DNA of 64,000 nucleotides from Bacteroidota bacterium (GTDB lineage Bacteria > Bacteroidota > Ignavibacteria > UBA10030 > UBA8401). A model generated the notes under the pieces. That model searched no databases and had not been told where the DNA came from. It was given only the letters and a program-made list of their open reading frames with translations. The position numbers and the translations under genes were made by a program. Below, piece after piece: positions 1 to 64,000 of this stretch. Every line of letters begins with the position of its first letter. The first letter of the stretch is position 1. The stretch spans positions 1 to 64,000 of the forward strand of contig JAJYOK010000013.1 in assembly GCA_021796215.1 (NCBI GenBank), in the 5' to 3' direction.

Positions 1-379
1 TTGCAAGTTTTGGAAGCCAGCGATCTTTTTGTTCTTCCGAACCAAACGTGAAAATCGGATACATGACCAGTGCACTTTGCACTGAAGCAAAGCTGCGAAT
101 GCCGCTGTCGCCGCGTTCGAGTTCCTGCATCATCAAACCGTACGCGACATTGTTCAGTTCAGCGCAGCCGTATTTTGCAGGAAGCGTTGCACCGAACAAA
201 CCGAGTTCCGCCATTTCTTTAACAAGATGAATGGGGAATGTACCGGCACGGTTGTGTTTTTCTATTACAGGAAGAATCTTATCATCAACAAATTCACGAA
301 CGGTGTTACGGACAAGAATTTCATCTTCGCTTAACAAACTTTCGATATTATAGTAATCTACTCCTTGAAATTTCGCCAT
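1..379 (-). CDS. Acyl-CoA dehydrogenase, glutaryl-CoA dehydrogenase type (5' part only)
   Basis: The gene starts at the ATG ending at 379, behind an AGGA ribosome binding site, and runs off the left edge, so only about the first 126 residues are visible. These form the helical N-terminal domain of an FAD-dependent acyl-CoA dehydrogenase. The stretch containing KYGCAELNNVAYGL, the RGDSGIRSFASVQSALVM segment and the FGSEEQKDRWLPKLA run match glutaryl-CoA dehydrogenases better than short-chain acyl-CoA dehydrogenases. That enzyme dehydrogenates and decarboxylates glutaryl-CoA to crotonyl-CoA in lysine and aromatic catabolism. The catalytic glutamate lies outside the window, so substrate is inferred. 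A related acyl-CoA carboxylase subunit is at 59482-61137, but nothing links the two. Confidence 0.88.
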   Translation of the reverse strand, partial: MAKFQGVDYYNIESLLSEDEILVRNTVREFVDDKILPVIEKHNRAGTFPIHLVKEMAELGLFGATLPAKYGCAELNNVAYGLMMQELERGDSGIRSFASVQSALVMYPIFTFGSEEQKDRWLPKLA

Positions 380-537
380 ACTTAATCCTTTGGGGGCGGC
401 ATTAGAGGTAGAGCATCGCCATAAAAAGTGGAAAATTGTTCAAAAAATTACCAAAAAATGGGACGAAAGTCAACGAAGGTACAACAGTTGTTGAAGGAAA
501 ACATCGGTTCATGCAGAAATGCGCCCGCATCATACAT

Positions 538-584
538 AAAAAAAGCCAGGGGTTGTATTCCGTACGGAGGAACACTTCCTGGCT
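538..584 (-). terminator. Rho-independent terminator of the HEAT-like gene
   Basis: Read on the minus strand, AGCCAGG (584-578) pairs with CCTGGCT (550-544), with a smaller inner TTCC/GGAA hairpin, and is followed by seven T residues. It lies about 40 bases after the stop of the gene at 626-1051 and separates it from the acyl-CoA dehydrogenase gene. Confidence 0.75.
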
Positions 585-625
585 TCCAAGGAGACCTCAA
601 CATGAGGTCGAAGTTTTACATGAGT

Positions 626-1051
626 TTATTCTGCCGCACTGATGTTTTCGTTTCCCGGCATCAATAACGATCGGCAAAATTTTGCAACTTTATCGCTGCC
701 GTCATATAACGATGCTTCTTCGACTGCTGCACGGCCGGCAGGAGTGTCAATCATCATCAGCGCCAACGCCGCGGCCATCCGCACGCACTCTACTTTATCA
801 TGTTTCAGCACATTGATAAGCGGGTCGTTTGCATTTGTGATGCGATATTCACCAAGAAAGCCTGCTGCGCTCCGCCGGACTTCCAAATTATCTGAAGCAA
901 GGGCGGCAACATAATTTAGCTCCGCTTGCTTCCAGTCAATATTCGGGTAGTTTTTCACGCTTGATGCCGCTACGGAGAGATTTCCGAAGGAAAGAAAAAC
1001 CAATGCGGCGAGGATTACTGCCGGGCTTTTTTTTGCTTTCTTTGTTTTCAT
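626..1051 (-). CDS. Small secreted HEAT-repeat-like protein, unknown function
   Basis: This encodes 141 residues. A lysine-rich start and a hydrophobic stretch ending near VAAS (about residues 10-30) look like a Sec signal peptide. The rest is alpha-helical with a pattern such as NLEVRRSAAGFLGEY followed by VECVRMAAALALMMI, which resembles two HEAT repeats. HEAT repeats usually bind proteins; no enzyme motif is visible. AGAGGTG precedes the ATG at a good distance, and a strong terminator follows the gene, supporting an independent transcript. The function is unknown. Confidence 0.75.
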   Translation of the reverse strand: MKTKKAKKSPAVILAALVFLSFGNLSVAASSVKNYPNIDWKQAELNYVAALASDNLEVRRSAAGFLGEYRITNANDPLINVLKHDKVECVRMAAALALMMIDTPAGRAAVEEASLYDGSDKVAKFCRSLLMPGNENISAAE

Positions 1052-1175
1052 ATCGCACCTCTTTTACCATATCTTTTGTTGCAAACTGCTTGAACGGACA
1101 CAATAGAGTATTCGGAAATACCGGAAAAAAGTTACAGTGCAGAAAATTTTTTTGTGAAGCGGCGAAAGAGTTGTT

Positions 1176-2552
1176 CTAATGCTGCGGAACAGTGATGCGG
1201 TATTTTTTGATCTTGAGGTAGAGCGTCTTTGGAGTGATGCCGAGCATTTCAGAAGTTTTTAAGCGATTGAAATTATTTTTCTGTAATGAAAATTCAATGT
1301 GGTGTTTTTCAATTTCTTCAAGGGAGAGAACTTTTTCTGTGGCGTGCTGATTTTCTTGCGGAAGATGTCCGTCAACCTTGTCAACAATCGTGAGCGGTAG
1401 GTCCTTCGCTCTAATTTCATCGTCGTGCGATAACAAAACCGCTCCTTCTATTACATGTTCAAGTTCACGAACATTGCCGGGCCAGTCGTAGCGCAAGAGA
1501 AGCTGCATTGCTTCGGCGCTGATGTGTTTCGGGTTTTTTGTCTTTGATTTTTTTTGGAGGAAATGTTCTACCAATCGTGGAATATCTTCTTTTCTTTCTT
1601 TCAGCGGTGCAATGCGAATTGTCACCACATTGAGGCGGTATAACAAGTCTTCACGGAAACGACCTGCTTCAACTTCCTTTTGTAAATCTTTGTTTGTCGC
1701 AGAAAGGATCCTCACATCAACTTTCATCGCATTTGTTCCGCCGACGCGGCGAAATTCGCCCGACTCTAAGAATCGCAGAAGTTTCGGCTGAATCATTGTG
1801 CTGATATCGCCGACTTCATCGAGAAATAATGTGCCGCCATTTGCCACTTCGACGAGTCCTTGTTTCATTGCGACGGCGCTGGTAAACGCGCCTTTCTCAT
1901 GCCCGAACAATTCACTCTCAAGAAGCGCATCCGGAATTGAAGCGCAATTCACAATTACGAAAGGGTGGTTTTTTCGATTGCTTGATGTATGAATGAGATG
2001 CGCGACAAGCTCTTTGCCGGTGCCGCTGGGACCTTGGATATGTACGATTGCGTCGCTCTGAGCAATTTTTTCTGCAGTTCGCACAACACCCTGCATTACT
2101 TCACTTTCACCAATAATTTCATGCGCTGAACTTTGCCGCGAAAGCTCGTACTTCATTACTTCGTTATCAATTGTAAGGCGGTGAAGTTCGACAGCGCGCC
2201 CAACAGTTGCGAGCAGTTCTTCGCGGGTGTACGGCTTGCTGACAAAATCGTACGCGCCGAGCTTCATTGTTTCGATCGCCGTTTTTACGTCGGCAACATT
2301 GGTGAGGATAATAACCTGCGTGGTAGGATAATATTCCCGGATGAACTTCAACACTTCAATGCCGCCAACTCTCGGCATTTTCACATCGAGAAGAACAACA
2401 TCGAACGGCTGTGCATGCAAAAGATTGATTGCTTCTGCGCCGTCTTGTGCCGTTGCAACAGAGTACTGTTCGCTCTCTGTCAATTCTTCTTTTAATAGAA
2501 AGACAACGCCCGGCTCGTCGTCAACGATCAGAATGTTGTATTTATGCGGCAT
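1176..2552 (-). CDS. NtrC-family sigma-54 response regulator with GAFTSA loop
   Basis: The protein has 458 residues and the classic order: receiver (about 1-120, with VDDEPG, phospho-Asp in VVLLDVKMP, and the SKPY lysine), AAA+ domain (about 140-370, with GPSGTGKE Walker A and GGTLFLDEVGD Walker B) and a Fis-type helix-turn-helix (about 415-455). It should activate RpoN-dependent promoters when phosphorylated. The loop that contacts sigma-54, normally GAFTGA, reads GAFTSA here (1875-1892). The start has a GGAGGAG ribosome binding site. The stand-alone receiver at 2594-2965 lies 41 bases upstream on the same strand. No partner kinase is adjacent. Confidence 0.95.
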   Translation of the reverse strand: MPHKYNILIVDDEPGVVFLLKEELTESEQYSVATAQDGAEAINLLHAQPFDVVLLDVKMPRVGGIEVLKFIREYYPTTQVIILTNVADVKTAIETMKLGAYDFVSKPYTREELLATVGRAVELHRLTIDNEVMKYELSRQSSAHEIIGESEVMQGVVRTAEKIAQSDAIVHIQGPSGTGKELVAHLIHTSSNRKNHPFVIVNCASIPDALLESELFGHEKGAFTSAVAMKQGLVEVANGGTLFLDEVGDISTMIQPKLLRFLESGEFRRVGGTNAMKVDVRILSATNKDLQKEVEAGRFREDLLYRLNVVTIRIAPLKERKEDIPRLVEHFLQKKSKTKNPKHISAEAMQLLLRYDWPGNVRELEHVIEGAVLLSHDDEIRAKDLPLTIVDKVDGHLPQENQHATEKVLSLEEIEKHHIEFSLQKNNFNRLKTSEMLGITPKTLYLKIKKYRITVPQH

Positions 2553-2593
2553 ACTCCTCCGGTAGTATGAGGAAGGAGATTACATCAAAAAAA

Positions 2594-2965
2594 TTATTCG
2601 CTTGTGAGAACCCGTTCGATGGTTGTCAGGAGGTCAACCAAATCGTACGGTTTACTGACAAAATCTTCCGCCCCAAGTTTTTTGGACTCAATGGCGTTCT
2701 TCAAATCGGCAAAACCTGTTAACATAATGACTTTGGTTGTTGGGTAGCGCTCTTTAATAAAACGCAACACCTCGAAACCGTCAACCTTCGGCATTTTAAT
2801 ATCAAGCAAAACGAGATCAAACGCCTTTTCCTGCAGGGCTGTCATCGCTTCGTCGCCATCACCTGCGGAAGCCACAGCATAACCTTCGCCTTCCAATTCA
2901 CTGCTTAATACCGTCCGCAGTGCTTCTTCGTCATCTACTACAAGAATGCTGTTTTTGTCTGCCAT
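2594..2965 (-). CDS. Stand-alone receiver-domain protein (CheY-like)
   Basis: The product has 123 residues and is only a receiver domain, with VVDDEE, the phospho-Asp in LVLLDIKMP, LTGFAD and SKPYD all intact. I chose the ATG ending at 2965 because AGGAG sits just upstream; the frame is open 37 codons further but that part has no protein character. The sequence is close to the receiver of the next gene (1176-2552), including shared stretches around DFVSKPY and YPTTK/QVI, which suggests duplication. It lies upstream of that regulator in a likely operon and could compete for, relay or drain phosphate from the same kinase. Confidence 0.9.
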   Translation of the reverse strand: MADKNSILVVDDEEALRTVLSSELEGEGYAVASAGDGDEAMTALQEKAFDLVLLDIKMPKVDGFEVLRFIKERYPTTKVIMLTGFADLKNAIESKKLGAEDFVSKPYDLVDLLTTIERVLTSE

Positions 2966-3198
2966 TGTAACTCCTATCAAAATATCAATGTGTTTCGGGG
3001 TAGAGCGTTGAAGCAAAAAATATAAGGCGGGTAAATTATAGCCATTCTGTTTATTAAAATCAACATAAATTTGCATCAGTGGCTGACGGATGTTACATTA
3101 CTGCACAAAACGAATACCACGCAGCGGATGCTGTGAAGGGAGGAGATGTTTATCCCTTAATCTGCTGTGAAAAAACCATATTTTTTGCACAGGCTTTT

Positions 3199-3879
3199 AT
3201 GAGTCAATTCACCATTTCACAGGGAATACTTCCGGAAGGGCGTTCTGCAATTCATGTTCTTCTTATTGATGACAACATTTCGTACGCCAAAACCGCCCAG
3301 TCTCAATTAAAACAATTTGAAGGAACAGAATTCAAAATCACGTGGGAAAAAACAGGTGCCGGCGGTATTGAAAAACTGAAGGAAGATTCAACTATTGATA
3401 TCGTCATCTTAAATTATGATTTGAAAGAAACAACCGGATTGGATATTGCACGGGAAATTCGCTCGCTTAAAATTGATGTGCCGATTGTGTTTGTAACAAC
3501 CAACAAAGATTTCGGAGTCGCTGTTGAAGCAATGAAACTTGAAGTGGATGATTATCTGGTAAAGAGCGAAATCGCAGGCTCGATATTACCCCGCACCATT
3601 CTCAATGTGCTGAACCGGGCGCATCTCTATAAAAAAATTGCTCAAGTCGAAAAGAATAAAATCATTGCTCAGAAGAAAACCGAAGCGATCAAAGAAGTTG
3701 TCGTTACCATTTGCCATGAATTTAACAATCCGCTGGCAGCAATTAAAATCAGCACGGAAATTATTTCCCGCCAGAAATTAAATCCGCTCGAACGCTCCGC
3801 CGTTGTAGAGCTTGATAAAAATATCCGGACCATAGAAAAAGAGATCATCAAGCTGCGCGACATCAATCTCTCTTCATAG
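3199..3879 (+). CDS. Receiver-DHp protein lacking a catalytic ATPase domain
   Basis: The chosen start gives 226 residues. A receiver-like domain (about 18-140) keeps the acidic pair (D24, D25), T100 and K122, but the phospho-acceptor position has Asn (N72, in ILNYDL), with D74 two residues on. A linker helix leads into a HisKA-type dimerisation segment with the H-box CHEFNNPLA (H173). The protein stops about 50 residues later, so there is no HATPase domain, and the gene downstream is on the other strand, so none has been lost by frameshift. It could take phosphate from another kinase at H173, or serve as a dimerising scaffold. The frame is open back to 3079; I prefer 3199 because the extra 40 residues look unlike protein. 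It is divergent from the receiver gene at 2594-2965. Confidence 0.85.
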   Translation: MSQFTISQGILPEGRSAIHVLLIDDNISYAKTAQSQLKQFEGTEFKITWEKTGAGGIEKLKEDSTIDIVILNYDLKETTGLDIAREIRSLKIDVPIVFVTTNKDFGVAVEAMKLEVDDYLVKSEIAGSILPRTILNVLNRAHLYKKIAQVEKNKIIAQKKTEAIKEVVVTICHEFNNPLAAIKISTEIISRQKLNPLERSAVVELDKNIRTIEKEIIKLRDINLSS

Positions 3880-3886
3880 CTGTCCG

Positions 3887-4312
3887 TCAGCGGGATTCCA
3901 AAATTTTATATGAATGCGTAATCTCCGCTGTTTTTCCCAACATGGCACTGACAGAGCAATATTTTGTCCGCGAAAGCTCTATCGCTTGTTCAACATCATT
4001 CGGCTTGAGGCTTTTTCCTTCGAAGACATATTCGATGTGAATTTTTGTGTACACTTTGGGATGTGTTTCCGCACGCTCGCCGGAGACATTAATTTCAAAC
4101 CGTGTAAGAACGGCGCGTTTCTTTTCCATAATTCCAACGACGTCCGCGCCGGTACATCCGCCGAGAGCGACAAGAACCAATTCCATCGGACCAGTTGCAG
4201 CAGCAGGTTCTCCTTGATGCGCAGATTCAACCGGCACCCAGTGATTTGATCCGGCTTTCGCGAGAAATGCAAATGCTTTTACATGATGAAGTGCTGCTTC
4301 TTTCTTATCCAT
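3887..4312 (-). CDS. OsmC/Ohr family protein
   Basis: This 141-residue protein belongs to the OsmC family of small cytoplasmic thiol peroxidases, which reduce organic hydroperoxides. Both family cysteines are visible: one in LGGCTGADV (mid-protein) and one in RTKYCSVSAML (C-terminal third). The tail HSYKI and the segment GPMELVLVALGG are typical of the YhfA-like subgroup. The ATG ending at 4312 has AAAGGA upstream; a longer open frame to 4378 is not supported. It converges on the receiver-DHp gene, whose stop is 7 bases away. Confidence 0.88.
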   Translation of the reverse strand: MDKKEAALHHVKAFAFLAKAGSNHWVPVESAHQGEPAAATGPMELVLVALGGCTGADVVGIMEKKRAVLTRFEINVSGERAETHPKVYTKIHIEYVFEGKSLKPNDVEQAIELSRTKYCSVSAMLGKTAEITHSYKILESR

Positions 4313-4422
4313 AAAATTTCCTTTCGCGTAAAAAGTAAATATTCTGTTAAAGATACAAACGTTACCGGAGCGCCGCAAGTTTTTCTTCTTGATAGTTCAC
4401 CATTCTCCTCGTATCTTCTCGT

Positions 4423-5274
4423 ATGAAAATTCAGGCGTATGCGAAAATCAATTTAGGGCTTCGGGTGATCGGAAAGCGTTCCGACGGATTTCACAACATC
4501 GAAACAATTTTTCACCGTGTTAATCTTTTCGACGAATTGACATTGCTTCCATCGCCCGTAATTTCACTTTCCTTAACTCGCGACGATCTTCCAAGCGATT
4601 ACAGGAATTTATGCTGGAAAGCTGTTGAGCTTCTTCAAAAAGAAACCAGAACGTACAATGGTGTTTCCATACACATTGTGAAATCAATTCCGGTTGGAGC
4701 CGGCCTTGGCGGGGGAAGCAGCGATGCTGCGGCTGTGCTGTGTGCTTTGCCGAAGTTGTGGAATATATCCATTTCCCGCAGCAGGTTGGAATCCCTTGCG
4801 TTGCAGCTCGGTTCCGATGTCCCGTTTTTTTTGCATGATGGAAGCGCGTATGCTACAGGCCGTGGAGAAGTTTTGCATTATCAAACGTTGAAAATTCCGT
4901 ACTGGATTGTGCTTGTCACCCCAAACATCAGTATCAACACATCATGGGCGTACCGCGAGCTTTCAAAGGAACATGTGCCGCCGAAACAACAGCGGCGTTC
5001 ATCGCAGGCGGGTCAAAATTTTGAGAGCGCGGGCATTGAGTTCAGTTCGCTGAGCAACGATTTTGAAAAGGCAGTGATTCCGGCATACCCAAGAATCGGA
5101 GAAATAAAAACGACATTGCACGAACACGGTGCACTCGCCGCACTTATGTCCGGCAGCGGCTCGTCCGTATTCGGATTGTTCGAACGAGAAACAGAAGCGC
5201 GTCACGCCGCTGCAGCATTTAAAGGCGAGAGCCACGTTTCAATCACTGAGCCCAATTTCATTCCAGCACTCTGA
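4423..5274 (+). CDS. ispE: 4-diphosphocytidyl-2-C-methyl-D-erythritol kinase
   Basis: This encodes 283 residues, the usual length for IspE, which phosphorylates CDP-methylerythritol with ATP in the non-mevalonate (MEP) isoprenoid pathway. The N-terminus (AYAKINLGLRVIGKRSDGFHNIETIF) is diagnostic. The GHMP-kinase glycine loop PVGAGLGGGSSDAAAVL lies near residue 90, and MSGSGSSVFGLF near 245 is the third GHMP motif. The start lacks a clear ribosome binding site. The stop overlaps the start of the TonB receptor gene (TGATG), suggesting translational coupling. Confidence 0.96.
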   Translation: MKIQAYAKINLGLRVIGKRSDGFHNIETIFHRVNLFDELTLLPSPVISLSLTRDDLPSDYRNLCWKAVELLQKETRTYNGVSIHIVKSIPVGAGLGGGSSDAAAVLCALPKLWNISISRSRLESLALQLGSDVPFFLHDGSAYATGRGEVLHYQTLKIPYWIVLVTPNISINTSWAYRELSKEHVPPKQQRRSSQAGQNFESAGIEFSSLSNDFEKAVIPAYPRIGEIKTTLHEHGALAALMSGSGSSVFGLFERETEARHAAAAFKGESHVSITEPNFIPAL

Positions 5275-7391
5275 TGCCTGCACAATTGAAATTTCTTTTT
5301 TTGATTTTATTGTTTTTCCCGGCAGCCGCGTTCACACAAATTAAAAATACTGAGGACCGGGCTGCAGACAGCACTTCAGTGCTTCGGCGAGTGCAGGTTC
5401 ATGATTCGACTACGACAGCCACTCACACTGTAGAAGACACTTCTGGAACAAAAGAGAAATTTGTTCGCGTGAATCCAATCCCGCTGGCCGGCGCGGTCGA
5501 GCCGTACGGCGATTCAACGAAAACAATTACACAATCTGAGATTCCGTGGATCGAATATCGCTATATCGGCGATGTGCTGTGGACACAGCCAGGAATGTAC
5601 ATCCGCGATCTCGCGAGCCCGGGGGAGAACAATCAAATCACTATCGGCGGCGTTGATGCACGTGCCATCGGATTTCTTGTGAATGGAATCAGCGGGAACA
5701 GTCCGATTACAGGCACGTACGATTTATCGCTTTTTCCCGTGGACGATATTGAACGGATCGAGTTCATTACCGGTCCGCGCGCGTTTCTGTACGGAATGAA
5801 CACCACGGGCGGAACGATCAACGTGGTCACAAAAAGTTTTTACACCGGCAAACCGTATTCCCGTCTTCGTTACAGCCAGGGAGTGAACAGCTACACACAG
5901 ACTGATGCGGAGTTCAGCCAGAATATTTTCAACAAATTCAATTTTACTTTTGGATTGGCGCGCAACGCTTTCGGCTCAAACCTGCTCGATCGGCAATATG
6001 CAGGGCGGTTTCCAAACTCCAACAACGACGAATGGTCGTTTCGCACAAAACTCCGCTACGATCTTTCTAATTCTTTCAATATTCTTTTCTCGCATTACTA
6101 TTATCAAACGTGGACAGGTTTAAACGACGGTGTTTCTCTTCAGCAGCCGACCGGTGGTTCAGTGTTCAGTGATTTCGCAACAGTGAATAATTACGACGCG
6201 TACCAAAAAATATTTCAGAACGATTTGAATTTAACGTTTGCCGCACATCCGGGCGGCGATTCTCTTCAAACAACGACGCTTTCATTTTTCTATTCGAACC
6301 AATTGCGGCTGTACCGCGACGAAGAAAACAGAATCTACCCCGGCATCACAGAGGATTTTCGAAACCATATTTTCCTTCAATCAGATCACCAATTTGAAAA
6401 CTACGGCGCGCTTCTTCGCCATGCGTGGCATACTTCGTTTCAGGATTTTACTGTTTCGCTGGAAGAAGAAAACGTCAACATTTTGAAAGATGACGACATT
6501 GGAACACATCATGAGCAGCGATTGAGCGCGAGCGCCAAGGAAGAAGTGACATTGCTAAGCCCGTTATCATTTGCTGTTTTTGGAAGAGTTGACCGTTACC
6601 GCCAGGGCAATCTTTTCGGATTGGGCGCCGATGCACATTTGACTGTCATAGACGGTATTTCGTTGTTCGGAGGAGCTTCCACTTCCGAACGAACGCCGAC
6701 GCTTCAGGAATTGTACTGGCCTGCAGATTCATCACATATGCCGGCAACAAGATTATTTTTGAGCAATGAACATCATCAGACGGCGGAAGCGGGAATTTCG
6801 CTTGCCGCTGCCGAACAATTCAATGCAACAATTTCCTATGAGCAAAGGACGATTAAAAATCCGATCAGCGTCAATGCAGAATTCTCGTCGAGTACTGCGG
6901 GGCAGGAGCAGGTGATTCATTTTGTGCAGTCTTCTTCTTCACAAACTTTTCGCGGAATCAACGCGGCGGTGCGCTCGTCGTACATGGATTTTCATTTTGA
7001 CGCAAACGTCACCTATTTACATCTCTCGACAATTCAGTATGACAGTACCGCTCTTCGTCTTTTGCCGGAATGGTACGCGGACGGCTCGCTTTATTACCGG
7101 AATTTGCTCGCTGGCGGTCACCTTGATTTAAAAATTGGATTCCGCGCGCGGTACATTTCCGAACAAAACGGCATGACGCCGAATAATGAATCGGAAATGT
7201 ATGTGCCGTACGCGCTCGCTTCGTTTGGTCCAAGCGCAGACGTGGATTTTTTTCTTATCGGGAAGCTTGGCAATGCGTATGTTCATTTCATCTGGGAAAA
7301 TCTGACCGCGAATCAATATATGTTGACGCCGATTTATCCGATGTACGACCGCAATGTTCGGTTCGGTGTTTCATGGGTTTTTTGGAATTGA
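5274..7391 (+). CDS. TonB-dependent receptor-like outer membrane protein
   Basis: The product has 705 residues with a signal peptide ending near AAAFTQI. A plug domain follows (about 75-185: IGDVLWTQPGMYIRD, ITIGGVDARAIGFLVNG, VDDIERIEFITGPRAFLYG, GGTINVVTKS) and then a long region of alternating polar and aromatic residues typical of the 22-strand barrel, ending in WVFWN with a C-terminal aromatic signal. Such receptors import siderophores, cobalamin or glycans using TonB energy. No carboxypeptidase-like or SusD partner is next to it, so the substrate is unknown. It overlaps ispE at its start and the next gene at its stop. Confidence 0.9.
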   Translation: MPAQLKFLFLILLFFPAAAFTQIKNTEDRAADSTSVLRRVQVHDSTTTATHTVEDTSGTKEKFVRVNPIPLAGAVEPYGDSTKTITQSEIPWIEYRYIGDVLWTQPGMYIRDLASPGENNQITIGGVDARAIGFLVNGISGNSPITGTYDLSLFPVDDIERIEFITGPRAFLYGMNTTGGTINVVTKSFYTGKPYSRLRYSQGVNSYTQTDAEFSQNIFNKFNFTFGLARNAFGSNLLDRQYAGRFPNSNNDEWSFRTKLRYDLSNSFNILFSHYYYQTWTGLNDGVSLQQPTGGSVFSDFATVNNYDAYQKIFQNDLNLTFAAHPGGDSLQTTTLSFFYSNQLRLYRDEENRIYPGITEDFRNHIFLQSDHQFENYGALLRHAWHTSFQDFTVSLEEENVNILKDDDIGTHHEQRLSASAKEEVTLLSPLSFAVFGRVDRYRQGNLFGLGADAHLTVIDGISLFGGASTSERTPTLQELYWPADSSHMPATRLFLSNEHHQTAEAGISLAAAEQFNATISYEQRTIKNPISVNAEFSSSTAGQEQVIHFVQSSSSQTFRGINAAVRSSYMDFHFDANVTYLHLSTIQYDSTALRLLPEWYADGSLYYRNLLAGGHLDLKIGFRARYISEQNGMTPNNESEMYVPYALASFGPSADVDFFLIGKLGNAYVHFIWENLTANQYMLTPIYPMYDRNVRFGVSWVFWN

Positions 7392-7945
7392 TGATGACTG
7401 CACACAAGCATCCGACTATTACTGTATTTGGAAGTGCACGTCCTCGTGCCGGTGATGTTGAATACGAGATGGCGCGATCTCTTGGTGCGGCGCTTGCTTC
7501 TGCAGGGTATCAAGTCTGCAATGGAGGTTACGGCGGCATAATGGAAGCATCGGCACGCGGAGCAAAAGAAGCTGGCAGCGAAACTATCGGCGTTGTTGCA
7601 GAATTTTTTGGAACGCTCACGAATCCATGGATTGATAAGACTGTTATAGTGTCTTCGTTGGTGGAACGCCTGACAAAACTTGTTGAATTGGGAGACGGCT
7701 ACGTTATTCTCAAAGGCGGAACCGGAACGCTGCTCGAATTTGCGGCTGTGTGGGAATTGATGAATAAAAATGTAATGAATGAAAAACCGATAGTTGTGGT
7801 CGGGAATTTTTGGAATGATGTTATCAGCACACTGAACAATGAATTGCTCTTTGAAGGCAAAACATCGTGTACGAAGTTTGTTTCCATTGCTGAGGATCCG
7901 GAGAAAGCAGTTCATCTTCTTAACGAAAGATTGATGAACACATAA
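7391..7945 (+). CDS. LOG-family (lysine-decarboxylase-like) protein
   Basis: This is about 184 residues of the LOG / TIGR00730-like Rossmann fold, with VFGSARPRAGD at the start, NGGYGGIMEASARGA, and the nucleotide-binding KGGTGTLLEF in place of the commoner PGGxGTxxE. Family members hydrolyse nucleoside monophosphates to free the base (cytokinin-activating type); the Lys for Pro change is a small departure. The frame opens at 7373, but the ATG at 7391 overlaps the stop of the TonB receptor gene as TGATG, so coupled translation from there or from 7394 is likely. Confidence 0.85.
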   Translation: MMTAHKHPTITVFGSARPRAGDVEYEMARSLGAALASAGYQVCNGGYGGIMEASARGAKEAGSETIGVVAEFFGTLTNPWIDKTVIVSSLVERLTKLVELGDGYVILKGGTGTLLEFAAVWELMNKNVMNEKPIVVVGNFWNDVISTLNNELLFEGKTSCTKFVSIAEDPEKAVHLLNERLMNT

Positions 7946-8141
7946 AAGCAGCATTGTAGCCCGGTCACAAAAAACTTTTTTTTCTCTGCCGCATGTTTCA
8001 ATAACCTCAAAAATTTTATTTTCTTTTAACACCCCATCGGGCATTATTGTCCTCATCTGTTCACTGTAGTCCCATCAATTATCTGCTGTAATTTAGGAAT
8101 TACTCTTTTCACCTGATTGTCATTTCCTGCTGATTTTCTTA

Positions 8142-8200
8142 CTCTGTAACAGAGATTGCAAACACTCTAAGAGTTTTACTTTCGCAGGCAGAGCCGAAAG
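8142..8200 (+). promoter_or_regulatory. Upstream region of the T9SS protein gene: three small palindromes and a possible promoter
   Basis: The 345-base gap 7946-8290 holds no gene. Inside it are three hairpin-forming palindromes in a row: CTCTGT-A-ACAGAG (8142-8154), ACTCT-A-AGAGT (8164-8174) and CTTTCG-loop-CGAAAG (8179-8200). TTG (8156-8158) and TACTTTCG (8177-8184), 18 bases apart, resemble a Bacteroidota-type promoter (TTG ... TAnnTTTG) with one mismatch. The hairpins could instead shape the leader of the secreted protein's mRNA. Confidence 0.3.
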
Positions 8201-8290
8201 AATTACAAATTACAGAGAGGAGAAAGGGAGATGTTCTGTAAGAGAGTAATCGCAATTCATTTCACAAACTTTTAGCGAAAGGAGATTTCA

Positions 8291-10357
8291 ATGAAACGTT
8301 GCAATTTTTTTCCCTTCGTCTTTACCTTGCTAGTGTTCATTCCATTCATTGTCTTTGCCGCTACACCGGACAGCGGAACGCTGATGCCTTCGTCATCGGG
8401 CGGAGCTTCAAGTATATCATGGACTGGCGGCCCTTATACGGCAGTAACTGCCGATCCGTCATTGTGTACATCGCTTTCCTGCGATGAATTCTTGCTCACT
8501 GTGAATATTCCTGTTTCATTTTATACTACCAATCCCGATTTCAGCGTGCGTGTTCATATCGCTTGGGCAGATACGCCGAACGATTTCGATTTGTACGTAT
8601 ATGATGCCAACGGAAATCTTGTCAATTCGTCGGCGCAGGGAAACACAACGTATGAAGACGCAGACCTTGGGCAGTTGACATCCGGAACGTATCGTGTGCA
8701 GGTTGTTGCCTTTTCGACGGTGAATGAATTGTATTCCGGAGTTGCCTCAGTCGGTCCGCCTCCTGTTGATCAGGTGCGTTTGGCAAAATATAAAAGAGGA
8801 AAATTCACATTTACACAACCACAGCAAATGGTTGGTCCTAACGGTGTTGTGTTCGGCGTTCAAGATTTGGAACCCCGTTCGGCGTATGACACATCAGGAA
8901 ATATTTATGTGGCGGCGATTCAAGGCATTCCGGCGGGAACAGATGTGTGGAAGTCGAGTGATGGCGGTACGTCGTTCACTTATCTCGGTCAACCGGATGG
9001 TGCACAAGCCGCTTCAGCAATGGCAGGAAGAACACCGGGCGCCGGAGGCGGTGACGAGGATATTGCCGTAGGGGCAGCAGGAAGAGTGTATGTTACTTCA
9101 CTGTGGCTCGGTTCAGTGACGATGTGCAATTCCTTTGACGGTGGAATGACGTGGGCTGCTAATCCTATTTCCACAACGGTGCCGCTTGATGACCGGCAAT
9201 GGATTGCATCGTACAAGGACAATGAAGTGTACATGACGTTCAAACAACTTGGAGTGTTGCTTGTCGGCACGGAAAGCATCTTTGTGCTGAAATCATTTGA
9301 CGGCGGATTGACATTCCCGCAAGTCACAGAAGCGACAACGCCTGAGCTCGGAGTTCAGCCCGATGATCAGGGAAATATCGCCGTTGATCAGAATAATGGA
9401 AACGTCTATACAGTGTTCATCGGAAATCCGGGCAATTCGGTATACGTTGCGCGCTCTACGGACGGCGGAAAATCCTTTACACTGCTGCTTGTTCATCAAG
9501 GTCCGGTGGGCGATTCATACCAAAATGTTTTTCCAATAGTGGCAGTTGACCGGGGAGGTAATCTGCATGTGGTCTATTCGAACGGCACGAACATCTACCT
9601 GACAAGTTCCTCCGATCAAGGAACAATATGGACGGCGCCCGTGCGAGTCAATAACGGGACGGAAACAAAAACTGCGCTCGCTCCGTGGATTGATGCGGGC
9701 GATGCCGGGAAAGTCGACATCATGTGGTGGGCAACACCGTCGGCAAACAGCCTTGCCGCAGATGCACAGTGGAAAGTGTATTTTGCCCAAACGCAAAACG
9801 CTTTTGCAAAAACCCCGACGATATCAGAAAATGCCGCCACCGGAATTTTTCACACCGGGCCGATTTGTGTGAACGGCACCGGATGCGCTTCGGGCACAAG
9901 AGACCTTGCGGAATACGCCTCGACAACAGTGTATCAGGATGGGAATGCAATGATTGTCTATCCGGACAATCAGCAAACAACCAACCCCCTCACATATTTC
10001 ATAAAACAGACAAGCGGACCGGTTGTTATTTCAATAAGTCATGAAAGCGAAAAGAAGGTTACACAGCAGCTCTCAGTGAAAATTCCGGATCACTTTGCAC
10101 TTGAGCAAAATTACCCGAATCCGTTTAATCCGAGTACAACAATTTCGTATGCGCTTCCGACGAACAGTTTTGTTCAATTGACCGTTTACAATATTTTGGG
10201 GCAGGAAGTTGAGTCTCTCGTCAATGAAGAAAAAGATGCCGGAATGCATTCAGTTCGTTTCGATGCTTCGCAATTGCCAAGCGGCATCTATTTTTACAAG
10301 CTCGCGGCAAACGGGGGGGAATTCGTGAATGTCAAACGTATGGTGATTATGAAATAG
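8291..10357 (+). CDS. Secreted BNR/sialidase-like repeat protein with T9SS sorting domain
   Basis: This encodes 688 residues with AGGAG before the ATG and a signal peptide ending near IVFAATP. Residues about 60-150 resemble a bacterial pre-peptidase C-terminal beta domain (HIAWADTPNDFDLYVYD, SGTYRVQVV). The middle carries repeated SxDGGxxF/W motifs (SSDGGTSFTYLG, SFDGGMTW, SFDGGLTFPQ, STDGGKSFT), the Asp-box signature of BNR/sialidase-like propellers. The last 85 residues are a type A T9SS sorting domain (ALEQNYPNPFNPSTT through GIYFYKL to MVIMK). It should be exported by the type IX system and fixed to the surface or released. No catalytic residues are recognisable. Confidence 0.88.
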   Translation: MKRCNFFPFVFTLLVFIPFIVFAATPDSGTLMPSSSGGASSISWTGGPYTAVTADPSLCTSLSCDEFLLTVNIPVSFYTTNPDFSVRVHIAWADTPNDFDLYVYDANGNLVNSSAQGNTTYEDADLGQLTSGTYRVQVVAFSTVNELYSGVASVGPPPVDQVRLAKYKRGKFTFTQPQQMVGPNGVVFGVQDLEPRSAYDTSGNIYVAAIQGIPAGTDVWKSSDGGTSFTYLGQPDGAQAASAMAGRTPGAGGGDEDIAVGAAGRVYVTSLWLGSVTMCNSFDGGMTWAANPISTTVPLDDRQWIASYKDNEVYMTFKQLGVLLVGTESIFVLKSFDGGLTFPQVTEATTPELGVQPDDQGNIAVDQNNGNVYTVFIGNPGNSVYVARSTDGGKSFTLLLVHQGPVGDSYQNVFPIVAVDRGGNLHVVYSNGTNIYLTSSSDQGTIWTAPVRVNNGTETKTALAPWIDAGDAGKVDIMWWATPSANSLAADAQWKVYFAQTQNAFAKTPTISENAATGIFHTGPICVNGTGCASGTRDLAEYASTTVYQDGNAMIVYPDNQQTTNPLTYFIKQTSGPVVISISHESEKKVTQQLSVKIPDHFALEQNYPNPFNPSTTISYALPTNSFVQLTVYNILGQEVESLVNEEKDAGMHSVRFDASQLPSGIYFYKLAANGGEFVNVKRMVIMK

Positions 10358-10393
10358 TTTTTTTAAAATTTGGGGTGGGGGAAGAGAGACAAC

Positions 10394-10440
10394 GGGCTTC
10401 ATGAGTGCCGGAAAACAGAGGCACGAATGAAGCCCTTTTT
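10394..10440 (+). terminator. Rho-independent terminator
   Basis: GGGCTTCAT (10394-10402) pairs with ATGAAGCCC (10427-10435), with an inner GTGCC/GGCAC stem, followed by TTTTTATT. It ends the transcript of the T9SS protein gene 37 bases after its stop. Confidence 0.85.
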
Positions 10441-10630
10441 ATTCCAGTAATACATGCGCTTTTTCCGCTTCGTGCGTAACATCACATGGTGTTCATGCTG
10501 CTTGCTTTTTTCCGGAGAGGGGAATATCTTATTCTTATCCAGAACCGAAAAATACAGCCGTTTTTGCCTCAATAGTTATTACTAGAGTGAGATGGAGGTG
10601 AGCTCAGTACTTTGCTGTAGGAAAAAAATT

Positions 10631-10771
10631 ACTGACATATGCGTATTGTCAGTGAAATGGTTTTTTCTTAATCTCAGCACATACTGTATTTGATGTTTGC
10701 GCCCACGGTGGTTAATATTTCTCATTAGAATCAATGAATCACCGGAAACTGCCATTACATCAGGAATCACC
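10631..10771 (+). promoter_or_regulatory. Inverted and direct repeats upstream of rsbR
   Basis: The 437-base gap 10358-10794 contains the preceding terminator and no convincing gene. ACTGACA (10631-10637) and TGTCAGT (10647-10653) form a perfect inverted repeat with a 9-base centre. Closer to rsbR, GAATCACC occurs twice (10736-10743 and 10764-10771), 28 bases apart. Either could be an operator for the stressosome operon. I could not identify a confident promoter. The rsbR ATG at 10795 has AAGGAG upstream. Confidence 0.3.
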
Positions 10772-10794
10772 ACAATCATAAGGAGTCCAAACTC

Positions 10795-11712
10795 ATGTCG
10801 AAATCCAACAGCAAAGAGGGAGAAGTGAAAAAAGTTGCCGAGCCGGTACGCGGCGAAACGACAGCTGCGCTATTGCGGGAACTTGTCGCTCACCTTAGAC
10901 AAAACCGAACACAACTCCGCCAGGAGTGGGCGAAACGTATCACGGAAGCAAAATTGCTGACAGCAATGAGTCAGGAAGAAATCTTTGCGGAAGCTACAGC
11001 CGTGTACGACAACTACGTTGAAGCTCTCGAAACGGGAACGTTTGAGGCTTTGCAAGGTTATGCGCGTAATCTGTCCGAACGTATCATTCCGCGAGGCGTT
11101 GAAACACATGAAGTCGTCGGGATCGTGCTGCTGCTGCGTGACGTGCTTGCACGTTCGCTGTTCGCAAAGTACCAGCATGATTTTGCTCTTCTGAACCGCA
11201 TTCTTGATGCGTACGAGCCTGCCGCAAACAGAATTGCAAATACGGTGGCAGTCGGTTTCGTTCAGGAACGTGAACGTACGATTCGCCAGCAACAGGAAGC
11301 TATCCGCGAACTTTCCACTCCAGTTCTTCAGGTTCGTGAACGGTTGCTCATCCTTCCTATTATCGGCGTTATAGATCCACAGCGCTCACGGCAGTTGACC
11401 GAACAATTGCTGCGCGGTATCCGGACAAACCGTGCTAAGGTCGTCGTTATTGATATCACGGGCGTCGCGGCAATGGACTCCAATGTTGCCAACGGCTTGG
11501 TGCAAACGGTTGAAGCATCTCGGTTGTTAGGTGCAACGGTTATCGTTACCGGCTTGTCTCCCGAAATTGCTCAGACACTTGTTACCATCGGTGTTGATCT
11601 GACAAAGATGAACACTGTCGGCGATTTGCAAGGTGGTATTGAAGAAGCAGAGCGGCTTCTCGGTGTCAAAGCTGTGCCTCTTTCTCTTATCGAGCCGCAA
11701 ACAAAATCTTGA
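10795..11712 (+). CDS. rsbR: Stressosome sensor/scaffold RsbR
   Basis: This 305-residue protein has an N-terminal helical RsbRD-like sensor domain (about 20-165) and a C-terminal STAS domain (about 172-295) introduced by RELSTPVLQV, the usual RsbR junction. RsbR co-assembles with RsbS into the cytoplasmic stressosome that holds the kinase RsbT. Aligned from memory with Bacillus RsbRA, the first RsbT target (Thr171) is Pro195 here (GVIDPQRS), while the second (Thr205) is Ser229 (AAMDSNVA). Only the second site could be phosphorylated. The gene is first in a same-strand run with rsbS and rsbT, 12 bases before rsbS. Confidence 0.92.
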   Translation: MSKSNSKEGEVKKVAEPVRGETTAALLRELVAHLRQNRTQLRQEWAKRITEAKLLTAMSQEEIFAEATAVYDNYVEALETGTFEALQGYARNLSERIIPRGVETHEVVGIVLLLRDVLARSLFAKYQHDFALLNRILDAYEPAANRIANTVAVGFVQERERTIRQQQEAIRELSTPVLQVRERLLILPIIGVIDPQRSRQLTEQLLRGIRTNRAKVVVIDITGVAAMDSNVANGLVQTVEASRLLGATVIVTGLSPEIAQTLVTIGVDLTKMNTVGDLQGGIEEAERLLGVKAVPLSLIEPQTKS

Positions 11713-11724
11713 TAAAGGCGAAAC

Positions 11725-12105
11725 ATGGAAGTTCCTATACTTAAGCAAGGCGATTTTCTCATTGCTACTTTTCAAGCAGCTCTTACCGATGAAGATCTCT
11801 TGCAATTGCAGGACGCCTTAGTTGCGCGTGTCGGCAAATTTCGTTCGCACGGTGTTATTGTTGACGTCACTGCGCTCGATGTGATGGATTCGTTTGCGGC
11901 GCGTACGCTCCGCGCATTGGCGCATATGGTACGGCTGCGCGGCGCAGAAACCGTTATCGTCGGCATTCAGCCCGAAGTGGCATTCGCCATGGTGCAGTTA
12001 GGTTTGTCTCTCGAAGGTGTGCCGACAGCACTTGATCTTGAAGAAGGACTTGCACAATTGATGAAAGCCTCTGAACGCAAAGGAGCTACGTTCCGTGGGC
12101 GATGA
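11725..12105 (+). CDS. rsbS: Stressosome scaffold RsbS
   Basis: The product is a 126-residue single STAS domain. The phosphorylatable serine of RsbS is conserved (Ser56 in VMDSFAAR, equal to Bacillus Ser59), as are GIQPEVA and TALDLEEGL near the end. Unphosphorylated RsbS captures RsbT; RsbT phosphorylates this serine under stress and is released. The C-terminus is a little longer than in Bacillus and basic. The stop overlaps the GTG start of rsbT by 11 bases, consistent with coupled synthesis of the pair. Confidence 0.93.
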   Translation: MEVPILKQGDFLIATFQAALTDEDLLQLQDALVARVGKFRSHGVIVDVTALDVMDSFAARTLRALAHMVRLRGAETVIVGIQPEVAFAMVQLGLSLEGVPTALDLEEGLAQLMKASERKGATFRGR

Positions 12106-12496
12106 GATTCGCGTTCCCATAGATTCAGATGCAGATATTGTTATTGCGCGGCAGCAAGGAAGAGCGTTGGCCGAGCGGATCGGGTTTTCTGCCACCGACC
12201 AGACTATTATTGCCACTGCTATTTCCGAAGTTGCGCGTAATATCATCAAGTTTGCAAAGCGCGGCGAAATTATTTTAAGCACAACGATGAAAAACCCGGA
12301 GCGCGGTGTCGTGGTGGTCGCTCGCGACCAGGGTCCAGGAATTGTTGACATACAACTCGCGTTGCAAGACGGGTACAGCACAGGAAACGGATTGGGCATG
12401 GGTCTGCCGGGATGCAAGAGACTGATGGATGAATTGGAAATCAAATCCTCCAAAGGGAAAGGGACAATAGTTACGATGAAAAAGTGGACAACATAG
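12095..12496 (+). CDS. rsbT: Stressosome switch kinase RsbT
   Basis: This is a 133-residue GHKL-type serine/threonine kinase. The N-box (AISEVARNIIKFA), the G1 box (DQGPGI) and the G2 box (GLGMGLPG) are all present, with the length and spacing of RsbT rather than of the anti-sigma factor RsbW. The start is GTG at 12095 with AAAGGAG upstream inside rsbS. In Bacillus, freed RsbT activates RsbU by binding its N-terminal domain. The likely target here is the matching domain on the kinase at 13964-16141. Confidence 0.93.
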   Translation: MGDEIRVPIDSDADIVIARQQGRALAERIGFSATDQTIIATAISEVARNIIKFAKRGEIILSTTMKNPERGVVVVARDQGPGIVDIQLALQDGYSTGNGLGMGLPGCKRLMDELEIKSSKGKGTIVTMKKWTT

Positions 12497-12557
12497 AAAA
12501 GACGCTTATTGTAAGGAAAATTTTTAACCCGTATCTCAAAAAAATATAGGACTTCAT

Positions 12558-13310
12558 ATGAAACGTTTTGTTTTTACCGTTTCAGTCGGTTTTGTTAGCA
12601 TTCTATTGTTATCCGGGAACATGGCAGCCCAACAGAAAAATTCGGGCGAACCTGAATGGTCTGTTAACATGACAGTTATGGAAACATGCAGCTGCCCCGT
12701 TTTTTGTCAATGCTTCTTTACCGGCAAGCCGCCTGCAGAGTGCGGCATGAACATGTCTTCGGCAAAAGGTGAGAGCGATATGGTGTTCTGCCGTTTCAAT
12801 CAGGCGTACAAAGTGAATCACGGTCACTTCGGATCTATGTCGTTGGATGGAGCAATGTTTTGGTTTGCCGGAGATGCCGGAGACGATTTTGCGCATCCAA
12901 AGCTGCCTTGGGTTGTATTAATGTTTGATTCGTCGCTCACAAAAGAGCAACGCGATGCACTGACGATAATTCTTCATCACATCCATTTCTATCGTCCTGA
13001 ACGCTGGAAGTCATATACTGTCGGCAAAAGCGCTTTCATGGATTGGTCATTTACTCCGGACAGCGCGAAGGCTTCACTTGACAAAGGGAAAACGGCAGAA
13101 GTTGTGTTGCGCCGTCTTGATGGTGGAATGAACAACAGCCCTGTTACAATGAACAACATGGATTATTTCGGCTACCCGCGCAACAGCGGTTTCCTTCTCA
13201 TGCCCAACGAGGTTGAAGCATACCGCGTTGGAGAAAAAGCATTCGAGTATCACGGCACGAATGGACTCGTGACAACTGTGGAGATAGCATCAGAAGATCT
13301 CAAGAAATAA
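12558..13310 (+). CDS. Secreted DUF1326-family protein
   Basis: This encodes 250 residues with a signal peptide ending near NMAAQQK. The motif METCSCPVFCQCFF followed by a cysteine in PAECGM is the cysteine cluster of DUF1326 proteins, whose function is unknown; the cysteines could bind metal or be redox-active. No other catalytic motif is evident. It lies between rsbT and the RsbX-like gene, 61 and 27 bases away and on the same strand, so it probably belongs to the stressosome operon. Being exported, it cannot be a cytoplasmic stressosome subunit and could be an output or a sensor accessory. Confidence 0.85.
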   Translation: MKRFVFTVSVGFVSILLLSGNMAAQQKNSGEPEWSVNMTVMETCSCPVFCQCFFTGKPPAECGMNMSSAKGESDMVFCRFNQAYKVNHGHFGSMSLDGAMFWFAGDAGDDFAHPKLPWVVLMFDSSLTKEQRDALTIILHHIHFYRPERWKSYTVGKSAFMDWSFTPDSAKASLDKGKTAEVVLRRLDGGMNNSPVTMNNMDYFGYPRNSGFLLMPNEVEAYRVGEKAFEYHGTNGLVTTVEIASEDLKK

Positions 13311-13337
13311 TTAACGCCGGGAAAACAAATTTTTTAG

Positions 13338-13967
13338 ATGACACCAGAAGATAATAAATCAATGGAGGAAGTTATTGAATTAGGATACGCTTCATTCACG
13401 CTCCCCGGCCAATCAGAGTCGGGCGATACGTACATAGTGAAACACTTTGACAACGGTGTGCTGGTGGGCGTGGTGGACGGGCTTGGCCACGGTAATGAAG
13501 CGGCAATCGCCGCAAAAGCGGCTGTGAAAGTTTTGGAACAATATGCTCATGAGTCGGTGCTTTCTATTATTCGAAGAGCACATGAAGCATTGAGATCAAC
13601 GCGCGGTGTAGTGATGAGTATTGCACGATTCAATGTTACGGAGAATACGATGATGTGGTCGAGCGTAGGAAATGTTGAAGGAGTGTTTTTCCGTGCCGAC
13701 AGGAACACGATTCCGAATCGGGAGATCATTTTACTGCGCGGCGGCGTTGTCGGATACCAACTGCCGCAGTTATATGCTTCTGTTCATCCGGTTTTGCCCG
13801 GCGATACACTCATTTTTGCAACGGATGGAGTACGAAGCGGATTCTATGAAACAATCTCGCTTCACGATACACCTCAGAAACTGGCAGATAAAATTTGTAC
13901 ACAATCAATCAAAAAAAATGACGACGCGTTAGTGTTAGTCGTGCGATATCTGGGACGAAAATTGTGA
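13338..13967 (+). CDS. RsbX-like PP2C/SpoIIE serine phosphatase
   Basis: This 209-residue protein is one SpoIIE-type PP2C domain. Metal-binding motifs are visible: ESGD near residue 27, VDGLGHG near 45, FATDGV near 160 and KNDDALVLVVR at the end. RsbX dephosphorylates RsbR and RsbS and resets the stressosome after stress. The small single-domain form next to rsbRST supports that role over RsbU or RsbP. Its stop overlaps the GTG start of the histidine kinase gene (GTGA), so the two are probably translated together. Confidence 0.88.
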   Translation: MTPEDNKSMEEVIELGYASFTLPGQSESGDTYIVKHFDNGVLVGVVDGLGHGNEAAIAAKAAVKVLEQYAHESVLSIIRRAHEALRSTRGVVMSIARFNVTENTMMWSSVGNVEGVFFRADRNTIPNREIILLRGGVVGYQLPQLYASVHPVLPGDTLIFATDGVRSGFYETISLHDTPQKLADKICTQSIKKNDDALVLVVRYLGRKL

Positions 13968-16141
13968 AATTGACACTGGTAGATATTCAAGAGCAATACG
14001 CTGTCGGATTGAGCGATTACCTTGCGGGCAAAGGAGAAGGAGCGTTACAGCAAGCGTACGAATTGGGGCGAAATGCGATAGTTGAAGGTTATAGTTTTCT
14101 CGATCTGCTCAAAATTCATGAAGAAACAATCGGTGCGTTTCTTGAAGATTCGGGGCAAGCCTCTCAAAGCGTAGAAATGATGACTTCTGCGACGCAATTT
14201 CTTGCCGAGGTTCTCTCTCCATTTGAAATGACTCACCGTGGTTTTCGGGATGCAATTGAAGAGTTGAAGGAGCGTGCAAGCCAACTCACAACAATTAACA
14301 GCAGGTTGGAAGCGGAAATTAGCGATCGCATCGAAGCAGAACGGAGACTGAGTAATTCCGAGAGGATGTACAGATCATTATTTGATACCGCACGCGATTT
14401 TATTTATACACTTTCCGCCGACGGTGTTATTACATCTCTTAATCCGGCAGCCGAGAGTTTGATGGGCTGGGAGCGCTCGGCGTGGATTGGTAAATACTTC
14501 GCTCCTCTTGTCCACCCGGATGACTTGGCATTGGCAGCAGGAGAATTCGGGAAGGTACTTGCCGGCGAAGTGTCGGATGTTTTTGAAGTGCGTGTGAGGA
14601 CAAAAGGAGGCGAATATCTTGTCGTAGAATGTATCACAACGCCGCAACTTCACGAAGGACGAGTTGTTGGAATGCTCGGCATTGCCCGTGATATTACGTC
14701 ACGAAAGAGGGCAGAAGAGCAGCTGCGTCAGAACGAAGAACAATTTCGTCTCATCACCGAAAACATTGCCGATCTTGTCGTAATGCTTGATACGGATGGG
14801 CACGTTATCTACAACAGCCCGTCGTACCGTTCGCTCATCGGCTTTTCCGCGTCAGACCAAAATGCCGATGCTTTTCAAAATATTCACCCGGACGACCGCG
14901 AGCGCGTCAGAAATATTTTCTATGAAATGGTGAAAACTGGCAAGGGGCTGCGCGCAGAGTACCGGTTTATCTCCGGCAACAAAACAATACGCTACATTGA
15001 ATCGGAAGGAAGTGTAATCCGTGACAGTAATGGAAACACAGAAAAAGTTATTGTTGTTTCGCGTGATATCACGGAGCGAAAAGTTGCGCTCGAGAAGCTA
15101 AAAGTACATGAAAAACAACTCGCTGATGCACAGCAAATGGCACACATTGGAAGCTGGGAATGGGACATCGGTGCTAACAAAATTCTTTGGTCGGATGAGT
15201 TGTACCGTATTTATGGCTTTTCACGGGAAGAATTTACAGGGGCATACGAAACGTATATAGAAAAAATTCACCCCGACGACCGGAATTTTGTGCGTAAAAC
15301 AATTGAAGAATCGTTACACGCCCTTCAACCGTTTCGTTTCGAACATCGCATTCTGAGTGCTGGCGGGACTGTCCGCTTTGTTGAAGCACGCGGCGAAGTT
15401 ATTACGGACGATGAAAAAAAACCGGTGAAGCTGATCGGCACAAGTCAGGACATTACAGAAAGGAAAAAAGCCGACGAGGCAGTGCGTGCTCTTGCAAAAC
15501 GAGTAGTTGAGGCGCAGGAAGAAGAACGAAAACGCATCGCTCGCGAACTTCACGACAATATTTGCCAGCGATTAAGTGCGATTAAGCTTCAGATGGGTGT
15601 GTTGGAAGAAGACGTACCGGATAAAAGGACGGGGCTTTTCAAACAGCTCCAAAAAATGAAAAGTCAGGTCGGCGGCACGATTAATGAAGTGCGTGGTATT
15701 TCGGCAAACCTTCGTCCAACAACACTTGATGATCTGGGATTGGTAACAGCGTTGCAGCTTCTCTGCCGAGAGTTTGAAAAGACGCACGGGATAGAAATCT
15801 CTTTCACCGCGCGCGGTGTTGAGAAATCAATGCTAGATATCCATAGAGAAACGGCACTGTACCGGATAGCACAGGAAGCATTGGCAAATGTTGCAAACCA
15901 TGCCGACGCAAAGAAAGCTGCTCTTGATGTGTACGCAGACGATTCAGTTATTGCAATGTCAATTCAAGATAACGGAAAAGGTTTTGATCCGGCAAAACTT
16001 CCGCAGCGGAAGGACCGCTCCGGGTTCGGACTCATGAACATGAAAGAGCGGTCACTGCTTCTCGGTGGAACGTTTCAGATCACTTCGAGCCGGGGCAAAG
16101 GAACAACACTATTTCTAAAAATTCCACTTGCAACGGGGTAA
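13964..16141 (+). CDS. Sensor histidine kinase with RsbU-like N-terminal domain and three PAS domains
   Basis: This encodes 725 residues from a GTG start overlapping the phosphatase stop. Residues about 1-110 (DIQEQYAVGLSDYL through FEMTHRGFRDAIEEL) resemble the helical N-terminal domain of RsbU, which binds RsbT. A short coiled coil leads to three PAS domains (about 130-245, 250-375, 380-505), each ending in a DIT-type PAC motif. A HisKA_3 domain follows with the phospho-His in ARELHDNICQRL (about residue 528), and then a GHKL ATPase (DNGKGFD, GFGLMNMKER). There are no membrane segments, so it is cytoplasmic. It should phosphorylate the NarL-type regulator whose gene starts 3 bases downstream. 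The RsbU similarity is by eye and needs a profile search. Confidence 0.93.
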   Translation: MKLTLVDIQEQYAVGLSDYLAGKGEGALQQAYELGRNAIVEGYSFLDLLKIHEETIGAFLEDSGQASQSVEMMTSATQFLAEVLSPFEMTHRGFRDAIEELKERASQLTTINSRLEAEISDRIEAERRLSNSERMYRSLFDTARDFIYTLSADGVITSLNPAAESLMGWERSAWIGKYFAPLVHPDDLALAAGEFGKVLAGEVSDVFEVRVRTKGGEYLVVECITTPQLHEGRVVGMLGIARDITSRKRAEEQLRQNEEQFRLITENIADLVVMLDTDGHVIYNSPSYRSLIGFSASDQNADAFQNIHPDDRERVRNIFYEMVKTGKGLRAEYRFISGNKTIRYIESEGSVIRDSNGNTEKVIVVSRDITERKVALEKLKVHEKQLADAQQMAHIGSWEWDIGANKILWSDELYRIYGFSREEFTGAYETYIEKIHPDDRNFVRKTIEESLHALQPFRFEHRILSAGGTVRFVEARGEVITDDEKKPVKLIGTSQDITERKKADEAVRALAKRVVEAQEEERKRIARELHDNICQRLSAIKLQMGVLEEDVPDKRTGLFKQLQKMKSQVGGTINEVRGISANLRPTTLDDLGLVTALQLLCREFEKTHGIEISFTARGVEKSMLDIHRETALYRIAQEALANVANHADAKKAALDVYADDSVIAMSIQDNGKGFDPAKLPQRKDRSGFGLMNMKERSLLLGGTFQITSSRGKGTTLFLKIPLATG

Positions 16142-16144
16142 CGT

Positions 16145-16810
16145 ATGAAAAGAATTCGAATTCTTCTTGCTGATGACCACAGCATCGTGCGCAGCGGGCT
16201 TAGGTCTCTTTTTCGGACTACCCGCGGAGAGTTTGTCGTTGTCGGGGAAGCATCGAACGGTGAAGATGCCGTTCGGCTTGCTGCGCGGCTTCATCCCGAT
16301 ATTGCCATTGTGGATATTTCTATGCCGAAAATGAATGGCATCGAAGCGACAAAATTGATTAAGCAGCGGCATCCCGACGTGAAAGTACTCATTCTCACCA
16401 TTCATGAAAATGAAGAATATATTTACGAAATGATCCGTGCCGGAGCAAACGGCTACGTTCTCAAAGATGCGGAAAAGCAGGAGATATTCACTGCTGTTCG
16501 CACGGTGGCATCGTCAGAGCCTTTTTTCAGTCCGTCAGTTTCAAAACTTATTATTCAGAAAATTGCAAAGAAGGGCGACGAACAGCCGCGTGCGGCTAAT
16601 TCAAATCTGCGTTTAACAAAACGCGAGGAAGAGGTGCTTCAACTGGTCGTGCAAGGGTTGACGAGCCGCGAAATTGCGGAGAAGCTGTGCCTGAGCATCA
16701 GCACAATCAATACACACAGAACAAATCTGATGCAGAAACTTGACATTCATGAAACTGCCGGACTCGTGCGGTTCGCAATTCAAGAGGGCTTAACGAAAGC
16801 TGAAGCATAA
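16145..16810 (+). CDS. NarL/LuxR-type response regulator
   Basis: The protein has 221 residues: a receiver (about 1-125, with LLADDHSIVRSGLR, phospho-Asp in IAIVDISMPKMNG, and the KDA lysine) and a LuxR-type helix-turn-helix (about 155-215, with LTKREEEVLQLV and SREIAEKLCLSISTINTHR). It follows the PAS kinase by 3 bases and is its obvious partner, making it the probable transcriptional output of the stressosome. Its targets are unknown; the inverted repeat at 16921-16962 is one candidate. Confidence 0.95.
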   Translation: MKRIRILLADDHSIVRSGLRSLFRTTRGEFVVVGEASNGEDAVRLAARLHPDIAIVDISMPKMNGIEATKLIKQRHPDVKVLILTIHENEEYIYEMIRAGANGYVLKDAEKQEIFTAVRTVASSEPFFSPSVSKLIIQKIAKKGDEQPRAANSNLRLTKREEEVLQLVVQGLTSREIAEKLCLSISTINTHRTNLMQKLDIHETAGLVRFAIQEGLTKAEA

Positions 16811-16920
16811 CACCGGTGTTTGCCAAGATGAAAAGCAGGCGGTGGAATTTTTGTTCCTTCTCGTCATTTCTCACTAAGTATTCATGACGGAGAGCCAACA
16901 TAGTACTGTAGATTGAAAAT

Positions 16921-16962
16921 TACAGAACCTTGCTGATTGATACTTGCGTGGGCGGTTCTGTA
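16921..16962 (+). promoter_or_regulatory. Nine-base perfect inverted repeat between the stressosome regulator and the sigma-54 activator
   Basis: TACAGAACC (16921-16929) and GGTTCTGTA (16954-16962) are perfect reverse complements separated by 24 bases, putting their centres about three helical turns apart. No T-run follows, so a terminator is unlikely. It lies about 100 bases before the sigma-54 activator start in the 248-base gap 16811-17058, and could be a site for a dimeric regulator such as the NarL-type protein encoded just upstream. Confidence 0.35.
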
Positions 16963-17058
16963 TTTTCCATACTGGTGAGAAGGAGGTCGGATCTTCTCGG
17001 TTCAAAATACAATTATTGTTGTGAGCAAAGAAGAGAAAATAATATAAAGGGCAATGTC

Positions 17059-18426
17059 ATGGAACCTTTCAAAGTATTGTTCTATACGCTCAATGGTTCG
17101 CTAACGCCGAACGTGAAAGATGAATTTGACAAAGCGAAGATGAACGTTCATGAAACGCGTTCAATAACCGACGTTCATAAAGAACTGCAGAAAGAACAAT
17201 ACCACATCGTAATCCAGCGGGCGGACAATGTGCGCGATATTCCCATCAAGCTGCTGCAATTTCTGAAAGTGACTTACCCGGCGCTCCCGACAATTGTGTC
17301 GGTGAAAGAAGGAAAGATTGAGGATGTTGTTCTTCTTGTCAAAGCCGGCGCTGACGATGTTATCATCGCGCCACGATTTGACGCGGAGATGGTCCGGGTC
17401 ATTCAACGCAATGTCTTAAGAGGTGTTCAGGGAAGTGGAGGCGTCGGCAGAAGGAATGCCGTGCAAATAAATTCTTCAGATGTAACACTTATCGGAAAAA
17501 GTCCCGCCATTGAAGATGTGCGGTCGGCAATCGATCTTGTCGCAAATTCTCAAACGGCGGTTCTTATCACCGGCGAAAGCGGAACGGGAAAAGAAGTTGC
17601 AGCACGGCTTATTCATTTGAAAAGCGAGCGGTCGCAGCGCCCTTTCGTTGCCATCAATTGTGCGGCGCTCCCGCGCGATGTGATTGAGAATGAATTGTTC
17701 GGGCATGAGAAAGGGGCGTTCACGGGAGCGGTTGAAAAGAAAAGTGGATGCTTTGAATTGGCAAACACCGGAACATTATTTTTTGACGAGATCGCGGAGA
17801 TGAATCCCGACACACAGGCAAAGCTGCTTCGTGCTATCGAACAAAAAGCCTTTCGCCGGTTGGGCGGAAAGGAAGAAATTAATGTTGATGTCCGGATGGT
17901 CGCGGCAACAAATAAAAATATTGCCGTGGCATTGAGGTCGCGGGAACTGCGCGAGGATTTGTATTATCGCTTCAGCGTGATAGAAATTTACATGCCTCCT
18001 CTACGTGAACGAAGAGAAGATATTCCTTTGTTGGTAGATCACTTTTTTTCGTTATTCAAAGAAAAATATGGAAGAACGAAGCAGTCCCTGAGCCATGATG
18101 CCATGAAATTTCTCGTTGAGTACAATTGGCCCGGCAATGTGCGGGAGCTTCGTAATGTTCTTGAGCGCGTCGTTGTTACAGGACCGAACGGCAGCATTCG
18201 CGGGGTGCATCTTTCTCAGCGTATTTTAAAAAATGAATCAGAGAATGGCTATATGATCAATATTCCTATCGGCACATCGGCAGAGGAGGCAGAGCGGCAG
18301 TTAATTCTTCAAACACTCACGTATATGAAGAATAACAAGTCGAAAGCCGCATTGATGCTTGGGGTAAGCAGAAAGACACTCCATAACAAGTTGAACCAAA
18401 TGGCGGAAAAAAATAAGGCGCGGTGA
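17059..18426 (+). CDS. Sigma-54 activator with a degenerate receiver domain
   Basis: The chosen start gives 455 residues. The N-terminal 120 residues have the size and hydrophobic pattern of a receiver but lack the acidic pair (VLFYTLNG), carry Arg54 in place of the phospho-Asp (IVIQRAD) and have no conserved lysine (DDVIIAPRF). The AAA+ domain is intact: GESGTGKE Walker A, GAFTGA sigma-54 loop, and GTLFFDEIAE Walker B. A Fis-like helix-turn-helix (KSKAALMLGVSRKTLHNKL) ends the protein. It should activate RpoN promoters under a control other than Asp phosphorylation. The frame is open to 16930, but the extra part overlaps the inverted repeat and looks non-coding. Confidence 0.92.
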   Translation: MEPFKVLFYTLNGSLTPNVKDEFDKAKMNVHETRSITDVHKELQKEQYHIVIQRADNVRDIPIKLLQFLKVTYPALPTIVSVKEGKIEDVVLLVKAGADDVIIAPRFDAEMVRVIQRNVLRGVQGSGGVGRRNAVQINSSDVTLIGKSPAIEDVRSAIDLVANSQTAVLITGESGTGKEVAARLIHLKSERSQRPFVAINCAALPRDVIENELFGHEKGAFTGAVEKKSGCFELANTGTLFFDEIAEMNPDTQAKLLRAIEQKAFRRLGGKEEINVDVRMVAATNKNIAVALRSRELREDLYYRFSVIEIYMPPLRERREDIPLLVDHFFSLFKEKYGRTKQSLSHDAMKFLVEYNWPGNVRELRNVLERVVVTGPNGSIRGVHLSQRILKNESENGYMINIPIGTSAEEAERQLILQTLTYMKNNKSKAALMLGVSRKTLHNKLNQMAEKNKAR

Positions 18427-18448
18427 AAATCAAAGAATGATGTAGAAG

Positions 18449-19588
18449 CTATAAAGTGGGATGAGATTTGATTTTCTCTTCTATAAAGTTCTTCATCCGA
18501 TTTTTGTAGACCGTTCGCGAAAATTTCAAAGCGTGGGCGCGAATTGTTTCATGATTGAAGAAAGATGACGATGCGCGTTCTACTGCCGACGCAAGCGCTT
18601 CCTCAGTCTGCTCGTAAAAAAATGTACCGGTAACTCCTTCAACAACAGTTTCAAGGGCGCCGCCTTTTCCGTAAGCGATAACAGGTTTGCCGCTCGCCAT
18701 CGCTTCAAGCGGAACAATGCCGAAATCTTCTTCGCCGGGGAAAAGAAGCGCGCTGCATTCTGCATACAGTTTTGCAAGTTCATGATCATCGCGCCAGCCG
18801 AGAAATTCGATATTCGGTTTCGACATTGAATGTAATTTTTCTTCGTCCGGACCTTTGCCGACGATCAGCAGCCGTTTTCCATTTGTGTTGAAGACGGCAA
18901 TCGCCAAATCCACCCGCTTGTACGGCACAAGCGCGCTGACGATGAGATGATAGCCACCGTCCTTTTTTCCAGCCAGAGGCTGATCAGATCTGGTCTGAGA
19001 AATCTGAAACTGTTCAGTATCCACTGGCGGAAAAATCACATCGGCATCGCGGCGGTAAATACGTTGAATGCGCTTCCGGACATTTTCTGAATTTGCAATG
19101 AAGAAATTTACACGCTTCGCTGTTCTCACATCCCACCGGCGTAAATACGGCGTGATGATTGACATCGCAGCACGCGCTACAATTCCGGCACGTCCCTTTC
19201 CAAAATATTCATCATACATGTCCCACACGTACCGCATCGGCGTGTGGCAATAACAAATGTGCAAAGTGCCTGAAGAAACGATCGCACCCTTCGCAACACA
19301 ATGGCTTGATGAAATCACAACGTCGTAACCTGAAAAATCGAACGATTCGATTGCGCGAGGAAATAAAGGAAGATATGAGCGGTATTTTTTTTCAAGACTG
19401 GGAAAGCGCTGCACAAACGACGTATGAATTGTTTTCGATTCAATCAATGGCGACATTGCTCCTTTCACATGAAGCAGCGTGTAGATCGGCGCATCGGGAA
19501 AGATCTCGCATAAAACCTCGAGACATTTTTCACCGCCGCGCATTCCGGTAAGCCAGTCGTGAACGAGAGCAACGCGAAGTGGTTTCAT
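18449..19588 (-). CDS. Glycosyltransferase family 4 (GT-B)
   Basis: About 379 residues from the ATG ending at 19588 (an ATG three codons earlier is also possible). The N-terminus RVALVHDWLTGMRGGEK and the C-terminal nucleotide-sugar site GKGPDEEKL ... FLGWRDDHELAKLYAECSALLFPGEEDFGIVPLEAMASG are typical of GT4 retaining transferases, with the EDFG(I)xPLEA glutamates. It probably adds a sugar, often mannose, to a polysaccharide or lipid acceptor in the cytoplasm. It stands alone on this strand and diverges from the aminotransferase gene at 19715. Confidence 0.92.
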   Translation of the reverse strand: MKPLRVALVHDWLTGMRGGEKCLEVLCEIFPDAPIYTLLHVKGAMSPLIESKTIHTSFVQRFPSLEKKYRSYLPLFPRAIESFDFSGYDVVISSSHCVAKGAIVSSGTLHICYCHTPMRYVWDMYDEYFGKGRAGIVARAAMSIITPYLRRWDVRTAKRVNFFIANSENVRKRIQRIYRRDADVIFPPVDTEQFQISQTRSDQPLAGKKDGGYHLIVSALVPYKRVDLAIAVFNTNGKRLLIVGKGPDEEKLHSMSKPNIEFLGWRDDHELAKLYAECSALLFPGEEDFGIVPLEAMASGKPVIAYGKGGALETVVEGVTGTFFYEQTEEALASAVERASSSFFNHETIRAHALKFSRTVYKNRMKNFIEEKIKSHPTL

Positions 19589-19714
19589 GGATTCCATTCG
19601 AAAAGTTTTGAAATATACAAAGAACCGTTTCAGATTCAAAGCCTGCTTGCTTCGGGAACGAATACTGGTTATATTTTCCCGAATTCAATTCCCACTTTTC
19701 AAACGGATTTTGTG

Positions 19715-20887
19715 ATGGCAAGTTACAATCTCTCTCTCTATCGCTCATGGTTTTCACATGTTTCAAATGGTTCAATCTGGATGAATCACGCGGCGATCAG
19801 TCCGCTTTCCAGCCGCGTCAACATTGCTGTGCAGAAATATCTTGAAGCACGGACAACCGGCGACATTGACGTTTATCTTTCGATGCTTCCAACGGTCGCG
19901 CACCTAAAGCAAAGCATCGGCACGCTTATTAACGCTGCACCGGAACGCATCGGCTTTGTTCTCAATACGTCGGAAGGCTTGAGCGTACTCGCGTCGGGAC
20001 TGGAATGGAAATCCGGCGACCGCATTCTGCTCAACGACAGCGAATTTCCGTCAAACGTTGTTCCGTTTCTCAATCTTAAACGCCACGGTGTTGAAATTGA
20101 CTTTATCAAATCGGATTTGGGTGCGATCACGCCGGAAATAATTGAACAGCATCTTACTCCGAAAACAAAACTTGTTTCGATAAGCTTCGTACAGTTCTTA
20201 TCCGGTTTTCGTGCTGACCTTGCGGCGATCGGTGAGCTGTGCAGAAGGCGCGGCATTATTTTTTCTGTGGATGGAATTCAGGGGCTCGGCGTTTCGCCGC
20301 TTGACGTGCAGAAAATGAAAATTGACTTTCTTTCGAGCGGCGGCAACAAATGGCTGATGGGTTTGATGGGGCTCGCATTCATTTATGTTTCGGAAGAAAT
20401 GCAAACCCGTATTCATCAATCACACATGGGCTGGACGAGCAACAAAAATTTCTTTTCGGATTTTTTTAAGTACCGCATTGACCCTGACGATACTGCACGC
20501 CGCTATGAAAACGGGACACAAAATTATATCGCTATTACCGCACTGGATGCTTCGCTCGGAACATTGCTTGAAGTCGGAATCGAAAATATTCAATTGCATA
20601 TAGCGGAAATAACTGACAAAATAATTGCGGCTGCTGATGAAACCGGCTACGGCCTTATCACGCCACGCAGCAGAAATGAACGCGCCGGCATTGTTACACT
20701 CCGCTGCACCAATGCCGACCGCCTTTTTACATTCCTGAAAGAACGCAGCATTACCGTTTCAGTACGTGAAGGAATGATCCGCGTATCGCCGCACTTTTAC
20801 AATTCATTGGAAGATACTGCTGCCTTCCATTCAGCACTTCTTGCATACAATTTGAAAATCCCATCGGGAAAATCAGGCGGCACATGA
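19715..20887 (+). CDS. Class V PLP-dependent aminotransferase (cysteine-desulfurase-like)
   Basis: About 390 residues from the ATG at 19715; the frame is open to 19559, but that part overlaps the divergent glycosyltransferase. The fold markers are NHAAISPLS near the start, NTSEGLSVLASGL, the cofactor-binding SVDGIQGLG, and the PLP lysine in SSGGNKWLMG. It resembles isopenicillin-N-epimerase/SufS-like members, but no active-site cysteine loop of a true desulfurase is obvious, so the substrate is not known. Its stop overlaps the start of the alpha/beta hydrolase gene by 4 bases (ATGA). Confidence 0.88.
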   Translation: MASYNLSLYRSWFSHVSNGSIWMNHAAISPLSSRVNIAVQKYLEARTTGDIDVYLSMLPTVAHLKQSIGTLINAAPERIGFVLNTSEGLSVLASGLEWKSGDRILLNDSEFPSNVVPFLNLKRHGVEIDFIKSDLGAITPEIIEQHLTPKTKLVSISFVQFLSGFRADLAAIGELCRRRGIIFSVDGIQGLGVSPLDVQKMKIDFLSSGGNKWLMGLMGLAFIYVSEEMQTRIHQSHMGWTSNKNFFSDFFKYRIDPDDTARRYENGTQNYIAITALDASLGTLLEVGIENIQLHIAEITDKIIAAADETGYGLITPRSRNERAGIVTLRCTNADRLFTFLKERSITVSVREGMIRVSPHFYNSLEDTAAFHSALLAYNLKIPSGKSGGT

Positions 20888-21792
20888 GTTTGCTTCTCAT
20901 ACTTTTCATTGCCATCGTTCTTTTTCTTATCACGACATCGCTTGTGCTGCTCGTTATCGGGCCTGTCATGATGCTGAACCCGCACAGACGAGGCAATGAA
21001 TATTATGCGGAACGCGGCCACCCGCTCTCGCCGGCAGATTTGAAATTACAGTTCAACGATTTTTGGTTTCAGAGCGCGGGCTTGGCACAGCTTCACGCGT
21101 GGTTTATTCCTGCAGAAGAACCGGCGCGGGGAACGATTCTCTATCTTCACGGTGTCGGCGATAATAAAATCAGCGGACTTCTTCTTGCAGAAGTGTTTCA
21201 CCGGCACCGATTCAACGTGATGCTGTACGATTCACGCGCTCACGGAATGAGTGAAGGAAAATATTGCACCTACGGTTATTACGAACGGCACGACGTTAAA
21301 AAAGCGATTGATATTTTGCTGGAACGGCATCAAACATCCATGGGGAAAATCGGTGTGTTCGGAACTTCAATGGGTGCTGCTATTGCCGTGCAGGCGGCGG
21401 CAATCGAACCGCGCATCGCGGCTGTTGTTGCCGAAGGTTGTTTCACCAATCTTCGCACAATCACCGTGGATTATCAAAAGCGATTGATCAGGCTGCCGTG
21501 GCATTTTCTCCGCAATCTTGTGATGAAACGTTCCGAGTTTCTCGCCGATTTTGATCATCACGAAGTTTCGCCGTTACGGTCGGTGAAAAATATTCATGTT
21601 CCGGTTTTGTTTATTCATGGAAAAAACGATACATTTATTCGGTATCAGTACAGTGAAGAACTCTATGCGGCGGCACATGAACCGAAAGAGCTGTATCTTA
21701 TCGAAAAAGCAAATCACACTGATATTCATCAGATCGCTCAGCAGGAATACGAAGAACGCATCGTGCAATTCTTCGAACGATGGCTGCAATAG
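20884..21792 (+). CDS. Membrane-anchored alpha/beta hydrolase
   Basis: The product has 302 residues. Residues 1-30 form one hydrophobic segment, likely a membrane anchor. The hydrolase fold shows the oxyanion region LYLHGVGDNK, the nucleophile elbow GTSMGAA (Ser about residue 163), an acid in HGKNDTFI and a histidine in KANHTDIH. It resembles the BEM46/YqkD-like esterase group; the substrate is unknown. It overlaps the aminotransferase gene by 4 bases. Confidence 0.88.
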   Translation: MSLLLILFIAIVLFLITTSLVLLVIGPVMMLNPHRRGNEYYAERGHPLSPADLKLQFNDFWFQSAGLAQLHAWFIPAEEPARGTILYLHGVGDNKISGLLLAEVFHRHRFNVMLYDSRAHGMSEGKYCTYGYYERHDVKKAIDILLERHQTSMGKIGVFGTSMGAAIAVQAAAIEPRIAAVVAEGCFTNLRTITVDYQKRLIRLPWHFLRNLVMKRSEFLADFDHHEVSPLRSVKNIHVPVLFIHGKNDTFIRYQYSEELYAAAHEPKELYLIEKANHTDIHQIAQQEYEERIVQFFERWLQ

Positions 21793-21834
21793 TACACCGC
21801 CTTACACGTTTTTTTGACGCGTTACTAACAATTC

Positions 21835-21863
21835 TCAGCCAAAGCTGATCCGCCTCAGGCGGA
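21835..21863 (+). repeat. Tandem small hairpins, member of an intergenic palindromic repeat
   Basis: TCAGC-CAAA-GCTGA is followed directly by TCCGCC-TCA-GGCGGA. The segment from 21845, CTGATCCGCC..GGCGGAATT, resembles 52556-52577 (CTTATCCCGC..GCGGGAATT) in arms and flanks, suggesting a short repeat family. It lies in the 146-base gap after the hydrolase gene and may end its transcript, though no T-run follows. Confidence 0.4.
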
Positions 21864-21938
21864 ATTGACACATTTCTAAAATCATTCCATTGTTGCAGTA
21901 GAGAACGAATCAATTCACGTACTACAAAAGAGGCTACT

Positions 21939-22352
21939 ATGAAAAATCGAACATGGTTACCCACAGTTATCGGTTTCGTTTTTCTCTTGTCGTCTCCTTC
22001 CTGTAGATTGGAGACAACCACGGGCCCGCAAACCGGCGAAGGGACGCCGCCGCCGGCATTCTATCTCAATCAAAACTTCCCCAATCCTTTTACAGACACG
22101 ACAACAATTAAGTTTGGCGTTCCAAGCACAGGCGGATACAATTCACTCGTATCAGTTATTGTGTATGACCGTTTTCATCAAGAAATACGAACGATTGTCT
22201 ACAACAATTCTCTTGCGCCGGGGAACTATGAAACAAAATGGGACGGGAAAAACGCGAAGGGGTCAGGAATGCCCGGCGGCATGTATATAATTGAATTACG
22301 CGGTTACACACCGCAAACAACAATCATTCGCATTTCTGTATTGAAGAAATAA
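21939..22352 (+). CDS. Small lipoprotein made almost only of a sorting/FlgD-like Ig domain
   Basis: This encodes 137 residues. A hydrophobic signal ends in SSPSC, a plausible though weak lipobox. A proline-rich linker leads to NQNFPNPFTDTTTIKFGVP, then ISV-type beta strands with LAPGNYETKWDGKNAKGSGMPGGMYIIEL, the pattern shared by FlgD-like Ig domains and T9SS type A sorting domains. Nothing else is present, so the module stands alone on a possible lipid anchor. The outer-membrane protein gene starts 11 bases downstream and is probably in the same operon. Confidence 0.82.
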   Translation: MKNRTWLPTVIGFVFLLSSPSCRLETTTGPQTGEGTPPPAFYLNQNFPNPFTDTTTIKFGVPSTGGYNSLVSVIVYDRFHQEIRTIVYNNSLAPGNYETKWDGKNAKGSGMPGGMYIIELRGYTPQTTIIRISVLKK

Positions 22353-22363
22353 AGGGCAAAGCC

Positions 22364-23113
22364 ATGAAAACACTCATAGTGTGTTTCTTCATCCTTGTGA
22401 CAAGTGCACATGCGCAGACCGGCGAACGCGATACTCTTTTCGATCAATCAAAAGAAGTTGACACGCTCTTTGCCAAAGTGTCATCGCCGGTATTTAGCAT
22501 CGGAATTTCCGGCGGCGTCACGTTCATCAATCCCGATGTCATTAACGATCAGATCGAATTCAACAACGGAACGTTCGATTCCGACCAGCCGCCGATTCGC
22601 ACACCCGGGCAATTTGCTTTGTGGGTTGCCTTCCGTCCTAAAAATGTTCCGACATATTTTTCAGTCCGCGGCGAAGTTGTAATGTCATCCCGCACGTTTC
22701 CATATACCGGCGTTACGACTAACGACACGGGCGCCACAACGGGCACGTTCAACGGCTCTGCCGTTTCACGTTATTCGCTTTATCCTCTTTCTTTCAATGT
22801 CGGCGGTGTGTTTCCGAAAACACGTATGAAAATGGAAATCGGATTTGTGTATGCATTCGCCGTGTGGACAGATAAAACCGGTATGGGACCGTACGGCTCG
22901 ACGGAAACTTCTTACGAAGGCGAGGGATATGGATTTCGTGTTGCGGCGCAACAGGTAGTACCGATAGACAAGAACTTCGGCATTACGATAGAAGCCGGCT
23001 ACCGTTATCTCAAGCTCGATCAGTTTCGCGATGGAACCGGGCGGCAGCTCGAATCATTCGAAGCGAATTACAACGGCGTCACGTTGATGATGGGAATTTC
23101 GTACGGGATGTGA
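22364..23113 (+). CDS. Outer-membrane beta-barrel protein
   Basis: This 249-residue protein has a short signal peptide ending near SAHAQT. Alternating strands with aromatic residues (FALWVAFRP, YFSVRGEVVM, FRVAAQQVV, ITIEAGYRYLKLDQF) and a C-terminal VTLMMGISYGM suggest an 8- to 10-strand OmpW/opacity-like barrel. AAAGGG precedes the ATG. It follows the small lipoprotein gene closely, so the two may form an envelope pair. The function is unknown. Confidence 0.8.
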   Translation: MKTLIVCFFILVTSAHAQTGERDTLFDQSKEVDTLFAKVSSPVFSIGISGGVTFINPDVINDQIEFNNGTFDSDQPPIRTPGQFALWVAFRPKNVPTYFSVRGEVVMSSRTFPYTGVTTNDTGATTGTFNGSAVSRYSLYPLSFNVGGVFPKTRMKMEIGFVYAFAVWTDKTGMGPYGSTETSYEGEGYGFRVAAQQVVPIDKNFGITIEAGYRYLKLDQFRDGTGRQLESFEANYNGVTLMMGISYGM

Positions 23114-23136
23114 AGTCATATTGTTCCTCGATTGCT

Positions 23137-24585
23137 CTAAACAATCGGATTGCTTAACTTTGCCACGCTCTCAATATGAAACGTGTGCGGGAACATATCA
23201 ACAGGCTGAACTTTTTCAATTAAGTAACCGAACGGCGCCAGCATCTTCACGTCGCGCGCCAATGTGGCTGGATTGCAGCTTACATAGACAATTCGCTTGA
23301 CTTTCATTCGTCCGATTTCCTCAACAGCTTTCGGATGCATTCCGCTGCGCGGCGGATCAATAATGAGTACATCGGGCGGAAAATTATTTTTCATCCACGC
23401 TGTATCCTTCGTCAGCAAATCTTTCAAATCACCGGCAATGAACTCACAATTCTGGACGGCATTGTGTTCTGCATTATGCCGGGCGTTCTGAATCGAGTTC
23501 TCAATAATATCAATTCCCACGACTTTCTTTACTGCATCAGAGATAAAAATTGAGATTGTACCTGTTCCACAGTACAAATCATAGACAATATCGGATGGCT
23601 TCAGCTCAGCGTATTCTTTCGCAATTGAATAAAGCTTTTCAGCGCCGCGTGTATTTGTCTGGAAAAAAGAATTCGTGGAAATATCGAATACATGCGAACC
23701 GATTTTATCTGTGATGATACCGCTTCCATAGTACACTTTCTCAGTTTCTCCAACGGCAATCTGTGCCTTGCGAGTGTTGATGTTATTGACGACTGTTGTA
23801 ATTTCCGGAAATTCTGTTGTCAATTGCTTCGTCAGTTCCTTCATCACTTCGGGACGATCTTCGAATGTTACGATATTCACCATCACGTCACCGGTGTTTT
23901 TTCCTTCACGGATAACAAGATTGCGCCAATATCCGGAATGTGTTTTTGAAGAATATGCAGGAAGACTGCTTTCAAGCGAAAACTTTTTTACATAGCGAAG
24001 AATATCGTTGCTGAGATTTGATTGCAGCTGGCATTCGTCTATGTCCAGCACTTTGTCATAACGCTGAGGAACGTGAAAGCCAAGAAAGGTTTTGGCTTCT
24101 GCAGACATAAAGTCTGAGGTTGCTGATTCTGTTTCTATTTCAGGCGGCTTTTTTGGAGGAATCGCCGTCCACGCTTCATCGCCGAATGAAAACTCCAATT
24201 TATTTCTGTAAAAATACAAATCATCGGAACCGGCAATCGGCAGAACGCTCACGCCTTTGAATCCACCGATGCGTTCCAGCGCGTCAACCACATGCTGGTG
24301 TTTGAAGGCGAGCTGCGCTTCGTATTGCACGTGCTGCCATTTGCATCCGCCGCACGTACCGAAATATTTGCACCGCGGCGTTGTGCGCTGTGGCGACGGT
24401 TTCAACACTTCGACGGCTTTTGCTTCGATATGTTTTTTCTTCACCTTGAATACTGCTGCCCGAACAACATCGCCGGCGACGCCTCCTTCAACGAACACAA
24501 CCATCCCGTCGGAATGCGCAATGCTCGTTCCTTCAAATGCAGATGATTCGATTGTTAATTCAAGTATATCGCCGCGCTGAGGCAT
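23137..24585 (-). CDS. rlmD: 23S rRNA (uracil-C5)-methyltransferase, RlmD/RumA type
   Basis: The 482 residues hold a TRAM domain (about 1-60), an iron-sulfur cluster site (CKYFGTCGGCKWQH plus a fourth Cys in IDECQLQS), and the SAM methyltransferase domain with YDLYCGTGTISIF, the catalytic region DPPRSGMHP and the nucleophilic Cys in YVSCNPATLARD. The family methylates a uridine in 23S rRNA (U1939 in E. coli), although TrmA-like tRNA specificity cannot be excluded. An insertion around residues 150-180 makes it slightly longer than usual. Its start lies 20 bases from the end of the ABC-F gene upstream on the same strand. Confidence 0.92.
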   Translation of the reverse strand: MPQRGDILELTIESSAFEGTSIAHSDGMVVFVEGGVAGDVVRAAVFKVKKKHIEAKAVEVLKPSPQRTTPRCKYFGTCGGCKWQHVQYEAQLAFKHQHVVDALERIGGFKGVSVLPIAGSDDLYFYRNKLEFSFGDEAWTAIPPKKPPEIETESATSDFMSAEAKTFLGFHVPQRYDKVLDIDECQLQSNLSNDILRYVKKFSLESSLPAYSSKTHSGYWRNLVIREGKNTGDVMVNIVTFEDRPEVMKELTKQLTTEFPEITTVVNNINTRKAQIAVGETEKVYYGSGIITDKIGSHVFDISTNSFFQTNTRGAEKLYSIAKEYAELKPSDIVYDLYCGTGTISIFISDAVKKVVGIDIIENSIQNARHNAEHNAVQNCEFIAGDLKDLLTKDTAWMKNNFPPDVLIIDPPRSGMHPKAVEEIGRMKVKRIVYVSCNPATLARDVKMLAPFGYLIEKVQPVDMFPHTFHIESVAKLSNPIV

Positions 24586-24605
24586 GGATGGTTCTTTCTC
24601 TGTGA

Positions 24606-26546
24606 TTATTTTCTTCTTTCAATCTCTTCTGTAGCTTTTGTCCATTCGAGATATGACGATTCAAGCGCCGATTGCAGCCTGTTATATTCGTCCGTAATTT
24701 TCTTAGCTTCGCTTCCTTTTTTGTAAAATGCCGGGTCTGCCATCAGCACTTCGATTTCTTTCTTCCTTTTCTCCTGCCGTTCAATATTTTTTTCAATCGC
24801 TTCCAGCAATTTTTTCAACTGGTGCAGGTTTTTTTTCCTTTTTGTGTCGGACGGGTGTTCGGCTTCATGCTTTCCATCCATATTCTTCTGTTTTTCAGCA
24901 ACATTTTTGCTTGCTGATTTTTCATCCTTTATAACCTGTCGTTCTTTTTTCTTTGCCGTCAAATAGTCGCTTATGTTGCCGAGATACGTTTTCACGCCCG
25001 ATGCACTCACTTCGAGTACTTTATTCACGATCGTATCGAGAAAGGCGCGGTCGTGCGAAACAATGAGATACGTGCCGTCAAATTCTTTCAGCGCTTCCTG
25101 CAAAACGTTTTTCGAGCGCATGTCGAGATGGTTTGTCGGCTCGTCCATAATAAGGAAATTTGCCGGTGCAAGTAACATCTTCGCAAGCGCAAGGCGGCTT
25201 TTTTCTCCGCCGGAAAGGACCTTCACTTTCTTAAAAACATCGTCGCCGTGGAACAAAAAAGAACCGAGAATTGTCCGGAGCTGCGGGCGGATTTCCCCAA
25301 CGGCAACTTCATCTACCGTTTGCAGAACTTCTTTGTTCATATCCAGTTCTTCCGCCTGATGCTGAGCAAAGTACGATGCGATCACATTGTAACCGACAAT
25401 CCGTTTGCCGGATTGACAAGGCTCTATGCCCGCCGCAATTTTTGACAGTGTTGATTTTCCCGCTCCATTTACACCGACGATGGCAATGCGGTCTCCCCGC
25501 TCAATTTTGTAATTCAACTTTTCATACACCACATGGTCGCCAAATGCTTTGTGAATATTTTGCAGTTCCAGCACAACGCGTCCGCTTTGCGGCGCTTTGG
25601 GGAAATGAAAATGAATTTCCTCTTCTTCATCTTCCACTTCGATCAAGTCCATCTTTTCCAATTGCTTAATGCGGCTTTGCACCTGTCTCGCTTTTGTAGA
25701 TTTATAGCGAAACCGTTCGATGAATGCCTGTGTTTGTTTCATCTGTTGCTGCTGGTTGTGCATCGCGTTCATTGTAAGTTCTTTACGCACGGCGCGTTCT
25801 TTTTCATAGAAAGAATAGTTGCCGGCATATGTTTCCATTTTTCCTAAGCTGAGAGCGAATGTTATTGTCGTCAGCGAATCGAGAAACGCACGGTCATGCG
25901 AGACAAGCACAATCGCTCCGTTATAACTGTGCAGATATTCTTCCAGCCATTGCAGTGATTCAATATCCAAATGATTCGTTGGCTCATCGAGCAGCAGCAC
26001 CGACGGCTCGAGCAGCAAAAGTTTTGCAAGGGCAATGCGCATCTGCCAGCCGCCGCTGAATGCTGCCGTTGGGCGGTCAAAATCACGAACTTCAAATCCC
26101 AATCCCATCAACACCGTTTCGATTTTCGATTTCAACCGGAAGGCGTCCGCATCTTCCTGTTTGTGCTGAAGCTCGCCAATGATCTCCAGCAATTCCGGAT
26201 ACTCGGTTGACGAGTGATCAATGTTGCTGAGTTTTTTGTATGCTTCATTTAATTCCTGTTCAATCATCAGCACATCTTCAAAAGCAGATTCCACTTCTCT
26301 ATAGAGCGACTTGTCGGATTCCACAACAGTGTCCTGCGGTAAATAGCCGGCCGTCACAAAGTGCGCTTTGTTGACAGAGCCTTCCATCGGCGAAATGATA
26401 CCGGCGATGATTTTCAGGAGCGTAGTTTTTCCTGCGCCGTTTGCCCCGACAAGTCCGATGCGGTCATGCGGATTGATGGTGAACGAGAGGTTTTCAAACA
26501 AATATCGTTCGCCGTAATTGAGAGAGATATTATTAACTGCCAGCAT
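24606..26546 (-). CDS. ABC-F family ATPase (ribosome-associated)
   Basis: The 646 residues hold two ABC ATPase domains with no membrane segments. Walker A motifs are GANGAGKTTLLK (about residue 36) and GVNGAGKSTLSK; signature motifs are AFSGGWQMRIALAK and VLSGGEKSRLALAK; DEPTNHLD occurs twice, as is standard for ABC-F. The inter-domain linker (about 240-310) and a long charged C-terminal coiled coil (about 540-646) are typical. Such proteins act in the ribosomal E site and relieve stalling; some confer antibiotic resistance, but nothing here supports that. Confidence 0.94.
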   Translation of the reverse strand: MLAVNNISLNYGERYLFENLSFTINPHDRIGLVGANGAGKTTLLKIIAGIISPMEGSVNKAHFVTAGYLPQDTVVESDKSLYREVESAFEDVLMIEQELNEAYKKLSNIDHSSTEYPELLEIIGELQHKQEDADAFRLKSKIETVLMGLGFEVRDFDRPTAAFSGGWQMRIALAKLLLLEPSVLLLDEPTNHLDIESLQWLEEYLHSYNGAIVLVSHDRAFLDSLTTITFALSLGKMETYAGNYSFYEKERAVRKELTMNAMHNQQQQMKQTQAFIERFRYKSTKARQVQSRIKQLEKMDLIEVEDEEEEIHFHFPKAPQSGRVVLELQNIHKAFGDHVVYEKLNYKIERGDRIAIVGVNGAGKSTLSKIAAGIEPCQSGKRIVGYNVIASYFAQHQAEELDMNKEVLQTVDEVAVGEIRPQLRTILGSFLFHGDDVFKKVKVLSGGEKSRLALAKMLLAPANFLIMDEPTNHLDMRSKNVLQEALKEFDGTYLIVSHDRAFLDTIVNKVLEVSASGVKTYLGNISDYLTAKKKERQVIKDEKSASKNVAEKQKNMDGKHEAEHPSDTKRKKNLHQLKKLLEAIEKNIERQEKRKKEIEVLMADPAFYKKGSEAKKITDEYNRLQSALESSYLEWTKATEEIERRK

Positions 26547-26791
26547 GTATTTTTCGTTATTCCAATCGAAGAATGAATTTCATTTTTTTAGATGCCTGCT
26601 TTGTTTCAGAACCGGTAAAAAGCAGACTTAATGACAATGAAAAATATACGAAAATGAGTCTGGAGAAAGAAGGGATTTGAATATTCTCTTTTTCTTGCTT
26701 TTTATCCAATTTTCGGGTAGGTTAAGGGTGGTTTATTGACTACACCCAATTAGTTCTTCCGAAAAACTTTTTACCACAAAGGAATTTTTCA

Positions 26792-28060
26792 ATGTGGGAT
26801 GTTATTCATCAACGCACATCACTCATCCGTGAACCAAACGAAGTACGCATTCTTCGCCTCGTTCGTGACAGCGGACCAATTTCGCGGATTGAACTCGCAA
26901 GACTGACCGGGCTTAACAAATCTACCGTTACCGACCTTGTTGTGAAGTTAATACAGACCGGATTCTTGGAAGAAACAGGAATCAAGCAAGCACACGAAAA
27001 AGTCGGACGGAAAAGAGTTCTTCTCAAATTTCTTCCGTTGGCTGGTCTCGTTGCCGGCATTGATATCGGAATGCTTCATGCAACGGTAGCAATTGCCGAT
27101 CTTAATGCACGCATTCTTCAACAAGGAGCGTTTTCATATTCGCTTGATACTTCTGCAGAAGAAGTCATAGCTCAAGCTGCCGAAACAATTCGTTCATTAC
27201 TCGCTGCCGCAGGCTTTCCTGCGTCGAAGCTTGTCGGCATAGGCATTGGCGTGCAGGGATTGGTTGATTACACCACAAATGCTTTGTTGTTTTGTTACAA
27301 CAAACCGTCGTGGCATGGAAAGTCGCTCAGCGCACAGCTCGAAACACAATTCAACGTTCCGGTAATTGTGGAAAACGATGTGAAGACAATGGCGCTCGGC
27401 GAGTACTTGCTTGGAGCGGCAAAAGGAACGAAGAACTTTGTCCACTTATTTGTCGGCGACGGCATTGGCGCCGGCATCATCATTAATGGACATTTGTACC
27501 GCGGATTTACTTCGAGCGCGGGCGAGATTGGCTATACTGCATTGGATGTTCCTTCGTTCTACAAGGAAAAATTTCCTTTGACGTATAGAGGACAATCTAT
27601 TTTCGGAGAAATTCTTACCAACGCAAATTTGGTAGAAAGCTATCTGAAAAATTCATCGTCCTCGAACGACTTAGAACCGACGGTATCGGCGATCGCACAA
27701 AAAGCGAAAAGCGGAGATACCATCGCTATGCAGGTCATAGATGAATTTACATCGCTGCTCAGCATTCTTTGCATCAACATTGTCAACACATTGAATCCGG
27801 AGATTATCATCATCGGTGGTCAGCTTATGCAATATTATCCTCACGCTGCCGATATACTTCGGGAAAAAATCCACAAAGACCTTTTGGCAATACCAGCAGA
27901 AGCCGTTCGCGTGACGACGGCAAAGCATGGAGAAAGCGGAATTGTGCTTGGTGCCGCCGGTTTGATTTTGTACGAATTGTTTGAGCCATTGCATACCGTT
28001 TCTTTACGGGTCCCGCATCGGCTTCACGGCGTTAAAACCAGCACGGTTGATATGGAATGA
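26792..28060 (+). CDS. ROK-family transcriptional regulator without the zinc motif
   Basis: This 422-residue protein has an N-terminal winged helix (about 15-75: GPISRIELARLTGLNKSTVTDLV) and a ROK sugar-kinase-like domain with AGIDIGMLHATVA, GVQGLVDYTTN, VENDVKTMALGE and FVGDGIGAGIIINGHLYRG. The zinc-binding CxCGxxGC segment that normally follows GEIGH is missing: the sequence reads GEIGYTALD and then has no cysteine. It probably represses sugar-utilisation genes in response to a sugar, but the target is not evident. The 245-base region upstream has a GGGTG...CACCC repeat and no gene. Confidence 0.92.
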   Translation: MWDVIHQRTSLIREPNEVRILRLVRDSGPISRIELARLTGLNKSTVTDLVVKLIQTGFLEETGIKQAHEKVGRKRVLLKFLPLAGLVAGIDIGMLHATVAIADLNARILQQGAFSYSLDTSAEEVIAQAAETIRSLLAAAGFPASKLVGIGIGVQGLVDYTTNALLFCYNKPSWHGKSLSAQLETQFNVPVIVENDVKTMALGEYLLGAAKGTKNFVHLFVGDGIGAGIIINGHLYRGFTSSAGEIGYTALDVPSFYKEKFPLTYRGQSIFGEILTNANLVESYLKNSSSSNDLEPTVSAIAQKAKSGDTIAMQVIDEFTSLLSILCINIVNTLNPEIIIIGGQLMQYYPHAADILREKIHKDLLAIPAEAVRVTTAKHGESGIVLGAAGLILYELFEPLHTVSLRVPHRLHGVKTSTVDME

Positions 28061-28119
28061 TCAGATCCTTCGTTAAAGATTATTTCAATTCTTGAAAAGA
28101 CAATTCAGAAGGAGCAGTC

Positions 28120-29532
28120 ATGAATAAGATTCGTTTGATTTCCTTATGCGCCATCATTATGATCGCGATGGCTGTTCAGGCTTTTGCTTCCGAAACGAAC
28201 ATTGCCGGCATTTGGCAGGGAACACTGAAGGTTCAAACGATAGAACTGCGGATTGTTTTTCACGTAGCAGCCGATTCAAGCGGTGCGTTCAAAACCACCA
28301 TGGACAGCCCTGATCAAGGAGCAAAAGGAATCGTTGTCAACTCCACAAGTGTTAGCGGCGATAGCGTGGTCTTTGCCATTTACATGATCAACGGCACGTA
28401 TGAAGGAACGCGGCAGCCGGGAGATTCGCTCATTGTTGGAACATGGAAGCAGGGAAGCGCATCGTTTCCGCTTGACCTTCGCCGCGTGAAAGAAATTCAG
28501 GAAGCGCGCCGTCCGCAGGAACCAAAACCTCCGTTTCCGTACGATGCTGAAGATGTTTCCTTCGAAAATAAAAATGCAGGTATTATACTTGCGGGAACAT
28601 TCACGAAACCGAAAACGGGCGGACCATTCACAACGGTGCTTCTCATTACAGGCTCCGGTCCGCAAAACCGTGACGAAGAACTGCTCGGACATAAACCGTT
28701 TCTCGTTCTTGCCGATTACCTCACGCGTCGGGGCATTGCAGTGCTTCGTGTTGATGATCGCGGAGTGGGAAAATCAACCGGCGTATTCGGAACCGCAACG
28801 ACGGTGGATTTTGCAAGCGATGTTCGAGCAGGCATTGACTATCTGAAAACCCGAAATGACGTTGACGCGAAAAAGATTGGCCTGATCGGTCACAGTGAAG
28901 GCGGAATTATTGCGCCGATGGTTGCCGCCGATTCAAAAGATGTCGCGTTCATTGTTTTGATGGCAGGAACATCGCTCACCGGAGAGAAAATTCTTTACAT
29001 GCAGGATTCACTTATTTCTCTCGCAATGGGACAACCGCTGAAAGAAGTTGAAAAGGATTTGTCAGAAAAGCGGACAATGTGTTCACTTCTGAAAGAAGAG
29101 AGCGATACAACGAAACTTAAAGAGGAATTACATTCTCTTATAAGCGGGACTTTAACAGGCGATTCATCGTTGACTGATAAAACAAGAGAAACTGTCATTG
29201 CTGTTACCATCAAACAAGCGATGTCTCCGTGGTTTCGTTTTTTTCTGACATACGACCCAATGCCTGCTTTAGAAAAAGTGACGTGTCCGGTTCTTGCGTT
29301 GGACGGAAGCAAAGATTTGCAGGTTCCTGCTCAGGAAAATTTAGCGGGGATGGAAAAAGCATTTAAGAAAAGCGGAAACACGCGCGCTGTAACGAAACTG
29401 CTTCCCGGGCTTAACCATCTTTTTCAGAAAGCCGATACCGGCTCACCGACGGAGTATGCAAAGATTGAAGAAACGATCGATCCCGAGGCGTTAAAAACAA
29501 TCGGCGATTGGATCGAAGAAGTGACGAAATAA
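28120..29532 (+). CDS. Secreted alpha/beta hydrolase (S33-like / peptidase-like)
   Basis: This encodes 470 residues with a signal peptide ending near VQAFASE and AGGAG before the ATG. Residues about 25-130 form a beta-rich domain often found before this hydrolase (GIWQGTLKVQ, GTWKQGSASFPLDL). The hydrolase part has ITGSGPQNRDEE, LRVDDRGVGKSTG, the nucleophile GHSEGGI, an acid in LDGSKDLQVP and a histidine in PGLNHLFQ. It is probably a periplasmic esterase or peptidase. It converges on the epimerase gene, with 4 bases between stops. Confidence 0.9.
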   Translation: MNKIRLISLCAIIMIAMAVQAFASETNIAGIWQGTLKVQTIELRIVFHVAADSSGAFKTTMDSPDQGAKGIVVNSTSVSGDSVVFAIYMINGTYEGTRQPGDSLIVGTWKQGSASFPLDLRRVKEIQEARRPQEPKPPFPYDAEDVSFENKNAGIILAGTFTKPKTGGPFTTVLLITGSGPQNRDEELLGHKPFLVLADYLTRRGIAVLRVDDRGVGKSTGVFGTATTVDFASDVRAGIDYLKTRNDVDAKKIGLIGHSEGGIIAPMVAADSKDVAFIVLMAGTSLTGEKILYMQDSLISLAMGQPLKEVEKDLSEKRTMCSLLKEESDTTKLKEELHSLISGTLTGDSSLTDKTRETVIAVTIKQAMSPWFRFFLTYDPMPALEKVTCPVLALDGSKDLQVPAQENLAGMEKAFKKSGNTRAVTKLLPGLNHLFQKADTGSPTEYAKIEETIDPEALKTIGDWIEEVTK

Positions 29533-29536
29533 AATT

Positions 29537-30559
29537 TTACTTTCCGTACTGTTTCTTTACGGCGGGAATCAGATATTCTGCAAATGCGCGCGTGAAATCG
29601 TATTCCGGTTTCCACTTCCATTCTTTTCGGGCAAGCGAATCGTCAACATCGGCGGGCCAGCTCTCGACAATTTTTTGCCGCCGCGGATCAGGCTTGAATT
29701 GCACCTGCGCTTGCGGAAACGCTTTTTTGATCACGTCGTAAAAATCTTTTGCAGAAACGCTGAACGCACCGATATTGTACACCACTTGCGTCAATTGTTT
29801 TGCAGGAACAGATTCAAGTTTCAACAGTGCATTGATGGCATCGGGCATTGCCATAAAAGGAAGTGTCGCGTTTTCTGTGACGAAACAATCGTACGCTTTT
29901 TCCTGCGCCGCCATGTGCATCATCTCGGGACCGTAATCGCTCGTACCGCCGGTCGGTAAAGTTACCGCACTGATCAATCCCGGGAAGCGGAGCGAGCGAA
30001 AATCCACATGCCCTGTTGCGGGCTGCGGATCAATCTGCCTGTAATACCAATTGTAGTACCGCCCAAGCTGCTCACAGTAATATTTGTTCGTGCCGTACAT
30101 TGTCCGCGGCACTAGCCATTCATCTTCTTTCACCTTGCCCGCCCGCATTTTCGTTTCAAGATCGGGCAAGCCGTACACCGCAATCGAGCTCGGAAAAAGA
30201 AATTTTACATTCTCTCCCGTCGCACGCGCCTGACGCGCCGCAAGTTCAAGAAGATTCAGCGTACCGTCCACATTCACGCGATGACCGAGCACCGGCTCGC
30301 GTTCTGCTTTCGTGGATAGAATTGCGGCAAGATGATAGATCGTTTCAAAATCATAAAACGCGGCAAGCCGGTCAATTAGTACTCTGTCAAGAATATCGCC
30401 GGCAATTGTTTCATGGCAGCGATGCCTGAGTTCTTCGCCTAGCGGATGAACATCAATGGCAACAATGCGGATTGCCGGATGCTGTTCTGTAAGGCGCGCA
30501 ATAAGCCCGTGGCCAATTTCTCCGTTCGCTCCGGTGATGAGCACAGCTTTGGTAGACAT
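29537..30559 (-). CDS. L-threonine 3-dehydrogenase-like NAD-dependent epimerase family protein
   Basis: This 340-residue short-chain dehydrogenase has the Rossmann motif TGANGEIGHG at the start, a catalytic Ser in FPSSIAVYG and the YGTNK Tyr-Lys pair. The central part (RFPGLISAVTLPTGGTSDYGPEM, ENATLPFMAMPDAI) and the C-terminus (FKPDPRRQKIVESWPADVDDSLARKEW) match the epimerase-type threonine 3-dehydrogenases, which oxidise L-threonine to 2-amino-3-oxobutyrate. A general nucleotide-sugar epimerase is less likely. No kbl partner is adjacent. Confidence 0.83.
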   Translation of the reverse strand: MSTKAVLITGANGEIGHGLIARLTEQHPAIRIVAIDVHPLGEELRHRCHETIAGDILDRVLIDRLAAFYDFETIYHLAAILSTKAEREPVLGHRVNVDGTLNLLELAARQARATGENVKFLFPSSIAVYGLPDLETKMRAGKVKEDEWLVPRTMYGTNKYYCEQLGRYYNWYYRQIDPQPATGHVDFRSLRFPGLISAVTLPTGGTSDYGPEMMHMAAQEKAYDCFVTENATLPFMAMPDAINALLKLESVPAKQLTQVVYNIGAFSVSAKDFYDVIKKAFPQAQVQFKPDPRRQKIVESWPADVDDSLARKEWKWKPEYDFTRAFAEYLIPAVKKQYGK

Positions 30560-30620
30560 GCAGAATTCCTTTCAATTCATTTCAACGAAATAAATATACG
30601 GAATTTTTGAATAGGTTTTA

Positions 30621-30651
30621 GATGGTCTCCACTTTTTAGGTGGAGGCCATC
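30621..30651 (-). terminator. Terminator-like hairpin at the 3' end of the AraC-Ada gene
   Basis: On the minus strand a 12-base stem (30651-30640 with 30632-30621, one mismatch) surrounds a short AAAAA-containing loop. The stop codon of the AraC-Ada gene (30638-30636) lies in the loop, so the terminator overlaps the end of the coding region. It resembles the hairpin at 37601-37629. Confidence 0.6.
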
Positions 30652-31493
30652 TCTGCCTGCAACCCGCCGTTATTTCTCACACCTTCCCACCCGATCATTG
30701 CTTGCTTACGGACTGAACCCCAGCGGTACTCGCCAATCTTTCCTACCTTTTTGATCACGCGGTGGCACGGAATGAGATATGCTACCGGATTGTGTGCCAG
30801 TGCGGAACCTACCGCACGGGATGCACGGGGCATGCCAATTGCTTCCGCAATGCAGTTGTACGATGTTAGATGTCCTTCCGGAATTTTCAAAAGCGCTTCC
30901 CACACTTTGATCTGGAACGGAGTTCCCTGAACGAGCAGCGTCATCTTCAGTTTCTTGTTCCTGTGAAAGACCGCCTTGGCAGCAGAACGCAATGCTTCTG
31001 GCGCATGAATGATTTTTGCGTTATGCCATTCTTCATGCAGTTCACGGACAGCAGATCGTTCATTATCTATGAAGTCGAGCTTGCAGATCTTTTCTCCGGC
31101 ACAAGCGAGAAGAAATTTTCCAAATGGACTGTCAAAGATTCCGTATGTAATCTGCAACGCCGCGCCCCGCTTTTTAAATGTTCCCGGCGACACGCCTTCA
31201 ATTGAAATGAAAAGATCGTGCAGGCGGCTTGTGCCGGAAAGCCCGGATTCAAATGCCGCTTCTTCCGTTGTGGAATTGCACCGCAGCATTTCTTTGGCGT
31301 GCGTGATGGTGATGTACTGGAGAAATTTCTTCGGGCTGACGCCTGCCCATCGCATGAACAGCCGCTGAAAATGGTACGGGCTTAGATGCAGTTCACGCGC
31401 CACATCGGCAAGCTCAGGCTGCGTTTCATAATGCGAAGAGATGAATTCCAGCGCGTTTGCAATTGTCAGGTAGTGAAACGATTTTTCGTTCAT
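30636..31493 (-). CDS. AraC-type regulator fused to O6-methylguanine-DNA methyltransferase (Ada-like)
   Basis: The 285 residues combine an AraC helix-turn-helix domain (about 10-105, LHLSPYHFQRLFMRWAGVSPKKF) with a methyltransferase domain (about 115-275) bearing the active-site PCHRVI and the helix-turn-helix motif AIGMPRASRAVG. The methylphosphotriester-sensing cysteine domain of E. coli Ada is absent, so DNA repair is by the guanine-methyl acceptor cysteine only. The chosen ATG has AGAAGGA upstream; the open frame to 31574 is not needed. Confidence 0.93.
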   Translation of the reverse strand: MNEKSFHYLTIANALEFISSHYETQPELADVARELHLSPYHFQRLFMRWAGVSPKKFLQYITITHAKEMLRCNSTTEEAAFESGLSGTSRLHDLFISIEGVSPGTFKKRGAALQITYGIFDSPFGKFLLACAGEKICKLDFIDNERSAVRELHEEWHNAKIIHAPEALRSAAKAVFHRNKKLKMTLLVQGTPFQIKVWEALLKIPEGHLTSYNCIAEAIGMPRASRAVGSALAHNPVAYLIPCHRVIKKVGKIGEYRWGSVRKQAMIGWEGVRNNGGLQAEMAST

Positions 31494-31763
31494 AGCATTT
31501 CCTTCTCTCAAATTGTTGTAGTCAAAATACAGCCGCGCAATTTCATTATCAATCCGATTCTTGCGCATTATCATGAGTAAAACGCGAACATTAATTTTTC
31601 TTCTTTACCTTGCATCCAGCTTTCAATTGCCGTACCTTGATTGACAGAACGAAGCGATCCTCCAGAAAAATTCCCACGTTGCTTCCGCCAAAAGGTGAAA
31701 TACGGCGGGATTTCAATCCGCTTGAAATTCACCGTTCATCAACGCATCACAGAAAGGCATTGT

Positions 31764-32819
31764 ATGTCAGCCCCAACGGGGTTTTCAACCGAACATTCTC
31801 CGGCGGTAAAAACCATTTCGCCGCCGTCTCGTCAACCGTGGCGTGAACTTACAGCGGCGTACCAGTCGTCCGACCTTCGCCGCAGTGTGTGGCAGGTAGC
31901 AAATTCGTTCATTCCGTATTTTGTTTTATGGTACGCAATGTACCGCAGTCTTGAAATTTCTTATTTTCTTACGCTCGCATTGGCAATTCCAACAGCAGGA
32001 TTTCTCGTCCGTATCTTTATTATTTTTCACGACTGTGGGCACGGATCGTTTTTCAAATCGCAAAGAGCAAATACCATTGTCGGCATTATCGGCGGCTTTC
32101 TTGCATTCGTTCCATATCATCAATGGCGGCACGACCATGCATTGCACCACGCAACCGGCAGCGATCTGGATCAGCGCGGCATCGGCGATGTGTGGATGCT
32201 GACGGTGGAAGAATATCTCGCTCTCTCCCGCTGGAACCGCATCAAGTACCGTTTTTACAGAAACCCGTTCGTGATGTTCGGCATCGGTCCGCTGTTCATG
32301 TTTTTCATTTCGCACAGAACAGTCTCGCCATCGTCGGGAAAAAAAGAGCGGCGCGGCGTATACTGGACGAATGCCGCATTGGCGGTGCTTGTTGCCGCGA
32401 TGAGCTTCCTTATCGGATTCTGGAGTTATGTTGCTGTGATGCTGCCGGTACTTTCGCTTGCCGGAACGTTCGGCGTATGGCTTTTTTATGTACAGCATCA
32501 ATTTGAAGATTCGTACTGGGTGCGGCACAAGGAATGGAGTTTTGAATCGGCGGCGCTGGAAGGAAGTTCGTTTTACAAGCTTCCGAAAATTTTACAATGG
32601 TTCAGCGGCAACATCGGATTCCATCACATTCATCATCTCAGCCCGCGCATTCCGAATTATTTTCTGAACAAATGCCAGAACGAAACGCCGCTCTTTCAGG
32701 AAGTGAAAGCGATCACGCTTCTGCACAGCTTCAAAGCGCTCACGTATCGTTTGTGGGATGAAAAGCGGCGCGTGCTGGTGGGGTTCCGCTACATCAAAAA
32801 AATGGGACAAACGACATAG
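31764..32819 (+). CDS. Membrane fatty acid desaturase
   Basis: This encodes 351 residues from the ATG with AGAAAGG upstream. The three histidine boxes of the di-iron desaturases are present: HDCGHGS, HDHALHH and HHIHH. Four to six membrane segments are visible (FIPYFVLWYAMY, ISYFLTLALAIPTAGFLV, NAALAVLVAAMSFLIGFW, LPVLSLAGTFGVWLFYV). It resembles DesA/DesK-type acyl-lipid desaturases that adjust membrane fluidity. It diverges from the AraC-Ada gene across a 270-base gap in which I see no other feature. Confidence 0.93.
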   Translation: MSAPTGFSTEHSPAVKTISPPSRQPWRELTAAYQSSDLRRSVWQVANSFIPYFVLWYAMYRSLEISYFLTLALAIPTAGFLVRIFIIFHDCGHGSFFKSQRANTIVGIIGGFLAFVPYHQWRHDHALHHATGSDLDQRGIGDVWMLTVEEYLALSRWNRIKYRFYRNPFVMFGIGPLFMFFISHRTVSPSSGKKERRGVYWTNAALAVLVAAMSFLIGFWSYVAVMLPVLSLAGTFGVWLFYVQHQFEDSYWVRHKEWSFESAALEGSSFYKLPKILQWFSGNIGFHHIHHLSPRIPNYFLNKCQNETPLFQEVKAITLLHSFKALTYRLWDEKRRVLVGFRYIKKMGQTT

Positions 32820-32835
32820 CGGCTGCAGATGGTTG

Positions 32836-33051
32836 TTACATCGCGTGCTGCGGGTGAAGAAAATTATATTTCATTTCTTCGGCAAAATCTATTGCCTGCT
32901 GTCGGTCTTGAAAATGGAACGCCGCCGTTCTTCTTCTGAATCCCATCACTTTCTTTGAGCATTCCAGCCGCCAGACTGTCGGATCAGAATCGCGGTGAAT
33001 AATTTCGAGGCGCATGTTGGGATGCTGTGCAATAACCGTTCTTTCTGTCAT
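32836..33051 (-). CDS. Small conserved-looking protein, unknown
   Basis: The product has 71 residues with GAAAGGA before the ATG. It is charged and soluble, with a beta-rich first half (MRLEIIHRDSDPTVWRLEC) and a helix near the end (DRQQAIDFAEEMKYNF). I do not recognise the family. It lies alone on the minus strand between the desaturase gene and the DUF6483-like gene. The good ribosome binding site and protein-like composition support a real gene, but homology is untested. Confidence 0.6.
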   Translation of the reverse strand: MTERTVIAQHPNMRLEIIHRDSDPTVWRLECSKKVMGFRRRTAAFHFQDRQQAIDFAEEMKYNFLHPQHAM

Positions 33052-33175
33052 AAGACATTCCTTTCAGCATCACAACGCAGGGTGCAGGCGGTGCGTTCCG
33101 TGGGAAAAAGCTCAAAAGAATTATTCAATCCGGGACTATGGAAGTTCAGATGAAGAATCGGTACATTCCTGCACC

Positions 33176-33829
33176 ATGCTCGAACAGGATTACTTCATGA
33201 GAATGATCAGCCAGCTTACGGCTGTGCTGACTGAAGTTTTCTTCCACAAAAAGGCACAGCAGTTGGAAGAAGCACGCGGCGGCATTCGCACCGGCGTGAA
33301 GTCGCTGCTCGGCTTCGATCTTGATCTCCTGCATTCGTTTTCTGATACACAAATTCTTGGATTGCTCAATTCGAGCGGGGAACTTGATGCTGCCAAATGT
33401 TATGCAGCGGCAATGCTGTTAAAAGAAGAAGCAGCTATTGATGCGCTGGAAAATAAAAAAGCCGAGAGTGTCAACACTGCAGCGAAAGCGCTGAGCATGA
33501 TGCTTGAACTTTTCCTTTCCGATGTTGCGCCGCTTCCTTCAACGCTCGGTCCGGAAACAGACGCGGTGATCGAAACACTTTCGCCGTACGAGCTTCCGTT
33601 CCATATCGAAGAAAAGGTTTTTCGTTATTATGAATTGACCCGGCAATACGGCAAAGCAGAAGATATCCTGTTCGAACTTGTTGAGCGTTCTCACGAGTTT
33701 GCATCACATGGATTGAAATTCTATGAGCGTGTGCTGAGAAGATCTGATGAGGAACTGATGGCAGGTAATTTACCGCGTAACGAAGCCGAAGAGGGAGCCG
33801 CAGAGTTACGGAGAATAGCTGTTGTGTAA
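33176..33829 (+). CDS. DUF6483-like helical protein
   Basis: The chosen start gives 217 residues. The opening MLEQDYFMRMISQLTAVLTEVFF resembles DUF6483 proteins, which are short helical proteins of unknown function. The rest is helical with TPR-like pairs (KVFRYYELTRQYGKAEDILFELVE). No ribosome binding site is obvious, and the frame is open back to 33014, but that part overlaps the small gene opposite. It may share a transcript with the next two genes. Confidence 0.75.
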   Translation: MLEQDYFMRMISQLTAVLTEVFFHKKAQQLEEARGGIRTGVKSLLGFDLDLLHSFSDTQILGLLNSSGELDAAKCYAAAMLLKEEAAIDALENKKAESVNTAAKALSMMLELFLSDVAPLPSTLGPETDAVIETLSPYELPFHIEEKVFRYYELTRQYGKAEDILFELVERSHEFASHGLKFYERVLRRSDEELMAGNLPRNEAEEGAAELRRIAVV

Positions 33830-33882
33830 AGGGAACACTTTTTCCCCGTTCAGTTGTTGATGAAATCGAAAGGAATGTTGTA

Positions 33883-34215
33883 ATGATTCAGGATACGGTG
33901 AAAAAAATCAAACACAAGATCAGCGCGAGCCGCTCAATCAAAGAAGCAAGCAAAAGCGATTTACTGGCGCTGGTCTCAACGCTCGAACATGAAGTGAGTG
34001 AGCTTGCAAAAACGCACAGCGAACATGCCGAAAGCATTACCGGTTTTACCGAGATTTCGGCACACGAAGCAACCCGCAACGTGCGGAATCAACGTCTGCT
34101 CGCGGTCGCGCTGGACGGATTGCGCTCGTCGGTGCAAGGGTTTGAGAACTCACACCCCAAGCTCGTTGAAAATGTAAATGCAATTTGTTTGATGCTTTCG
34201 AACAGCGGAATTTGA
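33883..34215 (+). CDS. Small helical protein, DUF4404-like
   Basis: This 110-residue protein is almost entirely charged helix, probably coiled coil. The end FENSHPKLVENVNAICLMLSNSGI resembles the end of DUF4404 proteins, which have no known function. GAAAGGA precedes the ATG. It lies between the DUF6483-like and thioredoxin-like genes on the same strand. Confidence 0.7.
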   Translation: MIQDTVKKIKHKISASRSIKEASKSDLLALVSTLEHEVSELAKTHSEHAESITGFTEISAHEATRNVRNQRLLAVALDGLRSSVQGFENSHPKLVENVNAICLMLSNSGI

Positions 34216-34262
34216 ACAAAAAAATACAGAAGAAAATGTTTTTCTATCACAGGAGAATTGCA

Positions 34263-34772
34263 ATGAAATTTTTTCCGGCGTTTTACGCCATGGCGCCTAA
34301 GGCGCTCATTTCTTTTTTGATGATGTTTGTATTCGCTGTCTGTGTCAACGCTCAGACTCATTCAACACCGACAGAAAAAATCTATGACGAAGCCGCCAAT
34401 GCCAAAAGCGACATTGCGCATTCCATAACACTGGCAAAGCAATCACGCAAAAATATTCTTATTGATTTCGGCGGCAACTGGTGCATCTGGTGTCACCGGC
34501 TTGATTCGCTTTTTCATACCAACAAGAAGATTGCAGGCTTGCTGGAGAAAAAATTCATTGTTGTTCATGTGGATATTGGAAAGTTCGACAAGAACCTCGA
34601 CATTGCGGAACAGTACGGTGTCGACTTGAAAAAAATGGGCGTGCCTGCACTTGTTGTGTTAAATGATGAGGGAGAGCTCATCAAAGTTGAAAACACCGGA
34701 GACCTGGAGAGCGGAAAAGGTCATTCACCGGTAAAGGTGTTGAAATTTCTTAGAGCGTACTCACCCGTTTAA
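34263..34772 (+). CDS. Secreted thioredoxin-fold protein
   Basis: About 169 residues, starting at the ATG with CAGGAGA upstream. A signal peptide (about 1-30, ending near VNAQT) is followed by a thioredoxin fold with the CxxC motif in GNWCIWCHRL and the cis-proline region KKMGVPALVVL. It probably acts as a periplasmic thiol reductase or oxidase. The WCxWCH form is found in the thioredoxin_7/DUF255-like group. It ends 4 bases into the convergent degenerate receiver gene. Confidence 0.9.
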   Translation: MKFFPAFYAMAPKALISFLMMFVFAVCVNAQTHSTPTEKIYDEAANAKSDIAHSITLAKQSRKNILIDFGGNWCIWCHRLDSLFHTNKKIAGLLEKKFIVVHVDIGKFDKNLDIAEQYGVDLKKMGVPALVVLNDEGELIKVENTGDLESGKGHSPVKVLKFLRAYSPV

Positions 34773-35167
34773 TGTTTTTCGTGTATAGTACTGTCAGCAA
34801 CGTGTCGCGCGGAAAGTAGTTTATCTATTGAACGAAGCACGCTGACAAAATCCAGCGGCTTGAGATGAAACGATGACGCGCCGCGCTTCATTGCATCATA
34901 GGCATCATCAATATGGGGATATGTTGTAATCAGTACTACAAGGGGATGTGAGGGGACATTGATAGCTTTCGCAACAACTTCTGCGCCGGACAAACAAGGG
35001 AGCTGCACTTCAGTAATCACAAGATCAAACTGGTGCTCGTTCAACGCAGCGATTGCGCTTTCGCCGTCAGGAACACATACACATTGATAGCCTTCATCGT
35101 TGAGCACGGTGCCAATTGATTCACGCACCGCTTGCTCTGGTTCGGTAAGAAGAATTATTCCTGGCAT
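34769..35167 (-). CDS. Degenerate stand-alone receiver (Glu at the phospho-Asp site)
   Basis: The product has 132 residues and is a receiver domain only. The acidic pair is replaced (LLTEPEQ, E9-P10) and the phospho-acceptor is Glu53 (LVITEVQLP); T81 and K103 remain. It resembles the receiver of the NtrC-type regulator at 38366-39727 (compare ILLTEPEQAVRES...DEGYQC with ILLADDEREIRDS...DEGYQC), so it is probably a diverged copy. Glu at this site can mimic phosphorylation, so it may be locked in one state and compete with or bridge the regulator or kinase. Its own promoter (35226-35241) matches the sigma-54 consensus. Confidence 0.88.
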   Translation of the reverse strand: MPGIILLTEPEQAVRESIGTVLNDEGYQCVCVPDGESAIAALNEHQFDLVITEVQLPCLSGAEVVAKAINVPSHPLVVLITTYPHIDDAYDAMKRGASSFHLKPLDFVSVLRSIDKLLSARHVADSTIHEKH

Positions 35168-35225
35168 AATAGTACTCGCTCTTAAAATTGCTGTATCAAA
35201 GTTTGCTGCCTTGAAAAGAATTACT

Positions 35226-35241
35226 GCAAGCAAAGTGCCAG
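35226..35241 (-). promoter_or_regulatory. Sigma-54 (RpoN) promoter
   Basis: Read on the minus strand the site is TGGCAC-TTTGC-TTGCA, matching the -24/-12 consensus TGGCAC-N5-TTGC[A/T] at every fixed position. Transcription would start near 35215, leaving a leader of about 48 bases before the degenerate receiver ATG ending at 35167. By eye it was the only full match I found in the window. The rest of the gap 35168-35535 holds no gene; a much weaker match on the plus strand lies at 35457-35472. Confidence 0.75.
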
Positions 35242-35535
35242 TTTTCGTTCAGGACAAATTTCCCCCAGTTTCCTTTCTTTTTTCAAATTTCTCTTTCTGA
35301 AGCAAGGCGTCGTATTCAAAAATGCATGCTGCATCATTGCAGGAATGCAATGTTGCCCGCATGGCATCGTGCAAGTGTGCAGTGCAGTTCTTCCGGCTAT
35401 TGCCGCAAATAAAAGAAAAATTGGGTTTTGCAGTAATTATAGCGGCATTAATTTCTGGTATAGTGCTTGTAGAGAATTTAAACAGAAGCCTAAAACTCAA
35501 CGACTTAAAACAAAAAGAAAGCAGGTATAGTTATC

Positions 35536-36186
35536 ATGAAACAACGAATCACATTTCTTATCAGCCTACTTCTTGCGGCCGCAATCAGCAGTGGAATTGC
35601 ACAGACATCACAGCCGAAAATTTTTACTGTTGAACCGGCAAGCAAATTATGGGTTGACGGAACATCAACGCTTCACAGCTTTACATTTGAAGCAAAACAA
35701 ATTGACGGAACACTTCAGGCAAATAATTTCTTTGCTTCCCGTACGTCGGCGACACAACAGGAAGCAGCGATCGAACAAATGGACATTACAATTCCGGTCG
35801 TAAAACTTGAAAGCGAACACAGCGGAATGAACAGCAACATGCAGGAAGCAATGAAAGCCGATAAGTTCCCGAATATTTCATACCGCCTTGTTTCAGCAGA
35901 AGTGAAAGAAGCCGGTAACAGCTCTGCAGAAACCTTTGTCCTCTCAACACAAGGGTATTTGAAAATTGCCGGCACCGAAAAAATGATCGGCATGGATGTT
36001 ACCGCGAAACGTCTTCCATCGGGCGAACTTGAATTAACCGGCTCAAAAGATTTACTGATGACCGATTTCGGCATTGAGCCGCCGACAATGATGTTCGGTA
36101 CCATCAAAACGGGGGACAAGGTCTCGATCCGTTTCGATCTGACACTTGCCGGGAGTGATGATAATTCCCGGGCGTCACTGCGTTAA
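35536..36186 (+). CDS. Secreted YceI-family protein (first of two)
   Basis: This 216-residue protein has a signal peptide ending near SGIAQTS. The YceI pattern is clear: KLWVDGTSTLHSFTFEAKQIDG, SGMNSNMQEAMKADKFPNISYRL, GYLKIAGTEKMIGMDV, DFGIEPPTMMFG. YceI domains are periplasmic lipocalin-like barrels that bind long polyisoprenoid or other hydrophobic ligands. The gene opens a set with a porin (55 bases on) and a second YceI, all beside the sigma-54 two-component genes. Confidence 0.92.
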   Translation: MKQRITFLISLLLAAAISSGIAQTSQPKIFTVEPASKLWVDGTSTLHSFTFEAKQIDGTLQANNFFASRTSATQQEAAIEQMDITIPVVKLESEHSGMNSNMQEAMKADKFPNISYRLVSAEVKEAGNSSAETFVLSTQGYLKIAGTEKMIGMDVTAKRLPSGELELTGSKDLLMTDFGIEPPTMMFGTIKTGDKVSIRFDLTLAGSDDNSRASLR

Positions 36187-36241
36187 AAAATAAAATAAGA
36201 AACATCCTTTTTTCACAAACAATCGTTGAAAGGAAACAATC

Positions 36242-37588
36242 ATGAAAGCAACAATAAAAACACTCACAGCACTGCTCATCGCAGGCTTGGCATACAGTCA
36301 GGAACCGGCACAGGCAGCATCCTCACCAACACCGAATGAGGGAGCTGCTGTAACGCAAAATGTTTTTCCTCAGTATCCGACCATAAATCCGTTTGGCAGT
36401 TTCCAGACACTCGGATTTATTCAATCAGTGGACGATCACAAAGATTACAATACGCGGTTGTATCTGTTTTTGAAGCAAGCACGGTTCGGCGTAAACGGCA
36501 ACTACGATGATATTAAATATGAATTTCAATTGGCATTGGGCGGCGAAGATGGAATCAAAACATCGCCGGGAGTCTCGCTCTCGCTTCTCGATTTGGACGC
36601 TGAAATTCCAGTGTCGGCTTCTTTCTTTGTCAAAGCCGGACAGTTTAAAGTCCCGTACAGCAGAGAAGAGCTGACAAACTCGCGGGACTTGCTCTTTGCC
36701 GACCGGTCTATTGACAATCTTGCATTCAAACTCGGACGCGACGTCGGTGCCGCTGTCTATGGCGTCAACGGAGATTTCACCGGCGTTCTCGGCATATTTA
36801 CTGGGGGCGGACGCGATGTGCCGGTAAGCTATCTTCCCGAAAATATAGGAATCCCGATGACAGTCGTTCGCATCGGATTGAATCACAATTATGACAAGAA
36901 TGTTTTTGATCTTAGCCAGACATCGTACAATGCTGCGAACGGCTGGGCATTTTTCGTCAACGGCTTGTACGTAAAAGATTCAAAAGTCGGCCATTCAACT
37001 GCAATGAATGTAAAACTAGCCGACAAATCGCTTTTGTTGGATGCAAACTGGAACCCGTATATCTCGAAGTCTCCGATAGTGCAGGGCACATTATGGCAGA
37101 CGGGAGTTGATGCGGCATATCGTACAACATTGAGCTCGACCGCTTTGTTGTCCGGTGAAGTTGAATTAAATCACGGCGCGTTCACAAACACCTACGGTAC
37201 AGTTCAGTCAACCGGCGGCAGAGCACAGGCAGGTATTTATGAAAAGCCGTATGAAATTGGATTGCGTTATGCGTTCATTCGTCCGGATGCGAACTTTGCA
37301 GTAACAAGTAATGGAAAAACAGTGAATCTTTTCAGCAACGCTGATTGGGTTCACCAGCTCACATTTGCGGCTTCCTATTATCTTAAAGGCGACCGCGTAA
37401 AAATTACAGCAGATATTCCGGTGCTCTTCGGTGTTCCGGTTGTCAATGATCCTATCAGCGGAGCGTATGTCGTAACACAGCAGCCCGATCAGGTCACCTA
37501 TATTACCAGCGCTGCGCCGAATACAGCAACAATAGCGCGACAGACTGTTGTGAGCGCGCAACTACAGTTACAAGTTACATTGTATTAA
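36242..37588 (+). CDS. OprO/P-type porin
   Basis: The product has 448 residues with an N-terminal signal (ending near AYSQEPAQA). The barrel region resembles phosphate-selective porins O and P: LYLFLKQARFGVNGNYDDIKYEFQLALGG, ASFFVKAGQFKVPYSREELTNSRDLLFADRS, followed by aromatic strands and the C-terminal LQLQVTLY. It should form an outer-membrane trimeric channel; anion selectivity is not shown by the sequence. It is flanked by two YceI genes, and a hairpin (37601-37629) follows its stop by 12 bases. Confidence 0.9.
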   Translation: MKATIKTLTALLIAGLAYSQEPAQAASSPTPNEGAAVTQNVFPQYPTINPFGSFQTLGFIQSVDDHKDYNTRLYLFLKQARFGVNGNYDDIKYEFQLALGGEDGIKTSPGVSLSLLDLDAEIPVSASFFVKAGQFKVPYSREELTNSRDLLFADRSIDNLAFKLGRDVGAAVYGVNGDFTGVLGIFTGGGRDVPVSYLPENIGIPMTVVRIGLNHNYDKNVFDLSQTSYNAANGWAFFVNGLYVKDSKVGHSTAMNVKLADKSLLLDANWNPYISKSPIVQGTLWQTGVDAAYRTTLSSTALLSGEVELNHGAFTNTYGTVQSTGGRAQAGIYEKPYEIGLRYAFIRPDANFAVTSNGKTVNLFSNADWVHQLTFAASYYLKGDRVKITADIPVLFGVPVVNDPISGAYVVTQQPDQVTYITSAAPNTATIARQTVVSAQLQLQVTLY

Positions 37589-37600
37589 AAAACAAAAAAA

Positions 37601-37629
37601 ATGGAGTCCACTTTTATGGTGGACTCCAT
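37601..37629 (+). terminator. Intra-operon hairpin between the porin and second YceI genes
   Basis: ATGGAGTCCAC (37601-37611) and GTGGACTCCAT (37619-37629) form a perfect 11-base stem, preceded by an A-run and followed by TTTAC. It ends only 15 bases before the second YceI start, which has no clear ribosome binding site. It may partly terminate porin transcription or mask translation of the second YceI gene. Confidence 0.65.
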
Positions 37630-37644
37630 TTACTTCAGCAAATT

Positions 37645-38349
37645 ATGAAACGCATCACATCAACATTTCGTCTTTTTCTTATTCCGCTGGCTTTATTGGC
37701 AGCGGAAATTTCTGTGGCACAAAATAAGACGCCAAACAATTCAAGCATGTTCATGTTTACACTGGAGCCGGGCAGTAAAATTTGGTTTGACGGCGAATCC
37801 ACAGTCAACACTTTTGATTGTATAAGCAAAAATATTGATGGTGTCGCATATCTCTCAACAGAAATTCAAAACGTAACGCAGACGCCCGCACAACATCAAC
37901 ACGGGCGGAAGCGCGTGCTTGTGGCTGTGCCGGTCGTGAGTTTCAATTGCGGAAAAGATGGAATGAACCGCGACATGTACCATGCATTGAAAGAAGAGCA
38001 GTTTCATTCGATCAATTACGAAATGATTTCCGCTGAACCGGCTGCTTCAACCGACAGTGCGAATGGATGGCATGATGTCCGGACACGCGGAAAGCTGACC
38101 ATTGCGGGAAAGACTAACATTGTTGAAATGGTCATTCACATAAAAGAAGTGCATCCCGGAATGTTCCGGGTTGAAGGAAGCAAAGCTCTTTCAATGGTGG
38201 ATTTCGGTATTGATCCGCCGTCGGTTTTCTTCGGATTGATTCATGTAAAAGACAAACTTGTGGTGCATTTCGATCTTACAGCCAGCGCTCACCTTCCGGC
38301 GGTGACAGATGCGGCAGCGTATTCCGTTGAAACGCAAAATGGAAAATAG
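37645..38349 (+). CDS. Secreted YceI-family protein (second copy)
   Basis: The product has 234 residues with a signal peptide ending near EISVAQN. YceI features include FTLEPGSKIWFDGESTVNTFDCISKNIDG, GMNRDMYHALKEEQFHSINYEM, RGKLTIAGKTNIVEMV and DFGIDPPSVFFG. It is a diverged paralogue of the protein at 35536-36186, with a His-rich loop (AQHQHGRKR) and two cysteines absent from the first. It follows the porin gene across a hairpin and converges on the regulator gene at 38366-39727. Confidence 0.88.
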   Translation: MKRITSTFRLFLIPLALLAAEISVAQNKTPNNSSMFMFTLEPGSKIWFDGESTVNTFDCISKNIDGVAYLSTEIQNVTQTPAQHQHGRKRVLVAVPVVSFNCGKDGMNRDMYHALKEEQFHSINYEMISAEPAASTDSANGWHDVRTRGKLTIAGKTNIVEMVIHIKEVHPGMFRVEGSKALSMVDFGIDPPSVFFGLIHVKDKLVVHFDLTASAHLPAVTDAAAYSVETQNGK

Positions 38350-38399
38350 GTGCGCTCCCTCCTCATTACTTTTTCGGTTCAGCTATCTTTAAGCGCACC
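38349..38399. terminator. Long-spaced inverted repeat at a convergent gene junction
   Basis: GGTGCGCT (38349-38356) pairs with AGCGCACC (38392-38399), extended by GAAAATA / ATTTTC flanks with one gap. The 35-base spacing and absence of a clean T-run make it a weak terminator, but it spans the junction of two convergent genes (stops at 38349 and 38366), where a shared terminator is expected. Confidence 0.35.
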
Positions 38400-39727
38400 A
38401 TTTTCCGATATAACGTCGAAGCATCAATTCCCAGCCGTCGTGCCGCTTCGGCGCGATTCCATTCAGCACTTTCCAATATTTGGAGTAAATGCTCGTGCTC
38501 GTACCGTTCGAGCGCTTCTCCCAGGTTTTCCGGGCTGTTGTTTGTGCCATCAGTGCTTGTTTGTACCATCGGCGGTAAATCTTTGAGAGTGATGAAATCG
38601 CCGCGGCAAAGCAATACGGCGCGCTCAATTATATTTTCCAGCTCGCGAACCTGTCCTTTCCATTCGTACTGCAGCATCGCCTTCATCGTTTGATTATCAA
38701 CTCCTTTGACAGCACGCTTCAACTCGGCGTTGTATTTCTGAATAAAATGATCAACAAACAGCGGAATGTCTTCCTTCCGTTCCTGAAGCGTCGGCAGTGT
38801 TATTTCCACAATGTTCAGGCGGTAATATAAATCCCGGCGAAACGTACCTTTCTCAACTTCCTGTGCAAGGTCTTTGTTTGTAGCTGCAAGAATGCGCACG
38901 TCAACCGTGAACGAAGCTTCCGAGCCGAGCGGCTTGATTTCTTTTTCCTGAATGACACGCAGCAACTTTACCTGCATGTGTTCGGGCAATTCGCCGATCT
39001 CGTCGAGAAAAATTGTACCGTTGTCTGCCGATTTGAAATGCCCGTCATGGTTTCCAGCTGCGCCGGTGAACGCGCCTTTTTTGTAGCCGAAAAATTCTGA
39101 TTCATACAGGTTTTCCGGGATCGCGCCGCAATTGACGGGAACAAACGGCTTCAGTGCGCGGCCGCTGTTCGCGTGAATTGCACGAGCAACCAGCTCTTTT
39201 CCTGTTCCGCTCGCGCCGGTAATAAGCACGGTCGTGTTTGCTGCGCTGACGCGCTTGATCATTTCGAACACGGATTTCATCGCCTGGCTTTGGCCGATCA
39301 TCGAACTGACATTGAACGCGCGGTCAACTTCTTTGCGAAGCAGCTTATTTTCCAGCGCGAGCTGTTTGTGACGCATGAGATGATTGATCCGCACGATTAC
39401 TTCATCAAATTCAAGCGGCTTCAACAAATAATCGGAGGCGCCTTTTCGCAGCGCACGCACTGCCGTTTCCACAGAGGCATACGCGGTGATCAACACGACA
39501 AGTGTTTGTGGAGAAATTTTCACGGCTTCGTCGAGCACTTCCATTCCGCCGACGCGCGGCATGTTGATGTCGGTGATAAGAATATCGTAATCATCTTTTT
39601 CAAGAGCGTTCAATGCCTCCTGTCCGTCAGAAACGGAAGTGCACTGATATCCTTCGTCCTTCAATACCATTGTCAGCGAATCGCGGATTTCTCTTTCGTC
39701 GTCCGCCAGCAGAATTGTTCCCTTCAT
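38366..39727 (-). CDS. NtrC-family sigma-54 response regulator
   Basis: The protein has 453 residues. The receiver (about 1-120) is intact with LLADDERE, phospho-Asp in ILITDINMPRVGG, and the KPL lysine. The AAA+ domain has GASGTGKE, GAFTGA and GTIFLDEIGE, and the C-terminus has a Fis helix-turn-helix (RAEAARRLGIDASTLYRKM). It overlaps the kinase gene by 4 bases. It should be phosphorylated by that kinase and drive RpoN promoters. The sigma-54 promoter at 35226-35241 is a likely target, and the porin/YceI genes possible ones. Confidence 0.95.
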   Translation of the reverse strand: MKGTILLADDEREIRDSLTMVLKDEGYQCTSVSDGQEALNALEKDDYDILITDINMPRVGGMEVLDEAVKISPQTLVVLITAYASVETAVRALRKGASDYLLKPLEFDEVIVRINHLMRHKQLALENKLLRKEVDRAFNVSSMIGQSQAMKSVFEMIKRVSAANTTVLITGASGTGKELVARAIHANSGRALKPFVPVNCGAIPENLYESEFFGYKKGAFTGAAGNHDGHFKSADNGTIFLDEIGELPEHMQVKLLRVIQEKEIKPLGSEASFTVDVRILAATNKDLAQEVEKGTFRRDLYYRLNIVEITLPTLQERKEDIPLFVDHFIQKYNAELKRAVKGVDNQTMKAMLQYEWKGQVRELENIIERAVLLCRGDFITLKDLPPMVQTSTDGTNNSPENLGEALERYEHEHLLQILESAEWNRAEAARRLGIDASTLYRKMVRLKIAEPKK

Positions 39728-41073
39728 TCCTCGTTCCTTTTTGCCACAGGTTGAAAATCCCCTTGGGGCAGCTCAATAATAAATTTTGCTCCTTTGCCGG
39801 CGGTTGATTCTACACGAATATCTCCGCCGATTTTCGTGATGATGCCGTGGCTGACAGAAAGCCCGAGCCCGGTTCCTTTGCCCACAGGTTTCGTTGTAAA
39901 AAACGGCTCGAAAATTTTTTGTTGAAGTTCTTTCGAAATGCCGATGCCATTGTCTTCAACATTAATCTGTACAGTATCACCGTTTGATGTTGTGTGAAGT
40001 ATAATGCGCGGATGCTCACAGTCTTTCACTGCGTCGGCGGCGTTCAGTAAAAGATTTGCAATCACTTGATGGATTTGGTCCGGCACACACATCACGCGGG
40101 GAAGCTCACGCTTCAGATCGAGAACAACCTCGATGCTGCGAAAACGCGTGTCGTGTTTCATCAATCCGATTGCCGATTGAATAATGTCATTGATCTGCGC
40201 CTGCTTCATTTCCGCCGACGATGGACGGGAAAAATCAACAAGGTCGCGTTCAATTTTATGAATGCGGTTGATCTGGTCGCGTATTTTTGTCAAGCTTTCC
40301 AGCACAAACACGTCGTCAGTTTTTCTTTGCAGAAGCTGAACGAGTGAAGAAATTGCCGTCAACGGATTTCCGATTTCGTGCGCAACGCCCGCCGCCAAAT
40401 GCCCGACGGTTGCAAGCCGTTCGGACTGCTGGAGCTTTTCTTCATTCAATCGCTGTTCTGTAACATCGCGCATGATCAATGCCTTGCCCACCGGTTCTCC
40501 GGTTTCGTTGTTAATGAGCGCTTCAGTGAGTTGAACGTGGATTCGGCTCCCGGTTTTCGTGAGGCGCTCAGTTTCATAATTTTGAACATAACCGTCCTTC
40601 CCGACGCGTTCGGTCAAATAATCCAACTCATGCTTGTCAAGAAAATCCTGCGGCAACAACACAGTGATAGATTTTCCAATCAATTCTTTTTCTTTCCATC
40701 CGAATGTTTTTTCGGCTCCGATGTTCCATGTTGTAATGATATTTTGATTGTCGAGCGAGATAATTGCGTCGGCAGAATTTTCGATAATGCTGCGGTAGCG
40801 TTCTTCAACTTCTTCAAGTTTCTGACGGTACATTCCACGGTACTTATAAACTGTCCACAATGCCCAGACGATCACAAGCAGCGCCGTAACTACACCGCGT
40901 GTGAAGAACAACAAACGCAAATGTTCAAACGGAACGCCGCTGAAGAATATGTCCTCAATAATTTCAAACAGGCCGTTTACAAGTGCAATGATGATTAATG
41001 AAGTGAAAAGCACGTACCAGAAACGAACGTGTTTAAGAAATCCCTTCAAATTATAGAAAAATCGCGATGCCAT
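39724..41073 (-). CDS. Membrane PAS histidine kinase (NtrB/AtoS-like)
   Basis: The 449 residues begin with two membrane helices (about 17-38 and 52-76) separated by a very short loop, then a PAS domain (about 90-205: YRSIIENSADAIISLD ... IMRDVTEQ), a HisKA domain with phospho-His in AAGVAHEIGNPLTAI (about residue 234), and a HATPase domain (DNGIGISKE, GKGTGLGLSVSHGI). The short periplasmic loop suggests sensing in or near the membrane or through the PAS domain. Its stop overlaps the start of the sigma-54 regulator gene (ATGA), so they form a pair. Confidence 0.95.
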   Translation of the reverse strand: MASRFFYNLKGFLKHVRFWYVLFTSLIIIALVNGLFEIIEDIFFSGVPFEHLRLLFFTRGVVTALLVIVWALWTVYKYRGMYRQKLEEVEERYRSIIENSADAIISLDNQNIITTWNIGAEKTFGWKEKELIGKSITVLLPQDFLDKHELDYLTERVGKDGYVQNYETERLTKTGSRIHVQLTEALINNETGEPVGKALIMRDVTEQRLNEEKLQQSERLATVGHLAAGVAHEIGNPLTAISSLVQLLQRKTDDVFVLESLTKIRDQINRIHKIERDLVDFSRPSSAEMKQAQINDIIQSAIGLMKHDTRFRSIEVVLDLKRELPRVMCVPDQIHQVIANLLLNAADAVKDCEHPRIILHTTSNGDTVQINVEDNGIGISKELQQKIFEPFFTTKPVGKGTGLGLSVSHGIITKIGGDIRVESTAGKGAKFIIELPQGDFQPVAKRNEE

Positions 41074-41295
41074 AGTATCTTAAAAACCCTTTGGGGCGCT
41101 GACTATCAGTTACCATCTTGTAATCGCGACGGCACTTTCTTACATTGCATTGTGTTACGGGGATTGCATTGGCAACATTTGTGTTCTCTGACCGATTTCA
41201 TTGTACTTCTTTTTTCCTGCTGACGCAAGCGCAGGAGGAAGCCGTCAGGGTAGATAAGTATTAGTTTCGTTCACAATATCTATAAAGGATGCCTA

Positions 41296-43374
41296 ATGAA
41301 AAAAATTCTCTTTCTTTTGCTGGCAGCATTTTTCGCGCTGCCGGGTTTTGCACAAAAACGCCCGTTCTCAATTGCCGATCTCTACAGCATCAAAGGTGTT
41401 GCCGATCCGCAGATTTCTCCCGACGGAAAGAAAATAGCTTTTACCGTGACGCAAAGTTTTCTGGAGGAAGGGAAGACCAATGCTGATATTTATCTTATGA
41501 ATGCAGATGGTTCCGACACCCGCCAACTTACCGGTAATCCGGCGGCTGATAATCATCCGCGGTGGTCACCTGACGGGAAGTCGCTGCTATTTCTTTCAAC
41601 ACGGAAGAACGGACAGCAAGCGTGGTTGTTACCCCTGAACGGCGGCGAGCCAAAACAGCTTACAAATATTTCAACCGGCGTTGATAATGTAGAATGGCTT
41701 GCTGACGGAAAACATTTTGTTTACACCAGCGATGTTTTTCCGGAGTGCGGCGCTAATGACGACTGTAATAAAAAAATAAATGAGAGCATGGAAAACGGTC
41801 CGATTCAGGCGCACATGGCAGACCATTTGATGTACCGCCACTGGACAGAATGGAAAGACGGACATCGCACGCATACCTTTGTGTACGATATTGAAAAAAA
41901 CATCTCAGTTGATGTTTCGCCCGGCGATTGGGATGCACCGGCATTTACGCTCGGCAGCAGCGGTCTTGCAGTTTCTGCCGATGGCAAAGAGATCAGCTTC
42001 GATTCCAATCACGACTCGAACGAACAAGAAACGACAAATAAAGATGTCTTTGTTGTTTCTTCTACTGGCGGCTCGCCAAAAAATATTACAGAAGAAAATA
42101 AAGCGTACGACGGCACGCCGCAGTTTTCTCCCGACGGGAAATACATCGCTTACCGCACACAGAAAATTCCTGCGTACGAATCGGATCTGTTTCGCCTCGC
42201 GGTGTATAATCGGGAGACCGGAGAGAAAACACTTCTCACCGGGAAAGAAAACTTTGATAATTGGATTGACGATTTTAAATGGGCGCCCGATTCGAAGAGT
42301 ATTTATTTTCTCGGGGAAGTAAAAGGACACGTTCCACTCTACAACATCAATATCAAAACGAAACACATCGAAGAAATTATTGACGCAAAAACAATTGATG
42401 CGTTCGACATTTCTCCGGATGGAAAATTTATTGTCTTTAACCGCCGCTCGATTGGTGAGCCGGTAGATATCTGGCGCTGCTCGTCGCAAGGGAAAGAATT
42501 ACGGCGGCTGACGTTCTTCAATAAGCCGGTGGAAGACTCTGTGGATATTCGCCCGGCGGAAGAAATCTGGGTCAATTCGCCGACCGGCGTGAAGGTGCAA
42601 ACGTTCATTGTGAAGCCGCACGATTTTGATCCGTCCAAAAAATACCCGCTCATTCTTAACGTACACGGCGGACCGCAGGGACAATGGGAAGATGCTTTCC
42701 GCGGCGATTGGCAGACATATCCGGGCTCCGGTTACATCGTAGCATTTCCGAATCCGCACGGTTCAACCGGCTTCGGACAAGAATACACTGCGGAAATTTC
42801 AAAAGATTGGGGCGGCAAAGTGTATGAAGATATTATGGCGGTGACAGATTCGCTGTCGCATCTTTCGTACGTGGACAGCTCAAGAATGGGAGCGATGGGC
42901 TGGTCGTACGGCGGCTACATGATGATGTGGCTTGAAGGACACACGACGCGCTTTAAAGCAATTGCCGCGATGATGGGTGTGTACGATTTGCCGGCAATGT
43001 ACGGCGCGACGGAAGAATTGTGGTTCCCGCAATGGGATTTAAACGGCAAGCCGTGGACATCCGATCTGTATACGAAATTTTCTCCGAACAATTTCGTTCA
43101 GAATTTCAAAACGCCGTGTTTGGTCATCACCGGCGAACAAGATTTCCGCGTTCCGTACACGCAAAGCCTGGAATTTTTCACCGACTTACAGGAAATGGGC
43201 GTGCCGTCGCGGCTGATCGTTTTCAAGAACGACGGACATTGGCCCAACGGCGTGAAATCCATGCCGCTCTATTACAACGCACATCTCGATTGGTTTCACA
43301 AATATTTAGGCGGCGACCCGGCGCCGTACGATATGACAAAGATGGTGCGTAATCAGGCGTTTGAGAAGAAGTAA
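41296..43374 (+). CDS. Secreted S9 family peptidase (prolyl oligopeptidase/acylaminoacyl-peptidase type)
   Basis: This encodes 692 residues with a signal peptide ending near LPGFAQK. The first 430 residues form a WD40/PD40-like propeller (repeated SPDGKxIAF motifs, as in ISPDGKKIAF, WSPDGKSLLF, FSPDGKYIAY). The C-terminal hydrolase domain has GWSYGGYMMMW (Ser), TGEQDFRVPY (Asp) and NDGHWPNG (His). It should cleave short peptides in the periplasm or outside. A terminator follows at 43386. Upstream, 41074-41295 shows no gene, only a TTCCTGC...GCAGGAGGAA hairpin near 41213-41241. Confidence 0.94.
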   Translation: MKKILFLLLAAFFALPGFAQKRPFSIADLYSIKGVADPQISPDGKKIAFTVTQSFLEEGKTNADIYLMNADGSDTRQLTGNPAADNHPRWSPDGKSLLFLSTRKNGQQAWLLPLNGGEPKQLTNISTGVDNVEWLADGKHFVYTSDVFPECGANDDCNKKINESMENGPIQAHMADHLMYRHWTEWKDGHRTHTFVYDIEKNISVDVSPGDWDAPAFTLGSSGLAVSADGKEISFDSNHDSNEQETTNKDVFVVSSTGGSPKNITEENKAYDGTPQFSPDGKYIAYRTQKIPAYESDLFRLAVYNRETGEKTLLTGKENFDNWIDDFKWAPDSKSIYFLGEVKGHVPLYNINIKTKHIEEIIDAKTIDAFDISPDGKFIVFNRRSIGEPVDIWRCSSQGKELRRLTFFNKPVEDSVDIRPAEEIWVNSPTGVKVQTFIVKPHDFDPSKKYPLILNVHGGPQGQWEDAFRGDWQTYPGSGYIVAFPNPHGSTGFGQEYTAEISKDWGGKVYEDIMAVTDSLSHLSYVDSSRMGAMGWSYGGYMMMWLEGHTTRFKAIAAMMGVYDLPAMYGATEELWFPQWDLNGKPWTSDLYTKFSPNNFVQNFKTPCLVITGEQDFRVPYTQSLEFFTDLQEMGVPSRLIVFKNDGHWPNGVKSMPLYYNAHLDWFHKYLGGDPAPYDMTKMVRNQAFEKK

Positions 43375-43385
43375 CCGTCGCATCA

Positions 43386-43420
43386 GATGTAGGACGCCTT
43401 AGAGGTGTCCTACATCTTTT
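43386..43420 (+). terminator. Rho-independent terminator
   Basis: GATGTAGGACGCC (43386-43398) pairs with GGTGTCCTACATC (43404-43416) with one mismatch and is followed by TTTT. It lies just after the S9 peptidase stop. Confidence 0.85.
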
Positions 43421-43588
43421 ATTTTCACAGGTAAATAAAATTTTGAAATGCTCTCTCTTGGCCTCACCGGACCAACTTCTGATGTTCTGGAAATGGTGCT
43501 TCTTGCACTTGCTTTCATCGGAGCAATCTGGCTGATTGCTACGCTTGTTAGCTGGCTTCGAACATCCCCATGGAAAGGAAAAAAAGCA

Positions 43589-44029
43589 ATGCACAAAACA
43601 ATTGAAGATTTCCAATCTCTTCTCGACCAGGCTTCCCCAGAGCTTGCCGGTGTTTCAGAATCCGATCGTGAAAGTAAATCTGCTCCGGGCAAATGGTCGA
43701 AGAAAGAAATCCTCGGGCATCTGATTGATTCCGCGTCGAACAATCATCAGCGGTTCGTCAGAGCGCAGTTGAGTGCAGAATTAAAATTGCCCGCATACGA
43801 GCAGGAAGCGTGGGTAAAAACGCAAGATTACCAAAATGAGGCGTGGGAAAACCTTGTTCAATTGTGGAAGAGTTACAACGCACATCTCCTGCACATTATT
43901 TCTTCAATTTCCGAAAACGCTCTCCGCAATTATTGTTTTATCGGCAGCAATGAACCGGTGACGCTGGAATTTTTAATTGAAGATTATATTCGTCACATGA
44001 AACACCATTTGGAACAAATACTGGAGTAG
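43589..44029 (+). CDS. DinB-like four-helix protein
   Basis: From the chosen ATG the product has 146 residues and the DinB/YfiT pattern: a helical bundle with GKWSKKEILGHLIDSASNNHQRFVRAQ and a final FLIEDYIRHMKHHLEQIL, giving three metal-binding histidines (H in GHLID and two near the C-terminus). DinB-like proteins are often metal-dependent thiol transferases; the substrate is unknown. The frame is open back to 43448 and would add a membrane helix (VLLALAFIGAIWLIATLV). AAAGGA lies upstream of 43589, so the shorter form is favoured, but a membrane-anchored form cannot be excluded. Confidence 0.8.
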   Translation: MHKTIEDFQSLLDQASPELAGVSESDRESKSAPGKWSKKEILGHLIDSASNNHQRFVRAQLSAELKLPAYEQEAWVKTQDYQNEAWENLVQLWKSYNAHLLHIISSISENALRNYCFIGSNEPVTLEFLIEDYIRHMKHHLEQILE

Positions 44030-44034
44030 AACTA

Positions 44035-44117
44035 ATGTCTGACAGCTCTTGATGCAGTCTGACATTTTTCATTGGGGCAGAACAGATGTCAGACGGCTGG
44101 AAAACGCCGTCAGACAT
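44035..44117 (+). repeat. Two hairpins built from four ATGTCWGAC half-sites
   Basis: The motif ATGTC(T/A)GAC or its complement occurs four times: 44035-44043, 44057-44065, 44086-44094 and 44109-44117. They form two stem-loops. The first is followed by TTTTT and can terminate the DinB-like gene; the second, with arms extended by GGC/GCC, lies about 50 bases before the M3 peptidase start and could be a leader hairpin or an operator. Confidence 0.5.
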
Positions 44118-44165
44118 CGTCGGGGAGCAGTAAAAGAGCAGTAAAACTATTTTATCGGAGGCACT

Positions 44166-46340
44166 ATGACAAAACATCTTTCGTTTACACTTGCAGTATT
44201 GACAGTTTTCTTTTTTACAACAACAATTCTCGGAGCGACAAAAAAACACATGCATTCTTCCGAAGCCGCGCAGGGCACGTTTGCGGCAGGTTTAACAAGT
44301 GCAAATCCTTTTGCTGAGCCAAGTTCTCTTCTTTATCAGGCGCCGCCGTTTGACCGGATCAAAGATTCAGATTACCAACCGGCGCTTGAGGAAGGTATGC
44401 GGCAGGATCTTGCTGAGATTGAAAAAATAGCGAACGATCCCGCTCCGGCTTCATTTGAAAATACTATTGTTGCTATGGAACGCACCGGTGCTTTGCTTAC
44501 ACGTACCGTGAAAGTTTTTTTTGCAATGACACAAGCGAACACCGACGATGCTCTGCAGAAAATCCAGGAGGAAGAAGCACCGCGTCTTGCTGCACACGCT
44601 GACGCGGTTCATTTGAATGAAAAACTTTTTCAGCGGGTCAAAGAGGTGTACGACCAACGTGAAAAGATCGGCCTTAACGCAGTTCAAAAATTTCTTGTTG
44701 AGCGTTATTACAAAGATTTTGTTCGCGCCGGTGCGCTTCTTTCGGAAGCGGACAAGAAACGTCTTCGCGAGATCAATCAGGAAGAATCGAAACTCACCAC
44801 CAGTTTTCAGAACAGACTTCTTGCCGCAACAAAAGCGGGTGCGCTCGTCATTGATGACAAGAAAGAGCTCGAAGGCTTCAGTGAAGCGGAAATTTCTGCA
44901 GCCGCTGAGGCTGCTCATCAGCGGGGAGTTGACGGCAAGTGGGTGCTGGCACTTCAAAATACAACCCAACAGCCAGCACAGGCTTCTCTGCGTAATCGTG
45001 CCGTGCGGGAGCAATTGTTCCGCGCATCCACTATGCGAGCCGAGCACGCCGACAGCAATGATACGCGGCAAATAATTCTTCGCATTGCAGAGCTGAGAAT
45101 CGAGAAAGCGAAACTCCTCGGTTATCCGACCTACGCCGCTTACGTACTAGCCGACGATATGGCAAAAACTCCAGAAGCTGCCATTAAACTTCTTACCGAC
45201 CTTGTTCCCGCGGCCATGAAGAAAGCGGAAGGCGAAGCGGCGAAGATGCAGGCGTTGCTTGATAGCCAGCATGGAGATTTTAAACTTCAGCCGTGGGATT
45301 GGCAATATTATGCTGAACAAGTGCGCAAAGCGGAATATGCTCTTGATGACAACCAGATCAAACCGTATTTCGAACTGAATCGTGTACTGGAAGACGGCAT
45401 CTTCTATGCCGCAAACCAATTGTACGGACTGACGTTCAAAGAGCGGAAAGATATTCCCGTGTACAATCCGGATGTCCGCGTCTTTGAAGTGTTCGATGCG
45501 AACGGAAAATCAATTGCGCTCTGGTACTGCGATTACTTTAAGCGTGACAATAAGAGCGGTGGAGCGTGGGAAGATACATTTGTTGACGGGACAGGTTTGC
45601 TTCATACGAAACCTGTTGTTTTCAATGTTGCCAATTTTTCCAAACCGGGTCCCGGCCAGCCGGCTTTGTTGACGTATGATGATGTGACCACGATGTTTCA
45701 TGAATTTGGTCACGCCTTGCACTCAATGCTGACAACTGTGGAATATCCGCGGCTTACCGGCACGAACGTCCCGACAGATTTTGTGGAATTTCCTTCACAG
45801 TTCAATGAGCATTGGGCGCTGTATCCGAAAGTCCTCGAACACTATGCAAAAAATTATAAAACAGGCGAACCCATGCCTCAGGAGTTGGTGGCGAAAATCA
45901 GGAAAGCGAAGACGTTCAACCAAGGGTTTGCAACAATGGAATATCTTGAAGCCGCGCTGCTTGATATGGCATGGCATACTTTGAAAGAAAGCACGAGCCC
46001 GGTAAATGTTGACACATTTGAAACGAATGCTTTGAAAAAGTTCGATGTGTATATGCCGCTGGTACCGCCGCGGTATCGGTCTACGTACTTTGCGCACATC
46101 TGGAGCAGCGGTTATGCGGCTGGCTATTTTGCATACATGTGGGCTGAAGTTCTGGACGATGATGCGTTTGCGTGGTTTACCGAACACGGCGGTTTAACGC
46201 GAGCGAACGGCGAGCGCTTCCGCGACATGATTCTCTCCCGCGGAGGGACGGAAGATGTCGGTGCAATGTATCGCGCATTCCGCGGCCGCAATCCTAATGT
46301 GAAGGCACTGCTCGAAGAACGCGGCTTGACGGAAAAATAG
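44166..46340 (+). CDS. M3 family peptidase (peptidyl-dipeptidase Dcp-like), exported
   Basis: This 724-residue protein has a signal-like N-terminus (LAVLTVFFFTTTILGA). The zinc site FHEFGHALH with the downstream glutamate in DFVEFPSQFNEHW identifies M3 metallopeptidases (thimet oligopeptidase/Dcp). Length and the C-terminal YFAHIWSSGYAAGYFAYMWAEVLDDDAF fit Dcp, which removes dipeptides from peptide C-termini. An exported form is common in Bacteroidota. TCGGAGG precedes the ATG. Confidence 0.95.
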   Translation: MTKHLSFTLAVLTVFFFTTTILGATKKHMHSSEAAQGTFAAGLTSANPFAEPSSLLYQAPPFDRIKDSDYQPALEEGMRQDLAEIEKIANDPAPASFENTIVAMERTGALLTRTVKVFFAMTQANTDDALQKIQEEEAPRLAAHADAVHLNEKLFQRVKEVYDQREKIGLNAVQKFLVERYYKDFVRAGALLSEADKKRLREINQEESKLTTSFQNRLLAATKAGALVIDDKKELEGFSEAEISAAAEAAHQRGVDGKWVLALQNTTQQPAQASLRNRAVREQLFRASTMRAEHADSNDTRQIILRIAELRIEKAKLLGYPTYAAYVLADDMAKTPEAAIKLLTDLVPAAMKKAEGEAAKMQALLDSQHGDFKLQPWDWQYYAEQVRKAEYALDDNQIKPYFELNRVLEDGIFYAANQLYGLTFKERKDIPVYNPDVRVFEVFDANGKSIALWYCDYFKRDNKSGGAWEDTFVDGTGLLHTKPVVFNVANFSKPGPGQPALLTYDDVTTMFHEFGHALHSMLTTVEYPRLTGTNVPTDFVEFPSQFNEHWALYPKVLEHYAKNYKTGEPMPQELVAKIRKAKTFNQGFATMEYLEAALLDMAWHTLKESTSPVNVDTFETNALKKFDVYMPLVPPRYRSTYFAHIWSSGYAAGYFAYMWAEVLDDDAFAWFTEHGGLTRANGERFRDMILSRGGTEDVGAMYRAFRGRNPNVKALLEERGLTEK

Positions 46341-46394
46341 TAACATGATTTTAGTGCAAGGCAAGAACATTACTAAAAAACAGAAAATACGTTT

Positions 46395-46760
46395 GTGAAA
46401 AAGTCAAAAAACATTAATGAGTATATTTCGAATTACCCGAAAGAAATTCAGGAAATCCTCGAACAACTTCGTGCGACCATTAAAAAAGCCGCTCCGAAGG
46501 CAGAGGAAGTAATTAGTTATGGAATGCCGGCGTTCAAATTCAACGGCATGCTGGTTTGGTTTGCCGCTCAGTCAAATCACTTCGGCTTTTATCCTGGCGC
46601 TTCAGCAAAAGAAGTTTTTGAAAAAGAATTATCGCTCTACAAAGGAGGGAAAGGCACAGTTCAGTTTCCTTTTGGCAAGCCTCTGCCGATCAGACTGATA
46701 ACGAAGATTGTAAAGTTCAGGGTGAGTGAAAATTTACAAAAGGTGAAGAAAAAGAGATAA
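46395..46760 (+). CDS. DUF1801 (YdhG/CyaY-like fold) protein
   Basis: The product has 121 residues from a GTG start. The pattern EILEQLRATIKKAAPKAEEVISYGMPAFKFNGMLVWFAAQSNHFGFYP is typical of DUF1801/YdhG proteins, small cytoplasmic proteins with a frataxin-like fold, suggested for some members to handle iron. The C-terminus is lysine-rich. It stands alone, converging on aroB 34 bases away. Confidence 0.87.
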   Translation: MKKSKNINEYISNYPKEIQEILEQLRATIKKAAPKAEEVISYGMPAFKFNGMLVWFAAQSNHFGFYPGASAKEVFEKELSLYKGGKGTVQFPFGKPLPIRLITKIVKFRVSENLQKVKKKR

Positions 46761-46794
46761 TTATATAAAACAATACCGGTAGGGGAAAGGACTC

Positions 46795-47937
46795 TTAGAG
46801 ATTCATTACAAATTGGTTGAGAGAGTGGAGAGCGGCGGCAATTATTTCTTCCTTCACCGGGATGGGCAATGTCACCCTGCCGATTTTTTTCGGCAGGACA
46901 AAGCGGATGTTCCCTTCAAGCGATTTTTTATCGCTTCTCATTGTGTGAATTAATTTCTTCGCAGAAAAAATAAATCCAAAAGAGCGCGGTAATGGAACAG
47001 CAGCAATCATATCTTCGATGCGCTGGGCGTTGTCGGCGGTAATCATCTTTAACTGGTGTGCAAGAAATGTTTCTGCAATCATGCCGAGGAGGATTGCCTC
47101 GCCGTGCTTTAATGAACGATAATGTCCCGCATGCTCAAGCGCATGGCCCACGGTATGGCCGAAATTCAGAATTGCGCGGAGATGTTCTTCTTTTTCATCG
47201 CGTGAAACGACGTACGCTTTCAACTCGCAGCAGCGTGCAATTACATGAGCGATAGCGGCGGGCTGCATCGCAACAATGTCAGGGAGATTCTTTCGCACAT
47301 ACTCAAAAAATTTTTCATCAAGAATAATTCCGTACTTGATCACTTCACCCAGGCCGCACACGCGTTCGCGTTCCGGCAGTGTCTGTAATGTTTCCGTATC
47401 GGCAATAACGCAGAGCGGCTGATAGAACGCTCCGATCATATTTTTACCAAGCGGGTGATTGATGCCGACTTTTCCACCAACCGAACTGTCTACCTGCGCC
47501 AACAGCGTAGTTGGCATTTGCACGAAGCTAACGCCGCGCTGATATGTTGCCGCAACGAAACCCGCGAGGTCGCCGACAACACCGCCGCCAAGTGCAATGA
47601 TTGTGGATTTCCTTCCGATACGATTGCGAAGCAATTCAGCATAAATGGCATCAGCTCTGTGCAGGCTTTTTTGACTTTCTCCCGGCGGAATGATAATGAC
47701 GTGCACTGAAAAGCCCGATGCCTTCAGGCTTCGTTGCACATCTTCAAGATAAAGCCGTGCAACAACAGTATCGGTAATGATGATTGTTTGCCGGGGAAAG
47801 CGGAGACGTTTTCCCGCCGGAATCTTCGACAAAAATTTTCCTACCACTTCGCGAACCCCCGATCCGATGTAAATCGGGTAACTGCGTTTGCCTAGCGGCA
47901 CCGTGATTGTCTTTAATTTTGTCTCTTTAAGCGCCAT
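46795..47937 (-). CDS. aroB: 3-dehydroquinate synthase
   Basis: The 380 residues match AroB, which converts DAHP to 3-dehydroquinate in the shikimate pathway using NAD and zinc. Visible motifs are IPPGESQKSL, the glycine-rich ALGGGVVGDLAGFVAATYQRGV, MPTTLLAQVDSSVGGKVGINH, and the metal ligands in LNFGHTVGHALEH. It ends a minus-strand run with aroK 14 bases upstream and EamA before that. The C-terminus is normal in length. Confidence 0.97.
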   Translation of the reverse strand: MALKETKLKTITVPLGKRSYPIYIGSGVREVVGKFLSKIPAGKRLRFPRQTIIITDTVVARLYLEDVQRSLKASGFSVHVIIIPPGESQKSLHRADAIYAELLRNRIGRKSTIIALGGGVVGDLAGFVAATYQRGVSFVQMPTTLLAQVDSSVGGKVGINHPLGKNMIGAFYQPLCVIADTETLQTLPERERVCGLGEVIKYGIILDEKFFEYVRKNLPDIVAMQPAAIAHVIARCCELKAYVVSRDEKEEHLRAILNFGHTVGHALEHAGHYRSLKHGEAILLGMIAETFLAHQLKMITADNAQRIEDMIAAVPLPRSFGFIFSAKKLIHTMRSDKKSLEGNIRFVLPKKIGRVTLPIPVKEEIIAAALHSLNQFVMNL

Positions 47938-47951
47938 ATTCCATTTCCGGA

Positions 47952-48509
47952 TTATTCTTCAAGGCATCCGCGGAGTTTGTGTACAAGAGTGTCAATTGTC
48001 AAGCCGATTTTTTTATCGTCGGTGTGCATAATAATGTGCGCTTGCTCGTAGAACGCGGAGCGTTGCGAAAGCAATTCGTTGATCCGTGTTTTCAGTTGTT
48101 CGTCATCCATCAGCACGCCTTCGGGAGTGCGCAGCAACGGGCGGTCGCCTTTCGGGCGTAAGCGGCGGTAAATTTGTTCCGCATCTGCTTTGAGATAAAT
48201 GAGAATGCCCTGCTGTTTCACTACATCGAGCGTGGGTTGGTGAACAATGGTTCCGCCGCCGAGCGAAACGACAATGCGCGGACGCTGAGATAGCTCTGTC
48301 ACAAGAGCCCGTTCCACGGAACGGAAATAGTTTTCACCTTTATCGGAAAAAATCTTTCCGATTTTTTCATGCTCCCGCTGTTCGATCAAAGTGTCAAGGT
48401 CAACGAATTCATAGCCGAGCGTGTTGGCAAGAATCGGCCCGATGGTGCTCTTTCCGCTTCCCATAAATCCTGCCAAAAATACAATTGCCTTTTTTTCCTG
48501 ATCGCTCAA
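47952..48509 (-). CDS. aroK: Shikimate kinase
   Basis: From a TTG start ending at 48509, with AAAGGAAAG upstream, the protein has 185 residues. The Walker A GFMGSGKST, the shikimate-binding DLDTLIEQREH and FRSVERALV, the GGGTI motif and the lid arginine region RPKGDRPLL are present. It phosphorylates shikimate at the 3-hydroxyl. A longer reading from TTG at 48563 would overlap the EamA gene; the shorter one is better supported. It is followed directly by aroB. Confidence 0.95.
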   Translation of the reverse strand: MSDQEKKAIVFLAGFMGSGKSTIGPILANTLGYEFVDLDTLIEQREHEKIGKIFSDKGENYFRSVERALVTELSQRPRIVVSLGGGTIVHQPTLDVVKQQGILIYLKADAEQIYRRLRPKGDRPLLRTPEGVLMDDEQLKTRINELLSQRSAFYEQAHIIMHTDDKKIGLTIDTLVHKLRGCLEE

Positions 48510-48525
48510 ACCGTTACTTTCCTTT

Positions 48526-49434
48526 TCACGCAGTCCTGCTTTTCCGTCGAACAAGCGGCTCAAGCATATTCACAACAAATAATCCCGACAACACGCACAC
48601 GGTTCCGGCGATATCGAGCATTGTGACAGGCTCTTTCAGGAACGTTGCGCCAAGCGCAATTGCGATAACGGGAACAAGGAATGCCACCATGGAAAGCTTC
48701 ACCGCATCAACACGCTTTAATAACCACATGTATGCAACAAATCCGAATGCCGATGAAAGTAGACTCAAAAAAAGAAGAACGGAAATTGCTTCAAGCGAAA
48801 CGGCAAAGCGTACCGGTTGATCGAATACGGCGCTGGAAGCAATCAGCGTTCCGCCGCCGAACAACATCATCACGGCAATCAGTACTGCGGCATGATACGA
48901 AGCGCCGAACCGCTTCGCAAGAACCATTGCCAATCCTGTGAACACCGCTGCAACGAACATCAGCATGTCGGCAAGAAGCGAACGCTCGCTGCCGGGACTC
49001 ATCTTCTGTGAAAAAATTATCACGACACCGATAAATCCGATTACGACACCGAGTATTTTTGCGCCGGTCATCTTTTCATTCTTCAAAAGGAAGTACGAAA
49101 AGAGCGCGACAAAAAACGGATTGGTGCCGTTCAGCACCGATGCCATACCTGAAGAAGTGTATTGAACTCCCCAAAAAATCATCGCGTACGGGATTGCGAT
49201 CCACAACATTCCTAAAACAAAAAGAAACCGCCAGTCGTGAAATTTTCGCGGCAGTGGAATTCCCTGCATTTTCAAAACTGCAAACAACGCGGCGGCACCT
49301 ACAACATTCCGAAGGCCGGCGATCAACATGGGAGAGAAGCTGCGAAGTGCAACGACGTACAGAGTCCACGTCACCCCCCAGATGACCGCCATCAGCAGGA
49401 ACAATGTAACGTATAGAATTCGATTATGCTGCAT
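48526..49434 (-). CDS. EamA/DMT-superfamily transporter
   Basis: This 302-residue protein has about ten hydrophobic helices in two EamA repeats (first about 8-140, second about 155-290). Markers include MAVIWGVTWTLYVVALRSFSPMLIAGLRNVVGAA and AFLVPVIAIALGATFLKEPVTMLDIAGTVCVLSGLFVVN. Such inner-membrane proteins usually export amino acids or metabolites. Its place just upstream of aroK and aroB suggests, but does not prove, a link to aromatic metabolism. Confidence 0.92.
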   Translation of the reverse strand: MQHNRILYVTLFLLMAVIWGVTWTLYVVALRSFSPMLIAGLRNVVGAAALFAVLKMQGIPLPRKFHDWRFLFVLGMLWIAIPYAMIFWGVQYTSSGMASVLNGTNPFFVALFSYFLLKNEKMTGAKILGVVIGFIGVVIIFSQKMSPGSERSLLADMLMFVAAVFTGLAMVLAKRFGASYHAAVLIAVMMLFGGGTLIASSAVFDQPVRFAVSLEAISVLLFLSLLSSAFGFVAYMWLLKRVDAVKLSMVAFLVPVIAIALGATFLKEPVTMLDIAGTVCVLSGLFVVNMLEPLVRRKSRTA

Positions 49435-49475
49435 AGTGGGAAAGCAAAGTTGAAATTTTTCGGAAGCAGAGCGGA

Positions 49476-50213
49476 TTACAACGTATACGCTATGCTGAGA
49501 GTGTACGTAATGCCGTTCACATTTACGCGCGTCGTTTCCGGCGACGTCGACAGCGGGATGACGGTACCGTTAACGATTGTTGAAGCATGCTGAAATTTGT
49601 TCACTGAGTCGAATTGCGGGTCGCGGAATTTCAATTCGCTCTGCAGCATCACTTTCGGAAAAATTGCAAATTCAACGCCGGTAAGAACGTGGATGCCGAA
49701 TCCTGACGGTGAATTCTCCGCGTGCATGCTCTCCGCTCCGATGGAATAATTCCGTTCGCCGAAATACGCGCCGACACCTCCACCAAGATAAACCCGAAAA
49801 TGATCGGTGCTGAACGGAAGAAAGAAATAGCCGCTCAACTCCACCGGATAAAGAACGAATCCTTCATTCACCGGCACAAGCACCTGATCGCCGCCGATGA
49901 TGTACTGCACAATGGACGACTCCGCAAATTTTATTTTTCCTGTCGAGATACCGACAGCAAAATCGCCGTCGAAATTTGCCCGAACGCTTCCGCCAAATCC
50001 GAAAATCGAAGAAAAATATTTACTGTCCAAAAACTGGTCGGGTTTGTCTACATTGTAAAGAAACCGCGCGCTTGTCGTGTAGCTCCCTTTGAACGCAACA
50101 GAAATTGAAAATGGCGCCGCAGACGGCACTGTCTGTGCTGACGCCAATGATGCCCCCGCGATCACGCAGAGAAAAATTTCCCCTACAACTCCGCTGTAGC
50201 GGAACGTCTTCAT
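49476..50213 (-). CDS. Outer-membrane beta-barrel protein
   Basis: This encodes 245 residues with a signal peptide ending near ASAQTVP. Alternating beta strands (FSISVAFKGSYTTSARFLY, GEILL-like strands, FRVYLGGGVGAYFG, SGFGIHVLTGVEFAIFPKVMLQSELKFRD) and the end ITYTLSIAYTL indicate a small OmpA/OmpW-like barrel. The upstream gene encodes a PpiD-like chaperone, 8 bases away on the same strand, so the two may be co-expressed. The specific function is unknown. Confidence 0.8.
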   Translation of the reverse strand: MKTFRYSGVVGEIFLCVIAGASLASAQTVPSAAPFSISVAFKGSYTTSARFLYNVDKPDQFLDSKYFSSIFGFGGSVRANFDGDFAVGISTGKIKFAESSIVQYIIGGDQVLVPVNEGFVLYPVELSGYFFLPFSTDHFRVYLGGGVGAYFGERNYSIGAESMHAENSPSGFGIHVLTGVEFAIFPKVMLQSELKFRDPQFDSVNKFQHASTIVNGTVIPLSTSPETTRVNVNGITYTLSIAYTL

Positions 50214-50221
50214 ACTTCAAC

Positions 50222-52321
50222 TTACCGATAAAACTGGTCGCGGTCGTCTTCAATGTTTGCTTTTTCTTTCAGCGAAGCGAGCCATTCGTTCACGACGCGC
50301 TGCTTTTTTTCCTGGAGAACCTGCGTTTCAAGAACGCTTTTTTGCATATTGAAGCTTGTCGAATCGAACGGCGTGCGGCTCAAAACTTTTAAGAGATAAT
50401 AGCCTCGGGTGCCTTTCACCGGCTCGGAGACTTTACTCACAGGATCGGTCAACGCAATGCCGACGAACGCAGGCTCGCGCCCGATTGTCGGAATACCGCC
50501 GTTCGGAGAAAACTCTCCGGTGGTTTGCACCGACACATTCGGGTCTTTCGCTTGTAGAACTGTTAAATCCGTCGTGTCGCCGATGGACGCGCGGTCTTTA
50601 GCAACGATCTCTTTAAGCAGGCTCATTTTCTTTTCCCGCAGCACGCGCGGCTTCAGCGATTCTTTCACCTCGTCAAACGGGCGAACGCCTTCGTTTTTCA
50701 CTTCGGAAATTTTAAATACCGCATAGCCATTGTTAATTTGTGTTGCATCGCTGATATCATTGAGGTCGTTTGAGAAAGCAAATTTTGAAACAACATCGTT
50801 GAACCCAATTCCGGGAATCATTCCTTCTTTTTGGAACGCCGGAGTTTCATGCACCTGCAAGCCGAAGCTTTCGGCATCTTTTTCAAACTTGCCGTCTTTC
50901 GCAACGTATGCAAAATCCTGCGCGCGCTGAAACGCATCGTCTTTCGTTTGCGAGCTTGCTTTCACCGACATCACGATGTCTGCCAATTTTACTTCGCGGT
51001 TGTCTTTTCCTTCAATCTTAATAATGTGGATGCCGAATTGTGTTTTTACCGGCCCGATAATTTCTCCCGGTTTTCCTTTCATCGCCGCATCTTCAAACGG
51101 CTTCACCATTCGTCCTTTGCCGAACCAGCCGAGTTCTCCGCCGGTTGATGCCGCGCCGGGCTCCTGTGAATATTGTTTCGCAAGCGCTGTAAAATCTTCT
51201 CCGCTCCGTGCGCGTGCGATTAAGTCGCGGGCTTCTTTCATCACGGCGGCTTCGTCTTTCCCGCCGGAAGTTGTGAGAAGAATGTGACGCGCTTTCACAA
51301 ATGTTTCTTTCCCGTGCCGCTCATCCAGAATTTTTGTCAAATGGTAGCCGTCATAATCGCTGTACGGCCCGACAACATCTCCGACCTTTCCTGAAAACAC
51401 TTTCTCTTCTTTTTGCTGGCTCATTTCTCCGTGCTTGAAATACGCTTCGCTCGGTTTGCCTTCGGAATATTCTTTTTGAAGCTCGGTGAAATCTGCACCG
51501 GATTTAATTTGCTGGAGTACGCTGTTCAATTCTGTGAGCACATCCTGCGAATCGCGTGCCGACGGCTGATCGCTGAAAAGCACGTACTTGAGCTTTCGCG
51601 TTGCCTTCATTTTGAATTCAAATTGATGTTCGTTGTAAAATTTTTGCAAATCGTCATCGGTGACTGTGACTGTGCTATCCGGGATGTAACGGTTCGGATC
51701 GAACAACGCATATTGCGCATCAATTTTTGTGTTTTGGTCTATAAAATGTTCGCGGATCTCTCCCGGTGTTGCGCGGACCGATGCCATGACAAGGCTCTGC
51801 ACTTTATCAACAAGACGCTGCTGCCGAAGCGCCTGCTCAACCTGAATCCAGATGTCTTTGTTGCGCGGATCGTTGATGGCGCTTTCGTACGCTTCACGAT
51901 TGAAGCGTCCGGTAGAATCTTTGAATTGCTGAACGAGGAACGATGGCGGATTATCGCCGCGCACCCAATCCACAATTTCCTGTCCCGTTACGGTGATGCC
52001 GGCATCGTGAGCAGCGTTTTCGACCAGCACTTGTGTGACCAAACTGTTCCACACCTGATCGCGGATTTGCCGCAGCATATCGTCATCCGGGTCTTGTCCC
52101 GATTGTTGTTTTTGATTGTCGGCTGCACGTTTGACCATGTCGGAAAATTCCTGATACGAAATTTTCTTTCCGTCAATTATACCGACATAATCGTGCCGGC
52201 CGTCGCCTTTAATTCCGAGATAATTCATGCCCCATTCAAAAACAATGGTAATAAGAAATGCCACCACCAAAATAATGAGAATGGCGGGCATATTGTCGCG
52301 CATTTTTGTCATTAAAGCCAT
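50222..52321 (-). CDS. PpiD/SurA-like peptidyl-prolyl isomerase, membrane-anchored
   Basis: The 699 residues start with one membrane helix (about 12-35, ILIILVVAFLITIVFEWG), then a SurA-N-like chaperone region (ISYQEFSDMVKRAADNQ), and two parvulin-type segments; the clearest (about 335-450) has ARHILLTT, RARSGEDFTALAKQYSQEPGAASTGGELGWFGKGRMVKPFEDAA and GPVKTQFGIHIIKI. It folds outer-membrane proteins in the periplasm. AAGGAG precedes the ATG. It heads a minus-strand set with OMP, EamA, aroK and aroB. Confidence 0.93.
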   Translation of the reverse strand: MALMTKMRDNMPAILIILVVAFLITIVFEWGMNYLGIKGDGRHDYVGIIDGKKISYQEFSDMVKRAADNQKQQSGQDPDDDMLRQIRDQVWNSLVTQVLVENAAHDAGITVTGQEIVDWVRGDNPPSFLVQQFKDSTGRFNREAYESAINDPRNKDIWIQVEQALRQQRLVDKVQSLVMASVRATPGEIREHFIDQNTKIDAQYALFDPNRYIPDSTVTVTDDDLQKFYNEHQFEFKMKATRKLKYVLFSDQPSARDSQDVLTELNSVLQQIKSGADFTELQKEYSEGKPSEAYFKHGEMSQQKEEKVFSGKVGDVVGPYSDYDGYHLTKILDERHGKETFVKARHILLTTSGGKDEAAVMKEARDLIARARSGEDFTALAKQYSQEPGAASTGGELGWFGKGRMVKPFEDAAMKGKPGEIIGPVKTQFGIHIIKIEGKDNREVKLADIVMSVKASSQTKDDAFQRAQDFAYVAKDGKFEKDAESFGLQVHETPAFQKEGMIPGIGFNDVVSKFAFSNDLNDISDATQINNGYAVFKISEVKNEGVRPFDEVKESLKPRVLREKKMSLLKEIVAKDRASIGDTTDLTVLQAKDPNVSVQTTGEFSPNGGIPTIGREPAFVGIALTDPVSKVSEPVKGTRGYYLLKVLSRTPFDSTSFNMQKSVLETQVLQEKKQRVVNEWLASLKEKANIEDDRDQFYR

Positions 52322-52437
52322 ACGAACAAAAACTCCTTCACTGTTTGAAAAACCTTTTTCAAGGTTTAGAGTGAAAAATATAACCGAAATTGCTTAGAAA
52401 AGCAAAGAAAATTGTGAGAGAAAACAGCACATCAGGC

Positions 52438-52572
52438 GCACTGCGATTGGTAAGGCAAATGCGGCAGTGCACTTGCAAGGACACAAAGCATCGTGAAAAC
52501 TCATCAAAGCGGAAGTAACTTTACATCAATAAATAAGAGATGTTATCAGTATAACTTATCCCGCAAAGCGGG
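52438..52572. repeat. Intergenic hairpins in the 319-base gap 52322-52640
   Basis: No gene is visible in this gap between two minus-strand genes. GCACTGC (52438-52444) pairs with GCAGTGC (52464-52470). CCCGC-AAA-GCGGG (52560-52572) is a tight hairpin whose surroundings resemble the repeat near 21845-21867. No T-run follows either on the minus strand, so terminator activity for the 52641-54887 gene is uncertain. Confidence 0.4.
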
Positions 52573-52640
52573 AATTCTCAGCCAGCCCAAAATTCTACAT
52601 AATTATTTTTACTTCTTTCTGCTTTGGTAAAATGTATAGC

Positions 52641-54887
52641 CTATTTTACTAATACCATTTTCCTAACAACAGAATGCTCATCGGTCTGCAGTCTATAGAA
52701 GTACATTCCGCTTGATAAACCGGATGCATTAAACGTAACAGAATGAAATCCGGCAGTAAAATCTTTGTTTATCAGTGTGGCGACTTCTCTTCCAAGTATA
52801 TCATAAACCTTAAGGCTCACTTTTTCTTTCTTCGCAAGATTGAAGTTTATGACAGTAGATGGATTAAAAGGATTAGGATAGTTCTGTTCAAGGTTGAACG
52901 AAGCGGGAGAAGAGGAAATTTTTTCAACTTCTGTAGAACTGCCGGGGTATTTTAATCTCAGGTTGTCAAAATAAAAAGTTCCCGATGTCACCTGTCCTTG
53001 AACTTTGTCGGGTGCAATCTGAATTTCTATTCTCTTGAGAGTTAAAGGATACGTTAATCCGGAAGCACCTGCCAACGGTGACAAACCTGTCATTGGTGAA
53101 TTCACCATATCAAAAGCGGCGCTGTCGTTTAGATATTTTTTACCCGAACCTCGGTAAAGTTCTGAATCAGCATCCGAATAGCGATAGTATAGGCGATGAT
53201 TTCGCCCATCGGATTTCACATCAAGATAGATTGAATCGGGAATTCCGTAAACGAGCAGGTCTTTGTTGAGATAAATATAGTAGGAGGAAGACTTGAGCGC
53301 ATCATACGTTAATTTATAATCTACCTTAAAGGATGCATTCCCTTCAGACTTTTGATCCGTTGCAAGCGAAACAGAAAGAGAATCCAGGTTGTCATTAGTA
53401 AAGGTCCATCCGCCTAAACTTTCAAGCGGATCAAGACTGACGATACCGCTCGCATTCTCAACCCGTATAGTGCTTGTGTCGCTGTAATTGTTGAGAGATG
53501 CTATGATATTTGTGGTGCCATTCATCTTTCCGGTAAATACTCCGTTCGAATCAACAATTCCTACAGATGGATTTGTTGACGTCAATGTGAACATCGTTAT
53601 TGGTAGGGCGTGTTGTACCGAATCCGCATCGTATGTTGCAATACTTAATTGAAGAGTGTGCAACGTGTCAGTCACTGTAAATCTCGGCGTTAAGCGGATA
53701 TATTGGATGCCATACGTTTTTACGAAACAGGAGTCCGTGGTGTTATTAAACTTTGCGTACACGTATCCGCTGTCCGTGTGGTCTCCCGGTGTGAATACGC
53801 CCCACGGTTGTATTGTGCCGATTCCGCTGTCGCATGAATATTGTATCCATGAGGAAGGCAAAATAATTTCGTTGCCCGATGTATCGAGCGCCGTGACTTC
53901 GAACGTGTAGTTGTCATAACGGAAGATCGTTAACGATTTTGTAGTCAACGCCATAGAAGTAAAATCCTGCTGTGGAGTAGAAGAAAGAACCATTAGTGAA
54001 TAAAGAAAATTCGAGCTGAACCCCGGAAGACTATCAACTCCGCCGCCATGCCCCTGACCCGGAAAGTAAACTCCCTGATTATAAATTCCAATCTGCGTCG
54101 CAATTCTGCCGATCGCAATGCCGCCGAATAGTTTTATTCCGAAATCACCAGACACGCCGCTATCCTGGGGTACTATCGTATCGGCCAAGCCATCAATGCT
54201 CGCAATCGGAACTTCTCCCGCATTGACCCATGCCGGGTTCACAATTGCGCCGCAGTAATTAATGATACCCTTAATTGCGGTTGAATATCCAGGGTTGCCG
54301 CTTGTTCCTTCAATGTTGCCCCACTTTGTTTGATTAACATCCGGCGGAATTTCATCTTCATCCCAATACGCATAATGCACCACAACCATAGAACCTGCTG
54401 ACGAGCCTTCGAGATAAATCTGTGAAGTATCAATTCCATATTCCGCAGCGTGTGCGCGGAAGAAACGAACCGCCGCTTTCATATCCTGCACGCCGCGCAG
54501 TAAAGCTTCCAAAATTGTCGTGACTCCTTTCGGAGATTCAATGCCAAGCCGGTAATCTATCGTTGCGGCAACATATCCGCGTTCAGCAAAGTCGGTACAA
54601 AAGCTGCCCATTTCGCTTCTGTTTCCGGTGACGAGGCTTCCGCCATGAATGCAAACAACCAAAGGCCTCCGCTGCAGAGTATCACCTGAAGGTTCATAGA
54701 AATCCAAAAATAACGAATCAGTCGAGCTGTCAATATTCATGCTGCTGCCGAATGGGATATTCTTTGTGCTTACAACAGAAGAGAAAACATGATCTTTGTA
54801 GCGTGTTCCCGCATCGGTGGTATGTGCAACAATAACAACAGAGATGAGCATGAGTATTTTGGAGGGGGAATTGTAAAATGATTTCAT
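52641..54887 (-). CDS. Secreted carboxylesterase-like protein with T9SS sorting domain
   Basis: This encodes 748 residues with a signal peptide (about 1-27). The first 300 residues form an alpha/beta hydrolase: oxyanion region VCIHGGSLVTGNRS, nucleophile elbow EGSSAGSMV, an acid in SIDGLADTIVPQ and a histidine in FPGQGHGGG. Ig-like domains (about 315-480, including a BIG2-like segment around GIVDSNGVFTGKMNGTTNI) and a jelly-roll-like region (about 490-650) follow. The last 85 residues are a type A T9SS sorting domain (NLEQNYPNPFNPSTV ... GMYFYRL ... MVLVK). The hydrolase part resembles feruloyl/carbohydrate esterases acting on the cell surface; the substrate is unknown. Confidence 0.9.
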   Translation of the reverse strand: MKSFYNSPSKILMLISVVIVAHTTDAGTRYKDHVFSSVVSTKNIPFGSSMNIDSSTDSLFLDFYEPSGDTLQRRPLVVCIHGGSLVTGNRSEMGSFCTDFAERGYVAATIDYRLGIESPKGVTTILEALLRGVQDMKAAVRFFRAHAAEYGIDTSQIYLEGSSAGSMVVVHYAYWDEDEIPPDVNQTKWGNIEGTSGNPGYSTAIKGIINYCGAIVNPAWVNAGEVPIASIDGLADTIVPQDSGVSGDFGIKLFGGIAIGRIATQIGIYNQGVYFPGQGHGGGVDSLPGFSSNFLYSLMVLSSTPQQDFTSMALTTKSLTIFRYDNYTFEVTALDTSGNEIILPSSWIQYSCDSGIGTIQPWGVFTPGDHTDSGYVYAKFNNTTDSCFVKTYGIQYIRLTPRFTVTDTLHTLQLSIATYDADSVQHALPITMFTLTSTNPSVGIVDSNGVFTGKMNGTTNIIASLNNYSDTSTIRVENASGIVSLDPLESLGGWTFTNDNLDSLSVSLATDQKSEGNASFKVDYKLTYDALKSSSYYIYLNKDLLVYGIPDSIYLDVKSDGRNHRLYYRYSDADSELYRGSGKKYLNDSAAFDMVNSPMTGLSPLAGASGLTYPLTLKRIEIQIAPDKVQGQVTSGTFYFDNLRLKYPGSSTEVEKISSSPASFNLEQNYPNPFNPSTVINFNLAKKEKVSLKVYDILGREVATLINKDFTAGFHSVTFNASGLSSGMYFYRLQTDEHSVVRKMVLVK

Positions 54888-55166
54888 CGGTTCAACTCCT
54901 TTTGTCGGAACGCTTTACGTTTTGTTCTATTCGTTTTAAATTCATTTCCTTGAACTTTCCAGATGGAAGGCAGTTAAGAATCAATAAATAATTGAATGAC
55001 CCGCTCTTGGCACTCCACCCACGTACTAGCGTAAATTTCCCTCTTCTTCAACTCAAAATCAAGCCCGTTTACAAAGTTGAATTTTTGGAAAGAAAACAAT
55101 GAACATTTTTATATCTCCCGTACCTTACTTAATAGTTGTCGTATATCACGGAAACCGGGCTTCTTA

Positions 55167-55198
55167 TTGACATTAACAACAAAGAATTCTTACATTTG
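55167..55198 (+). promoter_or_regulatory. Bacteroidota-type promoter
   Basis: TTG (55167-55169) and TACATTTG (55191-55198), 21 bases apart, match the -33/-7 elements (TTG, TAnnTTTG) of Bacteroidota housekeeping promoters. The start would be near 55205, about 40 bases before the lipoprotein ATG at 55246. The 358-base divergent gap 54888-55245 holds no gene. Confidence 0.55.
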
Positions 55199-55245
55199 TG
55201 TGCAATTAATACTCACCCCACCTATCATTTTTGAAGGACATAGTT

Positions 55246-57135
55246 ATGAAACGGCAGTCGTTATTCCCGCTCTGTTTCGCGGCTGCGGTTCTGCTGATAG
55301 CCTTCTCCGCCTGCAATCAATCCCCGACATCGTCCGATAAAAGCACGACGGTTGATTCCACCGGCTCAGCTACAAAAGCAGCTCAAGCATACAGCGAAAT
55401 GGAAAATCAGTTTTACATCGCTTCACAAATTTCGTTCAACAATTCACGCGACTTTGACAAAGTTGATTTTACGAACGCAAATGCTTTGTATAAAGAGGCA
55501 TTGGGTTTGAACCCAAATAATTCTGCGGCAAACCTCGGTGCAGGACTGACAGAAATTCTTGGTGCGCTTTCCGACACGACCATTAGAAATGTTATTCAAC
55601 AATGGGAAGATTCTTCGCCAACTTCTCCGAGTTCATCGGTCAAATCAGAGATGCTCCGTTTTGATATTCCATCCGGCACAAACGATATGACGGTACCGAT
55701 ATCGGCGCTCGGAAAAAATCTGGTGAAGATTCTTCAGAAAGCAACTACTGATCCGCCGGCAGTTAGCAGAATGCAGCAAGTGCTGAAAGATAATTTTCTT
55801 CCCCGTGTTGATTATGCGCTTCAACGATTGGCAGTTATCGAAGGGGACACCGCGTTTCAATTCAAGGTCAGCGGAAAGATGCAGGGAAATATGAATCTCT
55901 CTTCGGTATACATGACATTAACCGAAGTCTATGTTATGGATGCCATGCTTCAGGGCATGAAAGCGATGCTGGAAGAATTTTTGGTTTTCAGTTTCGATCT
56001 CCCGTCATATCAAACGCACGATGTTGTCGCGGCGATCCAGCAAAGCAACACAACATTTTTCGTTCTTGCTTCTGATGGTAAAACGCATGCCGCCAATTCA
56101 AAGAACGCGATTTTGACGATGCTGGCAAAGATCAGAAGCGGCATCAATTTTCTTGAGAACCAAACCGGCTCGCAAGACAATCACATTATCAAGGTGCGCA
56201 GAGACGGCAGTAACGGCATTGCTCAGGCTGACCTCGATACCGTGCTGACGTACTTAACGAAGGTTGAAAATGCATTCACCGGTTCATTTTCCTTCGAAGC
56301 GAAGAATGCAGACAGCGATGGAAATAATTATACAATCACCGTCAGCCTCGGGAAATTTTTTGATGATCCCCCGACAAATCCGAAAGCGCAGTGGCTTCCC
56401 GCCTACACCGTTGACACTTCTGCGCACGGCGATATTCTGTGGCATTGGCAGGGACAGGATTATGCGTCCTTCAATTTCCCCGACCCGACGTTCGGCGGCG
56501 TTTTTCCGGGAATGACGAACGACGAACTCAAACGTTTGCTCTTCCTTGATGAAACATTTGCCTATAAGCTGAACATCTATATGTACGATTATTCTGGCTC
56601 TTCCAGCACCGTTGATGCAAAGGTCGTGGTGAACGGAAAGACATACAAACCGAAGTCATCGTGGAACTGGTCGTACTACTCTTCGTTCTACGGACAATTT
56701 GATTTCTACATTTCCGACAATGTTGGAATGCCGGTCACAATCTATGCCGTTATTAACGGCACGGATGTTCCCTTGGAATTGAGCTCAACTCCCGTCGTCA
56801 AAACAAAGAGTTATCAGTTCATCAATGCGAACATTGCGCAGGCTTCACAAAATATCACCGCTCAGTCGAACTATGGATCAATTCAGCTTTATCTGGTGGA
56901 TTGGGCGTCTTACAAAATTGAGCGCGACAGCACCGGTTCAGGGTTTGCCCTGTATGATTCAACGGGCGATAATCAAACGAGTTATTATTACGATGTGCAC
57001 GTTACTTCGGGAAAAACATACTCGTATCGCGCCCGCATGTATCCATATGTACCGAGCTACGCGGTACAATACGGCGACATTTATGCGGGGCGGCAGAATA
57101 ATTACACGAACACCGTTTCTGCAACTGCACAGTAA
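55246..57135 (+). CDS. Large lipoprotein, unknown function
   Basis: From the ATG with AAGGACATAG upstream the product has 629 residues. The signal ends in LIAFSAC, a plausible lipobox. Residues about 60-110 contain a TPR-like segment (DFTNANALYKEALGLNPNNSAANLGAGLTEIL); a helical middle follows, then a C-terminal half rich in aromatic residues and Ser/Tyr with beta character. I do not recognise a family. The next gene, for a predicted outer-membrane protein, starts in the stop codon (TAATG), so they form a coupled pair. Confidence 0.8.
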   Translation: MKRQSLFPLCFAAAVLLIAFSACNQSPTSSDKSTTVDSTGSATKAAQAYSEMENQFYIASQISFNNSRDFDKVDFTNANALYKEALGLNPNNSAANLGAGLTEILGALSDTTIRNVIQQWEDSSPTSPSSSVKSEMLRFDIPSGTNDMTVPISALGKNLVKILQKATTDPPAVSRMQQVLKDNFLPRVDYALQRLAVIEGDTAFQFKVSGKMQGNMNLSSVYMTLTEVYVMDAMLQGMKAMLEEFLVFSFDLPSYQTHDVVAAIQQSNTTFFVLASDGKTHAANSKNAILTMLAKIRSGINFLENQTGSQDNHIIKVRRDGSNGIAQADLDTVLTYLTKVENAFTGSFSFEAKNADSDGNNYTITVSLGKFFDDPPTNPKAQWLPAYTVDTSAHGDILWHWQGQDYASFNFPDPTFGGVFPGMTNDELKRLLFLDETFAYKLNIYMYDYSGSSSTVDAKVVVNGKTYKPKSSWNWSYYSSFYGQFDFYISDNVGMPVTIYAVINGTDVPLELSSTPVVKTKSYQFINANIAQASQNITAQSNYGSIQLYLVDWASYKIERDSTGSGFALYDSTGDNQTSYYYDVHVTSGKTYSYRARMYPYVPSYAVQYGDIYAGRQNNYTNTVSATAQ

Positions 57136-58532
57136 TGATACAGTTGTGTCGAAGAAAGCGTGGGCGGGAATACTCCTGCCCGCGCTTTTTTCTTCTTGTT
57201 CTTCTCTGTTTGTATGTTCTGCCGGCGTTCGCTCAGAAAACTGATTCGCTCTGCCATTATAAGGTTTCTGTAGAAGCTGAATATTTCGATCTCTTCAGAC
57301 AGAAATCAGAGCGCGCCTCAACGACACTTTTTGCCAAGTATACTTCGTTCTCGCTATCCGTCGTTCATTCTTCAGACTCGCTTTGTTTTTTTGCGGGTGA
57401 AGAAAAAGAATACGGCGCCTACGATAATCACTTCTCAAATTTTTCGCTTACGGGGGAAAACTCACTGCAGTCCGGTGGAATTTCGTGGAACAGCAGTGCA
57501 GCATTCTTCAAATATTCTCTCACTGCCGGCATTCAATTGAACGGCATACGTTACTTTCCGTTCGGCGGCGCTGCAATTCAGGCGGAACCGTTTGGAAATT
57601 TTCTTACGGCTTCTTTGGCATGGAACCGCGCCCCGATTCGAGGTTTAAATTCTTTTCTGTTCCAAGATTTCGCCGTGCATCTTACCGATGATGCGCCTGC
57701 TGATAGCTGGAATTTTACCGTTGCGGGCAAACCATTTGAAGATGCAAGTGCCGGCATACAATTGTATGAAACACGCAGCAATCACTCGCACGCTTCGGCG
57801 GGATATGCTCCCGATTATTCCTTCTATGAATTCGGCAGGAAATTATTTTTTACTTTTACACCGGCGAAATCCTGGAAGGCATGGGCAGGGATTTTTGTCT
57901 CGCAGCAGCGAGGCAGCCTTTTTTTATTTAGTGAAGATCAGTCTTTTGAAAATCTCCCGAACGCAAGCGGCGAACAATCTGGCTTTAAAGGCGGAATCAG
58001 CACAACAGTATTCGCGCTTCCATTCACAGCGTCGTACTCGTACAAAAAAATCACAAGCGATGGAGTTGGAGAAGTTGAATCGTGGCCATTTACTTCTCTT
58101 GCCGCTTCCGTGATTTCAAACCGGCTGAATTATCATTTCAACGCGGCGGTAACGATTCATTCGCTCTCAGTAACGCCGAGAGTTTTTTCTTTGCCGGCAA
58201 TTGACGCCCAGGCAGAATACCTTTTTGTCGTTCCGGATGTGTATGCAGAGCATTGGCAGCCGCAGTTTCTCGTGTTCGGAGTGAAAGATTATGCCAAAGA
58301 TTATTTTTCAATCGAACGGATGCACCTTCTCAAAATTGCCGCACTGGGATATTTCCAAGTAGCAAAAATAGATGTGAGAATTTCTTTGGAGCAGTGTCTT
58401 CCCGTATCAATCACTTACCGAACAAAGCCGTCTGTCACTCTGCCGCCGGTTCCTTCTCCGCAGCCGCCTTCTTCCAAGCCGACAACCGACGGCGGACGCA
58501 GTGCAACGATTGCACTTTCGTTCAACTTTTAA
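57135..58532 (+). CDS. Predicted outer-membrane protein, partner of the upstream lipoprotein
   Basis: This encodes 465 residues, starting at the ATG that overlaps the lipoprotein stop. A basic start and hydrophobic segment (RFFLLVLLCLYVLPAFAQ) form a signal peptide. The remainder is beta-rich with many alternating aromatic strands (SVEAEYFDLF, FKYSLTAGIQLNGIRYFPFGG, AIALSFNF-like end), ending in Phe, as outer-membrane barrels do. A proline-rich segment (LPPVPSPQPPSSKP) precedes the last strand. I do not recognise the family. Confidence 0.75.
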   Translation: MIQLCRRKRGREYSCPRFFLLVLLCLYVLPAFAQKTDSLCHYKVSVEAEYFDLFRQKSERASTTLFAKYTSFSLSVVHSSDSLCFFAGEEKEYGAYDNHFSNFSLTGENSLQSGGISWNSSAAFFKYSLTAGIQLNGIRYFPFGGAAIQAEPFGNFLTASLAWNRAPIRGLNSFLFQDFAVHLTDDAPADSWNFTVAGKPFEDASAGIQLYETRSNHSHASAGYAPDYSFYEFGRKLFFTFTPAKSWKAWAGIFVSQQRGSLFLFSEDQSFENLPNASGEQSGFKGGISTTVFALPFTASYSYKKITSDGVGEVESWPFTSLAASVISNRLNYHFNAAVTIHSLSVTPRVFSLPAIDAQAEYLFVVPDVYAEHWQPQFLVFGVKDYAKDYFSIERMHLLKIAALGYFQVAKIDVRISLEQCLPVSITYRTKPSVTLPPVPSPQPPSSKPTTDGGRSATIALSFNF

Positions 58533-58542
58533 TTGAAAAGTT
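58524..58542. terminator. Short AT-rich hairpin at a convergent junction
   Basis: AACTTTT (58524-58530) pairs with AAAAGTT (58536-58542) across a 5-base loop and covers the stops of both convergent genes (58532 and 58541). It may serve both strands but is weak. Confidence 0.35.
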
Positions 58543-59485
58543 ACTCGGCACGTTCAATATAATTCAGCTTGATCGTGCGGCCCCACATTTTCGTTGTTCT
58601 ACGGTCGGTAGCCACTCCTTTAAAGTACACGCGCATGCTGTCCTTTTGAAAATCAACACCAAGATTTTCGGGAAGATAATGTAAGCCTTTATCGGAAATA
58701 ATTCCGTAAAAGCCTCCTTCGAACGACATGTAAACCACCATGCCTTTGCCGGAAACTTCCTGCGCCTCTTTTTTGCTGCCATACCATAAAACATCCGACG
58801 GCAGGGCATTATAACTGTCTATGAGCATCATTCCAAATTGTTGTCCTAAACGGTTTGCAAATTTATCACGGCTGTCATTTGTTCCGCCGACAATGAATTT
58901 CGGCTCGCCCCATTCCACAAAATTGCCGAAACCGTTTGCAAAAAATTCAGAGTTCGATGTGTATGTCAAATATGCCGAGCCGAAAAAATGCTGAAGCTTA
59001 TCCCGGTCATCTGCTCTTCGCCCAACGCTGTCGGGAAGCACGCGGCGCGGCAGATGAGAAAACCGAACGCGGAAGTGTTCACGCGATTCCGTTGTCAGTG
59101 GAACGGGGAGGGCGCCGAGCAAAGGAATTTCGACGCCGATACGGAAATGATCCATTGTCGCAAATGTGCACAGCCACAGCGCTGTACCAATGTCGCCGTC
59201 AGCAATTTCCACCGCACGATCAAAAATTGCATCTACCGCCATCGTATCGCCGTCGGCGAGACGCAAAGAGAGAAAGCGCGGATCGCGGATATAGCTTTTC
59301 AATTCCGCTTCATGACGAAAAAGCTTCGGAAGAAAATGTTCGAAACTGAAAAAGGATGGACCTGCGACCGGATAGTTCCACTCGACGGCGATTCGGAGAC
59401 TGTCGGGAGACTGGGAAAACATAATGTGCGGCATGCAGAAGAAAAAGAAGATCCCCACGGACGCACAACCTGCGCGCATCGTCAC
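58541..59485 (-). CDS. Secreted protein of unknown function (DUF2279/YfiM-like region)
   Basis: The product has 314 residues and a signal peptide ending near HIMFSQS. The region RDKLQHFFGSAYLTYTSNSEFFANGFGNFVEWGEPKF ... RDKFANRLGQQFG recalls DUF2279/YfiM-like envelope proteins, whose role is unknown. The rest is beta-rich. Its ATG overlaps the stop of the acyl-CoA carboxylase gene by 4 bases (ATGA), so it is probably translated from the same mRNA, despite the different cell location. Confidence 0.75.
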   Translation of the reverse strand: MTMRAGCASVGIFFFFCMPHIMFSQSPDSLRIAVEWNYPVAGPSFFSFEHFLPKLFRHEAELKSYIRDPRFLSLRLADGDTMAVDAIFDRAVEIADGDIGTALWLCTFATMDHFRIGVEIPLLGALPVPLTTESREHFRVRFSHLPRRVLPDSVGRRADDRDKLQHFFGSAYLTYTSNSEFFANGFGNFVEWGEPKFIVGGTNDSRDKFANRLGQQFGMMLIDSYNALPSDVLWYGSKKEAQEVSGKGMVVYMSFEGGFYGIISDKGLHYLPENLGVDFQKDSMRVYFKGVATDRRTTKMWGRTIKLNYIERAE

Positions 59486-61137
59486 ACCTGTATCACACCC
59501 GTATTGAATTGTGGAATGCTCGGATTGTGTGATGCCATTCCAATGCCGTGCGAAATGATGCTGCGTGTGTTCAGCGGATCAATTACGTCGTCAACCCATA
59601 ACCGCGATGCCGCAAATAACGGATCCAGCTCTTCATCGTACCTTGATTGAATTTCATCAAGCAATGCTTTTTGTTTTTGAGCGGAGATTTTTTCTCCTCC
59701 TTTTTCCATCGCCTGCAGTTTGATTGAAAGCAATGTTTCGCTCGCCTGCTTTCCGCCCATCACGGCAATGTGAGCCGATGGCCACGCAAAAATCAATCGC
59801 GGATCGTACGCCTTGCCGCACATCGCATAATTGCCCGCGCCGTAGCTGTTACCGGTGATGAACGTAAATTTCGGCACAACAGAATTTGCTACTGCGTTCA
59901 CCATCTTCGCACCGTCTTTGATAATGCCGCCTTGTTCAGCGCGGCTTCCTACCATGAATCCTGTGACGTCCTGAAAAAACACCAGCGGAATTTTTTTCTG
60001 ATTGCAGTTCATAATGAAGCGCGCCGCTTTGTCCGCGCTGTCGCTGTAGATGACGCCGCCGACCTGCATTTCGCCCTTTGCTGTTTTCACGATGGAGCGT
60101 TGGTTCGCCACGATGCCGACGGCCCAGCCGTCCACACGCGCATAACCTGTGATGATCGTTTTTCCATAGTCAGCTTTGTATTCATCCAATTCGCTGTGGT
60201 CAAGAATGCGCGCAAGAAGCTGATACGTGTCGTACGGTTTGTTTCCTTCCGAAGCCATGACGCCGTAGAGTTCCTGCGGATCGAATTTTGGTGCGGCTGG
60301 CGGCGTTCGGTCAAACGGTGAGTCCGTTTCGCGCCCGAGCTTGCCAATGATGCTGCGGATTTTGTTCAGGCATTCATCATCGTTTTTCATTTTATGATCG
60401 GTGACACCGCTGATCTCGCAATGGACTGACGCACCGCCGAGCGATTCGTTGTCAATCTCTTCGCCGATTGCCGCTTTCACTAAATGCGACCCGGCAAGAA
60501 AAACGCTTCCGGTTTTATCAACGATCATCGCTTCGTCGCTCATGATCGGCAGATACGCTCCGCCGGCAACGCACGGTCCCATTATGGCGGCAATCTGTGT
60601 GATGCCCATTGCCGACATCACGGCGTTGTTGCGAAAGATTCTTCCAAAATGTTCTTTGTCAGGAAAGATTTCCGATTGCAGTGGAAGAAAAACTCCGGCG
60701 GAATCGACGAGATAGACGATTGGCAGACGGTTCTCGATAGAAATTTCCTGAGCGCGGAGATTTTTTTTGCACGAGATGGGAAACCACGCGCCCGCTTTCA
60801 CTGTCGCATCGTTTGCAACGATCACAACATCGCGCTTCTGAATTTTTCCGACACCGCACACAACGCCCGCTGAAGGCGCGCCTCCGTATTCTTCATACAT
60901 ACCGTGCGCGGCAAATGTTCCGATTTCCAGAAAATCCGATTGAGTGTCGCACAGCTTTTCAATTCGCTCGCGCGCCGTGAGCTTGTTGCGCTTATGATGT
61001 TTCGCAACCGCATCGGCGCCGCCGCCTGATTGTACCGTGTGTGCAGTGCGCTGAATTTTCTGCAAGAGCACTTTGAGATGCTCTTCATTCTTTTTGAACG
61101 CCGTGTCGTGCTTTATTTCAGAACCGATGAGTGACAT
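59482..61137 (-). CDS. Acyl-CoA carboxylase carboxyltransferase (beta) subunit, methylcrotonyl-CoA type
   Basis: The 551 residues form the two crotonase-like halves of a biotin-dependent carboxyltransferase. Signature stretches are KLTARERIEKL, VIVANDATVKAGAWFPI, RLPIVYLVDSAGVFLPLQ, IMGPCVAGGAYLPIMSDE and, in the second half, FFQDVTGFMVGSRAEQGGIIKDGAKMV and TGNSYGAGNYAMCGKAYDPR. The sequence fits 3-methylcrotonyl- or geranyl-CoA carboxylase better than propionyl-CoA carboxylase. No biotin-carrier/biotin-carboxylase subunit is adjacent, so it must be encoded elsewhere. GAAAGGA precedes the ATG. Confidence 0.92.
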   Translation of the reverse strand: MSLIGSEIKHDTAFKKNEEHLKVLLQKIQRTAHTVQSGGGADAVAKHHKRNKLTARERIEKLCDTQSDFLEIGTFAAHGMYEEYGGAPSAGVVCGVGKIQKRDVVIVANDATVKAGAWFPISCKKNLRAQEISIENRLPIVYLVDSAGVFLPLQSEIFPDKEHFGRIFRNNAVMSAMGITQIAAIMGPCVAGGAYLPIMSDEAMIVDKTGSVFLAGSHLVKAAIGEEIDNESLGGASVHCEISGVTDHKMKNDDECLNKIRSIIGKLGRETDSPFDRTPPAAPKFDPQELYGVMASEGNKPYDTYQLLARILDHSELDEYKADYGKTIITGYARVDGWAVGIVANQRSIVKTAKGEMQVGGVIYSDSADKAARFIMNCNQKKIPLVFFQDVTGFMVGSRAEQGGIIKDGAKMVNAVANSVVPKFTFITGNSYGAGNYAMCGKAYDPRLIFAWPSAHIAVMGGKQASETLLSIKLQAMEKGGEKISAQKQKALLDEIQSRYDEELDPLFAASRLWVDDVIDPLNTRSIISHGIGMASHNPSIPQFNTGVIQV

Positions 61138-61187
61138 GAATTCCTTTCATTATTCGGCATGCCGCTAGGCTTGAATTTAGAATCGCC

Positions 61188-62072
61188 CTACCGCAATAAA
61201 ATCAGTTTTTTAGTCTCTTTGTATGATCCCGCCACTAACGAGTAAAAATAAATACCAGTTGGTGCACCTTTTGCCCTCCATTGTCTTGTATAATTTCCTT
61301 TAGACAAATATTCGTTTACAAGTGTTGCTACCTCTCTTCCCAAAGCATCAAATATTTTCAGAGTGACAAAGGATTTTGATGGAATACCAAACCCTATGTT
61401 GGTTGATGGATTAAAAGGGTTCGGATAGTTTTGTTCCAACGTAAAAGTCGGAAGGGGGGCTTGTGTTAAAAAAGCCACTTTAGTTAAAGTACCGTACTCT
61501 TGCCCATTTATTTTAGCATAAACAAGATCGTACGTGTAAGCACGAGGAATGGGCCAGACAGGATCATCTTCAAAGGTTACTGATTTAATAATGCCAAAAC
61601 CTTGAGCATATGTTACCGAAGGTGAAGGCACGAATTGTGGTGAATCGAAAGTCTTAACAACAGTCTTTATTCCGAAGACTGTCATTGTATCTACTGCTGT
61701 GCACTTATTTCCTGATCCAAAAACATCCATAGGTTGAGCGAGAAGACTGTCAATAAGCCATTCTGAAAGTTCTGGAGAATAAGCATAAGAATAGACGCAT
61801 GCTGTGGTTGAATCCACTCGTAGATATTTTGATTGGCTAATAGTTAGAAGCGGACCGTCAACAATTTCGTACAACTTTCCATTCGGCATCAAAGTATCAC
61901 CGATAATTTTAGTTGTAACATAGGTTGATTCACTACTGTTTGTAGTGGTATAATGGTACCAATATTGCCACATGTTGTCGGTTTGCAGCGGACAAAAAGA
62001 AACTGCTGAATCAATTTGGGCATTTGCTTCAAAGACAAGGCTGATGAGAAGAATAGAAAGTTGTTTGATCAT
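61188..62072 (-). CDS. Secreted protein with T9SS sorting domain
   Basis: This encodes 294 residues with a signal peptide ending near FEANAQI. The central part (about 20-205) is beta-rich with aromatic residues (DNMWQYWYHYTTTNSSESTYV) and no recognisable catalytic motif. The last 85 residues are a type A T9SS sorting domain (TLEQNYPNPFNPSTN ... VTLKIFDALGREVATLVNEYL ... GIYFYSL ... LILLR). It should be a type IX cargo. It lies 50 bases from the acyl-CoA carboxylase gene on the same strand. Confidence 0.88.
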   Translation of the reverse strand: MIKQLSILLISLVFEANAQIDSAVSFCPLQTDNMWQYWYHYTTTNSSESTYVTTKIIGDTLMPNGKLYEIVDGPLLTISQSKYLRVDSTTACVYSYAYSPELSEWLIDSLLAQPMDVFGSGNKCTAVDTMTVFGIKTVVKTFDSPQFVPSPSVTYAQGFGIIKSVTFEDDPVWPIPRAYTYDLVYAKINGQEYGTLTKVAFLTQAPLPTFTLEQNYPNPFNPSTNIGFGIPSKSFVTLKIFDALGREVATLVNEYLSKGNYTRQWRAKGAPTGIYFYSLVAGSYKETKKLILLR

Positions 62073-62224
62073 GGTTTACACCATAACTATTAAATTATAC
62101 TGCCCACTATTTGTATTCCCCTAAGTCTTTTTGCAAATCTACTCAACATTACATCGAATTGCAAGATGAAGATTCCCCTCGTTTATGCTCCTTACTTCTT
62201 ACTCCATATTCCGTACCATCAGAC

Positions 62225-63247
62225 TCACCACTCGCGCGTTTCGCCGATCATCATCAGCCAGTAGTTTTCCGGCGGAAGATTTTTTTCTTTCACTGCATCG
62301 CGGAATCTTTTCGGCGGCTCATCAATCGGCTCATCGGTCAGTTTGAATGTTCCCCAATGTGTGGCAAGCATAATTTTCCCCTTGAGATCGCTGTTTGCTT
62401 TTATCGCTTCTTCTGGGGTCATATAAATCTGGTGCATCAGTTCGGCAGGCTCGTATCCGCCGATGGGAAGAATCGTCAAATCAAAAGGTCCAAACGTGTT
62501 GCCGATTTCCTCAAATCCGGAAAAGTATCCCGAGTCGCCGCAAAAATAAAGCCGCTTCTTTTTCCCCCAGAGCACGAACGATGCCCACAACGTTTCATTT
62601 CTGTCGGTCAGCCATCGCCCGGAAGAATGCTGCGCGGGCGTGCAGATAATTTTTATTCCTTTGTATGTCGTTCCCTCCCACCAATCAAGTTCCTGCACGT
62701 TTGAAATTCCCATATCTTCCAATTTATCGCGCAGGCGCAGCGGCACAATAAATCGCGTCGTCCGGTTTTGCGCCAGCTTCATCAGTGTTTCTTTGTCGAA
62801 GTGGTCGTAATGGTTGTGCGAAATGATGACGAGATCAATCGGTGGAAGTTTGTCGAACGCAACGCCGGGGTCAACGACGCGCGGCGCGCCTGCCCAGCTT
62901 ACGGGGCCGAGCCGCTCGCTCCACACCGGATCGGTGAGAATATTTTTTCCTTCAAATTGAATGAGCACTGTTGATTGGCCTACCCACGTGACGGTGTACG
63001 GCTTGTTCTGTGCGATGAGCACGCCATCGTTGGAAACGTGTGGTGTTTCAGCCGTTGCAGAAGAAAATGGTGAGGTGAATTTTTCGATAAACCACGGCAC
63101 GTATCGTGTGAATGGAATTTCTTTGAACGCGGGGCCGGGATTTTTGAATCCTCCTTCAATGGTATGGGACGGGGCATTATTCGTTTGCGCGGCGAGTGGA
63201 ACAATGGCAAGTGAAAAGAGCAGTATGTACAAGGCAAGTTTCATCAA
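62225..63247 (-). CDS. Exported MBL-fold metallo-hydrolase (NAPE-PLD/UlaG-like)
   Basis: The 340 residues start with a signal peptide ending near VPLAAQT. The metallo-beta-lactamase fold shows GQSTVLIQFEGKNILTDPVWSER, the metal motif SHNHYDHFD, GDSGYFSGF and LATHWGTFKL. The layout matches N-acyl-phosphatidylethanolamine phospholipase D-like and UlaG-like hydrolases, so a periplasmic lipid or lactone hydrolase is likely; the substrate is not proven. The 152-base gap 62073-62224 on its 3' side holds no feature I can identify. Confidence 0.92.
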   Translation of the reverse strand: MMKLALYILLFSLAIVPLAAQTNNAPSHTIEGGFKNPGPAFKEIPFTRYVPWFIEKFTSPFSSATAETPHVSNDGVLIAQNKPYTVTWVGQSTVLIQFEGKNILTDPVWSERLGPVSWAGAPRVVDPGVAFDKLPPIDLVIISHNHYDHFDKETLMKLAQNRTTRFIVPLRLRDKLEDMGISNVQELDWWEGTTYKGIKIICTPAQHSSGRWLTDRNETLWASFVLWGKKKRLYFCGDSGYFSGFEEIGNTFGPFDLTILPIGGYEPAELMHQIYMTPEEAIKANSDLKGKIMLATHWGTFKLTDEPIDEPPKRFRDAVKEKNLPPENYWLMMIGETREW

Positions 63248-63401
63248 CTGGAGAAAAAATACGAAATATTCAGCATATAAACATTCCTTCTAAACGAAAA
63301 GAAAACACAAATGTTGCGTGTACGCGTTGACAAACGACAGTAAATTTCTTACACTCTACGCAGACCTAAATTTGCCTTTTCTTTTCCATTACAGCATCGG
63401 T

Positions 63402-64000
63402 ATGCACATGACAACTCCTGAAAAACACATCGGCACCATTCAAGATGTTTCCAGCTCTGCTGCGCTCGTTACTCTCGACGATACACTCGATTCGTTCGAG
63501 CGCACGATAGGCGGTAAAATATATCGCATTGCACAGATCGGTTCGTTCGTGTCAATGCCCGTAGCGGATGTCACAGTCGTCGGGATGGTAACAAACGCGA
63601 GGGTTGACACAGCATCGGATGGCGGGAAAAAGAGAACGATCGTTGTGCAGCTTATTGGCTCCGTTACCAACGACCGGTTTGAAAAGGGGCTTGCGATGTT
63701 TCCGCTTATCGGCGGTGACGTGTACATGACCGATGACGATGACCTCTCACGTTTCCTTTCCGTCTTCGCTCAGTTCGGATTTGCTATCGGCGATCTGACC
63801 GGTTACACAGGCGAGCGATTATATATTGACCCGAATAAATTTTTCGGAAAGCACGTCGCGCTGCTCGGTTCCACCGGTTCGGGAAAGTCAACGGCAGTCG
63901 CTTCCATCTTGCAAAAAGTGCAGATGTTTTCCAACACGCACGTTATCGTTCTCGATATTCACAATGAATACAGCGCTGCGTTTAAAAACTACGGCAATTT
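63402..64000 (+). CDS. HerA-like ATPase (5' part, runs off the window)
   Basis: An open frame from the ATG at 63402 (or 63408) continues to the edge, giving about 199 residues. An N-terminal beta-barrel-like domain (about 5-105, GTIQDVSSSAALVTLDD, KIYRIAQIGSFVSMPV) matches the HAS barrel of HerA; then come the Walker A GSTGSGKSTAV and the Walker B-like VIVLDIHNEY of the DUF87/HerA-FtsK ATPases. HerA works with NurA in DNA end processing, and HerA-like ATPases also appear in antiviral systems with partner nucleases or SIR2 domains. The partner, if any, lies to the right of the window. The gap 63248-63401 shows no gene. Confidence 0.85.
   Translation, partial: MHMTTPEKHIGTIQDVSSSAALVTLDDTLDSFERTIGGKIYRIAQIGSFVSMPVADVTVVGMVTNARVDTASDGGKKRTIVVQLIGSVTNDRFEKGLAMFPLIGGDVYMTDDDDLSRFLSVFAQFGFAIGDLTGYTGERLYIDPNKFFGKHVALLGSTGSGKSTAVASILQKVQMFSNTHVIVLDIHNEYSAAFKNYGN

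Follow-up and report, generated by a model that had tools for sequence, protein, structure and literature searches.

In the seven-gene cluster at 10795–16810 of the window (i.e., the whole 64,000-nt stretch of DNA analyzed here, part of a 3.37-Mb genome), a minimal stressosome probably has a histidine kinase as the target of RsbT, with a NarL-type response regulator carrying the output to promoters that share a DNA motif, including the promoter of the cluster itself. The genes, their domains, their conserved order, and the motif with its pattern of co-occurrence are read directly from the DNA. In the route that we propose, stress would cause RsbT to phosphorylate RsbS and RsbR and to leave the complex. 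Freed RsbT would then bind the RsbU_N four-helix domain and the coiled-coil linker of the kinase, and docking would alter the geometry of the linker and thereby how the HisKA_3 core balances kinase against phosphatase activity, with the variable PAS domains providing a second input. The kinase would phosphorylate the NarL regulator, which would bind a GTA-N10-TAC site that is followed, after 12 bp, by an ATTG-N20-TAnnnT promoter. Predicted targets are the rsbR operon itself, generating positive feedback that would be checked by RsbX, as well as genes for a secreted protein, for a nucleotidyltransferase and its thioredoxin neighbor, and for a sigma-54 activator whose level would determine its activity. 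The position of the site is most naturally read as activating. If this route is correct, classical two-component transcription is here under the control of a complex that is known for its release of a sigma factor. Stressosome targets outside the Firmicutes are largely unknown, and the motif points to concrete candidate genes and promoters amenable to direct testing.

All seven ORFs are on the + strand, in the order rsbR, rsbS, rsbT, a DUF1326 gene, rsbX, a PAS histidine kinase gene, and a NarL regulator gene, with overlaps between rsbS and rsbT (12095–12105) and between rsbX and the kinase gene (13964–13967); this is the arrangement given in the original prediction. The first gene, rsbR (10795–11712), encodes the stressosome co-antagonist/sensor and is the only rsbR in the genome. 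Its product has a STAS domain (Pfam, 1e-14), matches a solved chain of the Listeria stressosome RsbR at 3e-32, and, by alignment to the Listeria protein, retains phospho-site equivalents at S229 (Listeria T175, a Thr-to-Ser change) and T261 (Listeria T209). The scaffold antagonist gene, rsbS (11725–12105), encodes a STAS-domain protein that matches the solved Listeria RsbS chain at 4e-25 and keeps S56. The switch kinase gene, rsbT (12095–12496; HATPase_c_2, 5e-14), retains the codons for N49, D78, R19, and R23; the N-box Asn (N49) and the G1 Asp (D78) are invariant in an 81-row alignment. The rsbX product (13338–13967; SpoIIE, 2e-12) is a single-domain PP2C feedback phosphatase. Judged by the phospho-acceptors, the kinase residues of RsbT, and the single-domain RsbX, the RsbR-RsbS-RsbT-RsbX set has the sequence features of a stressosome module. 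The two genes that follow have all the hallmarks of a NarL-type two-component system: the histidine kinase (13964–16141) comprises RsbU_N (residues 10–89), a coiled-coil linker, three PAS domains, HisKA_3 with the phospho-acceptor H530, and HATPase_c, and the NarL/FixJ-type response regulator (16145–16810; Response_reg, 4e-30; GerE, 3e-18) has a receiver Asp at D57 and a GerE helix-turn-helix. The hallmarks of a SigB-type general stress operon, i.e., genes for an RsbU phosphatase, RsbV, RsbW, and sigma-B, are absent from the cluster, as had been predicted.

The likely output of the system can be traced through a DNA motif, which was derived by aligning the regions upstream of rsbR and of the sigma-54 activator gene from three congeners, followed by a genome-wide pattern search. 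The promoters of both genes share the core GTAG-N5-AAATTAC-N12-ATTG, which is perfect in all six instances from the three congeners; the extended form is GTAG-N5-AAATTAC-N12-ATTG-N20-TAnnnT. In the window, five sites with ≤2 mismatches were found, against 0.14 expected. A perfect core on the + strand at 10617–10648, upstream of rsbR, is a putative autoregulatory NarL site; it is conserved in G001 and G002, with variants in G005 and G056. A second perfect core (16908–16939, + strand) precedes the sigma-54 activator gene and is also perfect in G001, G002, and G047. A third putative NarL site and promoter (8088–8119, + strand; GTAATTTAGGAATTAC dyad, N12, ATTG) has two core mismatches and has orthologous sites in G002 (L019 13634) and G001 (C319:10827), such that the motif precedes this gene in three congeners. 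The gene in question (8291–10357, + strand) encodes a BNR-repeat-like secreted protein sorted by the T9SS (Por_Secre_tail, 2e-16; BNR_2, weak), and is a candidate regulon member outside the signaling cluster. In five cluster-bearing genomes the motif precedes a gene for a mannose-1-phosphate guanylyltransferase-like nucleotidyltransferase, which in the congeners has a thioredoxin gene as its neighbor; the motif is absent upstream of 21 nucleotidyltransferase homologs in cluster-free relatives. Other new sites precede receiver-only genes in G047 and a TonB receptor gene in G005.

Perfect core sites are concentrated in genomes that have the cluster, with nine in the seven cluster-bearing genomes versus one in 53 cluster-free relatives. 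Among 22 aligned sites, which are partly orthologous and hence not fully independent, several columns that were not used in the search are conserved: C at −12 (20/22), G before ATTG (19/22), and, 20 bases past ATTG, the T (19/22) and A (20/22) of TAnnnT together with its final T (21/22). We read these unselected columns as an ATTG-N20-TAnnnT promoter. With ≤1 mismatch, the extended pattern occurs at 15 sites in cluster-bearing genomes and at one elsewhere, although many of these sites had also served to train the pattern.

Co-occurrence suggests a candidate for the protein that recognizes the motif. G043 is the sole cluster-free genome with a perfect site, and on the same 10-kb contig it encodes a NarL regulator 59% identical to that of the window, together with a HisKA_3 kinase that lacks RsbU_N; one motif site lies upstream of the operon and one after it. 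Since G043 has the regulator and the motif without a stressosome, the motif follows the NarL regulator, which in this genome seems to be plugged into a different front end. The contig (C229, 2162–9589) has genes for an HTH-receiver protein, an ECF-type sigma factor, and a 1,433-aa hybrid HisKA_3 kinase. A different regulator, e.g., the sigma-54 activator, might instead bind the motif, leaving NarL to control something else. The activator is indeed co-conserved, but we consider this alternative unlikely: the sites lie at a fixed distance before ATTG-N20-TAnnnT and not before a −24/−12 promoter, no sigma-54 activator was seen on the G043 contig, where the motif sits beside the NarL regulator, and the GTA-N10-TAC spacing resembles that of sites for GacA/UvrY-type regulators. 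We therefore assign the motif to the NarL regulator, as an inference from co-occurrence.

The sigma-54-type activator gene (17059–18426, + strand; Sigma54_activat, 1e-66; start codon chosen from homologs) lies beyond the 16810 limit of the original prediction; it follows the NarL gene in most relatives, and is the last member of the cluster. Its receiver domain is degenerate. The match to Response_reg (19.7 bits) is below the cutoff, the domain aligns poorly with that of NarL, the acidic pocket is missing, and the acceptor Asp is replaced. Homologs at three loci (L025, L045, and L046) are too short to have a receiver domain. Because the receiver is seemingly unphosphorylatable, the activity of the activator may depend on its amount, as set by NarL through the putative site at 16908. 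We lean slightly toward a three-tier cascade, in which the stressosome would govern a NarL regulon with a dedicated promoter and positive feedback, and this regulon would in turn include the amount-controlled sigma-54 activator. A search of the window for the sigma-54 promoter pattern gave no signal (four matches versus 6.3 expected). At both L045 and L046, the receiver-less homolog of the activator comes after a stand-alone receiver gene. In G056, the homolog (L022 11503–12138) lacks the AAA+ core and retains only receiver-like and HTH ends.

The input to the kinase is suggested by its N-terminus. The original prediction held that only the kinase has an RsbU-like N-terminus and called for a profile search; the region matches Pfam RsbU_N at E = 2.6e-11 (44.0 bits; curated cutoff, 25.5), and the 13964–16141 kinase is the sole carrier of this domain in the genome. 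A family profile of 13 members also finds Bacillus subtilis RsbU in the PDB (2j70/1w53) at 1e-4. The family profile was needed, as a single-sequence phmmer search of the N-terminus against the PDB gave no match. RsbU has a four-helix domain followed by a helical linker (PMC12143880). The AlphaFold2 model of kinase residues 1–139 (pLDDT 82) is in line with this architecture, with predicted helices at 5–20, 25–40, and 45–63, and a continuous helix at 67–138 that runs into the linker. A Foldseek search of the PDB with this model, which is dominated by the long helix, gave no significant match.

Residues implicated in RsbT binding are conserved in part. E24 of RsbU has been implicated in RsbT binding (PMC12143880), and its equivalent is Glu in 72 of 73 sequences; on the RsbT side, R19 is kept in 80 of 81 sequences and R23 in 66 of 81. 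B. subtilis RsbU needs Y28 to bind RsbT; this position is not conserved, being Gln in this kinase and variable elsewhere. RsbT D92, which is contacted by RsbU R91, is conserved in 68 of 81 sequences. In the ungapped register, R91 aligns with I98 of the kinase, and the conserved kinase R92 (68/73) is six residues away; hence, we do not transfer the R91-D92 contact to the kinase. We do not claim R92 as the equivalent of R91, which would need a six-residue shift within a continuous helix.

The association of RsbU_N with the stressosome genes is conserved. RsbU_N occurs in seven of 60 genomes of the neighborhood, and the order R-S-T-X-kinase-NarL is present in all seven, in answer to the survey of related genomes that had been suggested. 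Across six aligned kinases, RsbU_N, the linker, and the kinase core are conserved, with the number of PAS domains going from three to one to none; the PAS-less kinase is found in one relative (L025). Since the gene order is kept in 7/7 genomes while the number of PAS domains runs from three to zero, RsbU_N and the linker are the constant input. Six further above-cutoff RsbU_N proteins were found in the phylum, all adjoining rsbT and a NarL-family gene; at two of these loci, R, S, and X were not recognized by BLAST within the fetched stretch. Another match from the phylum scan, in G067, was rejected, being below the cutoff and having no cluster. Together, the RsbU_N match and the gene order kept in relatives support the predicted route, in which RsbT would switch the kinase and NarL would carry the output.

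Two other accounts of the kinase have to be weighed. The stressosome and the kinase could be mere neighbors, with the PAS domains as the real input and RsbU_N serving only to dimerize the kinase. RsbU_N is a dimerization domain in RsbU, the kinase has three PAS domains, and the Y28 equivalent is not conserved, all of which fit this account. We nevertheless regard it as quite unlikely, given the kinase without PAS domains, the presence of rsbT beside every above-cutoff RsbU_N kinase examined in the phylum, the overlapping genes, and the conserved equivalents of E24 and R19. Alternatively, RsbT could act on the kinase by phosphorylating it and not by docking on RsbU_N, as suggested for the downstream kinase of Vibrio vulnificus. 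RsbT is a Ser/Thr kinase, and phosphorylation has been proposed for downstream kinases without RsbU_N (PMC9237108). The kinase here has RsbU_N and keeps it when PAS domains are lost, and phosphorylation alone would not require the domain; this account is correspondingly improbable.

Docking of RsbT on the kinase is also preferred over a route through partner-switching genes elsewhere in the genome. RsbV/RsbW/PP2C-like proteins are encoded on contig C34, but it is highly improbable that RsbT drives them as well as, or instead of, the kinase, given that none has RsbU_N and that the genome has no sigma-B-type sigma factor, the only protein with sigma-70 region 3 being a 285-aa housekeeping-type sigma factor. 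Genome-wide, no RsbU_N phosphatase was found. The PP2C-STAS-HATPase cluster on this contig (C34:107602–110979) is a separate partner-switching cluster, and lies ~8 kb from the nucleotidyltransferase gene with a perfect motif, for which the predicted site is at C34:118342.

The DUF1326 gene (12558–13310, + strand; Pfam, 3e-11), which encodes a Cys-rich motif and an apparent signal peptide, had been predicted to be part of the layout. This part of the prediction did not hold. No DUF1326 gene lies between rsbT and rsbX in any other cluster examined, whether in relatives, in the phylum, or at the named-genome loci, and the family occurs in only one other genome of 60; we therefore reject it as a functional part of the module. 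In congener G002, rsbT and rsbX nearly abut, and in G001 there is only a short gap. The gene is best read as a recent, species-specific insertion, i.e., a probable passenger. No mention of DUF1326 was found in the literature searched.

Without DUF1326, the layout is not new; the original prediction had suggested that the exact layout, with DUF1326, may be. RsbU_N kinases in rsbRSTX operons have been reported for Proteobacteria by Heinz et al. in 2022 (PMC9237108) and in eLife in 2025 (PMC12143880), such that the principle of RsbT acting on an RsbU_N histidine kinase is already published. Like the cluster described here, the Proteobacterial modules (PMC9237108; gammaproteobacterial RsbU_N histidine kinase model, PMC12143880) have R-S-T-X followed by an RsbU_N kinase and a receiver-domain partner, with no RsbV, RsbW, or SigB in the operon; here, by contrast, the phylum is different, a sigma-54 activator is added, and a regulon is predicted. 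The RsbR proteins in the survey of PMC9237108 had globin-coupled sensors, whereas RsbR here matches RsbRD_N weakly (0.00025, just under the cutoff) and matches no globin-sensor family in Pfam. The rsbRSTUVW-sigB-rsbX operon of B. subtilis shares the RsbR/S/T/X core and an RsbT target with RsbU_N and a coiled-coil linker, but the effector here is a HisKA_3 kinase with a NarL output and no sigma-B. In the stressosome-diguanylate cyclase system of Moorella thermoacetica (cited in PMC12143880 and PMC4976288), RsbU_N similarly puts a non-phosphatase output under RsbT, with c-di-GMP as the output there and a two-component output here. V. vulnificus and Vibrio brasiliensis likewise have RSTX with downstream two-component genes, but their RsbR is a haem globin, and the downstream proteins of V. 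vulnificus lack RsbU_N (PMC9237108).

The arrangement extends to many phyla. Named genomes were searched using the RsbT alignment; of the 80 best loci by similarity, a biased sample, 72 contain an RsbU_N-like ORF in the vicinity of rsbT, nearly always immediately 3′ of rsbX. The outputs of these 72 ORFs, with classes spot-checked using Pfam, are histidine kinase (43), PP2C (15, mostly Mycobacterium), HD (three), GGDEF (three), and sigma-54 AAA+ (one), with seven unassigned or truncated. A NarL-like regulator directly follows the RsbU_N kinase in 29 of the 43 cases among these best 80 loci. These counts suggest that, outside the Bacillales, RsbT often targets a histidine kinase, and stressosomes may thus commonly serve as the input stage of two-component systems. 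The sigma-54 case, from an Acidobacteria locus (L080 4932–6935), combines RsbU_N and the AAA+ domain in one protein, a further type of RsbT output. Lastly, three Nocardioidaceae loci (L062 9704–10051, L067 9674–10000, and L096 2725–3006) have short, RsbU_N-only ORFs of 93–115 aa in a different gene order.
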